From: an uncultured Candidatus Saccharibacteria bacterium
Lineage (GTDB): Bacteria > Patescibacteriota > Saccharimonadia > Saccharimonadales > Saccharimonadaceae
Assembly (NCBI GenBank): GCA_947307225.1
Contig: CAMZIL010000001.1
Coordinates: forward strand, 1 to 64,000
Direction of reading: 5' to 3'
DNA: 64,000 nt
In this document: piece after piece, positions 1 to 64,000 of the stretch
Numbering within the stretch: position 1 is the stretch's first letter
Layout of the letters: every line of letters starts with the position of its first letter
Made by a program: the position numbers and the translations under genes
Notes under the pieces: model-generated
Seen by the model: the letters and a program-made list of their open reading frames with translations, nothing else
Database searches by the model: none
What the model was told of the DNA's origin: nothing

Positions 1-2
1 CA

Positions 3-113
3 AAGAAAGCTGGCAGCAAAGCAAAGGCCGAAGGCAAAAAGCTCGTCAAGCGCGGCAAAGAAGAAGTCAAAAAGGCTAGCGAAAAAGTTACCAAAAAGAC
101 CGAGAAAAAATAA
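3..113 (+). CDS. 3' end of a Lys/Ala-rich protein (partial)
   Basis: Only the last 36 codons are present, ending at TAA 111-113; the start lies before the window. The visible peptide is almost entirely Lys, Ala, Glu and Gly (it ends VTKKTEKK), so it is a highly basic low-complexity tail. Such tails occur on DNA- or RNA-binding proteins, for example histone-like or ribosomal proteins, but nothing visible identifies the family. A bidirectional terminator follows directly, so this is the last gene of its unit. Function unknown. Confidence 0.6.
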   Translation, partial: KKAGSKAKAEGKKLVKRGKEEVKKASEKVTKKTEKK

Positions 114-121
114 CCAGTCAC

Positions 122-153
122 AAAAAATATGCCTCAAATGAGGCATATTTTTT
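122..153. terminator. Bidirectional intrinsic terminator
   Basis: A 15-base inverted repeat with core TATGCCTCA/TGAGGCATA is flanked by an A-run on the left and a T-run on the right, so it can act in both directions. It separates the convergent Lys-rich gene (+) and the BsaA-like gene (-), whose stop codon lies at its edge. Confidence 0.85.
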
Positions 154-760
154 AATATTCTTCATCGCTCATCTGGAAGACGATATAGAGATGATACCTC
201 GCATTTGCATATTCCGACGGGTTTGTAGATGCCGACATACCGTCATCACTATAAGTGACGCCTGCCGCTAGGTTCATTTCGCAGTTCAGAGTAACCGACT
301 CAAGAAGTGAGAGCGTAGTTTCATCTTTAGCAAGAGCGTGGTCGTAGTAATACCAGCCGTCGCTAGCCAATTCCCACTTATCGTCATTCTGGGTGCCAAT
401 CACCGCATAGTGCTTTTCCGTGCCGTTATCGTCCCAGGTGAGTGGGAGATCAGTCGTTTCATGATCGTCATTTGAGGCGGCAGAGTTCGCTATGCGCCAA
501 TACTCGTTAATCTTCATGCGAACATAACGTGGCGTGTTGTTTTTATTTGTCGCCACGGCGGTTTTCGGAACACTCTGGCACGTAGACCACCTATCTGGCG
601 AATCAAAGGTTTCCGTGAATTCTACTACGTCATCGCCAAGATGAAAAAGCTTCGCAAAAAACATCTGATCTGCGTTATACGCAATCGTACCGCCAATCGC
701 AAGAATAACAAATGCTACCCCCGCGACGATAAGAGCCTTCTTGTTTTTGAGTTTTTTCAT
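152..760 (-). CDS. TasA/BsaA-like exported protein (SipW-type signal peptide)
   Basis: 202 residues. The N-terminus is Lys-rich, followed by a hydrophobic segment (about 10-30) ending GGTIAY, the layout of signal peptides cut by SipW-type peptidases in the TasA/CalY/BsaA family. The mature part shares the pattern VEFTETF-SP--W--C---PKT---TNK and YSDDG with the protein at 38940-39515, so the two are clear paralogues. Family members form extracellular fibres or matrix; that role here is inferred. The start is ATG 758-760 with AAGGTCAAA before it; the upstream in-frame TTG has no ribosome site. The promoter is TTTACC (812-817), 17 bases, TATAAT (789-794), leaving a leader of about 25 bases. It stands alone, about 33 kb from the SipW gene. 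Confidence 0.72.
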   Translation of the reverse strand: MKKLKNKKALIVAGVAFVILAIGGTIAYNADQMFFAKLFHLGDDVVEFTETFDSPDRWSTCQSVPKTAVATNKNNTPRYVRMKINEYWRIANSAASNDDHETTDLPLTWDDNGTEKHYAVIGTQNDDKWELASDGWYYYDHALAKDETTLSLLESVTLNCEMNLAAGVTYSDDGMSASTNPSEYANARYHLYIVFQMSDEEY

Positions 761-838
761 TTTGACCTTATGCAATAAGCTTAAGCTAATTATATCGTTT
801 TTAGAGGAAAGGGTAAAGATTTGCTATACTTATATATG

Positions 839-1420
839 ATGGAAAAGAAAGATGTAAAAATCCTAGCAGTTGTAGGTATGTGCGGCAGCGGCAAGTCGAC
901 CGCCATTGATTATCTTATCGAACGTAAAATCCCTAAAATTTACTTCGGCGGCATCATTTATAAAGCGATGGCCGAAGCCGGCATCGAACGCACCGAAGAC
1001 GGCGAAAGTGAGAAGAAATTCCGCGAAGAAATCCGCGAGAAGGAAGGTAAAGATTTCGTCGTAAAGCGCGTAATTAATGAGGTTAAGAACCTCATTGACG
1101 CAGGCCAAAAACGCATCGTGCTCGATGGCCTCTATACTTGGACCGAGTACAAGATTCTTCGCAAAGAATTCCCTACCGAGATGACCGTGATCGCCATCAC
1201 TGTTCCAAAAGCATTGCGCCGCAAGCGCCTAGCTGAGCGCCCAGACCGCCCATTTGATGCACAGGCCGCAGCCGAGCGTGATCGCTCCGAGATTGAAAAC
1301 CTCGAAAAGGGTGGCCCAATTGCAATCGCAGATTACTATGTCGATAACTCTGGCACCATCAAGGAGTTCCACGAGAAGTTCGGCGCACTCTGCAAAGAAA
1401 TCGGATTCTTGGATGCCTAA
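839..1420 (+). CDS. P-loop NTPase, dephospho-CoA kinase/nucleotide kinase-like
   Basis: About 193 residues. A Walker A motif GMCGSGKST lies near the N-terminus, followed by YFGG, a DGLYTWTEY stretch and an Arg-rich lid (ALRRKRLAERPDRPFD), the layout of small nucleoside or dephospho-CoA kinases. It may be a CoaE relative, but the substrate cannot be assigned. TGCTATACT (-10 at 825-830) sits 8 bases before ATG 839 (another ATG is at 836), with no Shine-Dalgarno, so a leaderless mRNA is predicted. Its last bases overlap the start of the methyltransferase gene (1413), so both are probably co-translated. Confidence 0.65.
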   Translation: MEKKDVKILAVVGMCGSGKSTAIDYLIERKIPKIYFGGIIYKAMAEAGIERTEDGESEKKFREEIREKEGKDFVVKRVINEVKNLIDAGQKRIVLDGLYTWTEYKILRKEFPTEMTVIAITVPKALRRKRLAERPDRPFDAQAAAERDRSEIENLEKGGPIAIADYYVDNSGTIKEFHEKFGALCKEIGFLDA

Positions 1421-1997
1421 AGAATTACAAATTCCCGACCGCGAAACCGCGCTTTTGCTCGATGAGCTCAAAAAGACCATCGACATCGCCGGCGACGTGG
1501 TCGAATTTGGTTGTTACGAAGGTGACACTTCTATTTTATTGGCCGGTGAATTGCGCGACATGCCAGACAAATGGCTCTATCTTTACGATTCTTTCGAGGG
1601 GTTGCCAGCAAAGACCGCCGAGGACAACAGCGCCGATGGTTGGCGTTTCCAACAGGGCGAGCTGAAGGCCTCGCCAGATACCGTGCGACATAAATTCAAG
1701 AAGTATGCCCTACCGGAGCCGGTGATCACGAAGGGCTGGTTCAACGAGCTGACCGACAACGATTTACCATCGCAGATATCTTTCGCCCTGCTCGATGGCG
1801 ACTTTTATGAGTCGATCAAGACTAGCTTAGCGCTCGTCTCACCGAAAATGAACACCGGCGGTATCATTGTCGTTCACGATTATCGCAACGCTAGGCTGCC
1901 GGGTAGCAACAAGGCAGTCAGCGAGTTTCTGGCGTCCCACAGCGACGAGTATACCCTACGCATTGTCGCCACGATGGCAGTATTAGTGAAGCAGTAA
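1413..1997 (+). CDS. TylF/macrocin-type O-methyltransferase-like protein
   Basis: 194 residues counted from ATG 1413, which overlaps the end of the kinase-like gene by 8 bases. VVEFGCYEGDTSILLA is a glycine-rich SAM-binding motif I. The stretch LLDGDFYESIKTSLALVSP followed by GGIIVVHDY matches the TylF/class I methyltransferases that act on sugars or small molecules. The acceptor is unknown. An upstream-extended reading frame exists but runs inside the kinase gene and is not credible. Its 3' end overlaps the convergent TraX gene by 15 bases. Confidence 0.72.
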   Translation: MPKELQIPDRETALLLDELKKTIDIAGDVVEFGCYEGDTSILLAGELRDMPDKWLYLYDSFEGLPAKTAEDNSADGWRFQQGELKASPDTVRHKFKKYALPEPVITKGWFNELTDNDLPSQISFALLDGDFYESIKTSLALVSPKMNTGGIIVVHDYRNARLPGSNKAVSEFLASHSDEYTLRIVATMAVLVKQ

Positions 1998-2648
1998 CTT
2001 GATTAGATAGATGGCGAATAAGTGCGCCGGAAAATAGAAATACGGAAGGAGCCGCGGCAAGCGGCGTCCTTTTTTGCCGGAATACAAAGCAATCGGGACG
2101 ATAGCCGCAATAGCCCAATATTGGATGTTCCAATTGTGATAGATCGCTAGCGATTGCATCATTGCAAATAGAACTAGGAGCTGCGCCGCGGCGCGCAGGA
2201 CTTTTTTGTCGGAAAACAGCAAATCCGCATAATAAAAGCCGACGATTAGAAAGACACCAAACACGCCATAATCGCAGTTTAAGGCGCTGGCGGCGAGGCC
2301 GAGAAGCGGGATGCCAATCATATAAAATCCGCCACGCTCAGCGCACATCAACGCAAGCAAGGCAAAGTCGAGCGTAAACAATACGTTATGCGAATAGCTC
2401 CCGCCAGTAAGGGCCGCAAGCGCAAAAGTCGGCAGCTGGGCCAGCAGGCCAAAAATCAGGAGGCGTGCAAAATAGCGCGGCCGTGAATGCGTATGTCTGA
2501 AACCTTCTAGTAGTAGCAACGCAAATAGCGGGAACGCCAAACGGCCAATAATACGGAGCGGCGCAAAATCTGGCACAAAATAAAGCCCAATATGATCAAT
2601 CGTCATAGCGACAATTGCAATGATTTGTAGGATTGCCGAGCTAAGCAT
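1983..2648 (-). CDS. TraX family membrane protein
   Basis: 221 residues, almost all hydrophobic, with roughly eight membrane segments. The N-terminal signature IIAIVAMTIDHIGLYF, then RIIGRLAFPLFALLLLEGF and HTHSR, is characteristic of TraX (PF05857). Plasmid TraX acetylates pilin in F conjugation; chromosomal homologues have unknown acceptors. The start is ATG 2646-2648, 6 bases after TATAAT (2655-2660), predicting a leaderless mRNA. The longer open frame to 2765 would run through the divergent promoter and is rejected. The divergent neighbour at 2746 shares this 100-base promoter region. Confidence 0.8.
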   Translation of the reverse strand: MLSSAILQIIAIVAMTIDHIGLYFVPDFAPLRIIGRLAFPLFALLLLEGFRHTHSRPRYFARLLIFGLLAQLPTFALAALTGGSYSHNVLFTLDFALLALMCAERGGFYMIGIPLLGLAASALNCDYGVFGVFLIVGFYYADLLFSDKKVLRAAAQLLVLFAMMQSLAIYHNWNIQYWAIAAIVPIALYSGKKGRRLPRLLPYFYFPAHLFAIYLIKLLLH

Positions 2649-2664
2649 ATTCCTATTATACCCC

Positions 2665-2693
2665 TTGACTTTTTGATCAAAGTGTGGTATAAT
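2665..2693 (+). promoter_or_regulatory. Strong promoter TTGACT-N17-TATAAT
   Basis: TTGACT (2665-2670), 17 bases, then TATAAT (2688-2693). The spacer ends CAAAGTGTGG and the initial transcribed bases read GGACTT. The same words recur in the promoter of the gene at 60109-60774. It drives the small membrane protein at 2746. Confidence 0.85.
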
Positions 2694-2745
2694 GGACTTA
2701 TACGTATTGCTGCCCCCAAAATCTACTTGCAAGGGAGGGTTGGAT

Positions 2746-3048
2746 ATGAACAACCATAAATACAAGCCAGCGTACAGCTACTTCCAAGAGTCGAAAAGTG
2801 AGCGCGTAAGACGCGAGAACGCCACATTATTACTGTGTCTTCTAGTTGCCCTCGGCGCAGTCCTCGTCTGTGCTCTCTTCTTGACCACTGCCATTACAGC
2901 CGCTTCGCCGATGATTTACTGGCCGCTCAAATTTATCTTTTGGGTAGCCGCTATCATCTGTATCGTTGGGTGGCCGGCATTCTTCGTTCGCGAGATTTAC
3001 GCGGCGGGACGGAGACAAAAAGAAAAACGCCGCGAAAGGGAGCCATGA
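2746..3048 (+). CDS. Small two-helix membrane protein of unknown function
   Basis: 100 residues with a charged N-terminus (about 1-25), two hydrophobic segments (about 28-50 and 58-80) and a basic tail ending RREREP. The start ATG 2746 is set by a strong ribosome site, GGGAGG, 9 bases upstream. The leader is about 45 bases. It belongs to a set of orphan genes in this window (also 32217, 47526, 60109) with TTGACT-N17-TGNTATAAT promoters and strong Shine-Dalgarno sites. The stop TGA lies inside the terminator hairpin. I do not recognise a family. Confidence 0.7.
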   Translation: MNNHKYKPAYSYFQESKSERVRRENATLLLCLLVALGAVLVCALFLTTAITAASPMIYWPLKFIFWVAAIICIVGWPAFFVREIYAAGRRQKEKRREREP

Positions 3049-3064
3049 GCTCCCTTTATTTTTT
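3035..3064 (+). terminator. Intrinsic terminator overlapping the stop codon
   Basis: AAAGGGAGC and GCTCCCTTT form a 9-base stem around CATGA, followed by ATTTTTT. The stop codon of the small membrane protein lies in the loop. Confidence 0.8.
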
Positions 3065-5686
3065 CGCGAACAAACGCGCGATGGCCTTATATACCTCGAG
3101 TGCAACGAGAATTATGAGCGCGAGCGCAAAGAATCCGACGACTAGCATTGGTGGCATTGAAATCGTCTGAAGGAATTGCGTGAAGATTGGAACTTCCATG
3201 ACGATAATTTGCAGCAGAATCGTGCCAGCAATACCAAAGAGGAACACCGGGTTGCTAAGTAATGGAATGCGGAAGGCAGATTGTTTTTCGCTGCGACAGT
3301 TAAAGGCGTGAATGTTTTGAATAAAGACCATCAAGCACATCGCATAGCTGCGCGCTGCGACTACGTCAACGCCCGCCACGCGGATGAGATAATAGTACGC
3401 GCCGAAAATTACGCCAGTAATCACAACCGCCGAGTAGAGGATCTTGCGAAGCAACGTCTTGTCGAAGATTGACTCCTTCGGATTGCGCGGCTTTTCGCGC
3501 AGAATGTCCTTCTCTGCCTTCTCGAAGCTTAGCGCAAAGTCCTGGACGCCGTCAGTCACGACGTTTAGCCAGAGCAGCTGCACGGCCACGAATGGCATCG
3601 GCATATCGAGCGCGATGGCGAGACAGAAGAAGACTGCTTCTGCGATACCACAAGAAATCAGGAACAGAATAATTTTGCGAATGTTCGCATAGGCGACGCG
3701 CCCCTCTTTTACGCCTGCGACAATCGACTTAAAGTTGTCATCAACAATAATCATGTCGGCCGTCTCGCGCGCAATATCAGTGCCAGAACCCATCGCGACA
3801 CCAATATTTGCCGCCTTGAGCGCCGGCGCATCGTTTACGCCATCGCCGGTCACGGCCACAAATTCGCCCTGGCGCTTTAGCGAGTTTACAATGTGCAACT
3901 TCTGGAGCGGAGTGACGCGCGCAAACACCAACTTCTCTGCTACAAATTCGTCAAAATCCTTCTGACCGCGGCGATAAACCTTCTCCACTTCCTCGCCGTT
4001 CGCGACCTGTTTCATATCTTTCGCAAGGCCGAGATCACGCGCAATCGAGAAAGCCGTCAACGGATGGTCGCCAGTAATCATCAAAACCTTAATGCCGGCC
4101 GTATGGCACTCATGAATCGACGCGACCGCCTCTTTGCGAATCGGGTCAATAAAGCCGACCATACCCATGAAGGTCAGACCCTTTATGTCTTTGTCAGAAT
4201 AGCTAGCCTTCTTTGGCATCTTCCCGACTGCGAGCGCGATTACGCGATAGCCGTCACGTGCAAGCTGCTCGTTCTGCTCAAGGAGCTTCTTCATATCCTT
4301 GCGACGCATGAAATTTGCTTTGTCACAGAACTCTGCAACCACCTCAAGCGACCCCTTCACGGTACAATAAGTCTGCCCTTTTTGTTCATAGAAAACTGCT
4401 GAATACTTGTTCTCGGACTCGTACGGCACACGCTCAATAATCTTAATACCATCCGTTTTTACGCCAAGCTTCTCGCCTAATACGAGGAACGCAATATCGA
4501 TCGAATCGCCATGCGGCTGTTCACCCTCGAGGCTAGCCTCATTATTCAGGACGCCGAGTAAACCAATCTCTTCGGCGTAATTTATGACGTTTCCAGTCAC
4601 TTTTCCAGCTGTGCTAAAGCCGGTGCCAGAAACCTGGTATTCCTCGCCATTTGGCAGAATAATGCGCTTCGCCGTCTGCTGGTTGACGGTCAGAGTACCG
4701 GTTTTATCCGACGCGATTACCGTACAGCTACCGAGCGATTCGGCCGAATTGAGCTTGCGCACAATGACATTCTTTTTCGCCATGCGGTTCGAGGCAATAC
4801 TAAGCGCCATCGTGAGAGCCAGCGGCAAACCTTCCGGCATCGCGGAGACTGCAAACGCAATCACGGTTAGCAAGATCTCTGTATATGGCACCTGTTTTAC
4901 GATTAGCAGCGTCGTCAAAATGGCCGCAATGATTAGAATCATGACAGTAATTTGGCGCGACAATTTTTCGACACGCAACGCGAGCGGCGACTTCGCCTTA
5001 TCGGTCTTGTTTAGACTATCCGCGATCTTGCCAAGCTCGGTCGTTAGGCCGGTACGGACCACGATTGCTTTCGCGCGACCAGAAACCACAGTCGTGCCAG
5101 AAAAGGCCATGTTGCGCTGATCGCCAAGTGGTGCGCCAACTTTACCGATGCGCTCAGGGTTCTTCGAAACTTGGACGCTTTCGCCCGTTAAAATCGACTC
5201 ATCAACAGAAAAATTATGCGTTTCAACAAGGCGCATATCGGCAGAAATCTTGTCGCCGGATTCGAGCATCACAAAGTCGCCAGGCACGAGATCCTCGGCA
5301 GAAATAATCTGTTCCTCACTGTCGCGGACAACCTTCACCTGGACCTTAATGTAGTTCGCTAGCTCTTCTGCGGTATTATTAGCGCGATTCTCCTGGTAAG
5401 TACCCATCACGGCATCGATGAGAATAATGAAAGCAATGACAATCGCATCAACAATCTCGCCAGCGATGAGGCTAGCAATAATTGCGACAACCAAAAGAAT
5501 CACCATTGGGTCTAAAAATTCATGGAAGAATATCTTTAGAATGCCGTCTTTTTTCTTCTTTGGCAGTTCATTGCGGCCATATTTGGCGCGACGCGCTGAA
5601 ACCTCGGCCGACTTCAGGCCTAGCTCGCTCGTTCCAAGCTCAAACTGAACATCGGAAATGTCCCTACTATAAAATTCTTCATCCAT
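3056..5686 (-). CDS. P-type cation-transporting ATPase (type II, calcium-pump-like)
   Basis: 876 residues, the usual length for bacterial type II P-ATPases. It shows the actuator motif TGES, the PEGLP motif in membrane segment 4, the phosphorylation site DKTGTLT, KGSLE in the nucleotide domain, and the hinge TGDGVNDAP. NVVTDGVQDFALSF in segment 6 resembles SERCA/PMCA pumps, so calcium is the likeliest cation, but selectivity is not certain. The N-terminus has the cation-ATPase domain (GLKSAEVSARRAKYGRNELP). ATG 5684-5686 lies 6 bases after the stop of the CHAP gene with AAGGA before it, so it is the distal gene of that operon. Confidence 0.9.
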   Translation of the reverse strand: MDEEFYSRDISDVQFELGTSELGLKSAEVSARRAKYGRNELPKKKKDGILKIFFHEFLDPMVILLVVAIIASLIAGEIVDAIVIAFIILIDAVMGTYQENRANNTAEELANYIKVQVKVVRDSEEQIISAEDLVPGDFVMLESGDKISADMRLVETHNFSVDESILTGESVQVSKNPERIGKVGAPLGDQRNMAFSGTTVVSGRAKAIVVRTGLTTELGKIADSLNKTDKAKSPLALRVEKLSRQITVMILIIAAILTTLLIVKQVPYTEILLTVIAFAVSAMPEGLPLALTMALSIASNRMAKKNVIVRKLNSAESLGSCTVIASDKTGTLTVNQQTAKRIILPNGEEYQVSGTGFSTAGKVTGNVINYAEEIGLLGVLNNEASLEGEQPHGDSIDIAFLVLGEKLGVKTDGIKIIERVPYESENKYSAVFYEQKGQTYCTVKGSLEVVAEFCDKANFMRRKDMKKLLEQNEQLARDGYRVIALAVGKMPKKASYSDKDIKGLTFMGMVGFIDPIRKEAVASIHECHTAGIKVLMITGDHPLTAFSIARDLGLAKDMKQVANGEEVEKVYRRGQKDFDEFVAEKLVFARVTPLQKLHIVNSLKRQGEFVAVTGDGVNDAPALKAANIGVAMGSGTDIARETADMIIVDDNFKSIVAGVKEGRVAYANIRKIILFLISCGIAEAVFFCLAIALDMPMPFVAVQLLWLNVVTDGVQDFALSFEKAEKDILREKPRNPKESIFDKTLLRKILYSAVVITGVIFGAYYYLIRVAGVDVVAARSYAMCLMVFIQNIHAFNCRSEKQSAFRIPLLSNPVFLFGIAGTILLQIIVMEVPIFTQFLQTISMPPMLVVGFFALALIILVALEVYKAIARLFAKK

Positions 5687-5692
5687 CCTTTT

Positions 5693-6841
5693 TTACCTAC
5701 CGAAGTAGATATACTGATACATGCCGCGATCGACCCACTGCTCGGAATATTCACCAGCGCGATAGCCGGTTGCGGCGTTGCGGAAGTTGTACTGAGAGAT
5801 GTATACGCGGTTGCCGGAGACAGCCTCAACCCAGACGGCGTGACCGTAAGCGCCGCTCATAGAGATACCAACGCTGTGAACTTTCGGAACGTTGCTGACG
5901 GTGTAGCCGGCAGCGCGAGCGTTTGCTGGCCATTGTTTTGCGTGACCACGGCCGCCCCAGTATGGCATGTAGCCATAGGTGCTATAAACTTTCCATGCAG
6001 CATAAGAAACACATTCGCAAATATACATACCCCACTGATCAGCGAAGGCATCTTTTTGCTGTGGGCAGCGGTTGGAATATGGATAGCCACCCTTGCGTGG
6101 GTCACCAGCCGTAACACCAGTAACGTTGTACTGACGAGCGAGATCGGCAAGAATTCTCTGCTGCTCATCCTCGAGCTGAGATTTCTGCGATGCGATATCT
6201 TTCTTCATCTGGCGATAGGAAGCCTCGCTCTGCTTTGTCTGGGCGAGCAATGCGGCCTGCTCTTTTTCGAGCTGCGCGAGCTGATTCTTTTGCGCGGTCA
6301 AATCTTTCAAAATCATTTCAGCGTTCTTTTTCTTGGTCTCTAGCTCGGCCTTGAGGTTTTTGTTTTCCTCAATGATGGCAGAGAGCGTATCGGAAACACT
6401 CGACATCTGCATTTCTTCATCAATGAAGCTCGAGAATGACTTGGAAGAAGCCATGCGCTCTAGCGCAGAAACCTCGTCATTGTAGTAGAACTGAGCAATA
6501 GTGTAGCCGATCGTGTCGGAGTTCGTATTAATACGCTTCACTATCGCCTCAATTTCAACGATGAGCTGTTGGCGCTCGGCCTCTTTGAGCTCAATCTTCG
6601 TCTTTAGGGAAGCCTGCTGAATACGCAACGAGTTAATCTCGCGCTGAATAGAGTTTGCCTCGGCGGCAAGCGCACTCGCCTGCTCTTCGTAGGAGTTCAT
6701 CTTCGAACGAAGCTCGGAAATCTTGGCATTGATATTATTGAGATCCTGCTGGGTATAAGCGCGAGCTGGAGGAGCTGGGAAAACGGCAACAATAGCTAGA
6801 GCAGCAAGACATAGGCAAGTGATGTTGCGCGTGATTTTCAT
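5693..6841 (-). CDS. Secreted coiled-coil CHAP peptidoglycan hydrolase (PcsB-like)
   Basis: 382 residues: signal peptide (about 1-28, ending PPARA), a long coiled coil (about 30-225, rich in Glu, Gln and Lys) and a C-terminal CHAP domain with catalytic Cys in ECVSYAAW and His in GHAVWVE. Coiled-coil plus CHAP is the PcsB plan, in which FtsEX in the membrane activates a cell-separating hydrolase. The upstream order prfB-ftsE-ftsX supports this. A TATGAT -10 box preceded by GCTTATGC lies 6 bases before ATG 6839-6841, so the mRNA from this promoter should be leaderless. Confidence 0.87.
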   Translation of the reverse strand: MKITRNITCLCLAALAIVAVFPAPPARAYTQQDLNNINAKISELRSKMNSYEEQASALAAEANSIQREINSLRIQQASLKTKIELKEAERQQLIVEIEAIVKRINTNSDTIGYTIAQFYYNDEVSALERMASSKSFSSFIDEEMQMSSVSDTLSAIIEENKNLKAELETKKKNAEMILKDLTAQKNQLAQLEKEQAALLAQTKQSEASYRQMKKDIASQKSQLEDEQQRILADLARQYNVTGVTAGDPRKGGYPYSNRCPQQKDAFADQWGMYICECVSYAAWKVYSTYGYMPYWGGRGHAKQWPANARAAGYTVSNVPKVHSVGISMSGAYGHAVWVEAVSGNRVYISQYNFRNAATGYRAGEYSEQWVDRGMYQYIYFGR

Positions 6842-6908
6842 ATTTTTATCATAGCATAAGCAGGATGATTTTTCAAGACCACCCTACCTAGCTAACTCCT
6901 TTCTATTT

Positions 6909-7946
6909 CTATTTTTGTTTGAGATATTTGCGGGTTGCAAGCAATGCAGAAACGACGCCAATTGCGATGCCGGCGACGAGCAATGCGCAGACGGCAAGAT
7001 ACCAGTAATTGCGCATAATATCGAGGGTTGGATCAAGCGTGGAACCGAATTGCGATTGCAAAGCGAAGGCGCCAACATAGGCGACCGTACCGGCGATAGC
7101 GGCGGCGACGATGCCATAGAAGCTAGCCTCGACCACGAATGGGCCCACGATGAACCAGCGGCTTGCACCGACGAGGCGCATCATGTAGATTTCCTCTTTG
7201 CGGTTAAAGATCGCCATGCGAATCGTATTAAAGACCACGAGGATCGCAATGAGCGCAAAGACGCCAGCCGCAACGAGGCCAATTAACTCAATACGATTCA
7301 TGAGCGCTGCGATGCGATCAATCGTCTCGCGGCGGCTAGATGCATAGCTAGGCGGGTTGTTCTCGTCGATTAGGCCTTCCATCGATTCATCGCTATTGAC
7401 GAAGTCCTCGAGTTCGGACGTATCTTTTAGGTTGATTAGCTTGATGTTAATAATCCATGGAAGCTTGTTCGGAGCCTCGAGGAGATTCTGGCGATAGGTC
7501 GCCTTTTCTTCCGGCGAGAGATCCTTGCTGCGTGCGAGGATTTTTTCGATTGCTTCTCTGTTAGCATCTTCTGGCGAAGTAGTAGTGACACTAACGACAG
7601 TTTCTAGCTGGCTCATGCGGCCAACGATGCGTTCGATTTGCTCGCGGCTAGTACCCTGCTTTAGATAAACAGACATATCAACCTGCTGCTCGACCTTGTC
7701 GACGGCGGTGCCCATGGCATGCGTTGCAATAATCGTGGCAGAAAGAACAATCAAAGTTACGGCCATGATAGCGATTGCCGCCACACTTAGCCAGGTATTA
7801 CGCACAAAACTCTTTGCGCCATACTTCAGAACGCGCGCATTGGTGCGCAAATGATGACGACGGGTTTTTGTGATACGCTCAAGACGCTCGCGGCTGAGTT
7901 TCGCGGTCGCCTCTTGCTCTTCTTTTGTAATTTTTCGCGTTGGCAT
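6909..7946 (-). CDS. ftsX: Cell division protein FtsX
   Basis: 345 residues. After a basic cytoplasmic stretch, a first membrane helix (about 53-75) is followed by a large extracellular loop (about 80-205) and three further helices, the FtsX topology. FtsX couples the FtsE ATPase to extracellular peptidoglycan hydrolases. Its ATG overlaps the ftsE stop as TAATG, showing translational coupling. The CHAP hydrolase lies 67 bases downstream and is the probable partner. Confidence 0.9.
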   Translation of the reverse strand: MPTRKITKEEQEATAKLSRERLERITKTRRHHLRTNARVLKYGAKSFVRNTWLSVAAIAIMAVTLIVLSATIIATHAMGTAVDKVEQQVDMSVYLKQGTSREQIERIVGRMSQLETVVSVTTTSPEDANREAIEKILARSKDLSPEEKATYRQNLLEAPNKLPWIINIKLINLKDTSELEDFVNSDESMEGLIDENNPPSYASSRRETIDRIAALMNRIELIGLVAAGVFALIAILVVFNTIRMAIFNRKEEIYMMRLVGASRWFIVGPFVVEASFYGIVAAAIAGTVAYVGAFALQSQFGSTLDPTLDIMRNYWYLAVCALLVAGIAIGVVSALLATRKYLKQK

Positions 7947-8881
7947 TAGTGTATAAACTTCCTTCTTTTAGCTACTGGTTTGGCTTCGTCAGAAGCTTTT
8001 GCTTTCTTCATTTGCTCGATAACTGCAGAGCCGGATTTGGTCTTTGAAGCTTTTGGCGCTTCTTTTTCGGCAGGCTCTTCTTTTGGCGCTTCGGCGACAG
8101 GATCTTTCGGAACGACGATTGGCTGAGCTGGCTGCTGCGCCGCAGCTGGTGCTGGGCCGCCCAACGAACGCTTTGCAATACGCGTGCGCGAACCGTCGAG
8201 ATCGTAATGACCACCGCTCTTCTGGTCGCCAATGATCTTGCCGTGACTGAGCGTGACAACACGTTTCTTTAGCTGGTTAACCACCTCTGCATCATGGGTT
8301 GTAACAAGAATCGTAGTGCCGAAGTTATTAATTTCTTCGAGAAGGCGAATAATGCCCCAGGAGTTTTCTGGATCGAGGTTACCCGTAGGCTCATCTGCAA
8401 TAAGAATCTTTGGCTGACGAGCCATAGAGCGTGCGATTGCGACGCGCTGGCGCTCACCGCCGGATAGATCGCCAGGGAATTTGTGACCTTTGTCGCTCAA
8501 ACCAACAAGGTCGAGCACCTTTGGAACGGTGCGTTTAATTTCGGAATTTGATACGCCGACAATCTCTAGCGCGAAAGCAACGTTTTCGTAGACAGTGCGG
8601 TTTGGCAAAAGCTTGAAATCCTGGAAAACGACGCCAATGCGACGGCGTAGATGCGGAATATGCTTTTTCTTCATGTATTTATAGTCGATGCCACCAACCA
8701 TGATATCGCCGTAGCTTGGCTTTTCTTCACGGGTAAGCATCTTGATGAGCGTGGACTTACCGGCGCCAGACTCACCAACAAGGAAGACGAACTCTCTAGG
8801 CTGAATATGTAGGTTAACTTCGTCCAATGCAGGCGTCTTGTCGCCCTTGTAATATTTCGACACATTATCGAGTAATATCAT
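7946..8881 (-). CDS. ftsE: Cell division ATP-binding protein FtsE
   Basis: 311 residues. The ABC core (about 1-225) has Walker A GESGAGKST, signature LSGGERQRVAIAR and Walker B ILIADEPTGNLD. The Ala/Pro/Lys-rich tail of about 85 residues (PAPAAAQQPAQP onward) is longer than in typical FtsE (about 225). GCTTATGC and TATTAT (8888-8893) precede ATG 8879-8881 by 6 bases with no ribosome site, so a leaderless mRNA is predicted. It is followed by ftsX with TAATG overlap. Confidence 0.92.
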   Translation of the reverse strand: MILLDNVSKYYKGDKTPALDEVNLHIQPREFVFLVGESGAGKSTLIKMLTREEKPSYGDIMVGGIDYKYMKKKHIPHLRRRIGVVFQDFKLLPNRTVYENVAFALEIVGVSNSEIKRTVPKVLDLVGLSDKGHKFPGDLSGGERQRVAIARSMARQPKILIADEPTGNLDPENSWGIIRLLEEINNFGTTILVTTHDAEVVNQLKKRVVTLSHGKIIGDQKSGGHYDLDGSRTRIAKRSLGGPAPAAAQQPAQPIVVPKDPVAEAPKEEPAEKEAPKASKTKSGSAVIEQMKKAKASDEAKPVAKRRKFIH

Positions 8882-8905
8882 GTGTCTATAATAGCATAAG
8901 CGCTA

Positions 8906-9976
8906 TTAGTTGTCCAAAAAGCTCGTGATGAAACCGTCGATCTTGCCGTCCAAAACCGCCTCGGCGTCATTCTCTTCATACTTTGTGCGCGTATCTTTAA
9001 CGAGCTTGTACGGATGGAGGACGTAGTTACGAATTTGCTGGCCCCAGCTGGCCGATTCGCCGGCGCGAAGCTTATCTACGGACTCGGCGTTTTGCTCCTG
9101 CATCATCTGCTGGAGTTTACCGCGAAGAATTTCCATTGCCTTCTCTTTGTTCTGAAGCTGGCTACGTTCGTTCTGGATTGCAACAACAATATTGGTCGGG
9201 ATATGCGTAATACGAACCGCGGAGTTCGTTGTGTTAACCGACTGACCGCCATGACCGCCGGAATGGTATACATCAATGCGAAGATCTTTTGGATCGATTT
9301 GCACTTCGTCATCGTTCTCAATAATCGGCAAAACTTCAACGAGTGCGAACGAGGTTTGGCGTAGATGATCGGCGTTAAATGGGCTAAGGCGAACGAGACG
9401 ATGAGTGCCGTGCTCGGATTTTAGCTGGCCATAAATATTTACGCCAGTCATTTCAATTGCACTCGTCTTAATGCCAGCTTCTTCGCCGTCAACACGGTCA
9501 AGAATAGTCGCCGTAACATTATGACGTTCCGCCCAGCGCAAATACATACGCTCAAGCATGCCGGACCAGTCCATAGCTTCCGTGCCACCAGCGCCGGCCG
9601 TAATGCGCAAAATCGCGCCGTTATGATCAAATTTTCCCGTATAGCGTAGTTCCTGGCGGAGCTTTGCGAGATTCTCTTCCATCGCCGCGAGCTGGCCGTC
9701 AAATTCTTCCGTAAGCGATTCATCGCCTAGCTGCATCAATTCCGCCAAGTCATTAATCTGGGTCTTCAGTAAAGTCCAAGGATCAAGCGCATCATGTAGC
9801 TGCGCGACCTTGGTGGTTTTTTCGCGCGCAATATCTGGATTATTCCAAATTTCCGGAACAGCAACCTCAGCCTCAAGCTTTGCGAGTTGCTCGAGACGAT
9901 TATCAATATCGAGTTTTTGCCAGACAGTCTTAAACGACGCCTTCAATGCGTCCAGTCGTTTCTGAAGTTCAAACAT
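8906..9976 (-). CDS. prfB: Peptide chain release factor 2
   Basis: 356 residues. It carries the GGQ catalytic loop (YHSGGHGGQSVNTTNSAV) and the class I release factor domains; the SPF tripeptide (RLSPFNADH) marks the UGA-reading RF2. The frame is uninterrupted, so the programmed +1 frameshift known in many prfB genes is absent. ATG 9974-9976 (MFELQKRL) lies 6 bases after TATAAT (9983-9988), so the upstream in-frame TTG, which falls inside the promoter, is rejected. Presence of RF2 agrees with UGA as a stop. ftsE follows with its own promoter. Confidence 0.93.
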   Translation of the reverse strand: MFELQKRLDALKASFKTVWQKLDIDNRLEQLAKLEAEVAVPEIWNNPDIAREKTTKVAQLHDALDPWTLLKTQINDLAELMQLGDESLTEEFDGQLAAMEENLAKLRQELRYTGKFDHNGAILRITAGAGGTEAMDWSGMLERMYLRWAERHNVTATILDRVDGEEAGIKTSAIEMTGVNIYGQLKSEHGTHRLVRLSPFNADHLRQTSFALVEVLPIIENDDEVQIDPKDLRIDVYHSGGHGGQSVNTTNSAVRITHIPTNIVVAIQNERSQLQNKEKAMEILRGKLQQMMQEQNAESVDKLRAGESASWGQQIRNYVLHPYKLVKDTRTKYEENDAEAVLDGKIDGFITSFLDN

Positions 9977-10002
9977 AAGATTATTATACCGCAATAAGCG
10001 TT

Positions 10003-10650
10003 TTAGTTAGGCAATTCAAAGAGGGGAAGCTCGGACAGCTTGTAGTCCGCAATCTGCGTGCGGCGCAATTCGGAGCAGTAGGCGCCACAGCCGAGCGCCT
10101 TGCCAATGTCCTCGGCGAGCGTGCGGATATAAGTGCCGCTACTAACGTGGGTGCGAATTTTTAGGACCGGCGCTTCGTACGAAAGAATGTCTAGCGAATA
10201 GATTTCGACGGCTCTAGTCGGGATTTCAACTTCTTTGCCGGCGCGAGCCAGTTTATATGCACGCTGGCCGTTAATTTTAATCGCCGAAAAGGCCGGCGGA
10301 CGCTGCTCGATCTTTCCTGTAAACTGTGGGACGATTGACTCAATCTCCGCGCGAGTCGGGATCGGGGAATTAGTCTTCGTGATTTCCCCTTCAGGATCAC
10401 CGGTCGTCGAAGTCTCACCGAGGCGGATCGTGGCCTCGTAGACCTTATCTTTCTTCGTGAGCTCTGGCGCTTTTTTCGTCGCCTTGCCGGCCAACAAAAT
10501 GAGCAGCCCGGTTGCAAATGGATCAAGTGTGCCAGTATGGCCAACCTTCACCTTATGTCCTTCGCGCTGCGTCAAAATCCTACGCACACGCGCAACAGCA
10601 CCAAAACTAGTCATTCCCGCCGGTTTATCGACGAATATTATCTCTTCCAT
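10003..10650 (-). CDS. truB: tRNA pseudouridine-55 synthase
   Basis: 215 residues, short but with the TruB core: VDKPAGMTSF, the catalytic GHTGTLDPFATGLL (Asp of TLDP), and SGTYIRTLAEDIG. It isomerises U55 in the T-loop of tRNAs. The C-terminal PUA domain found in longer TruB proteins is essentially missing. TGGTATAAT (-10 at 10659-10664) is 8 bases before ATG 10648-10650, so the leader is at most one or two bases. Confidence 0.9.
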   Translation of the reverse strand: MEEIIFVDKPAGMTSFGAVARVRRILTQREGHKVKVGHTGTLDPFATGLLILLAGKATKKAPELTKKDKVYEATIRLGETSTTGDPEGEITKTNSPIPTRAEIESIVPQFTGKIEQRPPAFSAIKINGQRAYKLARAGKEVEIPTRAVEIYSLDILSYEAPVLKIRTHVSSGTYIRTLAEDIGKALGCGAYCSELRRTQIADYKLSELPLFELPN

Positions 10651-10670
10651 TAGAGATAATTATACCAGCT

Positions 10671-11288
10671 CTATTCCTCTTCTTCGTCAGTAGTGATGTA
10701 TTTGTCTAGGAAGAGCGCGAGATCGTCCATATTCTTGACGTCGTCAATGCGATCATAGACGCGACCATTCCTGATATAAATGAAGTCTGGAGTTTCTTCA
10801 ATGCCCAACATATCTTTGGCGCGCTTGTCGTCGGAAGTTTCGTCAACTGCAGAATTGTAGTGATAAATCTTTGCCGAAGATGGAGAAATGAGGCTTTCGA
10901 CGCGCTTTACAAATACGTCGCAGCCAAGGCAGTTCTCTTCCGTTACAATCAAGAAGCCTTCGCCGTTGCTGCCGAGCATGTCGATGGCGCCACCAGCGGA
11001 AAGTTTAATGAAGCCACTTTCGTCTTTATCAGACTTGTTGACTTCGTTACTAAACATGCCGTTGTACATATAGGTTGCTGGGCGGAAGATATCGCGCACG
11101 CTCTTGTTGAAGCCGAGCGAAACGACGAGCACGGTCATCGTAGCGACGAGTAATGAAATCAAAACATAAAAAGAAAGCTGGCTATGTGGCTTGCATGCAC
11201 AATCACAATTCTTGCAGGAGCAGCTTTTTTCTTTCTTTTCTGCCGGCTTTTTTGCGACAGTCTTTTTTGCGGTTTTTTTCGTTGGCAT
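10671..11288 (-). CDS. Membrane-anchored thioredoxin-like protein with Cys-rich N-terminus
   Basis: 205 residues from ATG 11286-11288, chosen for the GGAGA ribosome site. An Ala/Lys-rich start is followed by the cluster CSCKNCDCACKPH (about 24-36), one membrane helix (about 42-62) and an extracytoplasmic domain with CLGC and TPDFIYIRNGRVYDRID, resembling the CXXC and cis-Pro regions of thioredoxin folds. The Cys/His cluster may bind a metal; that is inference. The -10 is TGCTAAAAT, about 34 bases upstream. Partners are unknown. Confidence 0.65.
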   Translation of the reverse strand: MPTKKTAKKTVAKKPAEKKEKSCSCKNCDCACKPHSQLSFYVLISLLVATMTVLVVSLGFNKSVRDIFRPATYMYNGMFSNEVNKSDKDESGFIKLSAGGAIDMLGSNGEGFLIVTEENCLGCDVFVKRVESLISPSSAKIYHYNSAVDETSDDKRAKDMLGIEETPDFIYIRNGRVYDRIDDVKNMDDLALFLDKYITTDEEEE

Positions 11289-11395
11289 AAAAATCTCCAA
11301 TTTTTCTAACACCTATTTTAGCACAAGCATAATAACTTGACAGTCCCCCGACGGTCGCTTATTCTGGAATTAGCAAGAATTGACCGCCTCGCATA

Positions 11396-11430
11396 GAGAA
11401 AAAATACCTCCCTTTCGGGAGATATTTTTT
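11396..11430. terminator. Bidirectional terminator downstream of rnj
   Basis: CTCCC-TTTC-GGGAG extended by partly paired AT bases, with T-runs on both strands. It ends the ribonuclease J message (-) and could end a short plus-strand transcript from about 11366. Confidence 0.8.
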
Positions 11431-13573
11431 AGACTTTATTGATGACCGGAATCACAATCGGCGTATGGCCAGTTGCGTCGTAAAGGATGTGCGTTACGTC
11501 CTCTTTGATCTCTTCCTTCAACGCCTTGATGTCTGCGTCGGTGTTGACCGTATGATCAGTCTTGGCGCGGAGATAATGGCGAATCTTACCAATAAGCTCC
11601 TCAGAATTGTCGAGGTAAATAAATGCGCGCGAGACGATATCCGGCGTCTTGATGAGGCGGCCGGTTTTCTTGCTGATCGTCAAAATTACCACAAAGATAC
11701 CTTCGCGAGAAATGTGAATACGATCCTTCACGACGGCTTCGTTGACCTGCTGGTCAGCATCATCATAGAGTTTGTTACCAACCTGGATGCGGCCATTCTT
11801 GCGGATAGTCTTGTCCGGCATGAGCTCTACAATATCGCCATCATCCGCGACAAGAATATTGTCGCGTGGAATACCGACAACGTTTTCTGCCATCTCTGCG
11901 CTATGCTCGAGCATGTAAAATTCGCCGTGATATGGCATGTAGTTCTTTGGATGCATGTCCGTGACAAATTTGACATGATCCTCATAGTAGGCGTGGCCAG
12001 AAAGATGAAGCGGGCCGATGTTTGTTAAGTGAGTCTTGTTGTGCTGAATAACCTGAGCGCCTTCGCGGAGCAAGCCGTCAACCGTGCCCATAACTTTCGG
12101 CTCGTTGCCCGGAATTGGGCTCGAACAAAAGACGATCGTATCGCTTGCCTTTACCTTGATGTGGCGATGTGCACCGGTAACCATGCGGTTAAGAACGGCG
12201 TTCATTTCACCCTGAGAACCAGTACAGACAATCGTGACTTTCTCGTCTGGGAGCTTCACGATATCTTCCATCTTCATGATGGTGTCTTTCGGCACCTTGA
12301 TAGACTTTGCACGGAGAGCAACCTCAACGTTATTGATCATCGAGAAGCCAGCAAAGGCAACTTTGCGACCACGAGCAGCAGCTTCGCGAAGAACACATTC
12401 AATGCGCTTCACCTGGCTAGAGAAACAGCTGATAATAATGCGGCCGGAAGCATAGTTATCCATAACCTTGCCGATATTATCGCCAACGTCGTATTCGCTA
12501 TGTGGGTGCGTGCCCGGAACATCGATGTTCGTCGATTCATTCAAAAGGAGCGCAATGCCCTCTTTGTCTGCAATTTCTTTCAAATAATCATAGTCGGCAG
12601 GAACATCCATTGGGTTCGTTTCAAAACGCCAGTCGCCAGAGAATAGAACGTTGCCGTTTGGCGTGCGCATAAGAATCGAAGTGTTGCCAGGGATCGAGTG
12701 CAACATGTGAATAAACTCCGCGGAAAGATGTGGCGTGAGGCGAATGTCTTTGTGTGCGAGCGGATCCACGATCTGATAGTTCATATCAGGAACGTCCGTA
12801 AGCTCGGACATCTGCTTCTTAATCATGCCAATCGTAAAGGCAGAGCCGTAGATTGGTACGAGTGGGCCAAAGTATGGCAATAGATGCTTGCAGGCGCCAA
12901 TGTGATCAAGGTGTGCATGCGTAAAGAGAATTGCTTTTACCTTGTCGCGATTATCATCAAGCCATTTGCTATCTGGGACCATGTAGTTAACGCCAGGGTA
13001 GTCGGCGTTAGCAAAAAGCGTGCCCATATCGATCAGGACAATTTCGCCCTGATATTCAATGGCGGTCATGTTCTTGCCGATACCAAACTCGCCAAGACCA
13101 CCGATTGGGATGATGCGGACCGCATCCTTTGCTGGGCGAGCCGTGCGAATCTGTGCAAGACTGAGCTGAGCGCCCTTGTAGCCGTTGTAGCGAGATTTGT
13201 TTACTGGGATACCAACAATGTGCTGCGTAGCCTGGGCGTTAACGTCCTGGCTGAGCATGCGCTGATGATGGACCATCTCGCCCTTGCGGGTGCTAACCAT
13301 GAGTTTGACGTCGCTGTGCTTTTCAGCTGCAGCTGGAGCGGCTTTCTTAGCCGTTTTCTTGGCAGCAGCCTTCTTTGGCGCGGCCTTCTTTACAGCAGCG
13401 GCAGCGTGCTTTGCGCGGACGAGTTTTTCGTCTTTGCCGCCGGGAGCGAAGTTAGCGTTAAAATTACGCTTTTGGTTCTCCTCGAACTGCTTTTTTATAT
13501 CCGGAAGTCGTTCGGCGCGCGATTTTAACAATTTTGCGCGACGTTCGGCCTCGGCCTTAGATTTATCGTTCAT
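11429..13573 (-). CDS. rnj: Ribonuclease J with Lys/Ala-rich N-terminal extension
   Basis: 714 residues, about 150 more than usual. Residues 1-130 are basic and low in complexity. The metallo-beta-lactamase/beta-CASP core begins near RIIPIGGLGEFGIGKNMT and has the metal motif THAHLDHIG, FSGDWR and the late His motif (YMPYHGEFYML). Ribonuclease J degrades and matures RNA from the 5' end. The start ATG has AAAGGAATAA before it. The promoter TTGCCA-N17-TATAAT (13680-13708) leaves a leader of about 100 bases, and its -35 lies back to back with that of nusA. Confidence 0.93.
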   Translation of the reverse strand: MNDKSKAEAERRAKLLKSRAERLPDIKKQFEENQKRNFNANFAPGGKDEKLVRAKHAAAAVKKAAPKKAAAKKTAKKAAPAAAEKHSDVKLMVSTRKGEMVHHQRMLSQDVNAQATQHIVGIPVNKSRYNGYKGAQLSLAQIRTARPAKDAVRIIPIGGLGEFGIGKNMTAIEYQGEIVLIDMGTLFANADYPGVNYMVPDSKWLDDNRDKVKAILFTHAHLDHIGACKHLLPYFGPLVPIYGSAFTIGMIKKQMSELTDVPDMNYQIVDPLAHKDIRLTPHLSAEFIHMLHSIPGNTSILMRTPNGNVLFSGDWRFETNPMDVPADYDYLKEIADKEGIALLLNESTNIDVPGTHPHSEYDVGDNIGKVMDNYASGRIIISCFSSQVKRIECVLREAAARGRKVAFAGFSMINNVEVALRAKSIKVPKDTIMKMEDIVKLPDEKVTIVCTGSQGEMNAVLNRMVTGAHRHIKVKASDTIVFCSSPIPGNEPKVMGTVDGLLREGAQVIQHNKTHLTNIGPLHLSGHAYYEDHVKFVTDMHPKNYMPYHGEFYMLEHSAEMAENVVGIPRDNILVADDGDIVELMPDKTIRKNGRIQVGNKLYDDADQQVNEAVVKDRIHISREGIFVVILTISKKTGRLIKTPDIVSRAFIYLDNSEELIGKIRHYLRAKTDHTVNTDADIKALKEEIKEDVTHILYDATGHTPIVIPVINKV

Positions 13574-13679
13574 TTATTCCTTTTGTTTAAAAATAATATT
13601 CATTCCCACACTAAAAGCGCCCTGATAGCCTAGAGCTAATCCAAAGATTGTTGCGCTAAAAGTAATAATTAGTGGTTTT

Positions 13680-13708
13680 ATTATAGCAAAGATATGCCCC
13701 TTTGGCAA
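13680..13708 (-). promoter_or_regulatory. Promoter of rnj
   Basis: On the minus strand, TTGCCA (13703-13708), 17 bases, TATAAT (13680-13685). Transcription should begin near 13673, giving a leader of about 100 bases. Confidence 0.7.
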
Positions 13709-13713
13709 GACTA

Positions 13714-13742
13714 TTGACGACACCTGGGCCGCATGCTAAAAT
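13714..13742 (+). promoter_or_regulatory. Promoter of nusA
   Basis: TTGACG (13714-13719), 17 bases ending CATGC, TAAAAT (13737-13742). The -35 boxes of nusA and rnj are only 5 bases apart, so the two polymerase sites may exclude each other. The leader of about 80 bases contains GC-rich segments. Confidence 0.75.
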
Positions 13743-13831
13743 GTATTCATACAGATAAAGACCGGCTCGAAAAGAGGCGGTGTTTTTAAGCCCAGCGCCC
13801 GGACAAGAACGTGGCGCAGAAAGGAAAAATA

Positions 13832-14944
13832 ATGGAATTAGATATCAAGCAGATGGTCGCAATGGTCGACGTCGTTGCAGAAGAAAAGAATCTTCCAAAA
13901 GAGGTCGTCATTGATGTCATCGAGCAGGCAATTGCTGCTGCATGGCGCAAAGATAACGGCGACAAGGACATGGATGTTCGCTGCGAGCTCGACCTTAACA
14001 CCGGCGAAGCAAACGTCTTCATCTCCCGCACCGTCGTCGAAGATGACGTCGCTTACATCCCAGCTACCGAAATCCCTCTTTCTGAGGCTAAAGGCAAAAA
14101 GATCGGCGATATCGTCGAAGAAAAGAACAAGGTTACCGGCTTTGGCCGTGTCGCATCTCAGACCGCAAAGCAGGTCGTCACTCAGCGTCTCCGCGAAGCT
14201 GAACGCGATGCTGTTCTTGCCCTTTACGAAGATCGCACCGGCGAAGTCGTAAACGGTACTATTGTCCGCGTCGAGCCACGCCTCGTTCGCATTGACCTCG
14301 GCAAGGCGACCGGTATTATGCCAAAGTCCGAGCAGATCGAAGGTGAATATTACACCGTCGGTTCCCGCATCAAGGTCTACATCAAGGAAATCGAGCGCAA
14401 TGAGCGCGGCGCACAGCTTATCCTCAGCCGCGGTTGCGCAGAGTTCATCGAATATCTCTTCCGCCAGGAAGTTCCAGAAATCGATAACGGCTCCGTCGAA
14501 ATCAAGGCTATCGCTCGTGAAGCTGGTCGCCGCACCAAGATCGCTGTCGCTGCAACCATGCCAGGCATCGATCCAGTCGGTACCTTCGTTGGTGGCCGCG
14601 GCGTCCGCGTCCAGGCTGTCATGAACGAAATTGGCGAACGCGAGAAGATCGATATCGTCAACTGGAGTGAGAACGTTTCCGAGTACATCCGCGAAGCCCT
14701 CAGCCCAGCCGAGATTCAGACTGTCGAAATCGAAGACAAAAAGGCTATCGTTTACGTCAGCAAAGAACAGCAGTCTATCGCTATTGGTAAGGTTGGCCAG
14801 AACGTCCGCCTTGCAAGTAAGCTTACTGGCTACGATATCGACGTTGAGGTCGCTAAGGCTCCAGAGAAAAAGAAGAAAAAGAACGTCGAGGACGCTCTCC
14901 TATCTGCAATCGATGAGGCCGACGACGCCGAAGCAGAAGAATAA
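13832..14944 (+). CDS. nusA: Transcription termination/antitermination factor NusA
   Basis: 370 residues. N-terminal polymerase-binding domain (about 1-125), S1 domain (about 130-205, GEVVNGTIVRVEPRLVRIDL) and two KH domains (FVGGRGVRVQAVMNEIGE and IAIGKVGQNVRLASKLTGY). It ends in an acidic tail instead of the extra AR repeats of proteobacteria. Start ATG 13832 is set by AGAAAGGA; an in-frame GTG at 13811 precedes that site and is rejected. The usual neighbours rimP and infB are not adjacent. A terminator lies 20 bases after the stop. Confidence 0.93.
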   Translation: MELDIKQMVAMVDVVAEEKNLPKEVVIDVIEQAIAAAWRKDNGDKDMDVRCELDLNTGEANVFISRTVVEDDVAYIPATEIPLSEAKGKKIGDIVEEKNKVTGFGRVASQTAKQVVTQRLREAERDAVLALYEDRTGEVVNGTIVRVEPRLVRIDLGKATGIMPKSEQIEGEYYTVGSRIKVYIKEIERNERGAQLILSRGCAEFIEYLFRQEVPEIDNGSVEIKAIAREAGRRTKIAVAATMPGIDPVGTFVGGRGVRVQAVMNEIGEREKIDIVNWSENVSEYIREALSPAEIQTVEIEDKKAIVYVSKEQQSIAIGKVGQNVRLASKLTGYDIDVEVAKAPEKKKKKNVEDALLSAIDEADDAEAEE

Positions 14945-14946
14945 TA

Positions 14947-15276
14947 CTATTTAGTCTTCTTAGAGTCGCCTTTACTAGTTGAAGGCGACTTTTTTGTGTC
15001 TTTTTTCTCTTTAATGATGTTGGCGTCGTTCTTATTTTTCTTTTCTTTATCTTCTTCAGAACAGCGCGGACGGGAACTACCAAATATGCCAGCGCGCTCC
15101 AAAATACTCATCGCTTCTTCATTGACGCAGGCATCGCTCGAGCTCGTAACAGTGCCGTCGATGCCGATGTGAGACATAATTACTTTTATGAATGAGAAGA
15201 CGACGACGATTGCGAGAAGGAAAAAGATTAGCCTTGCGATTGTGCGAGCACCAGATCTAATTCCACCTTCGTACAT
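14947..15276 (-). CDS. Small single-pass membrane protein, Lys-rich tail
   Basis: 109 residues: one membrane segment (about 14-36), a short stretch with two Cys (DACVNEE, PRCSEED), then a Lys/Ser/Thr-rich tail. No family recognised. TACAAT (15285-15290) lies 8 bases before ATG 15274-15276, so the mRNA is nearly leaderless. Its 3' end carries, on the other strand, the nusA terminator. Confidence 0.6.
   Translation of the reverse strand: MYEGGIRSGARTIARLIFFLLAIVVVFSFIKVIMSHIGIDGTVTSSSDACVNEEAMSILERAGIFGSSRPRCSEEDKEKKNKNDANIIKEKKDTKKSPSTSKGDSKKTK
14964..14995 (+). terminator. nusA intrinsic terminator
   Basis: AGTCGCCTT and AAGGCGACT form a 9-base stem followed by TTTTT. It lies inside the 3' coding part of the convergent small membrane protein gene. 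Confidence 0.85.
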
Positions 15277-15299
15277 TAGCTATAATTGTATTATTTTGC

Positions 15300-16451
15300 T
15301 TATGCTTTTTCAAGCTCGTCGAACTTTGAGCGCATGGTCGGGTTGCCGCGCGTCAGCTTTTTGATCGTGAGATCCTCTGCCTTGTTGTTGGCGAGACGTA
15401 GATTATTCTCGCTGGAAAGTAGAGCCTCTTTAGTCTTTTGTAGATGATCAATCGTCTTATCAATTTCCTCGATCGCACTCTGGAATTTGCGGCTCGCAAG
15501 CTCGTAATTACGCGCAAAGGCGGTCTTGAACGCCTCAATATTCTCTTCAAAATGCGTGATGTCGATATTCTGCTCGCGCACAACGGCAAGCTCAGCTTTA
15601 TACTTCATAGAGTTCATGGCTGCATTGCGCAGGATCGTAATGAGCTGAATAAAGAATTGCGGGCGAATTACGTACATTTTTTCGTAGCGGTAAGAAACGT
15701 CGACGATGCCGGTATTGTAATAGTCGTCATCGGCCTCGAGCAACGAGACAAGCACGGCATACTCGCATTTTTTCTCTTTGCGATCCTTATCGAGCTCCTT
15801 GAAGAAGTCCTCGTTTTTATGCTTTGTCGCGGTCGTCTCATTCTCGTTTTTCATCTCGAACATGATAGAGATAATTTCGTTGCCCTGGTCGTCGTTTTCG
15901 CGGAAGATAAAGTCGCCTTTACTACCTGTGCGCGCGTCGTTATCCTTCTCGAAATAGGCGTTAGGGAACGCAGCCATGCGGATACGGTTAAACTCGTTCA
16001 AACAGTGCTGCTCGAGTGATTCGCCAACCATCTTTGTACTGAGCTTTGCCTTCATGTCCTTGAGGCGCTCAATCTCTTCTTCCTTAATTTCGATGGCGCC
16101 CTTGTATTTTTCTACCAATGCCGCCTCGCGAAGTTTTGCCTCGGTCGCTTTATTCTTCAGGTCACTAGCGAGCTGATCGCGTTCTTTTTCGAGCGGAGCT
16201 TTCGCCTCGGCAATCGCAAGTTTCTTGTCGGTCTCGGCATTAGCGAGCTGCCCTTTTAGTTTCTCAATTTCCGCCTCTAGCTTTGCGCTTGCGAGAGCCT
16301 GACTAGACTTCGCGTTAGCCTCAGCCTCTTTGAGGCGCTCATGTAATTCATTCTCGAATTCCGCGCTACGCACCTGACTCAAAATATCTGCATAGCTAGA
16401 ATCGTCCACCTTAAAAGTAGTGCCACATTTTGGGCATTTTATCTCTGACAT
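15300..16451 (-). CDS. DUF2130 domain-containing protein
   Basis: 383 residues. An N-terminal zinc-ribbon-like CPKCGTTF is followed by a coiled coil (about 30-135) and the DUF2130 domain (about 140-290; [31 protein letters not shown]), which has a restriction-endonuclease-like fold. The D-E-K pattern is visible as GDF and EMK. The biological role of the family is not established. TATAAT (16458-16463) is 6 bases before ATG 16449-16451: a leaderless start with the same sequence AAAAGTATGTC as the acyltransferase gene at 58633. Confidence 0.85.
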
Positions 16452-16465
16452 ACTTTTATTATAGT

Positions 16466-17629
16466 CTATTTGCCGTGGATGTAGTTGAACTTGACGGCGT
16501 TAGCCCAGTCGATTGTCGACTGATAGACAATGTTGAATTTACCGTTAGGGCCGGCATAGTTCATTTCCTGGATAGTAATGTTGACGCCTGGATTTACGCC
16601 AACGACGACGCCAACGTGGCCATAGCCAGTCGTAGAAGTCTGGACAACGGCACCGTAGGCTGGAGTCTTATTGACAGGGAAACCGCGAGCAGCAAGAGTA
16701 CTGTTCCAGCTACGAGCGTTGCCAAGAACGCCAGTTGGGAGCCAGTAGTTGCTAGGCATGTTAGCGCGGCGCCAGTACCATGCAAACCAGGTACAGTTCC
16801 CGAATGCGCCAGGGTTGCCCCAGCTCTTTGTCGAGTAATACATGTTCTTCCAATAAGTATAGTTCTGGACCTGGAAGCGGTTTTTGCGGATACCGGAATC
16901 GCGGACATAGACGTAGGAGGTGCCAGTGCCAGTATAGGTAGGCTTCTTTGGTGCGACATACTCTGGGCGCTCGGTCTCCGGGAGCGTACCACCAGGTAGA
17001 AGCAATGCCATACCCGCGCTAATCTCGGTCAGCTCGAGGTCGTTGCGCGCAATAATTTCATCGACATTAGATTTGTACTTTTTGGCAATGCTTTCGTAGG
17101 TGTCGCCCTTCTTCGTAACGTAGACGATACCAGAGACACTCGGGATATAGATCTTCTTGCCGACCGTCAACTTCGTCGTCTTCATGCCGTTACTCCAGCG
17201 GACCTGATTTGCGTTAACGCCATCAATGCCATAGCTCTTTAGGATGCTATCGATCGTTTCGCCCTCTTTGACGACGTGAGTAATAACGCCACGGTAGGCT
17301 TGAATATCGATAATACTTGGGCGCTCAATGATCGTCCCGGCCGTGCTAGTAGTACCGGTGCTCTCATAGATGGCGCGCACAGTGGCGTAGTTCTCAGAAA
17401 TAGTCGCCGTAGACGGTAAGGAGACAGTGTTGGCGATATTTGCCACCACGTACGACTCCGAGATCTGATCGGCGTTCACGAGAAAAGTCTCGTTATTAAA
17501 GATGGCGGCGATGGAATTTCTGCTCGTGTCATCAGTTTTTGCGGAGCCAAGGAGCATGACAGCAAAAATGAAAGCAAATGCGAAGGCATAAGGCAGAAGT
17601 TTGGTTATCAATAATTGAAATCTCTTCAT
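16466..17629 (-). CDS. Secreted LysM-LysM-CHAP peptidoglycan hydrolase
   Basis: 387 residues: N-terminal membrane/signal segment (about 10-30), two LysM repeats ([19 protein letters not shown] and [18 protein letters not shown], about 125-215) and a C-terminal CHAP domain with catalytic Cys ([11 protein letters not shown]) and His ([10 protein letters not shown]). It binds and cleaves peptidoglycan outside the cell. The leader of about 40 bases from TATAAT (17676-17681) contains a perfect 6-base hairpin, and the -10 box overlaps the stop codon of mltG. Confidence 0.88.
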
Positions 17630-17641
17630 AAATAGGAATTA

Positions 17642-17661
17642 ATAGGTGCCCATCGACCTAT
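17642..17661 (-). promoter_or_regulatory. Leader hairpin of the LysM-CHAP gene
   Basis: ATAGGT and ACCTAT pair around an 8-base loop GC-rich on one side. It begins about 8 bases after the predicted transcription start and ends about 12 bases before the start codon. It may control mRNA stability or ribosome access; no known riboswitch class is recognised. Confidence 0.4.
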
Positions 17662-17676
17662 CCCCACCATCTAATA

Positions 17677-18744
17677 TTATAGAATTGTGCACATCTTTTG
17701 GCAATACTTGCGGATATTCGTGTTGTGGCCGGCCTCTGTTTGCGCGTAGTACATTTTGCCGTCGTCGCCGGTCAAGAAATAGAGGTCATTCGTCGGGGTT
17801 GGATCGGCAACAGCCTTGAGAGAATCGCGATTTGGCGTCGAAATTGGCGACGGAGGCAAGCCGCCGCAGCTACGAGAGTTCCAAGGGCATGGAATCTTTA
17901 GGTAGGACATGTCTGTTTTGTCGCGATATGGGTTAATCTGGTCGGCTCTGTACGCGATAACTGCGTCTGAACCGAGCGGAATGCCCTTCTTGAGACGAGT
18001 TTCAAAGACCTGAGCAATATGGCGCTTTTCTTCGTAGCTAGCCGGCGCCTCACGCTGGATGATAGATGCAAGGATAATCCCCTGATGGAGCGTGAAACCT
18101 TTTTGCTGGTACTTCGTAATGAGATTTTCTTCTTTGACGACCTTCAGCATGTGGTCAAAGAGCTTATTCAGGATCATTTCTACGGTATCCGTAGCATAAA
18201 ACTCATATGTATCACCCCAGATATAGCCTTCGAGCGAGGCGTCAACTGGCTTAGTCTTCAGCAGCTCATGATCGTACTTTTTAGCGAGTGCAGCATCCAC
18301 TTCCGCCTCTTCGAAGCCAGCATCAATAAAACGCTTGCGGGTAGCGCGAATTGTCTCGCCTGGGAGAAAAGTCATCCGGATCGTGCGAACAGCAATGCCG
18401 GCGTTGAGCGATTTTATGATTGCCTCGACTGACATATTTTTGCTAAATTTGTAGTCACCTGGAAGGAGATTTTTATTCTCTGCCTGGAAGGAAAGATAAA
18501 TACGGAACGCCAAGGCAGACTTGATGAGACCTGCTTTCTCGAGGTTTTCTGCGATAGCCTGAGCGCTCTCGCCTTCTTTCACCGTAAAGTCCTGAAGCTT
18601 ACACTCTTCCTTCGAACATTCAACACCGTAGACGGCAGAGATATTGCTCTGGTACCAGATTACCGCACAAGCTGCAGCGATGATTGCGAGCAGTAAAAGA
18701 ACTGCGACGATATATAGAATCCTGCGAATAACACGTTTAGACAT
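17677..18744 (-). CDS. mltG: Endolytic murein transglycosylase MltG
   Basis: 355 residues: one N-terminal membrane helix (about 8-30), a LysM-like subdomain and the YceG/MltG catalytic domain with IILASIIQREA (catalytic Glu), RLKKGIPLGSDAVIAY, LPPSPISTPNRDSLKAVADP and the C-terminal TEAGHN. It cuts nascent glycan strands and sets their length. A strong GAGGAGGAGG site precedes ATG 18742-18744, which overlaps the end of ruvX by 8 bases. The ruvX-mltG neighbourhood is common in bacteria. Confidence 0.92.
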   Translation of the reverse strand: MSKRVIRRILYIVAVLLLLAIIAAACAVIWYQSNISAVYGVECSKEECKLQDFTVKEGESAQAIAENLEKAGLIKSALAFRIYLSFQAENKNLLPGDYKFSKNMSVEAIIKSLNAGIAVRTIRMTFLPGETIRATRKRFIDAGFEEAEVDAALAKKYDHELLKTKPVDASLEGYIWGDTYEFYATDTVEMILNKLFDHMLKVVKEENLITKYQQKGFTLHQGIILASIIQREAPASYEEKRHIAQVFETRLKKGIPLGSDAVIAYRADQINPYRDKTDMSYLKIPCPWNSRSCGGLPPSPISTPNRDSLKAVADPTPTNDLYFLTGDDGKMYYAQTEAGHNTNIRKYCQKMCTIL

Positions 18745-19186
18745 TTTTTACCTCCTCCTCAATTTGGCGCAAATCCGAACGCTCGAGAAAATCCTGCAAA
18801 ATCACGGCGGCAGCCTCTTCGTCGACTTTGCCAGCCTGACGATCCGAGCGCGTTGGCTTCAATAGCTCTTCGGCCGCGATCGAGGTATAAGATTCGTCCT
18901 GGAAATATACTTTCAGCTCTTTCCCCTCATGCTTGACAAAATAGTCCTGAAGTGCTATAATAAAGTTATGGACCGTAGCCGTTTGGCGGGTCTCTTCTCC
19001 GCTGTTATTGCGCGGACTACCAGATACGATACAATCCGCCTTCTCCAGGCGATATTTTTTTGCGATTTCAGCAAACTCATTCCCGTCTACCGGGATCATC
19101 CCGCGCGGAATTGCAATGCGCACGGCGGTATCGGCGAATGCTACGCCGATACGTTTAGTGCCAACATCAAGTGCTAAAATGCGCAT
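18737..19186 (-). CDS. ruvX: Putative Holliday junction resolvase RuvX/YqgF
   Basis: 149 residues, typical of YqgF (RNase H fold): LALDVGTKRIGVAFADT with the first catalytic Asp, DCIVSGSPRN, and DESYTSIAAEELL with further acidic residues. Its roles include 16S rRNA 5' processing and possible junction resolution. Its ATG shares one base with the stop of the preceding gene (TAATG), so it is translationally coupled. Confidence 0.9.
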   Translation of the reverse strand: MRILALDVGTKRIGVAFADTAVRIAIPRGMIPVDGNEFAEIAKKYRLEKADCIVSGSPRNNSGEETRQTATVHNFIIALQDYFVKHEGKELKVYFQDESYTSIAAEELLKPTRSDRQAGKVDEEAAAVILQDFLERSDLRQIEEEVKNV

Positions 19187-20964
19187 TATTTTTCTAGTTC
19201 GATATTAACTTCAGTCTTATTAGTGTCAGCCGGGACGCTCATGACGAAGAAGTAGCTCGTGTCAATCTTGGCACTAGAGACACCATTAATAGATTTGAGG
19301 CGAGACTGACATTCGCCAACCTTGTAACCGAGACATTTCTCGCGGACCATCTCGTCAGTAACGCGAGGACCGGTCTTGACGGTAGTCTTGAGCTTAGCAG
19401 AATTATCATCGGCGGAGTTCTGGAAGGCCTCAAAGAAGGCTTTGTCGATACCGGTGTCATAAATCATCTGAGTATCATCGCCGAGCGTTGAGCTTACAAC
19501 GGTCTTAATGTAGGTCTCGACCGCTTCGCGCTGGACGGCGTACATCGTGTATGAAATCTCTTTCGAAATCTTTGGTGTGATCTTGTCGCCAACTTCCTCA
19601 TTGAGGGCTGGGGAAGAAATGACCTTTGGCTCGGTCTGCTTCATGTCGCCGAGAAGGACATAGTTGCCGCCAAATTCGCTCTCGAGTTCCCTCTTAATAT
19701 CATTAATGTCAGGCATTTCAATATCGCTAGATGCGGTTTCAAAATCTTCCTTTGAAACGATCGTGACCATCTTGCTCGAGCCGCCAGTCATAGCAGTGCT
19801 AGTAACCTTATAATTGCTCGGGATGCTGACACTGCTAGTAATCCCAGTTGTCGCAGCAGCAACGTTATACCCCTCGCCATTTTCTTTAGCCACGACGGAT
19901 ATTATCTTAGTGATATCGTTAACAGTACATGCTTTATAGTGGCAAAATCCAAGTGCATTAGAACTTGCAGACAAGTCGGCATCCTCAGACGAGATAAATG
20001 CTTTACCGCCTATTGTGAATGTAGTGCCTTTAGGAATTATAAACTTTAGGCTGGCGTCTGACGCGATAATATCGCCTTTTGGACGAGTGATCGTAATCTT
20101 ACCCGTGGCCTTGGTACCCTTATCCATCTGGCCGGTGGCCTTGAACTCTTTTTCGCCCTTCTTCGCGATGGTCTTCTCCTCGAGATAGAAGATACCCTTC
20201 TTTGGATCGGCCTTCGACTCGTCCTTAACAAAAGTAATCTTCTCGGTGAAGTTCGACGAAGTCGTATGGACCTTTACGGAAATCTTCGCAGCTGGCGCAA
20301 TAACATTTGCCCAGAAGCTGAACAAGATAATAATCACCAATGCGACGCCGCCAATAATGATATATTTGCGATACTTAGCAAAGTTTGGAATCTTCATCCC
20401 CTTCATCTTTGCGGCAGCTTTTTCGTTCTTCGTCTTTGGCTCGGCGTCATCCTCTGCCTCGGGCTCAGGCTCGCCTTCGATCACGTCCTCTGCTGGTTCT
20501 TTCTTCTCAACTTTCACGGCCGCAGCGACAGGAACCTTTTTTGCAGCAGGAGCGGCTTTTGGCGCGTCATCTTTCGCCTCAGCCTCATCCTCGCCCTCTT
20601 TCGGTTTGATCTTTACCTCAACTTTTTCATCCTTGCCATCGATGGTGTCGTTGGATTCTTTGTCGTCGCCAAACTCAATAGCATCATCGTCTGGAAGCTG
20701 CGGTTTGCTCTGGAGGTTCTTTGCGATTGGCATTGCGACACTGCCGGCGAGGCGGCGAAGCGATTCGTCGGTCGTAATCAGGACCACCGTCTTTTCATTT
20801 TGGCGAGCGGCCTTTGCAATCAATTTGAAGTTAACGGCGCTACGCAGAACACCAGCTTTTTTAGGTGGAACGAGCGCAACAATCTTATGTTTTGAGCCCT
20901 TGATGTTTGCCAAGATATCAGTAATATCCTGCTCCGGCTCAATATAGATGACGTCTTTATTCAT
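19186..20964 (-). CDS. Large single-pass membrane protein, conserved-CPR type
   Basis: 592 residues from ATG 20962-20964. The N-terminal domain (about 1-85: VIYIEPEQDITDIL, KIVALVPPKKAGVLRS, KTVVLITTDES) has an alternating alpha/beta look. It is followed by an acidic Ala-rich linker, one membrane helix (about 215-240) and an extracytoplasmic beta-rich domain (about 250-592) with GTKATGKITITRPKG and Cys pairs. Similar CPR proteins are often labelled baseplate J-like; I infer only a cytoplasmic sensor-like domain joined to an external domain. TATAAT (20972-20977) is 7 bases before the ATG: leaderless. It heads the ruvX-mltG operon. Confidence 0.65.
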   Translation of the reverse strand: MNKDVIYIEPEQDITDILANIKGSKHKIVALVPPKKAGVLRSAVNFKLIAKAARQNEKTVVLITTDESLRRLAGSVAMPIAKNLQSKPQLPDDDAIEFGDDKESNDTIDGKDEKVEVKIKPKEGEDEAEAKDDAPKAAPAAKKVPVAAAVKVEKKEPAEDVIEGEPEPEAEDDAEPKTKNEKAAAKMKGMKIPNFAKYRKYIIIGGVALVIIILFSFWANVIAPAAKISVKVHTTSSNFTEKITFVKDESKADPKKGIFYLEEKTIAKKGEKEFKATGQMDKGTKATGKITITRPKGDIIASDASLKFIIPKGTTFTIGGKAFISSEDADLSASSNALGFCHYKACTVNDITKIISVVAKENGEGYNVAAATTGITSSVSIPSNYKVTSTAMTGGSSKMVTIVSKEDFETASSDIEMPDINDIKRELESEFGGNYVLLGDMKQTEPKVISSPALNEEVGDKITPKISKEISYTMYAVQREAVETYIKTVVSSTLGDDTQMIYDTGIDKAFFEAFQNSADDNSAKLKTTVKTGPRVTDEMVREKCLGYKVGECQSRLKSINGVSSAKIDTSYFFVMSVPADTNKTEVNIELEK

Positions 20965-21010
20965 AAATTTAATTATATCAGAGAAATGCGCTTGTGGTAA
21001 AATAGTGAAA

Positions 21011-22525
21011 ATGGGCTTGTTCAAGAAAAAAACTGTTACCGCCGAAGAAGCAACCGTCACGTTGGTGCCGAGTGCTCTTAATGTGGGTGGGCAGGAATTG
21101 AGCGAGCTGGTCTTGAAGTCGATTCGCGAAGGCGTCATTATTGTCGGCGAAAATCACAATATTAAACTCGTGAACCCAATGGCGAGCCTCATGCTCGGCA
21201 GAAGCACTGACGAATTGATCGGCCTCAATTTTGATTCCGGCATCAACCTCATCGACAAGTCTGGCAATCGCGTCCCAGAAAATATGAACCCGATTACGAA
21301 CAGCCTAAAAACGGGCGAAGTTTCCGAGAGCCGCGACCTAAACTTGCTGACTGTCGGCAGCAATAAAACCACTCCGATCTCGCTCATTGTCGCCCCAACC
21401 GGCGCCGCCGGATCGAGCGTCGTCGTCACCTTCCGTGATATTGCAAAGGAGCTCGAGGAGGAACGCGAACGTACGGACTTTATCTCGACCGCGAGCCACG
21501 AAATGCGCACGCCTGTCGCGAGCATCGAGGGTTATCTTGGCCTTGCCATGAACCCAGCTACCGCTACCGTTGACGAGCGCGCAATGCAATATCTCAACAA
21601 GGCTCACGAATCATCACAGCATCTTGGCCGCCTATTCCAGGATTTGCTAGATACGACTAAGCTCGAGGATGGCAAAATCCGCACCCGCATGGAGCCTGTC
21701 GAAATCGTTAGCCTCGTAAAACAATTGGCCGACGCGCAAATTCCAAATATCCAAGCTAAGGGTCTCAGCTATCGCTTCGGTACGAATGACGGGGATAAAC
21801 AGATTGGCGGACTAAATATTAGCCAGGTTATCTACGCCAGCATCGACCGCGATTTCTTGCAGGAAATTCTCAACAACTTGATCGAAAATGCAATTAAATA
21901 CACGCCAGCCGGCTGGGTTACAGTTAACGTCAAAGCCGACAATTATAACGTCCAGATCATTGTCGAAGATACCGGCATCGGCATCCCGCGCGACGAAACT
22001 GAGCATATTTTCCAGAAATTCTACCGCGTCGACAACAGCGACACGCGCGAAATTGGCGGCACTGGCCTCGGCCTTGCTCTCGTCAAACAGCGTGTTGAGC
22101 TCATGGGCGGAAAGATTTGGGTGGAAAGCGAACAAGGCAAAGGCTCGCGCTTCATCATGATGGTCCCACGTCTCAGCGAAGAGGCCTATGCCCAGCAGCG
22201 CTTCCTATTTGAAAACCAGCAAAAAATGCAGGCCATGGCCCACTCGCATGAGCGCGCCGTTCAGGCCTTTATTGCCGGTGGTGCTCCAACTGCAGAAATG
22301 GTCAACGAACCAGAATCAAGCGCAGATCAGATGCTCGCTGCCGCGCAGCAGGCTGCCCAAACTGCAGCACCGGTGCCGACTCCGACTCCAGCCCCAGCAG
22401 CTGCTCCTGCACCAGCACCTGCGCCTGCCCCTACTCCCGCTCCTGCGCCTGCCCCACAAGCACCAACTCCGGCACCCGCTCCAGCCCCTACGCCACAAGC
22501 GTCAACTACTCCGCCGCAAGCCTAG
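21011..22525 (+). CDS. Cytoplasmic PAS-domain sensor histidine kinase
   Basis: 504 residues from ATG 21011. PAS domain (about 30-145), HisKA with phospho-acceptor His near 163 (ASHEMRTPVASIEGYL), then HATPase with N-box NNLIENAIKY, G1 EDTGIGIP, F-box IFQKFYRVD and G2 GGTGLGLALV. No membrane segment is visible, so the input is cytoplasmic. The last about 65 residues are Pro/Ala/Thr repeats. TGGTAAAAT lies 7 bases before ATG, a leaderless start that overlaps the divergent promoter of the large membrane protein. The response regulator follows after 47 bases. Confidence 0.88.
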   Translation: MGLFKKKTVTAEEATVTLVPSALNVGGQELSELVLKSIREGVIIVGENHNIKLVNPMASLMLGRSTDELIGLNFDSGINLIDKSGNRVPENMNPITNSLKTGEVSESRDLNLLTVGSNKTTPISLIVAPTGAAGSSVVVTFRDIAKELEEERERTDFISTASHEMRTPVASIEGYLGLAMNPATATVDERAMQYLNKAHESSQHLGRLFQDLLDTTKLEDGKIRTRMEPVEIVSLVKQLADAQIPNIQAKGLSYRFGTNDGDKQIGGLNISQVIYASIDRDFLQEILNNLIENAIKYTPAGWVTVNVKADNYNVQIIVEDTGIGIPRDETEHIFQKFYRVDNSDTREIGGTGLGLALVKQRVELMGGKIWVESEQGKGSRFIMMVPRLSEEAYAQQRFLFENQQKMQAMAHSHERAVQAFIAGGAPTAEMVNEPESSADQMLAAAQQAAQTAAPVPTPTPAPAAAPAPAPAPAPTPAPAPAPQAPTPAPAPAPTPQASTTPPQA

Positions 22526-22572
22526 CTTTTCGGGTGGATTTTTAAGCATAAGTATTATAAAATAAAACTAAT

Positions 22573-23691
22573 ATGACCAAGATTATGTTAGTCGAGGACG
22601 ACAAGTCCTTGCGAGAAATCTACAGCATCAGGCTGGTCGCCGAAGGGTACAACATTGTCTCCGCCGGCGATGGCGAGGAGGCACTCGCGCTCGCCGTACA
22701 AGAAAAACCGGATCTTATCGTCTCTGACGTTATGATGCCAAAAATCTCTGGCTTCGACATGCTAGATATTTTGCGTTCTACGCCAGAAACTAGCAAAATA
22801 AAGGTCATCATGATGACCGCCCTTTCTAGCGAAGACCAGCGCATGCGCGGCGAAGAGCTCGGCGCAGATCGCTATCTCGTAAAATCTCAGGTCGGCATCG
22901 AAGACGTTATTAACACTGTTCATGAAGTTCTTGGCGATAGACCAAACGCAAATGCTAGCGCAAATCTAGACATTGCTTCTTCAATTTCCGCAGCAGGCCC
23001 AACTCCTGCGCCAGCGCCAAAGCCAGCTGCAGCTCCTGCTCCAGCACCAGCACCTGCTCCTGCTCCAGCTCCAAAGCCAGTCATTCCTAACGCTCCGGCA
23101 CCTGCTCCTGCTCCAGCTCCAGCTCCAGCACCTGCGCCAGCGCCAAAGCCAGCTGCCGCTCCTGCTCCAGCTCCAGCTCCGGCGCCAGCACCTGCAAACA
23201 CGCCAAACGGTGGCGAACGCGTAATCCAGCCGATCAATGATCCGAACGCTGATGAAAACCGCGAAGCTATGCAGCGCAAGATGGACGAGCTCTTGAATGG
23301 CGGCGCTCCAGAAAGCGCACCGGAAGCTCCGGCACCAGCTGCAGAACCAGCACCTGAAGCTCCAGCGCCAAAGCCAGCTGCCGCTCCAATGCCAAATCCG
23401 ACCCCAGTAAACCCAGCAGATATTCCAGCTGAGCAATCTCGCCCAACAACCGACGAGGGCGCAGCTGCCGCCGCAAATACTGATGCTATTCAGCCAGGTT
23501 ATGCACAGAATCTCGCAAACGATTTGAGCCGCGATATGCAGGATGGCGACGTTGATCCAAATTCGGTCGCAGCCCAGATGAGCAAAGACCTTCAGGATGA
23601 TCCGCTAACTCAGCAAGCACAGGCTATGCCTACCCCAATCGCAGGCGAAACGCCAGATGCAGCACCAGCCAACACCGATGCTCAGGCTTAA
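22573..23691 (+). CDS. Response regulator receiver protein with Pro/Ala-rich tail, no output domain
   Basis: 372 residues. The receiver domain (1-120) has acidic residues EDD at 8-10, phospho-acceptor Asp near 52 (LIVSDVMMP), Thr (MMTALSSED) and Lys (YLVKSQ). The remaining 250 residues are mostly repeated Ala-Pro dipeptides, broken by GGERVIQPINDPNADENREAMQ and an acidic Ala/Gln-rich end. No DNA-binding or enzymatic domain is seen. A TATTATAAAAT box lies shortly upstream with no ribosome site, so the leader is short or absent. It presumably pairs with the kinase before it. Confidence 0.85.
   Translation: MTKIMLVEDDKSLREIYSIRLVAEGYNIVSAGDGEEALALAVQEKPDLIVSDVMMPKISGFDMLDILRSTPETSKIKVIMMTALSSEDQRMRGEELGADRYLVKSQVGIEDVINTVHEVLGDRPNANASANLDIASSISAAGPTPAPAPKPAAAPAPAPAPAPAPAPKPVIPNAPAPAPAPAPAPAPAPAPKPAAAPAPAPAPAPAPANTPNGGERVIQPINDPNADENREAMQRKMDELLNGGAPESAPEAPAPAAEPAPEAPAPKPAAAPMPNPTPVNPADIPAEQSRPTTDEGAAAAANTDAIQPGYAQNLANDLSRDMQDGDVDPNSVAAQMSKDLQDDPLTQQAQAMPTPIAGETPDAAPANTDAQA
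22990..23205. repeat. Low-complexity Ala-Pro coding repeat
   Basis: Tandem, imperfect units of GCTCC(A/T)GC and related codons encode (AP)n with interspersed KP. Similar tracts occur at 22370-22520 in the kinase gene and near 23325-23400. They form a flexible linker and are a possible site of slippage. Confidence 0.8.
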
Positions 23692-24352
23692 TAAATACTT
23701 GGCAACAAATTTTGGAATATCTCGTCGCGAAGCCGATAATCTGATTTCAGCCGGCAAAGTCTTGGTCAATAATAAGCCGGCCGAGATCGGCGCGCGCGTA
23801 GAAGAAACTGATAGCGTTGTTGTTGATGGCAAAAAAATTACGTCGCAAAAACTGATTTATATCGCCCTTAATAAACCGGCTGGCTATGTCTGTAGCCGCA
23901 AACGCCAAGGCGATACGCCAACGATGTATGAACTCTTGCCAGCTGATTTGCAGGCGCTAAAAAGCGTCGGCCGCCTCGACAAGGATTCGTCCGGTATTAT
24001 TTTACTGACTAATGATGGCGACTTTGCTTTTCAAATGACCCATCCTCGCTTCGTAAAAACAAAAATCTACGAAGTTCATATCGATCGTGCCCTAGAGCCG
24101 CTTCATCAACAGATGATCGCCGATTTTGGCGTTCAGCTCCCTGATGGGCGCAGCCAATTGGGCCTCGAAAAACTCGATGAGAGCCGCAGTTTTTGGCGCA
24201 TCACGATGAGCGAAGGGCGCAATAGGCAGATCCGCCGCACGTTCGAGGCGCTCGGCTACAAAGTCACCGCATTACATCGCACAAATTTCGGCCGCTACGG
24301 ATTAGACGGATTGGAATCCGGCAAATTCGTCGAAGTGCCGAAAGTAAACTAA
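23678..24352 (+). CDS. rRNA pseudouridine synthase, RsuA/RluB family
   Basis: 224 residues from ATG 23678, which overlaps the response regulator end by 14 bases. S4 RNA-binding domain (LRLNKYLATNFGISRREAD), then the synthase domain with catalytic Asp in GRLDKDSSGIILLTNDGDF and the late EGRNRQIRRTFEALG motif. It makes pseudouridine in ribosomal RNA; whether it acts on 16S (RsuA) or 23S (RluB) cannot be told. It ends convergently, overlapping ftsA-like 24349 by 4 bases. Confidence 0.9.
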   Translation: MLRLNKYLATNFGISRREADNLISAGKVLVNNKPAEIGARVEETDSVVVDGKKITSQKLIYIALNKPAGYVCSRKRQGDTPTMYELLPADLQALKSVGRLDKDSSGIILLTNDGDFAFQMTHPRFVKTKIYEVHIDRALEPLHQQMIADFGVQLPDGRSQLGLEKLDESRSFWRITMSEGRNRQIRRTFEALGYKVTALHRTNFGRYGLDGLESGKFVEVPKVN

Positions 24353-25644
24353 TTCTTCAAAAGTCTCGACAGTTTTGCTTTGAGGCTACCATTTTCAGGC
24401 ACGCCAACCAAAGTGTCCATACCAACACGGAGCAGGCCCATAGCGGTTACGAAAGTATGGTCTAGCTCGCGATCAGTATCGTTTTCGATGCCGGCAATCA
24501 TGTCTGGCTCGATAATATTTACGAGTGGACGACGCGCAAACGGCAGCTCTTTGTACCAATCGCTAGTCGCTAATAGCTCTGGAATCTCGGACAAGCCTGC
24601 GCCTCCACCACATAAGAGAATCTGGCCCGGCAAAGTTTCGAGCTGATCGAATTCCTCGATTGCGAGTTCTACGCCCGATTGCCATACCTCAAGGTTGCGC
24701 TCGATGGCAGCATCATATTTTTTGCGGATTTCTGGCTTTACCTTCGGCGAATCGGCGAGCAACTTTAGCTTTTCTGCATCCTCGAAGCTAAGGCCAAGTT
24801 TCTGTGCGATCTGGTGCGTAAAGCTACGGCCGCCGATCGAGAACATCTTCGTGCCCTCAACGCCGCCATCGTCAACGACAGCAATATCCGTGGTGCCGCC
24901 ACCAATATCCATCACAATACCGGAGAAATTCGATTCAACATCGTCGCCAAGACAAGCGCGGCAAACGGCGAATGGCTCAACGGCGACAGTTACCAAGTCT
25001 AGTTCTAGCTCGTCACAAACGCGCTCAATTGCGGAAATATGAACAAGCGGAGCGAATGCGGTATAAATCTGCACTGTAATCTCTTTGCCCTTAAAACCAA
25101 TTGGGTTTGAGACCTTGTAGCCATCGATGCGCAAAGAAACGAGCGCGGAATTAATTAACCGAACTTCAACGTCCTTGTTATTCGTTTCCATGGCAACCTC
25201 GCGGCGGGCACGCTCGCCAGTTTTTTGCTGAACCTGCTTGATAATCTTTTCCATCTCGAGGTCAGTAATCGGTCTACTAGCATCAGCACGGCGATATCTG
25301 ATCGATGCCGTATTGCCCTTGATGAGTTCGCCGGCAATGCCAATAACGACTTCCTGCGCGCGGACACCAGCCATTTCCTCGGCCTTCGTCAAAGCTTCTT
25401 CACAAGTCTGAGCAACACCATCAATATCTGCGATTGCGCCAGCATACATATTCGTAGGCGCTTCATGTGCCTTGCCGACACCAACAATCTTTAGGCCCGT
25501 CTTGCTCTTTTTAGCAATTAGCGCCTTAACGTATTCCGTACCAATATCGAGGGCAAGTAAATAATCGTCAGGATTCTTCTGAGATTTTGGGACTTTACTG
25601 GCAGTTTTTGCGATAACTTCTTTGCCACGAGAAATAATGCTCAT
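24349..25644 (-). CDS. FtsA/PilM-family actin-like ATPase
   Basis: 431 residues. Actin-fold signatures: LALDIGTEYVKALI (phosphate 1), VMDIGGGTTDIAVV (phosphate 2) and LLCGGGAGLSEIPEL (adenosine motif), with an SHS2-like insert. The C-terminal NGSLKAKLSRLLKN looks like the amphipathic membrane-targeting helix of FtsA, favouring the division protein over PilM of type IV pili. No ftsZ is in the window. TGCTATAAT (25651-25656) lies 6 bases before ATG 25642-25644: leaderless, with the -10 box overlapping the stop of the upstream gene. Confidence 0.8.
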   Translation of the reverse strand: MSIISRGKEVIAKTASKVPKSQKNPDDYLLALDIGTEYVKALIAKKSKTGLKIVGVGKAHEAPTNMYAGAIADIDGVAQTCEEALTKAEEMAGVRAQEVVIGIAGELIKGNTASIRYRRADASRPITDLEMEKIIKQVQQKTGERARREVAMETNNKDVEVRLINSALVSLRIDGYKVSNPIGFKGKEITVQIYTAFAPLVHISAIERVCDELELDLVTVAVEPFAVCRACLGDDVESNFSGIVMDIGGGTTDIAVVDDGGVEGTKMFSIGGRSFTHQIAQKLGLSFEDAEKLKLLADSPKVKPEIRKKYDAAIERNLEVWQSGVELAIEEFDQLETLPGQILLCGGGAGLSEIPELLATSDWYKELPFARRPLVNIIEPDMIAGIENDTDRELDHTFVTAMGLLRVGMDTLVGVPENGSLKAKLSRLLKN

Positions 25645-25659
25645 GCTATCATTATAGCA

Positions 25660-26394
25660 CTATTCGTCGTCGCCTTCTTCTTCGTCTTCTTCGCCGCTCT
25701 CAAGTCGAGCCTGCTCTTCTTGGTCGATAGACTCGCCCTTCATCGTTTCTACGATGTCTTTGCCGTCTTCAATGGTTTCTTTCAGAGTCTTTACGTTCAA
25801 GCACGAGACTACTGCAAGCGTACCCGCAATCGTAGTGATAATACCCATCAACAAGTAGCTACCAATTCCGATCGAATCGGAGGCGAGGAGGAAGTAAATA
25901 CCAAAGCCAAGCTCAAATAGGGTCAAAACGAGTACGAATTTCCAATAGAAATCCTTATCGTCGCGCTTCTTGAAGGTCGAAATGGCGCCGAGCACACCGT
26001 TGAAGGTCGTGAAGCCACCGGCCATGAGGTTAAGAATCTTGTTCGTGAATTGCTCGTTCATGAGCAAGAAAACGCCGAGCGATGCGATCAGTAAGTAAAC
26101 TGCAGCTTCGAGAACTTGCAATAAGAGAATCTTGCGGCCTTCTCTTTTTTCGACGCGATCCGTCGCCTTATCGACGTTCGACTTAATATAACCGAGACGA
26201 TAGCAAGACCAGAATGAAAAGACGGCGCCAGCAATCAAAATCATCAGAGGCAACGTCTTCGTATCATTGCCATTTCCGTTTATTGCAGCAAAAGTCATCA
26301 TGAGACCCGGAATGAGCATCATGAGTGCAGCAGCAAGTTTATTTTTTAGAAAGATATTGTAGGCTTTTAGCCCGCGTTTTACTAGCCTATTCAT
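25660..26394 (-). CDS. Multi-pass membrane protein with acidic tail
   Basis: 244 residues with about six hydrophobic segments between 20 and 200 and a very acidic C-terminus (EEDEEEGDDE). The arrangement resembles HdeD/DUF308-type proteins, but no specific motif proves this. TGCTACGAT (26401-26406) is 6 bases before ATG 26392-26394, so the mRNA is predicted leaderless. Function unknown. Confidence 0.6.
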   Translation of the reverse strand: MNRLVKRGLKAYNIFLKNKLAAALMMLIPGLMMTFAAINGNGNDTKTLPLMILIAGAVFSFWSCYRLGYIKSNVDKATDRVEKREGRKILLLQVLEAAVYLLIASLGVFLLMNEQFTNKILNLMAGGFTTFNGVLGAISTFKKRDDKDFYWKFVLVLTLFELGFGIYFLLASDSIGIGSYLLMGIITTIAGTLAVVSCLNVKTLKETIEDGKDIVETMKGESIDQEEQARLESGEEDEEEGDDE

Positions 26395-26412
26395 AGCTTA
26401 ATCGTAGCACAT

Positions 26413-28287
26413 TTATTCCAAAACGGCTTTGATACGACGAATGCCAGCAGCAGAAGCTTCTTCCTTTTTGATGGAGAAGTGGCCAAGAACGCCAGTATGT
26501 TCTACATGAGGGCCGCCACAAACTTCGCGCGAAGTTGGCTTATCCCAATCGCCGATCGTATAGACCGTCAATTTCTCTGGATACTTATCCCAGAAGCTAC
26601 CGTGCGCCTTTAGAGTATCACGCGCGTAAGCCTTGTCGTATTCATCGTGAACGACTGGAAGATCAGCCTGGATCCAGGCGTTAACCTGATCCTCGAGTTT
26701 CTGGAGTTCGTCTTTTTCGAGCTTGTGGTCGACATTGAAATCAAGGCGCATGCGCTCAGCAGTGATATTGCTGCCCTTCTGGCAAATGCCTGGGTCGATG
26801 AGTTGTTGCAAAGCAGCGAGGAGAAGATGCGTTGCGGTATGGTATTTAGTTGACATCTCACCATGATCTTCGAGGCCTCCCTTGAACATACCCTTGGATG
26901 CAGTTTTACTGCGTTCGCGTTGCTCGGCGAGAGCGGCGTCAAATTCTTTCTGCCAGTCTGCGCTCATTGGAATATCCTGACGCTTCGCCTCCTCGACGGA
27001 AAGTTCGAGTGGGAAGCCATAAGTGTCCTGAAGCATAAATAGTTCTTTGCCAGTAAGGCCCTGTTCTTTGAGGCGGTTGAGCTCTTTCATGCCACGGCGA
27101 ATCGTGTGGCGGAATGCCTGCTCTTCGCGACTAAGAACATCAAGAACATCTTCGCGATTAGTTAAAATACTATCTGGTAAATCTTTATAGTTTTCTGCAA
27201 TCATTGGCAAAACGCCTGCGAGGAAGTTGTCTTCAATACCAAGGTTTAGAGCCTTCAAAATTGCGCGGCGGATGAGGCGGCGAAGAGCGTAGCCCTGCTG
27301 CTTGTTGCTCGGCTTGAGGCCCTGAGCAGTCAAAAGGTAAGCACCGCGGAGATGATCTGCGATGATGCGCATTTCGCTAGTATAATCTTCGTATTTCTTG
27401 CCAGAGAGTTCAACGATGCGATCAACAATCGGCTTCAAAAGTGAAATCTGGAAGACGTCATAAGAATCCATGGAAGCAGCCGTGATGCGCTCAAGACCGG
27501 CGCCGAAGTCGACGTTCTTATGCTCGAGTTCTTCAAAAGCACCATCCTCTTTGCGGCGATACTGCATGAAGACCTGGTTACCAATTTCCATGAAGCGTGC
27601 GCCATCGGAAGCTGGGTGGCTTTGGCCGTATTTTTCAACGTCCTGCTTGTCTTCGCCAAAGTCATAGAAGACCTCGGAATCTGGGCCGCATGGATCGCCG
27701 ATTGGCGTAGATTCAATGCCGCCACCACGGGACCACCAGTTTTCTTTGTCGTTATAGAAGAAGATGCGTTCGCCTTCGCGGATGCCGCGCTTGTCGCCAT
27801 TCTCTGCCGTATTGATTTCAACGATTTTAGCCTCAATGCCAGCTTCTTTAAAGACGGTCTGCCAAATATGCGCAGCCTCATCATCACGCGGGATGCCATA
27901 TTTTTCGTTGCCGATAAAGCAAGTGACGTAGATTTTCTTTGGGTCGAGACCAACTTCTTTGGTCAAAAAAGTGAAGAAGTTGCGAATCTGCTCTTCTTTG
28001 AAGTAATCGCCAAGTGACCAGTTGCCAAGCATCTCGAAAACCGTAGTGTGGCGAGGGTCGCCAACATCCTCAATGTCCTGCAAACGAAGACATGGCTGGG
28101 AATCGGTCAAACGCGTGCCGTCAGCATGAGGTTTGCCCAACAAATACGGCAAAAGTGGCTGCATGCCAGAGCCGGTAAACAACGTGGTCGGGTCGTTTTC
28201 GAGCACGAGTGGTGCCGGCGCGACCTGAACGTGACCTTTAGACTTCATAAAATCGAGATATTTTTGGCGGACTTCACTTGCATTCAT
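26413..28287 (-). CDS. alaS: Alanyl-tRNA synthetase lacking the C-terminal domain
   Basis: 624 residues from ATG 28285-28287 (MNASEVRQKYLDF). Class II catalytic core (FLxSKGHVQV, MQPLLPYL, RLQDIEDVGDPRHTTVFEMLGNWSLGDYFK), tRNA-recognition domain and editing domain with zinc motif HTATHLL and CGGPHV. It stops soon after CGGPHV, so the oligomerisation/C-Ala region of the usual about 870-residue enzyme is absent. TGGTAAAAT (28296-28301) is 8 bases before the ATG; earlier in-frame starts fall in or before this box. Confidence 0.93.
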   Translation of the reverse strand: MNASEVRQKYLDFMKSKGHVQVAPAPLVLENDPTTLFTGSGMQPLLPYLLGKPHADGTRLTDSQPCLRLQDIEDVGDPRHTTVFEMLGNWSLGDYFKEEQIRNFFTFLTKEVGLDPKKIYVTCFIGNEKYGIPRDDEAAHIWQTVFKEAGIEAKIVEINTAENGDKRGIREGERIFFYNDKENWWSRGGGIESTPIGDPCGPDSEVFYDFGEDKQDVEKYGQSHPASDGARFMEIGNQVFMQYRRKEDGAFEELEHKNVDFGAGLERITAASMDSYDVFQISLLKPIVDRIVELSGKKYEDYTSEMRIIADHLRGAYLLTAQGLKPSNKQQGYALRRLIRRAILKALNLGIEDNFLAGVLPMIAENYKDLPDSILTNREDVLDVLSREEQAFRHTIRRGMKELNRLKEQGLTGKELFMLQDTYGFPLELSVEEAKRQDIPMSADWQKEFDAALAEQRERSKTASKGMFKGGLEDHGEMSTKYHTATHLLLAALQQLIDPGICQKGSNITAERMRLDFNVDHKLEKDELQKLEDQVNAWIQADLPVVHDEYDKAYARDTLKAHGSFWDKYPEKLTVYTIGDWDKPTSREVCGGPHVEHTGVLGHFSIKKEEASAAGIRRIKAVLE

Positions 28288-28310
28288 AACCATATATTTT
28301 ACCATATTAT

Positions 28311-28940
28311 TCATCTGTTGGCGAGGGGCTTGAGCCGCAGCTCCAAGAGAAGAATATTTCGTCTGCCATGCAGCTCGCGGCTGCAAGTTGAAAGAATCAA
28401 CAATGATCCGCCAGAACCACTCAGTGACATATTGCGATATAGCGCATCATCGGACGCGATTTCCCTATAGCCAACGGCCTTCAATTCGTATGCCCTATCC
28501 ATCAAAATCAGCTCACCTGCACCATGCTCGGCAAAGTATTTTTGGTCCTGATATTTCGCAACGTCCGAAAACATCAAATCGCCATTCATGCGATGACCGT
28601 AGATTATCGAAACGCCATCGCTAAACTGCGCATTATTTCGATAGTCCAGAAAAATTGCTCCACTATGCGCGTCGTTGCCATAATAATCGTGGTTTAAATA
28701 CCACTGGTTATCGCTCGCTTGCATGACTGGATAATCGATATGAGTCCCACCCATCTTAATCCAGGCCACTTGGCCGTCCAGCCATTTACGCTCACCGCTC
28801 TCATTGAACGAGCGCAATTCCGTCACGCCGATCGGCTCCGTTTCAAACAAGCCATATTCGGTCGCACAATATAGCCCTAGCATAGCAATTGCAATGGCGA
28901 GACTGAGCGCCATACAAGCGGCGAGCATGATTCTACGCAT
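28311..28940 (-). CDS. Class B-like sortase
   Basis: 209 residues: N-terminal membrane anchor (about 5-27) and sortase domain with catalytic His near 116 (SIIYGHRMNGDLMFSDVAKY), Cys near 186 (LILSTCS) and Arg at 193/194 (HGRRN). The YGH-MFSD-KY pattern is most like class B enzymes. It joins surface proteins to peptidoglycan or to each other. Its ATG overlaps the stop of the pilin-like gene (TAATG), so the two are coupled and the pilin-like protein is the likely substrate. Confidence 0.87.
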   Translation of the reverse strand: MRRIMLAACMALSLAIAIAMLGLYCATEYGLFETEPIGVTELRSFNESGERKWLDGQVAWIKMGGTHIDYPVMQASDNQWYLNHDYYGNDAHSGAIFLDYRNNAQFSDGVSIIYGHRMNGDLMFSDVAKYQDQKYFAEHGAGELILMDRAYELKAVGYREIASDDALYRNMSLSGSGGSLLILSTCSRELHGRRNILLLELRLKPLANR

Positions 28941-30016
28941 TAGGCTCTACGAAAAATGTGCCGCGAGATAATATAGCCACTAACGCCAAATAGTGCCACG
29001 ACTAAATATGGCCAGGCCTCAACAAAAGCGCCTGTATCAACATTCGCGTCTTTACTATTAATTGCAGTAGTCGTGTTTCTTACGGCAAAACCCGCGTCCG
29101 AAATGCCAGTCACTTCTTTGGTTGTCGATAGTCTCTCATCATCATCGATCCGAGTATCATAGCCGTCGTCTCCGTCTTCGCGCGCGATTGCGTATCGCGT
29201 TCCTTGCGGAATTTCATGCGCCGTTATTTCACCATTAACATAATCCCCGATCGTAACAGTCTGGCCATGTTTCAGATAAACACGCAGGGTGCCGCCAGTC
29301 GTAAAGCTATTTTCCGTAACAATTTGCTCGCCATCATACTCGACTACGTCGTCTTGGCCAGTTATCGTAAGGATCTCGCCATCATTAATTCCGTCAAAAC
29401 TGATGGTATATTTGAAGTATTTATCCGCATCGGCACCGGCACCACGAACTTCATTTGTTAACGTGATATAGGTATAGTTTGCCTCCGTTACGAACAGCGC
29501 CGTCGGTTCAACTTTCGAGTCAGTTTTATAGTCGTAAATTACGTCCGCAAGACGAACATTCAGCGCGCCTGTCGGCCTGCCCTCGCCGTCTAGCTGATTT
29601 GTGACTTGGAATAGAATATCGTACCGATTCGAGTCGATCGGAAAATTCGCTTCATCACTCGACCCGGTTTCAACAAGCGTCATGGCATAGTCCCCAACCT
29701 TATAAAAAATTAAATCCGTTAGGCTAATCGAGCACTCAATGGTCGCTTCTCTTCTCTCGTTTGCGCGGAGCTTGCCGGAGCAACTGATGCTCTGAGTGTT
29801 GCCGCCGATCTGCGCCGGATTATTTGGGTTCGGCGTGAGCGAATAGGAAAAGCCGGCGTGCGTTTCGCCGCTATAGTGCGTGACTTTATGGACAATGCGT
29901 ATCGATTTGCGCGAATCGCCAGACAAATGCGCTTCGTTCGTGGCCATAACTTTTGGCGCAATAGTAACAACCGCCAAGGCTAAGGCGGCAATTATTCCTC
30001 CAAAAATTTTCTTCAT
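28940..30016 (-). CDS. Pilin-like surface protein with sortase signal
   Basis: 358 residues: signal peptide (about 1-25, cut near VMA), beta-rich domains similar to Gram-positive pilin and isopeptide-linkage domains (FKYTISFDG, LKHGQTVTIGDYV, GTRYAIARED), then the sorting signal NVDTG, a hydrophobic helix and RHIFRRA. NVDTG departs from LPXTG and fits a class B-like enzyme. The start has a very strong AGGAGG site. Lys and Asn residues that could form intramolecular isopeptide bonds are present, but the bonds are not provable here. It is followed by its sortase. Confidence 0.82.
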   Translation of the reverse strand: MKKIFGGIIAALALAVVTIAPKVMATNEAHLSGDSRKSIRIVHKVTHYSGETHAGFSYSLTPNPNNPAQIGGNTQSISCSGKLRANERREATIECSISLTDLIFYKVGDYAMTLVETGSSDEANFPIDSNRYDILFQVTNQLDGEGRPTGALNVRLADVIYDYKTDSKVEPTALFVTEANYTYITLTNEVRGAGADADKYFKYTISFDGINDGEILTITGQDDVVEYDGEQIVTENSFTTGGTLRVYLKHGQTVTIGDYVNGEITAHEIPQGTRYAIAREDGDDGYDTRIDDDERLSTTKEVTGISDAGFAVRNTTTAINSKDANVDTGAFVEAWPYLVVALFGVSGYIISRHIFRRA

Positions 30017-30108
30017 TATTTCCTCCTAATTATTGATTATTTAGCCAACAAAAACCTACTCACGGACTCCGCATATTACCTCCAAATTATTTCTAGAAAC
30101 AAAAATAT

Positions 30109-30128
30109 CGCAGAACAATTATTCTGCG
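30109..30128 (-). terminator. Terminator of the glycosyltransferase unit
   Basis: CGCAGAA and TTCTGCG form a perfect 7-base stem; on the minus strand it is followed by ATATTTTTGTTT. It separates the glycosyltransferase from the pilin-sortase pair. Confidence 0.75.
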
Positions 30129-30150
30129 AAGCATAAGTACGTTATTCTAT

Positions 30151-31773
30151 CTATTTCTTGACCGCTTTGTCCGTGACGTCAAACTTTTCGATGTAGAGAC
30201 CCGTGGCTAGGCGCGTCTGCGAATAGAACGCACAGAACGAACAGTAGACGATGGAAATAACCGGCGATAGAACCCACTGCAAAACCATCATGATGTGGCG
30301 CGCACGACGATATCGCGCTGGTTTTGGCGGCAACATTTTGATCGACAAAATCAAGGAAATGAAAATACCCATTGCTGCGACCGCCTGGACGTAGCTTACA
30401 ATTGTCGGCAAGCTATGCGAAATGAGATCGCGGGATTGGTTATTGAAGATTAATGGTACCCAGCCGCCGAACGCAATAATCGGTGCGACAGCAGCGAGCG
30501 TTACGTGGCCATCAAGCAAACGAATGAACTTCGGTACGAGCGAGACGAGCGGCACGGTGCGCTTCTTTGAGAAAAGATAGTCGCCACAATATGCAACATC
30601 GCTTGCGCCATAATCCCAGCGGCGTAGCTGCACCCATTGCGCCTTGAGAGTTTTCCAAAGGTTGTCCGACAAAACCGCGTCCTGATAAATCGGAGCGCGA
30701 ATTGGCAAAACTTCGTAATCGCCATCGAAATAGAAAAGCGAGCGCCAATATTGGTGCCCATCCTCAACAATCGTACGCGTACTCCAGAAATTCATTTCTA
30801 CTAGCGCATCCAGCGGCTGCGAATGTGAAGCAAAGTTGCGGAGAGTATGCGGACGCATCGCCGAAATAATGTTCCAGAACGAGTTCATCTGTGCCACGAC
30901 GCGCGTGACAGCCGGAGCATCCCAAATATTGTTCGTGAACAATGAGACCGGCTGATAGCTAAGGCGTTTGCGATCTTCGTGCGTAATGTACTCGTATGCA
31001 ACCTGATCAAAATAAGTCTTGTGTGGGCGGTTGTCACTATCGAGAGTCGTAACAATGACGTCACTGTAGCGCAAACCTTTTTCGCGAACGAATTCTTTCA
31101 AAATTTTACCAGCATTCGTAATGTTACCGCCCTTGCCGACCACCTCGCCCTTAATATCGGCAGGGTGCTTGGCGAGAATAAAGTTACCGAATTTCTTACG
31201 ATAGTTTTTCTCGAGAGTTTTTGCGACTAATTCCGCCGCCTCACCACCGCGCTCTTCATAGGCAAGAACGAGGATGATGCGCTCTTTCGGGAAAGTCGAG
31301 CTGACGACCGAATCGAGCGTAGGCGCCAAAACGTCGAGCGTCTCGTTGTACATCGTAACGATAACGGCATGATAAATCTGGCTCGGTTTCGGAAAGAAAC
31401 CTTCCTCTGCGGCTGCCATCATGCAAAGATTGCGGAGGTGGACAGAGTGGCCGTAGGCGCTACTCTTCGTACCTGCGAGACGATCGTAGCTATCGGCCGG
31501 GTCCTCGAGGTCATTGAGGCGTTTCGACCAATCAACGCGCATGCCGCGTTTGAGCAATTTGTAGCCCTGCACCGTGCGGAAAGCGATACCAATCGCTTTC
31601 ACAAGGTTCATAATAACGATAATTAAAATATAAACCGATGCAGCGACCGGGTTGATAGCAGACAGAATGACGAGAAGCGCCAACATAATGTAGCTGAGCG
31701 TGCCCGGCAACATTTCAAAAAAGCGGTACTTCAAAGTACGCTTACCAGTTGGTAATTCAATAACTTTCGACAT
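30151..31773 (-). CDS. Membrane-embedded family 2 glycosyltransferase
   Basis: 540 residues from ATG 31771-31773, with GAAGG as ribosome site overlapping the previous gene. Two N-terminal helices (about 25-65), a GT-A catalytic domain (about 115-370; HAVIVTMYNE, TLDSDNRPH as the DXD-like site, VEDGHQYWR, and the product-binding QLRRW) and a C-terminal membrane part (about 400-520). The layout is that of processive polysaccharide synthases or lipid-glycosylating enzymes. The sugar and acceptor are unknown. It shares a unit with the small membrane protein at 31775. Confidence 0.82.
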   Translation of the reverse strand: MSKVIELPTGKRTLKYRFFEMLPGTLSYIMLALLVILSAINPVAASVYILIIVIMNLVKAIGIAFRTVQGYKLLKRGMRVDWSKRLNDLEDPADSYDRLAGTKSSAYGHSVHLRNLCMMAAAEEGFFPKPSQIYHAVIVTMYNETLDVLAPTLDSVVSSTFPKERIILVLAYEERGGEAAELVAKTLEKNYRKKFGNFILAKHPADIKGEVVGKGGNITNAGKILKEFVREKGLRYSDVIVTTLDSDNRPHKTYFDQVAYEYITHEDRKRLSYQPVSLFTNNIWDAPAVTRVVAQMNSFWNIISAMRPHTLRNFASHSQPLDALVEMNFWSTRTIVEDGHQYWRSLFYFDGDYEVLPIRAPIYQDAVLSDNLWKTLKAQWVQLRRWDYGASDVAYCGDYLFSKKRTVPLVSLVPKFIRLLDGHVTLAAVAPIIAFGGWVPLIFNNQSRDLISHSLPTIVSYVQAVAAMGIFISLILSIKMLPPKPARYRRARHIMMVLQWVLSPVISIVYCSFCAFYSQTRLATGLYIEKFDVTDKAVKK

Positions 31774-31774
31774 T

Positions 31775-32140
31775 CTAACCTTCGCCAATAATACTTAACA
31801 GAAAACGAATACCGATCACGGCGATAATCATCGAAATGAAGAGGAAGAGGCGTGCAATGTCTTTGCCGCGCTTGGAATATAGACGTGCGGAAATGAGAAT
31901 ATGACCAATGCCGAGTGCGACCGCAACGAGCGCGAAGGAAATTAAATACCACCAGTCACTCTGCGCATAGCCGTTGTCGATATCGGAATAGCGCGCCCAG
32001 ATTTTTGGGCGGCCAGAATTAAGATTCATAATTGCAATCAAAAACATGGCCAGGCTCAGGAAAAAGTTCGCCGCCATCCAAACAAAAAGTGCCTTATCTT
32101 TCTTAGCAATAGCCTTGAAATCTTCGCCAAGTTCTTTCAT
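31775..32140 (-). CDS. Small multi-pass membrane protein next to a glycosyltransferase
   Basis: 121 residues with three or four membrane segments. No family recognised. TGTTATAAT (32151-32156) lies 10 bases before ATG 32138-32140, so the leader is only a few bases. Its stop codon is inside the ribosome site of the glycosyltransferase, so the two are co-expressed and it may be an accessory subunit. Confidence 0.6.
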   Translation of the reverse strand: MKELGEDFKAIAKKDKALFVWMAANFFLSLAMFLIAIMNLNSGRPKIWARYSDIDNGYAQSDWWYLISFALVAVALGIGHILISARLYSKRGKDIARLFLFISMIIAVIGIRFLLSIIGEG

Positions 32141-32175
32141 TGTCTTATTTATTATAACAGATAAACATAAATTTA

Positions 32176-32213
32176 ATAGCCCCGTGCTTCCAGAAGGAAG
32201 TTGACGGGGCTAT
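32176..32213 (-). terminator. Large hairpin terminator of the orphan gene at 32217
   Basis: ATAGCCCCGT and ACGGGGCTAT form a 10-base perfect stem with an inner CTTCC/GGAAG stem. On the minus strand it is followed by a T-containing stretch, TAAATTTATGTTT, that is not a pure T-run. Confidence 0.65.
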
Positions 32214-32216
32214 CGA

Positions 32217-32687
32217 TCAATCATCGTCTTCGAAGATTTCCGGCTCGTGCTGGCAGAGATTGTAATAATCTTCATCCGGGCTATACGGCCGGAGTGTTAT
32301 TATCTCTGACGGAGAGAAGGCTGAGCTCGTCATGACTCCGTAAACAAAATAGGCCGATCCCACCATTCTGCCACAAATGGCAATTTTATTGGAATCTGTC
32401 TCATCTGCACGAAGAAAGCGAGCGCCTGTCTCAACCTTCTCACGAAGGGCTTCAACTATTTCATTGAGATATTTCAGGGTTGAAGCTTGTAGAGCCTGCG
32501 CCTCTTCTGGCGATTCTGTCCTCGGCACCAAGTCGCCAAACTTAATATCTATTACGCCCGCAGATTCGAACGCCTGACTGAAGTAAACTGCATGTCGGCA
32601 GCCTTTCTTCGTAAGATTTTCTGCGATTCTCTGGGCGATGTCTGTTTTGACTTGTGCCAGTACGACTAAATTAGGGTGCTCGCTCAT
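32217..32687 (-). CDS. Orphan soluble protein behind an attenuator-like leader
   Basis: 156 residues from ATG 32685-32687, fixed by a consensus AAGGAGGTG site. It has an alpha/beta start (NLVVLAQVKTDIAQRIAENLTKKGC), a helical middle with CGRMVG, and an acidic end EDYYNLCQHEPEIFEDDD. No signal peptide or membrane helix. The promoter is near consensus and the leader has a hairpin followed by a T-run. No family recognised; it is one of the four orphan genes with this type of promoter and ribosome site. Confidence 0.65.
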   Translation of the reverse strand: MSEHPNLVVLAQVKTDIAQRIAENLTKKGCRHAVYFSQAFESAGVIDIKFGDLVPRTESPEEAQALQASTLKYLNEIVEALREKVETGARFLRADETDSNKIAICGRMVGSAYFVYGVMTSSAFSPSEIITLRPYSPDEDYYNLCQHEPEIFEDDD

Positions 32688-32704
32688 CTTTTTCACCTCC
32701 TTCT

Positions 32705-32735
32705 GAAAAAATTTTAGCTAGGCATTGCTAGCTAA
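32705..32735 (-). promoter_or_regulatory. Leader hairpin plus T-run (attenuator-like)
   Basis: TTAGCTAG and CTAGCTAA form a perfect 8-base stem with a 6-base loop; the minus strand continues AAAATTTTTTC, then the AAGGAGGTG site. It looks like a weak intrinsic terminator placed between promoter and gene. Confidence 0.5.
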
Positions 32736-32751
32736 GAGCGTTACATATACT

Positions 32752-32780
32752 ATTATAGCACAAATCGCTGTCAGAGTCAA
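32752..32780 (-). promoter_or_regulatory. Strong promoter TTGACT-N17-TATAAT
   Basis: TTGACT (32775-32780), 17 bases ending TGTGC, TATAAT (32752-32757) on the minus strand. The extended TGN is present. Confidence 0.85.
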
Positions 32781-32784
32781 GATA

Positions 32785-33459
32785 TTATCTGTTGCGGAGC
32801 GCTTTTTCTTTGCGTCCGACGCTCGCCATAATTAGGGCTACAAGTATCGCGGCAGCAGAAACGAGCGCGACCAGCCATAGCGGCATTGCATCGTGCGTCT
32901 TTGGCACTTCCGGAATCTCAACTGGTTCTTCCGGTTCCTCGATTAGTTCATCGGAGTAATATAAATGCCAAGTAGTCTTTGAGGTGTCGCGGTTTTCCGT
33001 ATCGCCATAGTCTGTATCGAGCATGGAAACTACCTTAACCTGCGCAGATTCGCCAGATTCAAAGTATTTTAGCAGCGCCGGTCTTTCCCCGGCCAAATTT
33101 ACGCTATTCGGGAGATATTTTTTGCCGCGCTGCTTGCCGTTGTAATACAGCTGATCATTTATATAAATGCGCATCGTGATATGTTCGATCATATCGCGCG
33201 CCTTATCCGAGTCATTGTCGGCAGTAATATTGAAATACAAATAATACCCGTTTTCGGTACCATTTTCGATAGTCAAATAGTCCGTATATTCCTTGCCCGG
33301 CACCATGTCACTATAGTGCATGAAACGATCATTCAGACCGTCCGACGCTTCGTAAACGATCTGCTCGTCCTCCTCGCGAATATAGACGATATTTTCTTCA
33401 GCAAAAACAGGAGCCGTAATGAAGAGACTGGCAAATAATACTGCGAGTAGTTTCTTCAT
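32785..33459 (-). CDS. LPXTG-like surface protein (sorting motif VPKTHD)
   Basis: 224 residues: signal peptide (about 1-20, VFA), an extracytoplasmic beta-rich domain with DMVPGKEYTDYLTIENGTENGYYLYF, then Pro/Glu repeats, VPKTHD, a hydrophobic helix (about 192-212) and a basic tail RKEKALRNR. VPKTHD stands where LPKTGD would be expected, so it is a likely sortase substrate with a variant motif. It has a CAGGAG ribosome site 24 bases after the BsaA-like gene and is the last gene of the five-gene surface operon. Confidence 0.78.
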   Translation of the reverse strand: MKKLLAVLFASLFITAPVFAEENIVYIREEDEQIVYEASDGLNDRFMHYSDMVPGKEYTDYLTIENGTENGYYLYFNITADNDSDKARDMIEHITMRIYINDQLYYNGKQRGKKYLPNSVNLAGERPALLKYFESGESAQVKVVSMLDTDYGDTENRDTSKTTWHLYYSDELIEEPEEPVEIPEVPKTHDAMPLWLVALVSAAAILVALIMASVGRKEKALRNR

Positions 33460-33483
33460 TTTAGCTCCTGTTAATTGTTTATT

Positions 33484-34188
33484 TTATAGGCTTGGCAAAG
33501 CTTCGATTTCGACGTTGGTGTTCCAAGCGGTTTGATACTGATCAAACTGTACGGTTTCTACGTCAAGCGTGAGAGTGTAGCGAGCGCCGGCAAGACCTTC
33601 GATAGAGGTCGTAACGATGATGCTCTTGGTATGATTCGTGTCGTCAGCTTCTTCGGTAGCAACCTTCGCAACAGCGATAGCTGGGTTTAGGGTGACATCC
33701 TTGATTGGACTGGAAGTCTCATCGTAGACGGAACCTTCTACAGCTGCGAGCTCGCGGTTGAAGTAGTAGTAATCACCAGACTTCGTCCAATCGCTCTGGT
33801 TATCAAGGCCGATGATGACAAGGTCAGTCTTGTTAGCAGCCTCAGTATTTGCGGCCAACTTGGTCTTTAGGTTGTTGATGACAGCCTGGCTAGCCTCGGA
33901 GTAACCAGAGGCAGAATTTGAATCAGGAACTTCCCACTTCTCAGTCATCTTTACGCGTACGGCAACAGAGATGTTACCTTCGTTGCGAGTGACCAAAGTC
34001 TTGTCAATCTTCTGACCTGGAAGCCAGTTGCTTGGAGCTTCGAAGGTCTCAGTAGAGCGCGTGCGATAAAGCGCCGTCTGGAATTCGTTATCAAACGTAG
34101 CTTCGCTAGTGAAGTACGCAATTGTTCCTGCGATCAGGCCGATTACTGCGAGGGCTCCGAGCGCAATGATAGGTTTTTTGTTTTTCAT
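33484..34188 (-). CDS. TasA/BsaA-like SipW-dependent exported protein
   Basis: 234 residues. The signal segment ends IAGTIAYFTSEATFDNEF, the hallmark of TasA/CalY/BsaA proteins, followed by ETFEAPSNWLPGQKIDKTLVTRNEGNISVAVRVKMTEKW, in which the PGQ-K-V-NEG part matches the family. Relatives polymerise into fibres or a matrix; assembly here is inferred. AAAGGGAAA precedes the ATG. It lies directly downstream of the SipW-type peptidase gene, which should process it. Confidence 0.82.
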   Translation of the reverse strand: MKNKKPIIALGALAVIGLIAGTIAYFTSEATFDNEFQTALYRTRSTETFEAPSNWLPGQKIDKTLVTRNEGNISVAVRVKMTEKWEVPDSNSASGYSEASQAVINNLKTKLAANTEAANKTDLVIIGLDNQSDWTKSGDYYYFNRELAAVEGSVYDETSSPIKDVTLNPAIAVAKVATEEADDTNHTKSIIVTTSIEGLAGARYTLTLDVETVQFDQYQTAWNTNVEIEALPSL

Positions 34189-34244
34189 ATCATTTCCCTT
34201 TCTTTTTATGATATTTATTGTTTGTTTTTTTCTAATCTTATGAG

Positions 34245-34757
34245 CTAGGTCTCTTGTTCATGGTTTTGACCTTTCTCGCTTACGCTTATTTTACCACTTT
34301 TTATATTACTTAGCAAGAACTCGGCCACTAGGATGGCCACGATTATTAGGAATACCCACATGTTCGAATTGATAAATTTTATGCCATATCCGAGAATCGG
34401 GATTTTAATGCCGCCAACTTTACCTTTGATGTCGTTATAGCTAAGAGAGACTTGATCTTCAGTATTATTTGCGTCGCCCTTTGTTATATAAGCGTCGTTT
34501 TCAATGCGATGTACGCGGTGCGTAACGAGATCGTTGCCCATTTGAAAAGTGATAACATCACCAATCGCAATCTCTTCTTTCGGAACCTGGCGGTAGTAAA
34601 TAATGGTGCCAATTTCATATTCTGGGCGCATGGAACCGGAGAACACAGCCTCTGGTTTTGCGCCAAAAATCATTGGCATGCAAATTAGTGCGTAGACGCC
34701 AATCACGGCATAACAAATATAACTAAGGATACGAACTACAATCTTTAAAGCTCCCAT
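34245..34757 (-). CDS. SipW-type (ER-type) signal peptidase I
   Basis: 170 residues: N-terminal membrane segment (about 5-30), catalytic Ser in VFSGSMRPEYEIG, His in place of the bacterial Lys (LVTHRVHRI), KGDANNTED and a C-terminal helix (about 132-155). The Ser-His arrangement is that of SipW and eukaryotic/archaeal signal peptidases. SipW specifically cuts TasA-family precursors, and such genes flank it on both sides. ATG 34755-34757 overlaps the upstream gene by 13 bases and has GGGAGTG before it. Confidence 0.9.
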   Translation of the reverse strand: MGALKIVVRILSYICYAVIGVYALICMPMIFGAKPEAVFSGSMRPEYEIGTIIYYRQVPKEEIAIGDVITFQMGNDLVTHRVHRIENDAYITKGDANNTEDQVSLSYNDIKGKVGGIKIPILGYGIKFINSNMWVFLIIVAILVAEFLLSNIKSGKISVSEKGQNHEQET

Positions 34758-35323
34758 GCTACACTCCCGTCATCATTAATAGTTGCGTTGCGGCCCCAAA
34801 GCGAATTTGCTGCCGCAGCGTCCGCCTGAACCGATTCGAAATGGAACGATAAATCATAATTATATTTGGCATAGCTGTCGTCATTGAGCGCGATTGCGCT
34901 GAGTACGTCTACTTCGGTGTCGGCCGATAGGACTTTGCCGTAATAATACCAACCGTCGCCGCCATCCACGAAGTCGCTCGTAAAATCGGCTGCCCATGTT
35001 TTCGTAACGACATTATTCCCGCCAACAGTATTGCTGACAATGGAACCGTCAGACTTTGTCCACATTTCACTATATGCTATGCGTAAAAGAACGTCTGGGT
35101 TATTTGCCCCATCATTTCTAAAACTTACAGTCTTCGAGCCAAATCCTTCAGAGGTTGTCTCGACAATTTTTACGCTATTACTGGCCAAGTTTACGCCATT
35201 ATTCATCGTCGAGGAGTCCTGGCTAAATGCGTAAACAACCACGCCAATTAGCAGCGCGAGCGAGAACATCACGACGACCGGCGCGAAGTGAGCCTTATTC
35301 CTGATCTGTCTGCGACGGCGCAT
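34745..35323 (-). CDS. BsaA-like exported protein
   Basis: 192 residues from ATG 35321-35323, set by CAGGAGGG. A basic start MRRRRQ, one hydrophobic segment (about 14-34) ending YAFSQD, then FGSKTVSFRNDGANNPDVLLRIAYSEMW and GGDGWYYYGKVLSADTEVDVL, parallel to the other TasA/BsaA-like proteins here (TNK or RND, EYW or EMW, GWYYY). Open frame further upstream lies inside the neighbouring gene and is rejected. It overlaps both neighbours and sits just before the signal peptidase. Confidence 0.75.
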   Translation of the reverse strand: MRRRRQIRNKAHFAPVVVMFSLALLIGVVVYAFSQDSSTMNNGVNLASNSVKIVETTSEGFGSKTVSFRNDGANNPDVLLRIAYSEMWTKSDGSIVSNTVGGNNVVTKTWAADFTSDFVDGGDGWYYYGKVLSADTEVDVLSAIALNDDSYAKYNYDLSFHFESVQADAAAANSLWGRNATINDDGSVAWEL

Positions 35324-36149
35324 CGTTGCCCTCCTGTGTTTGTTCTTCGTTGCCAGCCTGGCTCTCGTCGGTGGTAGTTTCTGGTTCAGTGTCGTTTTCG
35401 GTGTTTTCAGTGTTTTCTTCCGGGTTATCGTCTGGATCTGGCGTTGGCTGGCTCTGCTCCGTCCACTGGGCATAAAGCGTCAATTCGCCGCCGTTTAGGA
35501 AGGACAGAATCTGCCCATCGGTATAGCTTTCACCAGTGCCGTCGGCTTTAGTGTTCCAGCCGCCGAACGTGTAGCCGTTGCGGCTAAAGCTGTTAGCGCT
35601 GAGCGGTTGCGACAAATAGAGGCTATAGCGTTGGTTTGTCATGTCACCGGTGCCACCATTTGCGTCAAAAGTAATTTCATAAATCGTCGCATGCGCAATT
35701 GCGCTAGAGCGACCGTTAATGTGGAGGTAACCCTTATTAGCGAAATTGTTCGTAAAGATAATCGTATACTGCCCCTCGCTGATCGCAATGAAAGAGGCTC
35801 CGTTTGCGTTAATCGTGCCGCCGGAAACGCCCGCGAGAGTATAGTCCTGTGACGGATACTGACGAACAGTGTAGCTCGCCGAAACAGCAGCGATCTTTCT
35901 ACAGCTATTGTTTGCGACAAGTACGTCAGACTGAAAACCTTGGTCATTAGAAACAGAAAAACGGAGCTCATTTTCATTGCCGCCGTTAATCACTGCGCAG
36001 AGCTTAATGCCAGTCTCGCCTTCCGCAAACGAGCCCAAACCATCCGTTGCGCCGGCGCTCAAAAACCTAGGTAGCAACACTGCTACAAACAGAAAGATGA
36101 CGACTAGAATCAAATTCAAGCGCCCAAAATCGTTTGTTTTCCTGCGCAT
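35295..36149 (-). CDS. Surface protein with InlB/Listeria-Bacteroides repeat
   Basis: 284 residues: N-terminal hydrophobic signal/anchor (about 12-32), a beta-rich part, one InlB B-repeat-like unit (about 168-238: ITFDANGGTGDMTNQ, FGGWNTKADGTGESY, LTLYAQW) and a Glu/Asn/Thr-rich acidic tail without a sorting motif. Such repeats occur in secreted adhesins. It is the first gene of the five-gene SipW operon, behind TTGACT-N17-TAGATT and a leader of about 55 bases with AAGAGAG before ATG. Confidence 0.72.
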   Translation of the reverse strand: MRRKTNDFGRLNLILVVIFLFVAVLLPRFLSAGATDGLGSFAEGETGIKLCAVINGGNENELRFSVSNDQGFQSDVLVANNSCRKIAAVSASYTVRQYPSQDYTLAGVSGGTINANGASFIAISEGQYTIIFTNNFANKGYLHINGRSSAIAHATIYEITFDANGGTGDMTNQRYSLYLSQPLSANSFSRNGYTFGGWNTKADGTGESYTDGQILSFLNGGELTLYAQWTEQSQPTPDPDDNPEENTENTENDTEPETTTDESQAGNEEQTQEGNDAPSQTDQE

Positions 36150-36209
36150 TTTCTCTCTTGTTTATTTTGATTTTTGTAGAACTTTTTGTTTTGACCTTGT
36201 TCTGCTATT

Positions 36210-36238
36210 AATCTAGCATAAGCGGCTTAAAAAGTCAA
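36210..36238 (-). promoter_or_regulatory. Promoter of the SipW surface operon
   Basis: TTGACT (36233-36238), 17 bases ending GCTTATGC, TAGATT (36210-36215) on the minus strand. It is the only clear promoter for the five genes down to 32785. Confidence 0.7.
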
Positions 36239-36245
36239 GAGAGTA

Positions 36246-37124
36246 TTAGCGGAAAAGACCGCGTTTTTTCGCGTTGGCAAATTCTTCAATAAGCTCTTTT
36301 TGTTTTTTGGTGAGATTACGTGGAATTTCAACATTAATCGTGACAATATGTGGACCGCGCTGATCGCTACCGAGGCGTGGTGCGCCATGACCAGAGAGCT
36401 TGAAATTCGTACCTGGCTGGGTGCCGGCCGGGATCTTCATCGTAATCTTACCGTCGACGGTTTCGACTTCGACTTCCGTGCCGAGAACAGCATCGGTCAT
36501 TGGGATAGTAACTTCCGAAAGAATCAAATCACCCTCACGCGTGAGAGTCTTGTGCGCGCGGACACGAACCTCAACATAGAGATCGCCGCGTTGGCCGTCA
36601 GCGCTTGGAGCATCGCCACCCTTGCCAGCAAGACGAATGGACTGACCGTCGTAAATACCGGCTGGGATCTTGAGCTTGATTTGCTCGCCCTCAACTGCGA
36701 TAGTCTTGGTAGCGCCAAAAATTGCTTCTTCAAAATCGATCGTAATGCTCGTGCGATAATCGCGACCACGACGTGCTGCACGAAAACCGCCGCCGCCAAA
36801 CATTGCGTTGATGATGTCCTCAAAACCGCCGCCGCCAAAGTCGAAATTAAAGCTCTGGCCGCCGAAGCCGCCGCCAAATGGATTGCCGCCGCCATCGCCG
36901 CCAACGCCGGCATGGCCGAATTGGTCGTAACGGCTGCGCTTGGTTTTATCGCTCAAAACCGAATAAGCTTCGTTGATTTCTTTAAACTTTTCTTCGGCCG
37001 TCTTGTCGCCCGGATTTTTGTCCGGATGATATTTTACGGCAAGCTTACGAAAAGCCTTTTTGATTTCGTCATCAGATGCGCCTTTATTGACGCCAAGTAC
37101 CTCATAATAGTCACGTTTGCTCAT
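36246..37124 (-). CDS. Type II (zinc-finger-less) DnaJ chaperone
   Basis: 292 residues: J domain (1-70, with HPD in [10 protein letters not shown]), a Gly/Phe-rich linker ([12 protein letters not shown]), and two beta-barrel substrate domains. The CXXCXGXG zinc-finger region of DnaJ is absent, so it resembles CbpA. It stimulates the DnaK ATPase. ATG 37122-37124 (MSKRDYYEV) lies 9 bases after TGCTATACT; the in-frame TTG two codons earlier is too close to the -10. A CIRCE-like operator covers the region just upstream. dnaK and hrcA are not in the window. Confidence 0.9.
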
Positions 37125-37143
37125 ACTCAAAAAAGTATAGCAC

Positions 37144-37171
37144 TTAGCACTCCCCCATGCAAGAGTGCTAA
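37144..37171. promoter_or_regulatory. CIRCE-like operator (HrcA site)
   Basis: TTAGCACTC, 10 bases, GAGTGCTAA: both arms match the CIRCE consensus exactly, but the spacer is 10 rather than the canonical 9. It overlaps the -35 region of the dnaJ promoter and the 3' end of the EamA gene, so HrcA repression relieved by heat is expected. Confidence 0.85.
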
Positions 37172-38115
37172 TTCATCATAACAATACCCACAATAATCAG
37201 CACCGCAGCGATCAAATACTGTGCCATGATTTTGTGAGTGATGCGTTTGCCATGAATAAACTTCGGGAAAATGCGACCCAAAAAGAGCGTGAAGAAGAAC
37301 GAAACAAAGAGGCCGGCAACCTTACCAATCGCAGTCATCATTGCAACTACTGGAACGACGATAAGGCCGTATTTATAGAGGAATTCCGCAGCAGTAAACG
37401 TAATATTATCCGCGATGAGTGCCGCTGAGTTTTTCGCATGCCCCTTCCCCGTAAAGAAAGTCGTGCGAAAAGCCTTGCGCCAAGACTTGAAGCAAATAAT
37501 GATCATAAAGACCATGAGTGCGGAGCCGATTTCGAAGAAGAAAAGGCCCTGGCCAAATAGCGTCAAATCGGCAGTATAACCTTTGATGAAGAATGCATAC
37601 ACAACGTCGGAAAGAATCGAGAAAAACGCCGACGTAATTGTGAGTACCGCGACTTTGAGATTTGGCGATTGGCGCTCTTTTTTGCTCGTCCCGCCAAGTA
37701 CAATAATCAAAATTGCCACCATGATAATGAGGAGGCCAAAACCCTGGTTAGCCGTGATCGATTCACTCAAAATCAACACGCCAAGACCGAGCGAAATGAG
37801 CGGGCTAAGCTGGCCAAAAATATTCACATCGGCCGCGTCGCCGGTCTGCAAAGCTTTGAAATAATAGACCGAGCCAATGATGTTAATGGCGCCAGCAAGA
37901 ATGAGGCCAACCGCCGTGCCGAACGGCAAAACAAAAACGGCGCGACCAAAAATCGCGAACAGCAGTAGCATCGTCAAAAAGAAGCTCGGCAAACGACCAA
38001 TGATTAATGCCCCGGCACGTTTTTTCGGTAGCGCGAGGTCGGTCAAATAATTCTCAATGTATGCGCCGGAAGTATAGAAGAATTGCGCAAAAATAGGAAA
38101 AATTGCCCACAGCAT
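37168..38115 (-). CDS. EamA/DMT-family transporter
   Basis: 315 residues from ATG 38113-38115 with about ten membrane segments in two similar halves, as in EamA (drug/metabolite) transporters. Motifs include the first half [10 protein letters not shown] and [13 protein letters not shown], and the end-of-half [16 protein letters not shown] and [27 protein letters not shown]. The substrate is unknown. TATAAT (38122-38127) is 6 bases before this ATG: leaderless. The six-codon-longer frame starts inside the promoter. Confidence 0.82.
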
Positions 38116-38136
38116 AAGCTTATTATACAACAAATA

Positions 38137-38853
38137 CTAGATGTCTCGGCGCGAGACGGAGATAGAAGAAGAGTCGTCCGTAAAATCGTCTTTGATTTCG
38201 CGATTAAATAGAACCGCGATCAAAGTACTGAGCTCGGCATAGCCAAGCAAGTTTTCTTTTTCGTCGATTATCAAGACATAGTCCGTATGGTTGCGCAGGA
38301 AAACCGCGAGCAATTGCTCGAGCGTATAATCATCACGCGCAAATACAACGTCATGTTCCATCAATTTCGAAACCGGCTGGTCTTTTGCGATATGCAGTAA
38401 ATCAAGTTTATCTGTGCGGATGAGGCCGCAAACTTTTTTTGCCTTATTGAGTACTGGGAAAATTGTGTCGCCAGTCTTGTAGAGTTTGTCGAGATTAAGC
38501 GGACCGAGCATGTCGCTGTCGTTCAGGAAAACGATGTCTTCGCGCGGCATCATCACCAAAATCGCCTTGCGTTTATCGAACGACATTGCGCCGGAAATCA
38601 AATTGCGGTCCTTTACGCTAAGGATTTCGCGTGGCGTGCGACGAATCACTTGGATCAATTCTTTTTCAGTCTTTGGTACGAAGCTGTCGTGTTCAATTTG
38701 CGCGGCCGACGCGACACGCTCTTCGTACTTTACGAGGTCATTCTCACGCACTTTTTCGACATCAGCAATTCGCTTTTCGCGGTATTTATCGAAATGCGGA
38801 TCGAGCTTTTTTACGATCTTTGCGATGACGCGATGCGGAAATGATTTCTTCAT
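38137..38853 (-). CDS. CBS-domain protein (CorC/CNNM-like CBS pair without DUF21)
   Basis: 238 residues from ATG 38851-38853. A basic helical N-terminus (about 1-65) is followed by SVKDRNLISGAMSFDKRKAILVMMPREDIVFL and two CBS motifs (about 105-220, with VCGLIRTDKLDLL and VLIIDEKENLLGYAELSTL), as in the cytoplasmic half of CorC/hemolysin-type proteins. The membrane domain is missing. CBS pairs bind adenosine nucleotides. TATAAT (38860-38865) is 6 bases before ATG: leaderless. Confidence 0.75.
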   Translation of the reverse strand: MKKSFPHRVIAKIVKKLDPHFDKYREKRIADVEKVRENDLVKYEERVASAAQIEHDSFVPKTEKELIQVIRRTPREILSVKDRNLISGAMSFDKRKAILVMMPREDIVFLNDSDMLGPLNLDKLYKTGDTIFPVLNKAKKVCGLIRTDKLDLLHIAKDQPVSKLMEHDVVFARDDYTLEQLLAVFLRNHTDYVLIIDEKENLLGYAELSTLIAVLFNREIKDDFTDDSSSISVSRRDI

Positions 38854-38939
38854 ACTATTATTATACAACACTTGACAGATACCCACCGCTTATGCTTAAA
38901 TAAAGTCAGAATTTTTCTAAAATAAAAAGGTCAAATTTT

Positions 38940-39515
38940 ATGAAGAAAAAGAGAGCCATCGTCGCCGCTATTGCCGTAGCCGGCATTGCTGTTATTGGCG
39001 GGACTTTTGCGTTTTATGCCGACCAGGCTTCTTTTTCTAGCATCTTCAACCTTGGCTCGCCGCAAGTAGAATTTACCGAAACCTTTGAATCGCCTAACTA
39101 TTGGAAGAGTTGCGACGTTACGCCAAAAACTTTGATTATCACAAACAAGACGGATTACCCTGTTAAAGCCCGCTTCAAAATGGAGCAGTACTGGAAAGCA
39201 AGCGGCAGCACGAGCGCCGACCATACGACGGAATTGCCGCTGCAATACCAGAATGCTGACGTTGCAATTATCGGATTCCAAAACGATGACGATTGGGAGT
39301 TTGATGGCGAATGGTACACCTATAAAACCACGCTCCAAAAAGGCGAATCGACCAATTCTCTGCTAAAAGATGTCACGTTCAACTGCACGCAAAACTTCGC
39401 TGGCAGCATAGTCTACTCCGACGATGGATCAACCGGCTACACCGCCGCTGGCGATTACGCGAACGCAAAATTTCACCTATTTATTACTGCGCAAACAAAT
39501 CAAGTGACTGAATAG
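38940..39515 (+). CDS. TasA/BsaA-like exported protein
   Basis: 191 residues. Signal segment ends IGGTFAFYADQ; mature part VEFTETFESPNYWKSCDVTPKTLIITNK, KMEQYWKAS, IIGFQNDDDWEFDGEWYTY, YSDDGSTGY. It is the closest paralogue of the protein at 152-760 and shares the AAGGTCAAA word before its start codon. The promoter is TTGACA (38872-38877), 18 bases ending GCTTATGC, TTAAAT. It is monocistronic and abuts the convergent DHH gene with zero spacing. Processing by the SipW peptidase at 34245 is inferred. Confidence 0.78.
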   Translation: MKKKRAIVAAIAVAGIAVIGGTFAFYADQASFSSIFNLGSPQVEFTETFESPNYWKSCDVTPKTLIITNKTDYPVKARFKMEQYWKASGSTSADHTTELPLQYQNADVAIIGFQNDDDWEFDGEWYTYKTTLQKGESTNSLLKDVTFNCTQNFAGSIVYSDDGSTGYTAAGDYANAKFHLFITAQTNQVTE

Positions 39516-40487
39516 TTATTGCTCGTCGAGCAGTTTCAAAGTTGCGCCGATTAATTCTGGCAGCACTGTTTCGTAGTCTTCATAAATGCGGAAGCCGGCA
39601 GCATATGGATGCCCGCCGCCACCAAAGAAACCAGCGAGCTGGTCGGAAATTGGTTTGCTACTGCGGATTTTGCCAGTCAACTTACCGTCTGGATAAGTCT
39701 TGATTGCGACAGCGATTTCTACGCCTTCAACGAGGCGCAATTCTTCAAGAATAAGAACGTTCGGGTTGTATTCGTCGGAATATTCCTGGATGTCATCAAA
39801 CGGAATCAAGACCGTCGCGAGACGACCATCCAAATGATATTCGACACGCTTAATAAGGTCTGCCTTGTAATCCAAAATGCGTGGCGACTTTTTCGCGAAC
39901 TCACGACGACGTTCTTCCATGTCGGCAATCTGCGCGCCATCATCAATCAATGTTGCAGCTGCGCGATAGTCATCGGCGCTCGTCGACGGCGAAGTCAGGC
40001 CGAGCGTATCGGCAAGAATGCCGTAAAGAAGATGCTCGGCGCACTGTGCATTAATTGCAATATTCTGCTCCGTAAAAATCTTATAAAGCAGCGAGCAGCA
40101 GCTCGATGTCGTTTCGATGATGCTTTCGTAATTAAAATCTAGATCTGCTTCCGTTTCGTGATGGTCGATCACAAAAACCGGCGAAGTATATAGGCAGTTG
40201 CGAATGACTGGATCATCGAGCAGCTTGCTGAGCAAAACTGAGCTCGCGGTATCAACGATAATGAATGCGTCCGCCTTGTAAGCAAAATCATTCGTGATGC
40301 GATCCCAGCCCGCAAAGTAGCGCATGTATTTTGGAATATCAACCGGACAGTAAAGCGAAACCTCGCAGCCAGTCAACGCTTCTTCGAGCGCCAAAGCAGA
40401 ACCCAAAGAATCACCATCCGGATTCTCGGCCTGAATAATACAAATATGTTTTTTGTCTTTTATAAAATCGCTGAATTTATCGTACAT
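39516..40487 (-). CDS. DHH/DHHA1 phosphoesterase (NrnA-like)
   Basis: 323 residues. DHH domain: AENPDGDSLGSALAL (metal Asp pair), FIIVDTAS and VIDHHETEAD; then DHHA1 with GGGGHPYAAGF. This is the NrnA plan: enzymes that degrade short oligoribonucleotides (nanoRNA) and pAp or c-di-AMP-derived pApA. Which substrate applies is not decidable here. TGCTAGAAT (40495-40500) is 7 bases before ATG 40485-40487: leaderless. Confidence 0.88.
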   Translation of the reverse strand: MYDKFSDFIKDKKHICIIQAENPDGDSLGSALALEEALTGCEVSLYCPVDIPKYMRYFAGWDRITNDFAYKADAFIIVDTASSVLLSKLLDDPVIRNCLYTSPVFVIDHHETEADLDFNYESIIETTSSCCSLLYKIFTEQNIAINAQCAEHLLYGILADTLGLTSPSTSADDYRAAATLIDDGAQIADMEERRREFAKKSPRILDYKADLIKRVEYHLDGRLATVLIPFDDIQEYSDEYNPNVLILEELRLVEGVEIAVAIKTYPDGKLTGKIRSSKPISDQLAGFFGGGGHPYAAGFRIYEDYETVLPELIGATLKLLDEQ

Positions 40488-40505
40488 TAAGATAATTCTA
40501 GCATA

Positions 40506-40751
40506 TTAATAGACGTAAAAATTGCTGCTACTCGTATTCTTGAGCATTTCATACAGCGACGCGCCATAGTCGCGGCGATACAAAAGAGTATCCAAATATT
40601 TGGAGGTAATTTTATTACCCCACTTTTTGCCGAACGAATATTCCGTCGACGAACGGTAATTAATTAGTTTTAGCGTATAACGGTTTGAGCCGTAGTCGAA
40701 CTCTACTTCGCGCCCACGCCAAAGTAAGTCCTTGAGATAACTTGGGTCCAT
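40506..40751 (-). CDS. Orphan 81-residue protein
   Basis: 81 residues from ATG 40749-40751, placed by the GAGGAG site 6 bases upstream. Rich in Tyr, Arg and Ser with WRGREVEFDYGSNRYTLKL; no membrane or signal segment and no recognised motif. A TGCTATAAT box lies about 40 bases upstream, so it has its own promoter and an ordinary leader. Confidence 0.55.
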   Translation of the reverse strand: MDPSYLKDLLWRGREVEFDYGSNRYTLKLINYRSSTEYSFGKKWGNKITSKYLDTLLYRRDYGASLYEMLKNTSSSNFYVY

Positions 40752-40799
40752 CACTTCTCCTCGAACTTTTAATGATTTATATCATTATAGCACGCAAAA

Positions 40800-41624
40800 T
40801 TAGTCGGGGAATTTTATTTCGTCATTTTTTGCAAATGAATACATGTCACCAGAATTGTACTGGTAGCCAAGCGCCGTGCTGTCGCCGGTTAGGACGAAGA
40901 GTAGTCTAATCGCGCCGCCAATAGTAGACGAAGTATCGACGCCGGAGACCACGCGCTTGCGGGCCATGAGCGTAAATAAATAAACGTTTTCCGTTTTGAT
41001 GCTGTCGCCCGAAACCTGCAATAATTGCGCGACATTTCCTATGGTCGTGTTAAGAGATTTGAGCGCCGCCTCGCCTTTGGTAGTTGCGACACTGCCGCTG
41101 TAATAATTGTCCGTAAAGTCGTCGCAATTGCGAAGCCAATAAAAGCGTTTCGGAATCACGCTTTCGCCATCATCGGAAAAGACATAGCATGATCCACCTT
41201 CAGCTTGCGATTCCCATGCGCCAGACAAAATAGCGCCGATTTCCTCTGTCGGCACTTCTGTCGAAGTATTACTAGAACCAGAATTCGTCGATGCCGGTTT
41301 ATCCTTTTTCGTCGGCCATAAGAACACGGCTGCAGTAGCCGCACCGGCGATCAATAAAACGAGAATAATAATTAGGACGACGAGGCCTTTCTTGCTCTTT
41401 TTCTCTGGCGGCGTTGTAGTGACAGTCTCCGTCGCGGGTTCTTCGTCGTCTTCGGGAATTTCAACTGGATGCTCGGCAACGGCCTTGATTTCGGCCGCAA
41501 CCGATGCTGGCGTCGGGGCTTCATTTTCTTCGGCAGGAGACTCTACGTCAGCCTCGACATCAAGAATCATATCAGATGCAGAAATCAGGATTTCTTCGCC
41601 CAATTTGTTGTCGTCTTTTCCCAC
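40800..41624 (-). CDS. Single-pass membrane protein with acidic cytoplasmic N-terminus
   Basis: 274 residues. Start GTG 41622-41624 with TGGAG before it. An acidic Glu/Ala/Pro-rich cytoplasmic part (1-72), one helix (about 77-100, GLVVLIIILVLLI), a Ser/Thr linker and an extracytoplasmic domain (about 125-274) with two Cys (GGSCYVFSDDG and LRNCDDF). The -10 TGCTACAAT lies about 30 bases upstream. It resembles other N-in anchored proteins of this genome; function unknown. Confidence 0.6.
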   Translation of the reverse strand: MGKDDNKLGEEILISASDMILDVEADVESPAEENEAPTPASVAAEIKAVAEHPVEIPEDDEEPATETVTTTPPEKKSKKGLVVLIIILVLLIAGAATAAVFLWPTKKDKPASTNSGSSNTSTEVPTEEIGAILSGAWESQAEGGSCYVFSDDGESVIPKRFYWLRNCDDFTDNYYSGSVATTKGEAALKSLNTTIGNVAQLLQVSGDSIKTENVYLFTLMARKRVVSGVDTSSTIGGAIRLLFVLTGDSTALGYQYNSGDMYSFAKNDEIKFPD

Positions 41625-41701
41625 TCTGACTCCACTTTATGCTTATGGATATATTGTAGCATGGTTTTAGCAACAAAGCATGATATAATTAACGGGTACC
41701 T

Positions 41702-41777
41702 AGGGGCGTAGCTCAGTTGGTAGAGCACTGGTCTCCAAAACCAGGTGTCGCGAGTTCGAGTCTTGCCGCCCCTGCCA
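41702..41777 (+). tRNA. tRNA-Trp (anticodon CCA)
   Basis: 76 bases including an encoded CCA. Acceptor AGGGGCG pairs with CGCCCCT, D-arm GCTCAGTTGGTAGAGC, anticodon stem CTGGT/ACCAG with loop CTCCAAA, T-arm GCGAG-TTCGAGT-CTTGC. TATAAT (41684-41689) lies upstream and a strong terminator directly downstream, so it is a single-gene unit. A CCA rather than UCA anticodon agrees with UGA being read as a stop. Confidence 0.96.
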
Positions 41778-41781
41778 AACC

Positions 41782-41804
41782 TAGACCGATCGGTCTATTT
41801 TTTA
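41782..41804 (+). terminator. tRNA-Trp terminator
   Basis: Perfect 16-base palindrome TAGACCGATCGGTCTA followed by TTTTTTATT. The T-run reaches the stop codon of the convergent membrane protein gene. Confidence 0.88.
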
Positions 41805-42365
41805 TTCCGTTTTTCTATACAGCACGACGTTATAAACATTGCCGTCCATCAACGTGAGGTCGACGGCATATTTTTCATCCTGATAAGTCATGTATTTGTA
41901 ATGGCCATAATTCGTGATTTTTGCGTAGCCAAAGTAGGTCGCAAAATCTGATGCAGTGCGGAGCGGATAGCCGCGATAGTCAATGTCAATCTTCTCAATA
42001 TTCGAGCCGTCAGTCGCGTTTTCGTCGCCAATCGGAGTCGTTGTAAAGAAGCCGAGGCGCGAGATATTCTTTTCGGCGTCAACGGAAATCGAAATATTGC
42101 GCCAGGAATAATCAAACTCCGCGTCAATAACCTCGTGGCCGAGCACTTCGTTCGGCAACTGTTCATCGATCGTGAGCCCCTCGAAGTGAATTTTCGATAG
42201 GTCAACCGCGGCATTCAAGATATCGTCTTCATGGTGAAGGTGATTGTTGGCAAAAACAATTACGAGCGCTACGGCGAGCGCCAAAAAGAAGAGTGCGATC
42301 GTCCAGACAGTAAACAATTTACGTCGATGTGCGGATAACGAACGACGAATCCCTTTTGCAGTCAT
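41802..42365 (-). CDS. Single-pass membrane protein of unknown function
   Basis: 187 residues: basic start, one helix (about 20-40), then an extracytoplasmic domain with DLSKIHFEGLTIDEQLPNEVLGHE and repeated beta-like segments. GGGAAGG precedes ATG 42363-42365; CAGTATAAT lies about 26 bases upstream. No family recognised; the domain looks like a small repeated sheet with Tyr-rich end (GYAKITNYGHYKYMTY). Confidence 0.58.
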   Translation of the reverse strand: MTAKGIRRSLSAHRRKLFTVWTIALFFLALAVALVIVFANNHLHHEDDILNAAVDLSKIHFEGLTIDEQLPNEVLGHEVIDAEFDYSWRNISISVDAEKNISRLGFFTTTPIGDENATDGSNIEKIDIDYRGYPLRTASDFATYFGYAKITNYGHYKYMTYQDEKYAVDLTLMDGNVYNVVLYRKTE

Positions 42366-42470
42366 TGCCTTCCCTTTTTACTTATGCTTATTATACTGGA
42401 CGCTTTTGCATTTTGCAAAGTTAAATCTGCTTATGCTAAAATGATTTTAATTGTTAAAAGAGGGTGGAAA

Positions 42471-43208
42471 ATGAGTATTATTAACGACGATCCAAACGCG
42501 CAGGCTGATGCCGACGCAGAGCGAGGCATTGCGCCAGTAATTGGTGGCACACCAAAACCAATTTCGGTACAAAAAATCGATAGCGACGACTCTCCGTCGA
42601 TGCCGAAGGGCGGCCTGAAACCGTTGCACGAGCATGATTTCCAGGTTGACGTTGACAAGGCACTTGCCGACGACACGCCAGGCACAGCATCTTTTGATGG
42701 TCCACGCGACAATAAATTCGTCGATTTTTCTGACTTCATCGAGGCTCCAATCGACGACACCCCAGAAGAAACAGAAACCAAGGAAGAAAAATCGATCAAT
42801 ATCGTAGACGAGACTCCAGAAGCAGAAAGCTTGATCGATGACGCCGAGGAACCGGCGGAAGAGCCAAAGGAAGAACCAAAAGCCGAGCCAAAGAACGACG
42901 GCGATCTCAAAATCGACCCAGAGCACGCCGTCGAAGAAGCAAATGAAGATTTCTTCCGCGCCCTCAACGAGAGAGTCGCAAAGCTCCGCCGCGAGCGTAA
43001 CGAATTAATCGTCCAGGCCGACAAAAAAGAGGACGAAATGACGATGATCGAGCGCTATAACTCCCAATATGACCTCCTTGGCGAGTTCGACAAAATCGAG
43101 CGTGACCGCGTCGAATCCCTCCGAAATGAGGTCCGCGACCTCCGTGAACAGTCCAAGAAAAAGGACCATTCCATCCGCTCCATCTTGAAAACTATTCGCA
43201 CAATGTAG
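42471..43208 (+). CDS. Acidic cytoplasmic protein with C-terminal coiled coil
   Basis: 245 residues from ATG 42471, set by GAGGGTGG. Residues 1-155 are disordered-looking and acidic (Asp, Glu, Pro, Ala); residues 160-240 are a heptad-rich coiled coil (LNERVAKLRRERNELIVQ, LGEFDKIERDRVESLRNEVRDLREQ). The promoter carries GCTTATGCTAAAAT. No signal or membrane segment. It may be a scaffold protein. The noncoding region follows directly. Confidence 0.6.
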   Translation: MSIINDDPNAQADADAERGIAPVIGGTPKPISVQKIDSDDSPSMPKGGLKPLHEHDFQVDVDKALADDTPGTASFDGPRDNKFVDFSDFIEAPIDDTPEETETKEEKSINIVDETPEAESLIDDAEEPAEEPKEEPKAEPKNDGDLKIDPEHAVEEANEDFFRALNERVAKLRRERNELIVQADKKEDEMTMIERYNSQYDLLGEFDKIERDRVESLRNEVRDLREQSKKKDHSIRSILKTIRTM

Positions 43209-43225
43209 CGATTTTAAGATTATTC

Positions 43226-43254
43226 TTGACTTTTTTGCAAAACTATGCTACAAT
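43226..43254 (+). promoter_or_regulatory. Promoter of candidate RNA 1
   Basis: TTGACT (43226-43231), 17 bases ending CTATGC, TACAAT (43249-43254). Transcription should start near 43261. Confidence 0.8.
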
Positions 43255-43260
43255 AATACT

Positions 43261-43541
43261 TACAGTCGGCGTTTTTGGTGCCGCCTGTCCTGTAGCATGG
43301 CTTGCGGAGGGCTTTTAATGGGGGCCCAATTACCCAATCCGCTAGCCCCATCTTTTCTTCCCCTGATACTCCTCGCCACGTTTTGTCATTGAACTAAAAG
43401 ATCCGTGAAAATAGAGGGGTGTACGTGGCCAACCCCGAGAGCTTGCGTACAGTATAAAAAAGAAAAAATAAAGAGTATCAGGCATAAAGTCCTGGCTTCC
43501 TTCCCGAGAATTTCGGGAAGGGGCTGGGCAATATTTTTTTT
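43261..43541 (+). ncRNA. Candidate structured RNA 1 (family not recognised)
   Basis: About 280 bases between a strong promoter and a strong terminator, with no credible reading frame. Predicted helices: a 5' hairpin with GGCG/CGCC; a long arm TGCGGA...TCCGCT (near 43303-43345); a 10-base closing helix CCTGATACTC (43362-43371) with GAGTATCAGG (43473-43482) enclosing GCCACG/CGTGGC; then the terminator stem. Diagnostic motifs of RNase P RNA (GGAAAGUCC), tmRNA (T-loop, tag frame) and SRP RNA (GGAAGGAAGC context) were looked for on this strand and not found. It could be an untypical member of one of these or a new RNA. Confidence 0.6.
43491..43541 (+). terminator. Terminator of candidate RNA 1
   Basis: A 15-base-pair stem with one bulged C (core CTTCCCG/CGGGAAG) is followed by CAATATTTTTTTTAT. 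Confidence 0.8.
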
Positions 43542-43547
43542 ATGTGA

Positions 43548-43860
43548 TACAATACAGATGTCGTGATGCACGCAACATTTTTTTCTCCTTCAGGGAAAGC
43601 ATCAGTTCGTGTGTCAACGACAAATGGAACCTTCTAAACCTGTTCCAAACAAGGCGGAAAAGCGGTCAACATATACCCCCGGCATAGCCGGATCAGACAC
43701 AATAAGCTATAGCACATCAAGCTAGTTGACAGAACATATAAACATATCGTTATCAATCCACAGATAGAAGTTTATTAACCCGCAGCTAAACCGCTTGCTG
43801 CTACGACCACTTTGTTTGGAACCACCCAAGGCCTCTTGCATAACAAGCAGAGGCCTTATT
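43548..43860 (+). ncRNA. Candidate structured RNA 2 (family not recognised)
   Basis: TGATACAAT (-10 at 43548-43553) should start an RNA near 43560, ending at the hairpin 43828-43857. Predicted: a 13-base-pair stem GTCGT-GATGCACG (43561-43573) with CGTGTGTCAACGAC (43607-43620, one bulge); GTTCCAAACAA (from 43641) pairing with TTGTTTGGAAC (to 43821), closing a domain of about 180 bases; inside it AAGCGGT/ACCGCTT, GTCAAC/GTTGAC and CCGGC-ATA-GCCGG. GTTCC can instead pair with GGAAC at 43627, so two folds compete. No known RNA class is recognised, and the transcript ends are predictions. Confidence 0.55.
43828..43860 (+). terminator. Hairpin at the end of candidate RNA 2
   Basis: AAGGCCTCT and AGAGGCCTT form a 9-base perfect stem extended by GC/GC. 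Only ATTAAAT follows, so termination may be weak or the hairpin may protect the 3' end. Confidence 0.5.
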
Positions 43861-43887
43861 AAATGAAAAATTGTTATAATAAAGATT

Positions 43888-45645
43888 ATGTTTAGAATTC
43901 TTCGGAACATGAGGCGCAAGGACGTCGCATTTCTACTCTGCGGCATTATTCTTGTTGCTTGCCAGGTCGGCTTTGAGCTAAAAATGCCCGACTACATGTC
44001 CGAGATTACGCGCCTCGTCCAAACGGAAGGTAGCAAAATGGGCGAGATTTTGCAGAATGGTGGCTGGATGCTCGCCTGTGCATTTTGTAGCTTTATCGCT
44101 ACAGTAGGTGGATGCTTCTGCTTTGCGACTGTTAGCGCACGTCTTTCGATGAATACGCGCAAAAAGCTCTTCGACAAAGTCGAGAGTCTGAGCATGCACG
44201 AGGTCAAAAAGTTTTCTACGAGCAGCTTAATCACCCGTTCGACCAACGATATCACGCAGATTCAAATGTTTGTTGCGATGGGGGCACAAATGCTAGTGCG
44301 CGCACCGCTCACGGCGACTTGGGCGATTTGCAAAATCGCAGGCAAGAGCTGGCAGTGGAGTACCGCGACCGGGATCGCCGTCGTTTTCCTTCTTTCCGTA
44401 ATGGCTATCGTGATGTCTATCGTGATTCCACGCTTCCGCATCGTACAGAAATTGACTGACCGCATCAACGGCGTCACGCGCGAAAACCTCACTGGCATTC
44501 GCGTCGTGCGTGCTTTTAATGCCGAAAAATACCAGGAAAATAAGTTCAGCAAAATCAACAGCAAGCTCACCGGCACGCAGCTCTTCAACGAACGCATGCT
44601 CTCAATTTTCTCGCCAACGATGTATTTCGTGATGAACGGCCTAACGGTCGTAATATACGTGATTGGCGCCTACCTAATTAATGGCGCCGCAGCCGGCGAC
44701 AAGCTCACGATTTTCAGCGATATGGTCGTGTTCTCTTCTTATGCAATTCACGTTATTATGAGCTTCTTGTTTGTGGCAATCACTTTGATGATTTTGCCAC
44801 GTGCACAAGTTTCAGCTAGCCGTATCAACGAAGTTCTAAAGACGAAAAATACCGTCGAGGATGGCAGCTTTGCTGACGCGACCGCTGAACGCGGCACGGT
44901 CGAATTTCGCAATGTTTCGTTCAAATACCCAGACGCAGAAGAATATCTACTGCGCAATATTTCATTCCGCGCCGAGCAGGGCGAGACGGTTGCATTTATT
45001 GGCTCGACCGGCTCCGGCAAGTCCACGCTCATTAATCTCGTTCCGCGTTTTTATGACGCAACGGATGGCGAAGTTTTCGTGGACGGCGTAAACGTTCGCG
45101 ATTACAAACAAAGCGAGCTCCACAACCGCATCGGCTACGTCCCGCAAAAGGCAGTTTTGTTCGACGGGACCGTTTCTAGCAACGTTTCCTACGGTGATAA
45201 TGGCCGCGGAAAAACCAGCGAAGAAGCCATCAAAAAGGCAATCAAAGTCGCTCAGGCAAAGTCCTTTGTTGAGAAGATGGACAAGAGCTATAACGCCCAT
45301 ATCGCCCAAGGCGGTACGAATGTTTCGGGTGGCCAAAAACAGCGCCTCGCGATTGCGCGCGCAATTGCACGTGACCCAGAAATATATATTTTCGACGATA
45401 GCTTTTCGGCGCTCGACTACAAGACCGACGCCGCACTACGCCACGAGCTCAAAAAACATACCGGCAACGCAACCAATCTCATTGTCGCGCAGCGCATCGG
45501 CACCATTATGCATGCCGACAAAATTATCGTGCTCGACGAAGGCGAATGTGTTGGCATGGGTACTCATAAAGAACTCATGAAGAACTGCAAAGTCTACAAA
45601 CAAATCGCGCTCTCGCAGCTAACAAAGGAGGAGCTCGATGTTTAA
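43888..45645 (+). CDS. ABC exporter half-transporter, degenerate catalytic site
   Basis: 585 residues: six membrane helices (about 17-310) and a nucleotide-binding domain with Walker A GSTGSGKST, signature NVSGGQKQR and Walker B IYIFDDSFSALD. The catalytic Glu after Walker B is Asp, as in the degenerate site of heterodimeric exporters such as TM287/288. Substrates range from lipids to drugs and peptides. TGTTATAAT (43875-43880) lies 7 bases before ATG 43888: leaderless. Overlaps its partner gene by 8 bases. Confidence 0.9.
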   Translation: MFRILRNMRRKDVAFLLCGIILVACQVGFELKMPDYMSEITRLVQTEGSKMGEILQNGGWMLACAFCSFIATVGGCFCFATVSARLSMNTRKKLFDKVESLSMHEVKKFSTSSLITRSTNDITQIQMFVAMGAQMLVRAPLTATWAICKIAGKSWQWSTATGIAVVFLLSVMAIVMSIVIPRFRIVQKLTDRINGVTRENLTGIRVVRAFNAEKYQENKFSKINSKLTGTQLFNERMLSIFSPTMYFVMNGLTVVIYVIGAYLINGAAAGDKLTIFSDMVVFSSYAIHVIMSFLFVAITLMILPRAQVSASRINEVLKTKNTVEDGSFADATAERGTVEFRNVSFKYPDAEEYLLRNISFRAEQGETVAFIGSTGSGKSTLINLVPRFYDATDGEVFVDGVNVRDYKQSELHNRIGYVPQKAVLFDGTVSSNVSYGDNGRGKTSEEAIKKAIKVAQAKSFVEKMDKSYNAHIAQGGTNVSGGQKQRLAIARAIARDPEIYIFDDSFSALDYKTDAALRHELKKHTGNATNLIVAQRIGTIMHADKIIVLDEGECVGMGTHKELMKNCKVYKQIALSQLTKEELDV

Positions 45646-47437
45646 CGGTGGCGGAAAACGTGGCATGGAAAACACGGCAAAGAGCAAGAATTTTGGCGCT
45701 GCAATCGCTAGACTTTTCCGCGAACTTCGCCGCATGAAGATCCTCGTCGTAATTGCGATTGTCTTTGCAGTCGCAAGCTCGATTTTGACTATCATCGCGC
45801 CAGACCGCCTCGCCGACTTGGCTGACGAAATCGCAAAGGGCCTAATTCCAGGGCTCGCAATTGACCTCGACGCAGTTTGGGCGATCGTCAGTTTCATCGC
45901 GATGCTATACGGCAGCTCCGCAATGCTCAGCCTCGCCAATGGTCTCATTATGGCGCAAGTCTCAAATGGTTTCGCCAAAGATTTGCGCGGTCGCATTTCG
46001 CGCAAAATCAACCGCCTGCCGCTCAGCTATTTCGACCATAACCAGACCGGCGATATTCTTTCGCGCGTCACGAACGATGTCGACACGGTCGCACAGAGTC
46101 TCAGCAACTCCCTCTCGACAATTATTAGCGAAACCGCCCTCATGGTCGGCGTCGTAATTATGATGTTCGCCACGAACTGGACCATGGCGCTCGTCGCAGT
46201 CGGCGCAAGCCTAGTTGGTTTTATCGGTATGGGCGCCGTACTTAGTCGTTCGCAACGATACTTCGAAATGCGCCAAAAAGAACTCGGCAAAATTAACGCA
46301 CACATCGAAGAAGTCTATTCCGGCCTGAACGTCGTAAAGGCCTACAATGGCAAGGCTGAGAGCGATCGCAAATTCGACGCTCTAAACAAACGCGTCTACA
46401 TCGCCAACCAGCGCAGCCAATTCTTGTCCGGCCTCATGCACCCGATGATGGTACTCATCGGCAACTTCGGCTACGTTGCAGTCTGCGTTACCGGCGCATT
46501 GCTCGTCACCAACGACGCCATTACGTTCGGCACAATTATTGCGTTCATCAGCTACGTCCGCCTATTCACTTCGCCACTCTCCCGCATTGCCCAGTCGATG
46601 TCCAACTTGCAGGCAGCCGCGGCAGCGAGCGAACGTGTCTTTGATTTTATCGACGAAAAAGAGCTCGCCGACCAGAGCAACATCAAAACCCGTGTCGACA
46701 AAGACGCCATCAAAGGCAACATCGTATTCGATCACGTCAAATTCGGCTATGACAAAGACAAATTAACGATTAAGGATTTCTCCGCCAACGTAAAGGCAGG
46801 TCAAAAAATCGCGATCGTCGGCCCGACTGGCGCCGGCAAAACGACGATGGTCAACTTGCTCATGAAGTTCTATGACATTAATTCTGGCGACATTCGTATC
46901 GACGGCACTTCTACGAAAGAGATGACGCGCGAAGACGTTCATTCTCTCTTCACGATGGTCCTGCAAGATACTTGGATGTTTGCCGGCACTTTGCGCGAAA
47001 ACATTGCCTATAACCGCAGCGGCGTGAGCGACGAAGACATCATGGAAATCTGCAAGACCGTTGGACTTTCGCATTTTGTAAAGACTTTGCCACACGGACT
47101 TGCGACGGATATTTCTGAAAACGATTCAATTTCGGCCGGCCAAAAGCAGCTCATCACGATTGCGCGCGGTATGGTCGAAGATGCACCGTTCCTCATTCTT
47201 GACGAAGCAACTTCCAACGTCGATACACGCACGGAAGAGCTGGTCCAAAAGGCAATGGACAAGCTCATGGAAGGCCGCACTTCATTTATCATCGCGCACC
47301 GCCTATCAACTATCAAGAATGCCGACCTAATCCTCGTCATGAACGAAGGCAATATTATCGAATCCGGCTCGCACGCTCAATTGATGAAAGAAAATGGCTT
47401 CTACGCAGAGCTCTATAACTCGCAGTTTGCGCTCTAG
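45638..47437 (+). CDS. ABC exporter half-transporter, canonical catalytic site
   Basis: 599 residues: six membrane helices, then Walker A GPTGAGKTT, signature SISAGQKQL and Walker B LILDEATSNVD with an intact Glu. Pairs with the preceding gene as a heterodimer. GGAGG lies 7 bases before ATG 45638, inside the upstream gene, giving coupled translation. An earlier membrane part shows the usual DVDTVAQSLSNS coupling-helix region. Confidence 0.9.
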   Translation: MFNGGGKRGMENTAKSKNFGAAIARLFRELRRMKILVVIAIVFAVASSILTIIAPDRLADLADEIAKGLIPGLAIDLDAVWAIVSFIAMLYGSSAMLSLANGLIMAQVSNGFAKDLRGRISRKINRLPLSYFDHNQTGDILSRVTNDVDTVAQSLSNSLSTIISETALMVGVVIMMFATNWTMALVAVGASLVGFIGMGAVLSRSQRYFEMRQKELGKINAHIEEVYSGLNVVKAYNGKAESDRKFDALNKRVYIANQRSQFLSGLMHPMMVLIGNFGYVAVCVTGALLVTNDAITFGTIIAFISYVRLFTSPLSRIAQSMSNLQAAAAASERVFDFIDEKELADQSNIKTRVDKDAIKGNIVFDHVKFGYDKDKLTIKDFSANVKAGQKIAIVGPTGAGKTTMVNLLMKFYDINSGDIRIDGTSTKEMTREDVHSLFTMVLQDTWMFAGTLRENIAYNRSGVSDEDIMEICKTVGLSHFVKTLPHGLATDISENDSISAGQKQLITIARGMVEDAPFLILDEATSNVDTRTEELVQKAMDKLMEGRTSFIIAHRLSTIKNADLILVMNEGNIIESGSHAQLMKENGFYAELYNSQFAL

Positions 47438-47451
47438 CCACCCCTGTTAAA

Positions 47452-47480
47452 TTGACTTTTTGCCATAAGTATGATATAAT
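47452..47480 (+). promoter_or_regulatory. Strong promoter TTGACT-N17-TATAAT
   Basis: TTGACT (47452-47457), 17 bases ending AAGTATGA, TATAAT (47475-47480). Confidence 0.85.
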
Positions 47481-47487
47481 AGAGGTA

Positions 47488-47507
47488 TAGGTTTTACCTA
47501 AATTTTT
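47488..47507 (+). promoter_or_regulatory. Leader hairpin plus T-run (attenuator-like)
   Basis: TAGGT-TTT-ACCTA followed by AATTTTT, then GGGAGGTAG and the start codon of the orphan gene. The order hairpin, T-run, Shine-Dalgarno is the same as at 32705-32735. Confidence 0.45.
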
Positions 47508-47525
47508 GCGGGAGGTAGAATAACT

Positions 47526-48140
47526 ATGCCCTTTTATTCCAATGTTGCTATGCGCGCCACGAGCGGAGCGCACTACAAAGATGGTGGAAAGCTCTATCGT
47601 CGCATCAGACCAAAGGTTAAAGGACACATGGAATCAATTCTCTATGTCGGAACCGGATTCGCAAGATATATCGGCTCGATGGATTTCGATGGAGACAGAG
47701 TCTATGACGATTTCTTCATCCAGTGTCTGGATTACGGCGGTCCAACTTTTAGCATGGGCTCGCGCGGCAAATTACACGGTCTCTACGGCACAATTTGTAT
47801 GGATCTATATACCATCAGCGCGTATGCGGATCCAGAAAAACGTAAAGAACGAGTATTATGCCGCAAGGTTGATGTTGATAAAATAGATGTCATCGAAGGA
47901 GGTGGTTACTTCAAAGGCAGACGAACTCGCGATAATATCATCCTGAAAGTCAGGTGCTCGTATCGCCGTTTCATCGTCATCCAGCGAGACAGCACGCGAA
48001 GAAAACTCCGTGACGGGGACATTCTCTTCGTTGTCTCCAAAGAAGGCGTCAAAAAGATTATTCTCACAAAGGAAAACCGTAACGACATCATGAGCGAGTA
48101 CGATCTCAACCCTTGGTGCGGCGCATGGCAACCAATCTAA
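47526..48140 (+). CDS. Orphan basic soluble protein
   Basis: 204 residues, basic and rich in Gly, Arg and Tyr (HYKDGGKLYRRIRPKVKGH, GFARYIGSMDFDGDRVYDDFF), with a C-terminal WCGAWQPI. No signal or membrane segment; no family recognised. The start is set by GGGAGG. It is one of the orphan genes with TTGACT-N17-TATAAT promoters and hairpin leaders, and it is a single-gene unit ended by its own terminator. Confidence 0.65.
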   Translation: MPFYSNVAMRATSGAHYKDGGKLYRRIRPKVKGHMESILYVGTGFARYIGSMDFDGDRVYDDFFIQCLDYGGPTFSMGSRGKLHGLYGTICMDLYTISAYADPEKRKERVLCRKVDVDKIDVIEGGGYFKGRRTRDNIILKVRCSYRRFIVIQRDSTRRKLRDGDILFVVSKEGVKKIILTKENRNDIMSEYDLNPWCGAWQPI

Positions 48141-48146
48141 TGATTG

Positions 48147-48180
48147 ACCCGTCCCTCGATAAAAAGAGAGGCGGGTTTTT
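48147..48180 (+). terminator. Terminator of the orphan gene at 47526
   Basis: CCCGTCCCTC pairs with GAGAGGCGGG (one mismatch) and is followed by TTTTTCG. Confidence 0.75.
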
Positions 48181-48185
48181 CGTGG

Positions 48186-48869
48186 CTATTTGATTGAGCC
48201 GACCGCGTCAAGAATGGCGTCGTATTGCTTTTTGATGGCATTGTCCGAAAACTTCAACGAACCGCTCGCGATGCTCCAGGCCTTCGGATTTTTAGCAAGC
48301 AAATTCAGCTCTTTGATATAGGTATCAATCATGCCCTGCAGCATCTTGAAAGCGTCGTTAATATTCGTACGAACATCATCGGTAAAATCGCCACTGACGC
48401 AGTTTTTGAACTCGTCGATATATTTGCTATCCATGCCCTCGAGACCTTTCGCGGCATCGTCTACAGTCTTGATGCGATCGTAGCGCGCGCGGGCCGCCTC
48501 GAGTTCTTTCTTGCTCTGCTCGAGCTTCTTCAAAATCTCTTCAAAATTTGGCGCATTTTTCTTCAAGCTCTCTGCATCGAGCGCCGCATTAATGTCTTCA
48601 TTATTTTGTAGCTGGCTGAGTACGCTGATCGAATCCGCGCGATCCTGCACATAGTCTTTCACGGCGCGTTCAACTTTGCCCCAATCGCCGCCGGCCTGCG
48701 TGCGAGCGAGCAACTGATTGGTATGTTTCTGGTCGCCGGCCACGACATAAGAGTGCAACTGACTGATTTCGCGACGGTAAACCGACTCCGGATTGTTCCA
48801 ATAAATGATGAATGCAACAATGCCAATAACAGCAACTGCAGCAATAGCAATTTTAACTCCACGTTTCAT
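48186..48869 (-). CDS. Membrane-anchored helical protein
   Basis: 227 residues from ATG 48867-48869: one N-terminal helix (about 4-24), then an all-helical extracytoplasmic part rich in Lys, Ala, Asp and Gln, with a coiled-coil stretch (EEILKKLEQSKKELEAARARYDRI). TGCTATAAT (48877-48882) is 7 bases before ATG: leaderless. The longer frame upstream covers the promoter. The plan resembles the protein at 56082-56789. Function unknown. Confidence 0.62.
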   Translation of the reverse strand: MKRGVKIAIAAVAVIGIVAFIIYWNNPESVYRREISQLHSYVVAGDQKHTNQLLARTQAGGDWGKVERAVKDYVQDRADSISVLSQLQNNEDINAALDAESLKKNAPNFEEILKKLEQSKKELEAARARYDRIKTVDDAAKGLEGMDSKYIDEFKNCVSGDFTDDVRTNINDAFKMLQGMIDTYIKELNLLAKNPKAWSIASGSLKFSDNAIKKQYDAILDAVGSIK

Positions 48870-48940
48870 GTGGATTATTATAGCAAAATCCCAATTTGAA
48901 GGGTGCAATTTTCATAATGCTAGTGCTATACTAATAGGAG

Positions 48941-50158
48941 ATGAAAATTCTAATGCTGGGTTGGGAACTCCCGCCCCACAACAGTGGTGGTCTCGGAGTA
49001 GCCTGTCTGAATCTTTCCAAGTCCTTGGCCAAAATGGGTGCGGACATTGATTTTGTTGTCCCATACGAAGCCGAACACCATCTCGAGTACATGCATGTCC
49101 TCTCAGCAATGAAGATTGATCCATTGATTCGCTACGGCGGTGCCTACGAATCCAAAGATATTGAGATCAAAAAGTTTCACAAAGCCGACACCAAGCAGGT
49201 GCTTTCTATCCGTGACATTCAGAAAAACTACTGCGATTTCGTCAAACAATACTTGATGGAGTACAAGCCAGATGTTGTTCATGCACACGATTGGCTCACC
49301 TACGAGGCAGGCATCTTGGCAAAGAAGAATTTCGGCGTGCCTCTAGTTGCGCACGTTCATGCAACAGAGTTTGACCGCGGTGGTGCCGATGGCGGCAACC
49401 CGTTGATTCGTCAGATTGAATACGAAGGTCTCGTTTGGGCTGACAAGATTATTGCCGTTTCTCAGGCCACAAAGAATATCATTGTGGCGCGCTACGGCAT
49501 CCCGCCAGAAAAGATTGATGTCGCCTACAACGGCTGGACCTCTCCAGACGACGATTACAAGTTCGACGGTTCGAGCTATCAGTATCTCGAAAGCCTCAAA
49601 AAGAAGGGCTATACTATCGTTTCGACCGTTGGCCGCTTTACGCTTCAGAAGGGCCTCTTCCACTTGATGCGTGCTGCCGCTCGCGCAATCAGCATCCATC
49701 CAAAGATGGTCTTCCTCTTTGCTGGCGATGGCGAGCAAAAGGAGCAGCTCATGCGTATGAGTGCAGACCTCGGAATCTCTCGCAACGTTATCTTTACCGG
49801 CTTCATTCGCGGCAAACAGCTGCGCGATATCTATAGTATTTCCGACATCTTCGTCATGTCTTCTGTTTCGGAGCCATTTGGCCTTACTGCCCTCGAGGCG
49901 GCACATCACGGCAATGCGCTCATTGTCACGAAACAGTCCGGCGTGGGCGAGGTTCTACATTCGATCGTCCGCTACGATTTCTGGGACGAAGACAAACTTG
50001 CTGGTGCTTTGATCAACATCGCCGAGAGCCCTGCTCTTGTGAATTCCTTACGCGATGGCATCAAACACGAATACGCCCGCATCTCTTGGGATGACGTTGC
50101 GAAAAAGTGCGTAGAAGTGTATGATGAAGTAAGGAAACATAAGAGAAATCGTTTCTAG
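48941..50158 (+). CDS. GT4-family glycosyltransferase (glycogen/alpha-glucan synthase-like)
   Basis: 405 residues. GT-B fold: N-terminal LMLGWELPPHNSGGLGVAC, middle HAHDWLTYEAG, C-terminal STVGRFTLQKGL and EPFGLTALEAAHHG (the E-X7-E motif). Together with the adjacent GH57 gene, synthesis of an alpha-glucan is likely. TGCTATACT (48927-48932) lies 8 bases before ATG 48941. A GGAG also sits directly before ATG, too close to work as a normal Shine-Dalgarno. Confidence 0.85.
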   Translation: MKILMLGWELPPHNSGGLGVACLNLSKSLAKMGADIDFVVPYEAEHHLEYMHVLSAMKIDPLIRYGGAYESKDIEIKKFHKADTKQVLSIRDIQKNYCDFVKQYLMEYKPDVVHAHDWLTYEAGILAKKNFGVPLVAHVHATEFDRGGADGGNPLIRQIEYEGLVWADKIIAVSQATKNIIVARYGIPPEKIDVAYNGWTSPDDDYKFDGSSYQYLESLKKKGYTIVSTVGRFTLQKGLFHLMRAAARAISIHPKMVFLFAGDGEQKEQLMRMSADLGISRNVIFTGFIRGKQLRDIYSISDIFVMSSVSEPFGLTALEAAHHGNALIVTKQSGVGEVLHSIVRYDFWDEDKLAGALINIAESPALVNSLRDGIKHEYARISWDDVAKKCVEVYDEVRKHKRNRF

Positions 50159-50176
50159 GCGAGGTAATACAAACAC

Positions 50177-51400
50177 ATGCGTTCTATTGTTTTATATTTG
50201 CATATGCATCAGCCGTGGCGCTTAAAGCACTACAGCATTTTTTCGGTGGATCATGACCACGATTATTGGACCGAAAAAGATTGGTATGCTGGTACGAACA
50301 ACGAACGTATCTTCAAAAAAGTTGCCGACAAATCCTATCGTCCGATGCTCGCTCGCCTCGAAAAATGCATCAATACTTATGCCGGCTTCAAGTTTTCGCT
50401 TTCTATCACTGGTACCTTCCTCGATCAAGCTGAGGAATGGGCACCAGACGTTATCGAGACCCTAAAACGCCTCGTAAAATCCGGCCGCGTCGAAATTGTC
50501 GCCGAAACCTATTACCACTCGCTCGCCTTCTTCTATGATCGCGAAGAGTTTGAGGCGCAGGTAAAACAGCACCAGGATCGCATTTTTGAGCTCTTTGGCG
50601 TACGTAGTAAAGTCTTCCGCAACACTGAGCTTTCCTATAACAATGCCCTCGCAAAATGGGCTGACGATTTCGGCTTCAAGGGTATCCTTGCAGAAGGTTG
50701 GGACAAGATTCTCGAATGGCGCAGCCCAAACTTTGTCTATCGCCCAGAAGGCTGCAAAAATATCAAGCTTCTCATGAAGAACTATCGTCTCTCTGACGAT
50801 GTCGCATTCCGTTTCTCCGACAAGCACTGGAAAGAGTGGCCACTTACGGTCGACAAGTACATCCAGTGGCTCGAGGCCGCAACCCTTCGTGGTCCACTCA
50901 TCAACCTATTCATGGACTTCGAAACCTTCGGCGAAAATATTTGGGAAGATACCGGTATTTTTGAGTTCTTTGAGCACCTAGTTTACCGCTGGGATCGCGA
51001 CAAAGACAACAACTTCCTCACCGTTTCCGAGGCTTGCGATAGCGCAGAACCAACCGCAGAGATTTCAATGCCATGGACCGTCACTTGGGCCGATACCGAG
51101 CGCGATCTTTCTGCTTGGCTCGGCAACTCTATGCAGCACGAAGCTATGAAGGCCGTCTACGAGCTAAAGCCTGAGGTGCTAGCGAGTGGCGAGCCAGATG
51201 TTATCGAAGATTGGCGTCGTCTGCAGACTTCCGATCACCCATATTACATGTGCACAAAGTACTTCAATGATGGCGATGTCCACGCCTACTTCTCGCCGTA
51301 CGATTCGCCATATGACGCCTTCCTCTACTACATGAACTCCCTACGCGATATGCGCGGACGGCTCGACGGCGTCACGAGACATAGCAAGAAAAAGAAATAA
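50177..51400 (+). CDS. Glycoside hydrolase family 57 (alpha-amylase/branching enzyme-like)
   Basis: 407 residues. GH57 motifs: LHMHQPWR (motif 1), AETYYHSLAF (motif 2), FRNTELSYNN with the catalytic Glu (motif 3), and MDFETFGE with the catalytic Asp (motif 4). It cleaves or transfers alpha-1,4-glucan; branching versus amylase activity is not decidable by eye. GAGG precedes ATG 50177, 18 bases after the GT4 gene, so they form one operon. Confidence 0.88.
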   Translation: MRSIVLYLHMHQPWRLKHYSIFSVDHDHDYWTEKDWYAGTNNERIFKKVADKSYRPMLARLEKCINTYAGFKFSLSITGTFLDQAEEWAPDVIETLKRLVKSGRVEIVAETYYHSLAFFYDREEFEAQVKQHQDRIFELFGVRSKVFRNTELSYNNALAKWADDFGFKGILAEGWDKILEWRSPNFVYRPEGCKNIKLLMKNYRLSDDVAFRFSDKHWKEWPLTVDKYIQWLEAATLRGPLINLFMDFETFGENIWEDTGIFEFFEHLVYRWDRDKDNNFLTVSEACDSAEPTAEISMPWTVTWADTERDLSAWLGNSMQHEAMKAVYELKPEVLASGEPDVIEDWRRLQTSDHPYYMCTKYFNDGDVHAYFSPYDSPYDAFLYYMNSLRDMRGRLDGVTRHSKKKK

Positions 51401-51434
51401 AAATATCCCCTTAAAACAAGGGGATATTTTTTTA
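51401..51434. terminator. Bidirectional terminator between GH57 and the surface protein gene
   Basis: AATATCCCCTT and AAGGGGATATT form an 11-base stem, with A- and T-runs on the two sides. Confidence 0.88.
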
Positions 51435-51450
51435 TTACCGTCAATTCTTG

Positions 51451-54400
51451 CTATAGCCATTCCGGCAAGATTGCCGTAGCGGAAGTATTCTTGAAAGCAT
51501 TGCTCTTATCGGCATTCGCTGGAAGCTGCCAACCATTAAGGACGCTAAAGTCTTCGATGCCAGTGGCACCTTCGAAGGCATTACGCAAATTTGTTACACT
51601 CTCGACGTTCCAGTTTGCGATTGGGCTAATATCCGTAATCGCTCTATCGTTATGGAAGAGAACATCCATCGTCTTTATGCTACCAGTACTCCAATTGGAG
51701 AGTGCGGAAATATCCGAGAGGCTCGTGTCGCCTTCAAACATACCGCCAATCGTCGTCGCTCTCGACATATTCCAACCGCCAAGGCCGTTAAGAGAAGTGA
51801 GGCTAGTACAACCCTTGAATACCTCCGATGCGGTTACGAGCGCATTAGTTTGCCAGCTGGAAAGGCCAGCGAGGCTAGTCAAGTTCTTGTTGTCCTGGAA
51901 TGTGCGCCACATTCTTGTTACCTTCTCGACGTTCCAGCCAGAAAGCGCATTAGTGTTCGTAATTTTCGTCCCGTAGAAAGCTAGTCCCATATCCGTAACA
52001 TTATCAGTAGTCCAACCGGAGATAGGCGTAATATCTGACACCGGCACGCTCTCCAAGAAGCTGTTTATGGCGGTAGTAGAGTGCGTATCCCAATTGGATA
52101 GGCCGGAAATGTTCGTAAGTGCGTAGTCGTTCACGAAGAGTTTAGCAAATGTCTTTGACGTACCGACTGTCCAGTCAGCAAGCTGATTTACGTTCATGAT
52201 CGCCTTCATACTACCGAAAGTAGACTCCATTGATTGCACTACCGGGGTACGCCAATTCTGCAAGCCATCCAAGCTGGTGACGGCCGCATTGTCCGAGAAT
52301 GCATAATTCATATTCTCTACTGCAACCGGACGCCATAAGCTTAGCTCGGAAAGCGAAGTAATCTTGCTCTGCCCGTTAAGGAACGACTGCATGTATCTTA
52401 CTTTGCCCACTTTCCAGTTTTCGAGGCCCTGAAGGCTAAGCAAACTTGGCGTACGATAGTTTGCGTCCAGCATGCTTGCGATATTCGTAAGAGACTCGGT
52501 ATCCCATTGCGATAGTTGTCTGACCGTAGTAAGCCTGTTTGCGCCTTGGAACATACCAGACATCGATGTCACTTTCCGGACATCCCAGTCCTCTAACCCT
52601 GCCGCGCTAGTAACTCCAGTATTCCAGAAGGCCTGCGAAAGAGTCGTAAGCTCACCGGTCTGCCATTCCGACAGAGCCGCTAGCGATGTGATTTTTTCGT
52701 CACGAGCAAAGAGACGAGTCATATTTGTTACTTTAGAAACATTCCAGCCAGCTAAGCCATTAACGTTTTCTAATTTCTCACAGTCCATAAACATCGAGTC
52801 CATGTTCTGTAGCTCAGGCGTTCGCCATTCAGACAGTGGTTCGAGTGTAGTAATATTCGTCACGCCGAAAGCGAAGTTGAGAGAAGTCACTTTCACCGGC
52901 CGCCAATTGCGAAGGGCCTCGAGCGTAGTTAAACTCCTGCGTTCCCCAAATAACGAAGACATATTTGTCACATTCGACACATTCCAGTTCGCAACTCCGC
53001 TCATGTCGATATAGCTGGCCTGTGTCTCATATTTATTACCCATAAACGCACCGTCCATATTAGTTACATTCGATGTGTCCCAGCCAGACAGAGCGGAAGT
53101 ATCTGCTAGCATGTTCGTATTAGTGAAAGTACGATATAAAGAATCGACGCCCTGCGTATTCCAATTCTCTAGGCCGTGCAGAGTAGAGAGAGATTTGGCG
53201 CTATTAAATGCATAGCTCAAATCGGAAAGTGAGTCGGTTTCCCAGTCCAATAGCGCGGAGATGTCCGTAAGGTTCGTGCTTGAATCGACGAGAGACCTCA
53301 TGCTTGTGACTTTCGACACGTCCCAGCCCTCGACGCCGCTCAGACTTGTCATTTGCGTAGAGCAAAATGCCGCGACTAGACTCTTTAGATTAGGCGTCTT
53401 CCAGCCGCGAAGCCCTTCTGGATTAGCAAGCTTCTTGGTGCGATAGAATAGATAGTCTAATGACTCAACCTGAGTGGCATCAAAGCGATCAATTCCTTCG
53501 ATCGAGAGAAGGTTCGGGAATTCCGCAAGGAAGCCGCGAGAGTCTTTATTCAAAACGACAACATCGGCGTCAGAATAGAAGTAGAAAGTCTTCGTCTCTG
53601 GAATATAATAACCGTAAATTGGGAGTTCTGAATCAGCCGCCGCAAAGTTATGCGCCTCATCGAGCACCACATCGATTGGCGGAGTATCCGTAGAGTAGAC
53701 GATATGTTCGACATTTTCTCTGCTGCCGGCTATGCTTTCGTACAAACTGTTATATGCATTTCTAGAAGCTGCTGGCCAACCAGTATTCGGGCTAGCTTTC
53801 TTGAAGGTTGCATAGGTAGTAGGAGCGATCGTGCCGTCCATAGTTTTACTAACAGTTGGCTTTGCCCAAATTGCGCGAAGAATCACATCTTCTTCTGGCA
53901 TTTGGAAATAATTTTCATTATAGCGATAAGCGATGTCACTGACGATTGCCCAACCGCGGAACTGGTAGCCCTCACAAGTTGGAACATAATCAGAGATTTG
54001 AGCCTCGGTATAGATAAGCTGCTTAGCGGTTGCCGGTAGCGAGTTTGCGCCCTCGTCACAACCATCCGGCGCGTTCAAATCATAGGAAATATTAAAGCGG
54101 AATTGCAAAACAGGCGTCTCGTTTGTTTGAGTTGATTCGTCCGGCGTTTCGCGTAGCTGCGTCTTGATATTAGAGCTGCGTTCGACTGGGCAAATACTAT
54201 CGTCTTTACCAATACAAGCTTGCTTGACGTTTAGTTTTACTGTGAGCGATTGCCTTGTACCGGAACGATACTGGCCACTCATATCCCAATCGATATTCGA
54301 GCCGTCGATACTTACGTTGCCCATCGTGGCGTCAGCACTAACGATTTCGTAATAATCATCATTAATTGCGGTACTAAAATCAAACGTACTATATTTATAG

Positions 54401-55197
54401 CCATCAAGTGCCGCCTCAAAGACGACGTCCTCAACATTTTCGAGGTCGGATGCAAATTGATTGTCCGAGACTTTCTTGATCTGCTCAATAATCGTGTCGC
54501 CCATCTCAAATTGAATGCCCTGAACAATCAGCCATGGATATTTTTCTTTCAAGACGCGATATTCAGCCTCTTCGAGCGGATGATTCTCTACCGGGGCACC
54601 ATCCGTAATGAAGAGCACGATAGCGTCACGATCTTCACTATATTCATAATTCTCAAAGACGGAATCAATTTGCTTAATAGCACTGTAATAATCCGTGCCG
54701 CCGATTGCTGACGGGAGGTAATCGCCCATGTAGAGACGGAATAGCATCGCATCGTTCTTCCATCCATGAGACACATCGGTAATTTCGGAGTTAAAGGCCG
54801 CCATTGCCATGCGGTTGTCGCCATTCTGATGATTGAGCATCGTATCGGCGAGCTTCGAGATAGCGCTCGTCGTTTCCCGAATGCGATCATTCGTCATGGA
54901 ACCGCTCGTATCGAGCATGATATAAATATCTTTATCTTTGCCGTCGCCTTTCAGAATCGAGTTTGCTTTGATGACGAGTTCGGCTTCAGACGATGAGGAG
55001 GCCGTTGCGGTCTGAGTAATCTTCCAGGCGCCCTCTTCCTGAGCCTCGAAGTTCTTATTCGAAGAATTGATGGTCGTAACAGACGAAAGGGCCTTTGCGG
55101 AGTTGAGAAGGAAGACGCAAAATACGACGGCAAAAACGGTCGCGAATAGTGCCGTTAGCCTCCGAAAGCCAAAACTGTTCTTGCGATTCTTGCTCAA
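51451..55197 (-). CDS. Giant surface protein: von Willebrand A domain plus about 24 DUF285/BspA-type repeats
   Basis: 1248 residues. Signal peptide (about 1-38), vWA domain (about 80-290) with a complete MIDAS (DTSGSMT, GGTDYY, ITDGAP), an InlB-repeat-like stretch (FRGWAI, ILRAIW), a linker, then about 24 units of 26-27 residues with W---VT-M--LF--- pattern (about 590-1240), typical of DUF285/BspA-like leucine-rich repeats. It ends without a sorting motif or C-terminal helix. The first in-frame start after a stop is TTG 55195-55197. Likely a host-cell adhesin. Confidence 0.85.
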   Translation of the reverse strand: MSKNRKNSFGFRRLTALFATVFAVVFCVFLLNSAKALSSVTTINSSNKNFEAQEEGAWKITQTATASSSSEAELVIKANSILKGDGKDKDIYIMLDTSGSMTNDRIRETTSAISKLADTMLNHQNGDNRMAMAAFNSEITDVSHGWKNDAMLFRLYMGDYLPSAIGGTDYYSAIKQIDSVFENYEYSEDRDAIVLFITDGAPVENHPLEEAEYRVLKEKYPWLIVQGIQFEMGDTIIEQIKKVSDNQFASDLENVEDVVFEAALDGYKYSTFDFSTAINDDYYEIVSADATMGNVSIDGSNIDWDMSGQYRSGTRQSLTVKLNVKQACIGKDDSICPVERSSNIKTQLRETPDESTQTNETPVLQFRFNISYDLNAPDGCDEGANSLPATAKQLIYTEAQISDYVPTCEGYQFRGWAIVSDIAYRYNENYFQMPEEDVILRAIWAKPTVSKTMDGTIAPTTYATFKKASPNTGWPAASRNAYNSLYESIAGSRENVEHIVYSTDTPPIDVVLDEAHNFAAADSELPIYGYYIPETKTFYFYSDADVVVLNKDSRGFLAEFPNLLSIEGIDRFDATQVESLDYLFYRTKKLANPEGLRGWKTPNLKSLVAAFCSTQMTSLSGVEGWDVSKVTSMRSLVDSSTNLTDISALLDWETDSLSDLSYAFNSAKSLSTLHGLENWNTQGVDSLYRTFTNTNMLADTSALSGWDTSNVTNMDGAFMGNKYETQASYIDMSGVANWNVSNVTNMSSLFGERRSLTTLEALRNWRPVKVTSLNFAFGVTNITTLEPLSEWRTPELQNMDSMFMDCEKLENVNGLAGWNVSKVTNMTRLFARDEKITSLAALSEWQTGELTTLSQAFWNTGVTSAAGLEDWDVRKVTSMSGMFQGANRLTTVRQLSQWDTESLTNIASMLDANYRTPSLLSLQGLENWKVGKVRYMQSFLNGQSKITSLSELSLWRPVAVENMNYAFSDNAAVTSLDGLQNWRTPVVQSMESTFGSMKAIMNVNQLADWTVGTSKTFAKLFVNDYALTNISGLSNWDTHSTTAINSFLESVPVSDITPISGWTTDNVTDMGLAFYGTKITNTNALSGWNVEKVTRMWRTFQDNKNLTSLAGLSSWQTNALVTASEVFKGCTSLTSLNGLGGWNMSRATTIGGMFEGDTSLSDISALSNWSTGSIKTMDVLFHNDRAITDISPIANWNVESVTNLRNAFEGATGIEDFSVLNGWQLPANADKSNAFKNTSATAILPEWL

Positions 55198-55263
55198 AGC
55201 GAAAAACTAAACTTTCTCCGCAGTTTTTGTTTCGTTTGTTTGTTTTAACCCTACACTAGTGCT

Positions 55264-55293
55264 AGTATACCATAAGCATTAGCGTTTCGTCAA
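55264..55293 (-). promoter_or_regulatory. Promoter of the giant surface protein
   Basis: TTGACG (55288-55293), 18 bases ending GCTTATGG, TATACT (55264-55269) on the minus strand, leaving a leader of about 60 bases. Confidence 0.7.
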
Positions 55294-55295
55294 GA

Positions 55296-56066
55296 CTAAA
55301 TAAGCTTTAATAAAGATTTTGCCGTCAAGATGATGTCCTCGATGGTCGAGCCGCGGGACAAATCGGAAACCGGTTTATTGAATCCGAGTAAAATTGGGCC
55401 AGCAACGGTGGCGCCGGCGAACTGCTCAAAGGATTTGTAAAGAATATTACCAGCATTGATATCTGGAGCAATCAGGACGTTGGCACGACCGGCAACCTCG
55501 GAACCGCCATGAGCGGCCGCTTTCTTCTCGCCGACGCGAGGATTGACGGCAGCATCAAGCTGCATCTCGCCATCGACTAGGATGTCTGGGCGGCGCGCAC
55601 GGATCGCCGCAATCGCCTCGGCAGTTTTATCCATCGACGGATCTTTGCCACCGCTGCCAAAGGTCGAAAAGCTAAGCACCGCAACACGTGGCTGCTCCTC
55701 AAGAATCCTTGCCGCAGCATCCGAGCTAAGTTCGATAATATCTGCGAGCTGCTCGACCGTAGGATTTTTGCAGGTTGCGCCATCAGACAAAATGACCCGA
55801 CGTCCATCTGGAAACTCCGCAACGAATAGGCTCGAGAAAGTCTTTTTTCCCTCAGCAATGCCGATGCCGTCACGCGTCGCGAGAATCACGTCGCGCGAAG
55901 AGAAATCAATACCAGCAATCATCGCGTCAACTTCACCGTTTGCAACTTTGGCGGCAGCAGACGGCAAATCAGATTCAGCTAAAACCGGCTCGCAAATATC
56001 GCTCAACTGCGCGGCAGCTTGTTTAACATAATCGTTGTTTGCTTCAGGAAAAAGAATCTTATACAT
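55296..56066 (-). CDS. pta: Phosphotransacetylase, short form
   Basis: 256 residues against about 325 in usual Pta. The C-terminal signature is intact: SFSTFGSGGKDPSMDKTAEA, VDGEMQLDAAVNP, LIAPDINAGNILYKSFEQFAGA and GPILLGFNKPVSDLSRGST. Some of the N-terminal half is missing. It interconverts acetyl-CoA and acetyl phosphate. TGATAAAAT (56073-56078) lies 6 bases before ATG 56064-56066: leaderless. No ackA is in the window. Confidence 0.85.
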   Translation of the reverse strand: MYKILFPEANNDYVKQAAAQLSDICEPVLAESDLPSAAAKVANGEVDAMIAGIDFSSRDVILATRDGIGIAEGKKTFSSLFVAEFPDGRRVILSDGATCKNPTVEQLADIIELSSDAAARILEEQPRVAVLSFSTFGSGGKDPSMDKTAEAIAAIRARRPDILVDGEMQLDAAVNPRVGEKKAAAHGGSEVAGRANVLIAPDINAGNILYKSFEQFAGATVAGPILLGFNKPVSDLSRGSTIEDIILTAKSLLKLI

Positions 56067-56081
56067 AAGTATATTTTATCA

Positions 56082-56789
56082 TCAAAAGCTACCGAGGCTA
56101 AGGATCAGCGCGCTCGGGTCATATTTTTCCGATGCGGCAAGACCAAGAGTCTTGAACTCCTCTTCGTAGCGGCCTTTGATGCCCTCCAATGTTTTTTGCT
56201 TGTTGGCAAAGCTATTTTTCGGACAAACCGAGACGCATACGGCAGAGCTAGATGCTAGTTTGATCACCTCGTCGGCAAATGACGCCAGACGGCCTTTGGC
56301 CTTGGCGAGATTCTCGGATTTCAAGCCATCCAAAACATCGCGCAAATCCTGGAAAGTCTGCTGAATATGATAAAAATTCTTTACGTCCAAAACATCCGGC
56401 TGGCTTTCGCTGAGCTCAAGACGAATTGCCGACAAAGCGGCGCTGAGTTCCAAGAGCTCGCCGACCTCGCTCTCGTTTTGCGAAAGCGTATCGTTAAAGT
56501 CACGGAGTGAAGCAATCAATTCCGTCTGATTGTGCATGCTATAGGCATTGTTCGAAAACTCCGACAGAGTCGCACGATAGCGAGCAAGTGTCTCGTCGTA
56601 GAGCACTTTGTCGCCAGAGCTTAGCGCAGAAGAAATCAAACCAAGCTCGACCGATAATTCCTCGGCGGAACCTTTGGCGCGGAGATAATCGTGGCGACTC
56701 TTCGCCGTAAACAACACGCTGGTTTCGACCGCAAAGAATACGAGCACGGCGATAAAGATAATTACAGCAAAATTACGACGCTTTTTCAT
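56082..56789 (-). CDS. Membrane-anchored helical protein
   Basis: 235 residues: basic start, one membrane helix (about 9-29), then an all-helical domain with two Cys (AVCVSVCPKNSF). It overlaps the acyltransferase stop (ATGA), with GGGGG upstream, so it is coupled to the acyltransferase. It shares its plan with 48186-48869. Function unknown. Confidence 0.62.
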   Translation of the reverse strand: MKKRRNFAVIIFIAVLVFFAVETSVLFTAKSRHDYLRAKGSAEELSVELGLISSALSSGDKVLYDETLARYRATLSEFSNNAYSMHNQTELIASLRDFNDTLSQNESEVGELLELSAALSAIRLELSESQPDVLDVKNFYHIQQTFQDLRDVLDGLKSENLAKAKGRLASFADEVIKLASSSAVCVSVCPKNSFANKQKTLEGIKGRYEEEFKTLGLAASEKYDPSALILSLGSF

Positions 56790-58633
56790 CGCATCCCCCT
56801 AATAACATTACTGACGAGATTTGCGTAAGCCTGGCGGCCGGAAGGATTCAGATGAATATGGTCAGCATACATTAATGACCAGTTATCGTGCGCAACTTCC
56901 CACCAGTCCGCCACATAGACATTGCTGCGCTTAGCGGCGAAGGACTTAATCGTCGCATTCTGTTTCTCGCGCGGCTGGAGCGGACCGGCATAAGCCGTGA
57001 CTAGAATGAACTTGTGATTCCTACCTGCAATATTAATAATGTCCTGAAGCATCGATTCCGTAATATCGCGATAATTCGTAGCAAGGCTAACGACGATAAT
57101 TGATGGCAGACGACCCGAAGCGCCGTAATTTGCAATCAATCCGCGCGCCGTTTCGATACCGCGATTCTCTTTTGCATCAACATAAGATTTAGCGATTGTC
57201 GCCTCAATGGCCTGCTTTGCACCGAGCGTAACAGAATCGCCAATCACGAGAACATTAGCAGTGCTTGAACTGCTAGCCGCAAGCGAACCACTTGGCGCCG
57301 GTAGGACTTTCGAATCCTGAGCGAGTTGCAGTTGCGTGCCAAAAACGCTCATCGTTTCGTCGAGGATTTGCCCGGCCGAAATATAATCTGATTTTGCCGC
57401 ACTTTCTTCGACGAGACTTTCGCTATTTTTATTAGCAGCCGTACTTAGTTGTTCTGCAATACTAGATGTCTTTGGCGCACGAATCGCCGTAAAGCTAGCA
57501 ACCCCCACGAGCGCCAGTGCAACAATCGCATAAAGGATGCGGGCCGGACGACGCATCTTATAAAACTCGCGACGAGGATTCTTAATCTGAGACGTTTTAT
57601 AAATTGCAGTCGAAACAATAAAGCAAATCAAAATATTAATAAAGGCATAGCCCCACGGCGCCGTGTCGGCCGGGAGGAGATTTGGGAGCAATATATAGAG
57701 CGGCCAGTGAAAAAGATAAATGCCATATGCCAGGTTGCCCAAACTATCAAAGATGCGAATTACATTCATCGTCTTGCGGCGTTCACGGATATTATTTTGT
57801 AGGCGAATGATACAGGCGAGCGCGATAAGCGTCAGAACCGACATTGCTGGTAGACCAATAATGAACGAGAGCGGATTATCGTAGCGGAACTGGAATGCAA
57901 AAACCGTCATGATCGCCGCAGAGACAATTAGGCCAACGAGTGGCTTGCGGTTGACCGTGCGCGGAGTGCGCGGTTTAAAGAACTTGAACACGGCGAAGGC
58001 CGATCCGAGACAGAGCGCCGCCATATGCGAGTCTAGCGCAAAGTAAGCACGATCTGGCATCGCAAAAAATCCGCCATAGCAGACCATCAAAATCATTGAA
58101 GAAATACCCAGCACAAACAGCGCGATACCGCTGGCACGGATAGCGCCTTTTCTGCTGGCGCATGACTTGATAAAACATTTGATCAGAATCGGCACGAGCA
58201 GGTAAAACTGGAACATGATTGCGAGGAACCAAGTGTGTTGGAAAATATTCGGCAAAAAGGTATTTTCGTAGCTGCCACCGAGGATGATTTGAATAATATT
58301 CGTCGAAAATGTGAGTGCGCCGAGGGTATTTAAGCGAATGCCAGTCAGGATATCTGGGTTCGTGAAAATGCCCAGAATAAGGCTAAGTAAAACGCAGATC
58401 AAAAGCGTCGGAAAAAGGCGAAGGAAACGAGATCGAATAAACGCAAAATACTTGAAATCACCCGTCGAATTAATCTCGCGGATGAGCTTAGACATGACCA
58501 AAAAACCAGATAGGCAAAAGAAGATTTCAACTGCCAGAAACCCACCCGGCATGAAAGTATTAAATAAGTGATAGGTTACGATAAACGCGATCGCGAAAAA
58601 CCGAAGTGAATTAATACCTACCAACTTAGACAT
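56786..58633 (-). CDS. OatA-like membrane acyltransferase with SGNH domain
   Basis: 615 residues. N-terminal acyltransferase-3 domain (about 1-370, ten or more helices, with INSLRFFAIAFIVTYHLF and FFCLSGFLV), then an extracytoplasmic SGNH domain with catalytic Ser in GDSVTLG and the DHIHLNPSGRQAYA block bearing Asp and His. This architecture O-acetylates peptidoglycan or a surface polysaccharide, protecting against lysozyme. TATAAT (58640-58645) lies 6 bases before ATG 58631-58633: leaderless. Confidence 0.88.
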   Translation of the reverse strand: MSKLVGINSLRFFAIAFIVTYHLFNTFMPGGFLAVEIFFCLSGFLVMSKLIREINSTGDFKYFAFIRSRFLRLFPTLLICVLLSLILGIFTNPDILTGIRLNTLGALTFSTNIIQIILGGSYENTFLPNIFQHTWFLAIMFQFYLLVPILIKCFIKSCASRKGAIRASGIALFVLGISSMILMVCYGGFFAMPDRAYFALDSHMAALCLGSAFAVFKFFKPRTPRTVNRKPLVGLIVSAAIMTVFAFQFRYDNPLSFIIGLPAMSVLTLIALACIIRLQNNIRERRKTMNVIRIFDSLGNLAYGIYLFHWPLYILLPNLLPADTAPWGYAFINILICFIVSTAIYKTSQIKNPRREFYKMRRPARILYAIVALALVGVASFTAIRAPKTSSIAEQLSTAANKNSESLVEESAAKSDYISAGQILDETMSVFGTQLQLAQDSKVLPAPSGSLAASSSSTANVLVIGDSVTLGAKQAIEATIAKSYVDAKENRGIETARGLIANYGASGRLPSIIVVSLATNYRDITESMLQDIINIAGRNHKFILVTAYAGPLQPREKQNATIKSFAAKRSNVYVADWWEVAHDNWSLMYADHIHLNPSGRQAYANLVSNVIRGMR

Positions 58634-58701
58634 ACTTTTATTATATAGAGTCAGGTCTCAGATTAAAAACATAAGCATTTACAAAATGCTACAATGTTTT
58701 T

Positions 58702-60054
58702 ATGGAGCAGACATTCTTCTTTTATGACCTAGAAACGTCGGGGCTTAGCCCGCGCACCGACCGTATTATGCAGTTCGCCGGCCAGCGCACGACGATGAAC
58801 CTGGAGCCAGTTGGCGAGCCAATCAATTTGCTCGTAAAACTCGCAAACGATACCCTGCCAAGCCCAGATGCAATCATGGTCACCGGCATCACGCCGCAGA
58901 GCACTCAGCTCGACGGCCTGACCGAAGCAGAATTCTGCAAATATGTATCAGAAGAAATCTTTACGCCCGGCACCGTCGCCTGCGGCTACAACTCCGTCCG
59001 TTTCGATGACGAACATATGCGTCACTGCTTCTGGCGCAATTTCTGTGATCCGTATGAATGGCAGTGGAAAGACGGCCGCAGCCGCTGGGATATGCTCGAC
59101 GTTGTACGAATGACACGCGCCCTGCGCCCCGAAGGCATCAATTGGCCAGTGACCGACGAAGGCAAAGCAACCAACCGCCTCGAACTAATTACGAAGCTAA
59201 ACGGAATCTCGCACGAAAATGCACACGACGCACTCGCAGACGTAAACGCCCTGATCGACGTAACGTGCCTAATTCGCGACAAGCAGCCGCAGTTATACGG
59301 CTATCTCTTTAAAATGCGCGACAAAAAGGCCGTTCAAAAACTCGTAAATCTCGAAAATCCAGCGCCGTTTGTTTATTCCTGTGGCCAGTATTCCAGCGCC
59401 CATGAGAAAACCAGCGTCGCGTATCCAATCGCACCCGCAAAAAATGGCAACGTTTTGGTTTTTGATTTGCGCGTAAATCTAGACGAATTGCTCAGCCAGG
59501 AAGAGCCAAAATTCTTCCCAACCGTGAAGGAATTAAAGTATAATCACTGCCCAGCCGTGGCGCCACTAGGCGTATTGGAGCAAGGCGATGGCTGGAAAAA
59601 AATCGGGCTAGACAAGGACACGGTCGAAAAAAACCTAAAAGCATTACTCGCGCATCCAGATTTCATCGAACGCATGCGCAGCGAAAACGAAGAGCGCGTA
59701 GAATTTCCGCCGTCAGTCGATAGCGAAAGTGCCCTTTACGACGGTTTCCTAGACGACCAGGACCGCACAAAATGCCGCGCCGTTTCGCGTGCAACCGCGA
59801 ATGATTTGGCTGACTTCCATCCAGATTTTCATGATCCGCGCTTGCCGGACTTGCTACTGCATTACAAGGCGCGCAACTACGAGAATTCCCTATCCGAATC
59901 CGAGCACGCCGCCTGGGAAAAATACCGCGTTGAACGCATAAAAAATAGTGCCAATTTCTATATCAAGCGCATTCAGGAGCTCGCAGCGAGCGGCGCAGAT
60001 TCGTTCTTGCTTGAAGAGCTACAGCTCTGGTATCAATCGCTATTACCGTACTAA
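58702..60054 (+). CDS. sbcB: Exodeoxyribonuclease I
   Basis: 450 residues, near the E. coli length of 475. DEDDh exonuclease motifs: FFFYDLETSGLSP (Exo I), CGYNSVRFDDEHMRHCFWRNF (Exo II) and HENAHDALADVNALIDV (Exo III with His), followed by the SH3-like and C-terminal helical domains (KFFPTVKELKYNHCPAVAPL). It degrades single-stranded DNA 3' to 5'. TGCTACAAT (58690-58695) is 6 bases before ATG 58702: leaderless. It diverges from the acyltransferase gene. Confidence 0.92.
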   Translation: MEQTFFFYDLETSGLSPRTDRIMQFAGQRTTMNLEPVGEPINLLVKLANDTLPSPDAIMVTGITPQSTQLDGLTEAEFCKYVSEEIFTPGTVACGYNSVRFDDEHMRHCFWRNFCDPYEWQWKDGRSRWDMLDVVRMTRALRPEGINWPVTDEGKATNRLELITKLNGISHENAHDALADVNALIDVTCLIRDKQPQLYGYLFKMRDKKAVQKLVNLENPAPFVYSCGQYSSAHEKTSVAYPIAPAKNGNVLVFDLRVNLDELLSQEEPKFFPTVKELKYNHCPAVAPLGVLEQGDGWKKIGLDKDTVEKNLKALLAHPDFIERMRSENEERVEFPPSVDSESALYDGFLDDQDRTKCRAVSRATANDLADFHPDFHDPRLPDLLLHYKARNYENSLSESEHAAWEKYRVERIKNSANFYIKRIQELAASGADSFLLEELQLWYQSLLPY

Positions 60055-60086
60055 AAAGATAGGGCCGATCCTTTCGGACCGACCCT
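60055..60086 (-). terminator. Terminator of the orphan membrane gene at 60109
   Basis: AGGGTCGGTCC-GAAA-GGATCGGCCCT on the minus strand (two non-canonical pairs), followed by ATCTTTTT. The T-run touches the stop of the convergent sbcB gene. Confidence 0.7.
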
Positions 60087-60108
60087 GTGGACTCTGTTGA
60101 ACCTTCTT

Positions 60109-60774
60109 TTACAGAGTAGCTTTACGAATGCCAGCTGCTTTTCTGCGCTTTTTTGCTCTACGTCTTGCCTGGTGCTGCTCAATTTCGTCAGCGATCAGCC
60201 AAAGAATGTCTACGACAATGAACAGGAAGTTCGGAGTCTCAGCGAGGCTGGGACGAACACCTAACTTGTCATATTCTTTGATGATCTTTTTCGCTTTCAT
60301 GTGCTGACCAAAGCAGCGCATAACGAAGAAGAATGCACCAGCAGAGACACCGAGACATACTATGATGCACATGGCGATGAAATCACCCCACGCTGCACCC
60401 TCATTAGGGGCTAACGTGATGTTGATGATTGCCTGCACCAGACCATAGTAGTGTTCAGCGTAGAATAACAACGCGAAGCCTACGCCAACTGCTAATGACA
60501 TCAAGAAATCAGTAGTAGTTGAGCAGAACTTCAACGTTGAAGCCGTCAATTCGTTTTCGGCAAACTCTTTTGCATAGGTCTTTTTAACCTGCGCAATCTT
60601 TTTGCCATAGAACCTCGGCTCACCTTTGCGGCGAGGCAGCCCATCGTGATGCGGACGAACAATGGTTGATCTCCAGCCGGAAATGAATCCGACTACGAGG
60701 ACCAGAATTGTTGCGATCGCAACCAGATTGCTTGCCGTAGGCGTGAATGCATGGTACCAATCAGATGCTAACAT
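60109..60774 (-). CDS. Orphan four-helix membrane protein
   Basis: 221 residues with about four membrane segments (about 16-34, 87-107, 127-150, 188-208) and a basic C-terminus QHQARRRAKKRRKAAG. The start ATG 60772-60774 has a perfect AAGGAGGG site. The leader is about 170 bases and contains a 12-base inverted repeat. The promoter shares CAAAGTGTG and TATAATGGACTT with the small membrane protein gene at 2746. No family recognised. Confidence 0.65.
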   Translation of the reverse strand: MLASDWYHAFTPTASNLVAIATILVLVVGFISGWRSTIVRPHHDGLPRRKGEPRFYGKKIAQVKKTYAKEFAENELTASTLKFCSTTTDFLMSLAVGVGFALLFYAEHYYGLVQAIINITLAPNEGAAWGDFIAMCIIVCLGVSAGAFFFVMRCFGQHMKAKKIIKEYDKLGVRPSLAETPNFLFIVVDILWLIADEIEQHQARRRAKKRRKAAGIRKATL

Positions 60775-60817
60775 AGATAACCCTCCTTAATATTTGTTCT
60801 ACAAATGTTTTGCTGTT

Positions 60818-60882
60818 CTTTTTATCTGCATTTTTGAGCGTTTGCGCGTAAGCGGTAAATGCCCAAGAACGCAGATAAAAAG
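60818..60882 (-). promoter_or_regulatory. 12-base inverted repeat in a long leader
   Basis: CTTTTTATCTGC (60818-60829) and its exact complement GCAGATAAAAAG (60871-60882) flank 41 bases in the leader of the orphan membrane gene. The hairpin would sit between promoter and ribosome site; GTCTATAGTTTATAGAC forms a further hairpin near the 5' end. Confidence 0.55.
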
Positions 60883-60949
60883 ATGAGGGTCTGCTGCTGT
60901 AAATGAAGATTCTAAAGGTTCTGCGTCTATAAACTATAGACACAAGTCC

Positions 60950-60978
60950 ATTATAGCACACTTTGGCAAAAAAGTCAA
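60950..60978 (-). promoter_or_regulatory. Strong promoter TTGACT-N17-TATAAT
   Basis: TTGACT (60973-60978), 17 bases ending CAAAGTGTGC, TATAAT (60950-60955) on the minus strand, with initial bases GGACTT as at 2688-2699. Confidence 0.85.
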
Positions 60979-61009
60979 GGGCGCTTATGCTTAACGAACA
61001 AAAATCCAC

Positions 61010-61031
61010 CCCTGTATGAGGTGGATTTTAG
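61010..61031 (-). terminator. Terminator of the pheT-FKBP unit
   Basis: AAAATCCACC and GGTGGATTTT form a 10-base stem; on the minus strand T-rich sequence follows. Confidence 0.78.
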
Positions 61032-61038
61032 GGCTAAA

Positions 61039-61773
61039 TTAGTTGTCTGAGCGGAAAGAATAGCCGTAAAGCTCATTTGCGAGCTTTTCGAGCTCGTCAG
61101 AAGCCTCTGGTCTAGCTGGTTTTTCAACTAGCATAATGATAAATTTCAGAGGTGAACCAGCTGGAATGCCTTGTTGTTCCTGGTTGCCGTAAGCCATGAG
61201 CGATGGAATCGTAATCTCGCGAACGCCACCAATCTTCATGCCTTCGATACCCTCGAGCCAGCCCTGGATCATCTGAGAATCACCACGAAGTGGCAAGCCG
61301 AGGCTAGTTGGGGCTACGTTACTGTCAAACGAGGAATCAAAGATAGTTTCATCCGAGAGCCAGCCGATGTAGTATGCGGAATAGTTCGTATCGACTTCGC
61401 TAAAGTTGCCCTGATCGTCCTTTTTGGAGTCGATCGTGCGGCCGGTGCCCTTTACGAGATCGACAATCTTTAGTTCTTTGTTTGCGCTAGCAGCGTTGAA
61501 AGCCTTTACGTTGCTGCGGTATTTTTTGAAAGTATCAAAATACTTCTTCGAAAGCTCTTTGGCCTGCTCGTTTTCGCGCGCCTGATACTCTGCATAGAGC
61601 TCGTTAAAGCGATTTTGCTTTGCCGTCGCCTCAGACTGCTGCGTCTCCTGGTTTTTGAAGTTCAAAACGATGCCAGCATAGAGCGCGAAGGTGCTACCTA
61701 GCAAGAAAAGGGCGATTGCGAAAATGACAATGCGCTGCTTTGGCGTAGTCTTTCGCTCCTCATTAACAATCAT
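61039..61773 (-). CDS. Membrane-anchored FKBP-type peptidyl-prolyl isomerase
   Basis: 244 residues: N-terminal helix (about 14-36), a charged coiled-coil stretch (about 40-90), then the FKBP domain (about 100-225: VDLVKGTGR, YIGWLSDETIFDSSF, MIQGWLEGIEGMKIGGVREITIPSLMAYGNQ, IPAGSPLKFIIMLVE). It probably folds exported proteins outside the membrane. GGAGG lies 5 bases before ATG 61771-61773, 21 bases after pheT, so it is in the pheT operon. Confidence 0.88.
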   Translation of the reverse strand: MIVNEERKTTPKQRIVIFAIALFLLGSTFALYAGIVLNFKNQETQQSEATAKQNRFNELYAEYQARENEQAKELSKKYFDTFKKYRSNVKAFNAASANKELKIVDLVKGTGRTIDSKKDDQGNFSEVDTNYSAYYIGWLSDETIFDSSFDSNVAPTSLGLPLRGDSQMIQGWLEGIEGMKIGGVREITIPSLMAYGNQEQQGIPAGSPLKFIIMLVEKPARPEASDELEKLANELYGYSFRSDN

Positions 61774-61794
61774 ATTACCTCCAGTACCACCCAG

Positions 61795-64000
61795 TTATTT
61801 CACTGATTCTAACTTTTCCATTATAGCGGAAATCTCGGCCTTTGTCATTGTCTTGTCGACGGCAGCAAACTCGATATGGAAGCTAAGATTCTTGGTTGCG
61901 CTACCCTCGGCCTGATAGATCGAGGTCGGAACGAGCTTGTAGATATAGCTCGAGAGAATGGCACGGAGCTGCTTTTCGATGTCGGCATACTTCGCGGATT
62001 GGTCGACCGTGAGAGTCAAATCGCGCGAGACGGAAGGATAGTCGCTAGTGCGGAAATCTTTCGTGTTGACGCCCTGCTCTGCGGCAAGGATTTCTTTGAG
62101 GCCAAGCTCAAAAGCGGACACGCCAGTCGGGAGCTTGAAGCCACGGAGGACTTTACCCTTAATTTCGCCAATATAGCCGAGAATTGTATCGCCACTCTTG
62201 ATCATAGCGGAGCGCTTTGGCTCGTAGTAGCTGTTGGTTTCGTTGGCAGCAAACTCAACAATCTCGTAGCTGATATTGAGGACTGAAAGGAGATTTTCGA
62301 GATATTTTTTCGCGACGTAGTAGCTAGACTTTGCTTCTTGATCGACGAAGACGAAACCGAGTTCAAAGCGGCCGCATGGAACTTTTTCGTTATCAAAACC
62401 GAGATTCTTCGGATAAACCTGGTTCATCTCAAAGAGCGCAAACTTATCGTGGCCAGCGCGGAGGTTGCCGTAGCTCTTGTCGAGGAGGCTAGGTACAATG
62501 CTCTGGCGAATATGCTGAAGCTCTGGCGAAATGGAGTTTACAATCTTGTAGGAATTTTCTGGATTCTGGCCAACTTTCTGCATAAGATCGCCGTGAACAA
62601 AGCTATAAGTCAAAACTTCGTTAGCGCCGCGAGCGGAAAGGAAGTTGCGAATCGTAGTCTTGAGACCAAACATTTCGTTCGGATCGGCAGTCGCATGAAG
62701 CGGAAGTACTGGTGCGATATTATCAAAGCCAGAGAGACGGCCGACTTCCTCAATAATATCCTCAGCGATATGGATATCGGTGCGCCAGAATGGCACAACA
62801 ACGCGGATATTGTCGCCGCTGAGTTCAACCTTGAACTCGACGTTTTCGAGGATAGTCTTTACCTGCTCGCCAGAGAAATCGGTGCCGAGCAAGTTATTGA
62901 GCTGCGTCAACGTGAGGCTGACCTCGATTGGAGCTGGCGTCTCTTTTTGCGTATCAAAGAGTGCGAGTGGCTTTAGATACTTCTCTGCCTTTTCAGCGAA
63001 GCGCAATGCGACAGCCTTGGTCTGACCAGCTGGCTGCCCCTTGGTAAAGCGCGTGATCGCCTCGGAGAAAATGCCGTGCGCCATCTGAGTTTTGCGGAGA
63101 TTATAAAGGCTAAAGGTTGCAGATTCGAGAATGACGCGCTTGGTGTTTTCGTCAATTGCGGTCGAAGCACCGCCCATCGCACCGGCGAGCGCGACTGGAA
63201 CGTTATTGCTCGTAATGACGATATCGTCAGAGTTTAGCTCGGCAACAGTGCCGTCGAGAAGCTCGAGTTTTTCGCCGGCCTTAGCGGCACGAACGATGAT
63301 TTTTGGTGTTTTGCTACCACCGACGGCGACGAATTTATCGTAATCGAACGCATGAAGTGGCTGGCCAAAGGCGAGCATCATGAGGTTGGTCGCGTCGACA
63401 ATTGGATTGACTGGGCGCATGCCGGAACGGGCAAGAATCGTCGCGTCATAGTCGAGATATGGATTCTTGTTTTCAGCGATTGCCTCAAAAACGATGGCAG
63501 TATAGCGTGGGCAGAGCGCCTCATCGACCTCAATGTCGAGCTGAACGTTCGCGTCATTTTCGAAGTTCTGCTCTGGCTCGAGGTACCAGTCCTGAGACTC
63601 GTGCTTTTGGCCGAGAATACCAGCGACCTCGCGGCGGAAACCGAGAATACCAAAGGTATCTGGGCGATGCGTGAGGGATTTGTTTTCGATGTCGAGAATC
63701 TTGTCATTGAGATTGCTAAAGACCTCAGCGAGCGGCTGACCAGGCTTAGCCCAAGTTGGATCGAGTTCGACGATACCAGTATGGTCATCGCCGAAATCTA
63801 GCTCGTCAGCGCCGGCCATCATGCCATAGCTATCGTACTGTTTGAGCATTTTGCGCATGCCGATTTCGAAAGGCTCGTCAGTGTTGTAGGTGCTCGGCAC
63901 AATAGCGCCCGGAGCAACCCAAGCCGCAAGCATGCCAGCATGGACATTTGGTGCGCCGCACATGACCTGAACATAACCGTCCTTGTCGCGCTCGACTTTT
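61795..64000 (-). CDS. pheT: Phenylalanyl-tRNA synthetase beta subunit (5' end beyond the window)
   Basis: Open to the window edge; about 735 codons are present. Visible are the end of the tRNA-binding EMAP-like domain (VMCGAPNVHAGMLAAWVAPGAIVP), the B3/B4 editing domain, B5 (SLTLTQLNNLLGTDFSG), the catalytic-like domain (ANEVLTYSFVHGDL, SYGNLRAGHDKFALFEMNQVY) and the C-terminal FDX-ACB domain (RTSDYPSVSRDLTLTVDQS). It charges tRNA-Phe together with PheS, which should lie just beyond 64000. FKBP follows. Confidence 0.93.
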   Translation of the reverse strand, partial: KVERDKDGYVQVMCGAPNVHAGMLAAWVAPGAIVPSTYNTDEPFEIGMRKMLKQYDSYGMMAGADELDFGDDHTGIVELDPTWAKPGQPLAEVFSNLNDKILDIENKSLTHRPDTFGILGFRREVAGILGQKHESQDWYLEPEQNFENDANVQLDIEVDEALCPRYTAIVFEAIAENKNPYLDYDATILARSGMRPVNPIVDATNLMMLAFGQPLHAFDYDKFVAVGGSKTPKIIVRAAKAGEKLELLDGTVAELNSDDIVITSNNVPVALAGAMGGASTAIDENTKRVILESATFSLYNLRKTQMAHGIFSEAITRFTKGQPAGQTKAVALRFAEKAEKYLKPLALFDTQKETPAPIEVSLTLTQLNNLLGTDFSGEQVKTILENVEFKVELSGDNIRVVVPFWRTDIHIAEDIIEEVGRLSGFDNIAPVLPLHATADPNEMFGLKTTIRNFLSARGANEVLTYSFVHGDLMQKVGQNPENSYKIVNSISPELQHIRQSIVPSLLDKSYGNLRAGHDKFALFEMNQVYPKNLGFDNEKVPCGRFELGFVFVDQEAKSSYYVAKKYLENLLSVLNISYEIVEFAANETNSYYEPKRSAMIKSGDTILGYIGEIKGKVLRGFKLPTGVSAFELGLKEILAAEQGVNTKDFRTSDYPSVSRDLTLTVDQSAKYADIEKQLRAILSSYIYKLVPTSIYQAEGSATKNLSFHIEFAAVDKTMTKAEISAIMEKLESVK

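Follow-up and report, generated by a model that had tools for sequence, protein, structure and literature searches.

A lineage-restricted family of structured RNAs upstream of an ABC-transporter gene pair in Candidatus Saccharibacteria, with a candidate anti-Shine-Dalgarno linker

The DNA under study (the window, a stretch of 64,000 nucleotides) belongs to an assembly of 1.07 Mb that is 97.6% complete; the named relatives closest to it are Candidatus Saccharibacteria, for the most part from gut and rumen. At positions 43226-43541, upstream of an ABC-transporter gene pair, it contains a unit with about 280 nt of structured RNA, here termed RNA1. A second RNA cassette, RNA2, follows directly, and the ABC gene begins at 43888. 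The corresponding loci of relatives were reached via the ABC gene and are numbered from L040 onwards. Upstream of RNA1, positions 42471-43205 encode an acidic, coiled-coil-like protein of 245 aa with no Pfam match; L040 and L041 also have an ORF with its end at this place, and in L043, L045, L047 and L049 a minus-strand gene adjoins RNA1 on this side. The features of the region are as follows.

43226 to 43254, plus strand: promoter with -35 box TTGACT, 17-nt spacer and extended -10 box TGcTACAAT, read from the sequence and kept in syntenic relatives
43262 to 43288, plus strand: P1, a 5' hairpin (ACAGtCGGCG...CGCCtGT) of the MFE fold
43299 to 43347, plus strand: P2 domain, based on descriptor search, covariance model and pair counts
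43318 to 43392, plus strand: ATG frame of 24 codons with Shine-Dalgarno sequence GGAGG, reading MGAQLPNPLAPSFLPLILLATFCH, judged not to be conserved as a gene
43348 to 43361, plus strand: pyrimidine-rich linker of 14 nt, degenerate in the window (CCAUCUUUUCUUCC); in relatives UCCUUU(C)A, resembling an anti-Shine-Dalgarno sequence
43362 to 43371, plus strand: 5' arm of P3 (CCTGATACTC), the long-range closing helix
43473 to 43482, plus strand: 3' arm of P3 (GAGTATCAGG)
43489 to 43541, plus strand: intrinsic terminator, from sequence and fold, with an interrupted stem of 17 pairs (43489-43529) and a T-tract (43532-43541)
43548 to 43870, plus strand: RNA2, the next cassette, a structured RNA of about 300 nt extending to a GGCCTCT...AGAGGCC hairpin before the ABC gene, based on its fold energy and a same-position cassette in relatives

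The promoter of RNA1 matches the sigma-70 consensus at 10 of 12 bases and has the extended -10 TG in addition, in agreement with the near-consensus promoter described in the first-pass annotation. Promoters of the same type were found 51 times in the roughly 0.8 Mb of the genome that was scanned. In the nearest relative, L040, the promoter segment is the best conserved part of RNA1 (97% identity over 33 nt). The terminator is real as well, but its stem is not the clean one of 15 base pairs that had been claimed; it is interrupted, and a mechanical promoter-terminator scan did not pick it up.

In 5' to 3' order, RNA1 comprises P1, P2 with a conserved AUUACC/U, the linker, P3 around a variable domain (some 50-150 nt, a very rough figure), and the terminator. 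A 5' hairpin is also predicted in the homologues, with a sequence that differs from P1 of the window. P2 is built from an outer stem (GGCTtGCGGA/TCCGCtAGCC) around the hairpin GGGC(TTTTAATGGGG)GCCC, followed by AATTACCC; the helix noticed earlier at 43303-43345 corresponds to this domain. A pseudoknot of the P2 loop appears possible from the sequences, in the window between UGGG and CCCA and in most copies between GGG and ACCC. The folding energy of RNA1 taken alone is unremarkable (z = -1.72), and the case for RNA1 therefore rests on conservation.

A DNA search of 100 relatives returned nothing except the window itself, because the sequence of RNA1 has been rewritten although the unit stays in place. 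In order to follow the unit by position, we read by eye the eleven loci with ABC identity of at least 77% (the window and L040-L049). RNA1 is present at the same site in eight of them (the window, L040, L041, L042, L043, L045, L047 and L049), and other structured cassettes take its place in L044, L046 and L048. All carriers have kept the promoter, the P2 hairpin domain with AUUACC/U and the long-range helix P3, with the primary sequence largely rewritten. The comparison of the syntenic region that had been proposed as a check speaks for RNA1. Elsewhere in the genus, RNA1 was not found.

A structural descriptor of P2, consisting of an outer stem, a hairpin whose loop contains or adjoins GGG, and AUUACC/U, was written after the RNA1 sequences had been seen. 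It gave 11 matches in 1.38 Mb, both strands counted, and 7 of these were at the RNA1 site. A relaxed version, limited to the inner hairpin and AUUACC/U, gave 16 matches in about 0.8 of the 1.07 Mb of the window's own genome, RNA1 included; with the other 15 judged by eye in short context, RNA1 is likely present in a single copy. A covariance model trained on L040-L042 only and run with filters off matched four times outside the training set, three times at RNA1 sites (L014, from the genome of L043; L020, from that of L047; and L010, the window itself), each time weakly, at 10-11 bits. Among 45 whole genomes of the genus, the convincing matches of the model were the three training copies only, one copy each. 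R2 matches in G014 and G041 (about 17 bits), which lack the context of the RNA, were judged to be due to chance.

A plain MAFFT alignment of the whole RNAs was non-structural and unusable for covariation, and helices were therefore tested by position. For P3, dinucleotide shuffles served in each species as the background for the best helix with a 5' arm at most 50 nt after P2. The result was p <= 0.02 in six of the eight species, with a combined p of 7.6e-8 when species are treated as independent; the individual helices of L043 and L049 were not significant against shuffles. In the window, the helix of 10 base pairs had been recognized exactly in the first-pass annotation. Compared with shuffles anywhere in the RNA it is marginal (p = 0.047), and at its own position it reaches p = 0.0075. 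In the concatenated arms, each of the 17 examined pairs had changed at both positions, with as many as five pair types and a covariation score of 1.294 vs 0.257 in shuffles, for arms that were picked by eye, so that the pairing is 100% by construction. Of these comparisons, only the P2 descriptor, the covariance model and the P3 shuffles test against chance.

These data bear on the simplest alternative, namely that a chance promoter and terminator flank an unimportant intergenic stretch. The low z-score, the p-value of 0.047 for the window P3 alone and the empty DNA search of 100 relatives would all fit this explanation. However, eight species share the site, the promoter, the P2 motif and P3 despite the rewritten sequence, which makes coincidence very improbable.

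RNA1 had been described as having no reading frame. This is not correct to the letter, since the 24-aa ATG frame is present and has a good Shine-Dalgarno sequence; what holds is that the frame is not conserved. RNA1 might nevertheless be an mRNA, itself structured, that encodes a very short hydrophobic peptide (a small membrane peptide or type I toxin, for instance) and hides its start codon in the P2 loop. An AUG or GUG is indeed located in this loop in the window and in L040, L041, L042 and L043, in the window with GGAGG seven bases upstream, and the cassette at the RNA1 site in the distant relatives L057, L064 and L069 encodes short membrane peptides. Against this, the frame relative to the conserved AUUACC varies (0, 1, 2) across the five species, the lengths range from 17 to 43 aa, and the peptides have only their first residues, M-G, in common and do not align further on. 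No start codon was found in the P2 loop of L045, L047 and L049, and translated similarity is equal for the sense and antisense strands (32.0 vs 31.9). A conserved short hydrophobic peptide, as would be typical of type I toxins, was not found in the RNA1 homologues. We consider the peptide explanation improbable and treat RNA1 as non-coding, because the start shifts through all three frames, the peptides are unalignable and similarity does not differ between strands. In some species, a short peptide may still be encoded.

Known RNA families were also considered. For the window copy and the homologues tested, no Rfam 15 family scored above its gathering threshold, and searches with E up to 5 or 10 gave sub-threshold matches only, consistent with the initial view of an unassigned structured RNA framed by a promoter and a terminator of its own. 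Hallmarks of RNase P RNA, tmRNA and SRP RNA had been reported as absent, and the covariance models agree: RNase P RNA (RF00010), tmRNA (RF00023) and, at E up to 10, SRP RNA (RF00169, RF01854) had no match at the RNA1 site. The sole RNase P RNA copy of the genome is located at C4:52023-52368 (244.5 bits), and the tmRNA at C4:57839-58205. Neither SRP RNA model matched anywhere in this genome (G000), whose SRP RNA is either divergent or lies within the missing 2-3% of the assembly. That RNA1 itself is this SRP RNA in disguise is unlikely, because it does not match even at E up to 10 and was not found in other genus members. A match to 6S RNA (RF00013) was not detected at the RNA1 site even at E 10, and a survey of 21 genomes of the genus revealed no 6S RNA.

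The earlier suggestion of a housekeeping RNA in divergent form is not supported: RNase P RNA and tmRNA are found elsewhere, similarity to SRP or 6S RNA is missing at E 10, and RNA1 occurs only in part of a single genus and evolves rapidly in sequence, unlike housekeeping RNAs. The other suggestion, a new RNA class, is supported if taken modestly, as a new family. A limited search of open papers turned up no study devoted to structured non-coding RNAs in Saccharibacteria. With promoter, terminator and coding comparison taken together, RNA1 looks by its sequence like an independent transcription unit without a conserved protein, as expected of a trans-acting base-pairing sRNA. That it represents, in a clade of Saccharibacteria from gut and rumen, a genuine new, lineage-restricted family of structured sRNAs is well supported, and it is presumably expressed. 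The family is compact and open to testing, has covariation in its favour, and occupies a defined syntenic site in a genome that is reduced.

The -10 box of RNA2 (TGaTACAAT) adjoins the T-tract of RNA1, and the fold energy of RNA2 is far below chance (z = -6.66). L040, L041 and L042 have a counterpart with a long-range helix at the same position, differing in sequence. A separate -10 box serves the ABC gene, about 7 nt ahead of the ATG (TATAATaaagattATG); with the box directly before the start codon, the message of this gene is apparently leaderless. We also note that many -10-like boxes lie about 7-10 nt before start codons in the 367 ORFs of this genome that were examined (e.g. 43871-43890), which suggests widespread leaderless transcripts alongside Shine-Dalgarno-led ones.

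The position of the two RNAs raises the question of whether they act in cis, as a tandem of leaders (riboswitches or attenuators) governing read-through into the ABC operon. The unit lies immediately upstream of the operon in every carrier species, and both RNAs end in a terminator-like hairpin, as such leaders would. Each RNA has its own promoter, however, and so does the ABC gene, immediately before its start codon, which renders a leader function quite unlikely. Mutual pairing of RNA1 and RNA2 was tried as well and dropped, because cognate duplexes were no stronger than mismatched ones.

Different promoter-RNA-terminator cassettes occupy the RNA1 site in L046 and L048 (positions 2101-3000 in both), L051 and L059, and several of the alternative cassettes have UCCUUU and a long-range closing helix. 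In L053, L057, L064 and L069, the cassette just upstream of the ABC gene codes for a short membrane peptide with a single span (e.g. MKKRYIVIGVVAAVAALLYAIGFILADED...); in L057, what looks like an end-pairing helix, TTGCTAG/CTAGCAA, frames this cassette. Judged by its alternative RNA cassettes, the RNA1 site is a hotspot of structured RNA turnover, and RNA1 is best read as one cassette within a fast-evolving tandem RNA array.

The recurring UCCUUU suggests how RNA1 may act. The motif is present in seven of the eight RNA1 bodies, compared with 0.86 of eight expected from shuffles, and in four of eight other hotspot cassettes (among them L046, L048 and L051), compared with 0.72 expected. In six of the eight homologues it lies in the linker between P2 and P3, where the next base is C in five cases and A in one; in L043 it is found between P1 and P2. 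UCCUUU is complementary to the AAAGGA-type Shine-Dalgarno sequences of part of the genes; in the window's own genome, AGGAG lies upstream of 66 and AAGGA upstream of 60 of the 367 ORFs. A search for the 16S rRNA tail gave no match in 45 genomes, and the anti-Shine-Dalgarno identity of UCCUUU rests on Shine-Dalgarno usage, because the tail is unreadable in the assemblies.

We therefore propose, tentatively and with a probability of roughly 0.4, that RNA1 is an independently transcribed, non-coding structured sRNA that controls translation by pairing of a linker seed with Shine-Dalgarno sequences. The scaffold of P1, P2 and P3 would present the exposed linker, UCCUUU would pair in trans with AAAGGA-type sequences, and pairing would repress or adjust translation of the mRNAs led by them. 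The many genes that look leaderless would escape RNA1, and the variable domain enclosed by P3 could add target contacts. If this is true, an anti-Shine-Dalgarno RNA could separate leaderless from Shine-Dalgarno-led messages in a genome that mixes both. The inference of an antisense seed is weaker for the window species, because its linker has no UCCUUU but merely a degenerate pyrimidine run, so that the proposed seed is the least conserved element of this copy.

The missing seed of the window speaks for an alternative, in which RNA1 is a scaffold or protein-binding RNA instead of an antisense RNA and binds through P2. It could, for instance, act as a sponge, either for an RNA-binding protein or, as 6S RNA does, for RNA polymerase. 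The most conserved sequence within RNA1, AUUACC/U, is located in P2 and not in the linker, and since 6S RNA was not found in 21 genomes of the genus, its role could be vacant. Yet the fold of RNA1 is unlike the open-complex mimic of 6S RNA, other representatives of the genus were not found to carry RNA1, and a general polymerase regulator rarely turns over so rapidly. A scaffold function thus appears rather unlikely, and we retain the linker seed as the preferred reading. A broader version of it would make RNA1 and its neighbours an array of structured non-coding RNAs that diversifies rapidly at a single Saccharibacteria hotspot, a new superclass acting on ribosome-binding sites and possibly serving the epibiotic lifestyle. 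Its members would share a 5' hairpin, a variable domain closed by a long-range helix, the UCCUUUC motif and a terminator. This extension is speculative, and we regard it as unlikely.

Among known RNAs, RNase P RNA, tmRNA and SRP RNA resemble RNA1 in size, strong promoter and terminator, but the genes for RNase P RNA and tmRNA are on another contig, and none of the three has similarity to RNA1. Type I toxin-antitoxin RNAs have in common with it the structured character, the long-range pairing of the ends and, in the window copy, a short hydrophobic frame; unlike them, RNA1 has no conserved peptide. 6S RNA is likewise an independent, structured RNA of a few hundred nucleotides, but it forms one long hairpin with a central bubble, which RNA1 does not. 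For the proposed mechanism, the relevant comparison is with B11 of Mycobacterium abscessus, in which C-rich loops repress a target with a G-tract in its 5' UTR (PMC10470900), and with 6C of M. tuberculosis. Like these, RNA1 is intergenic and has an apparently exposed pyrimidine-rich stretch complementary to purine-rich 5' regions of mRNAs. In contrast to B11 and 6C, with which it has no known sequence relation, RNA1 is about 280-370 nt long, has the P2 domain and a long-range closing helix, and its family carries the UCCUUUC motif in a linker, where the mycobacterial RNAs have C-runs in hairpin loops.
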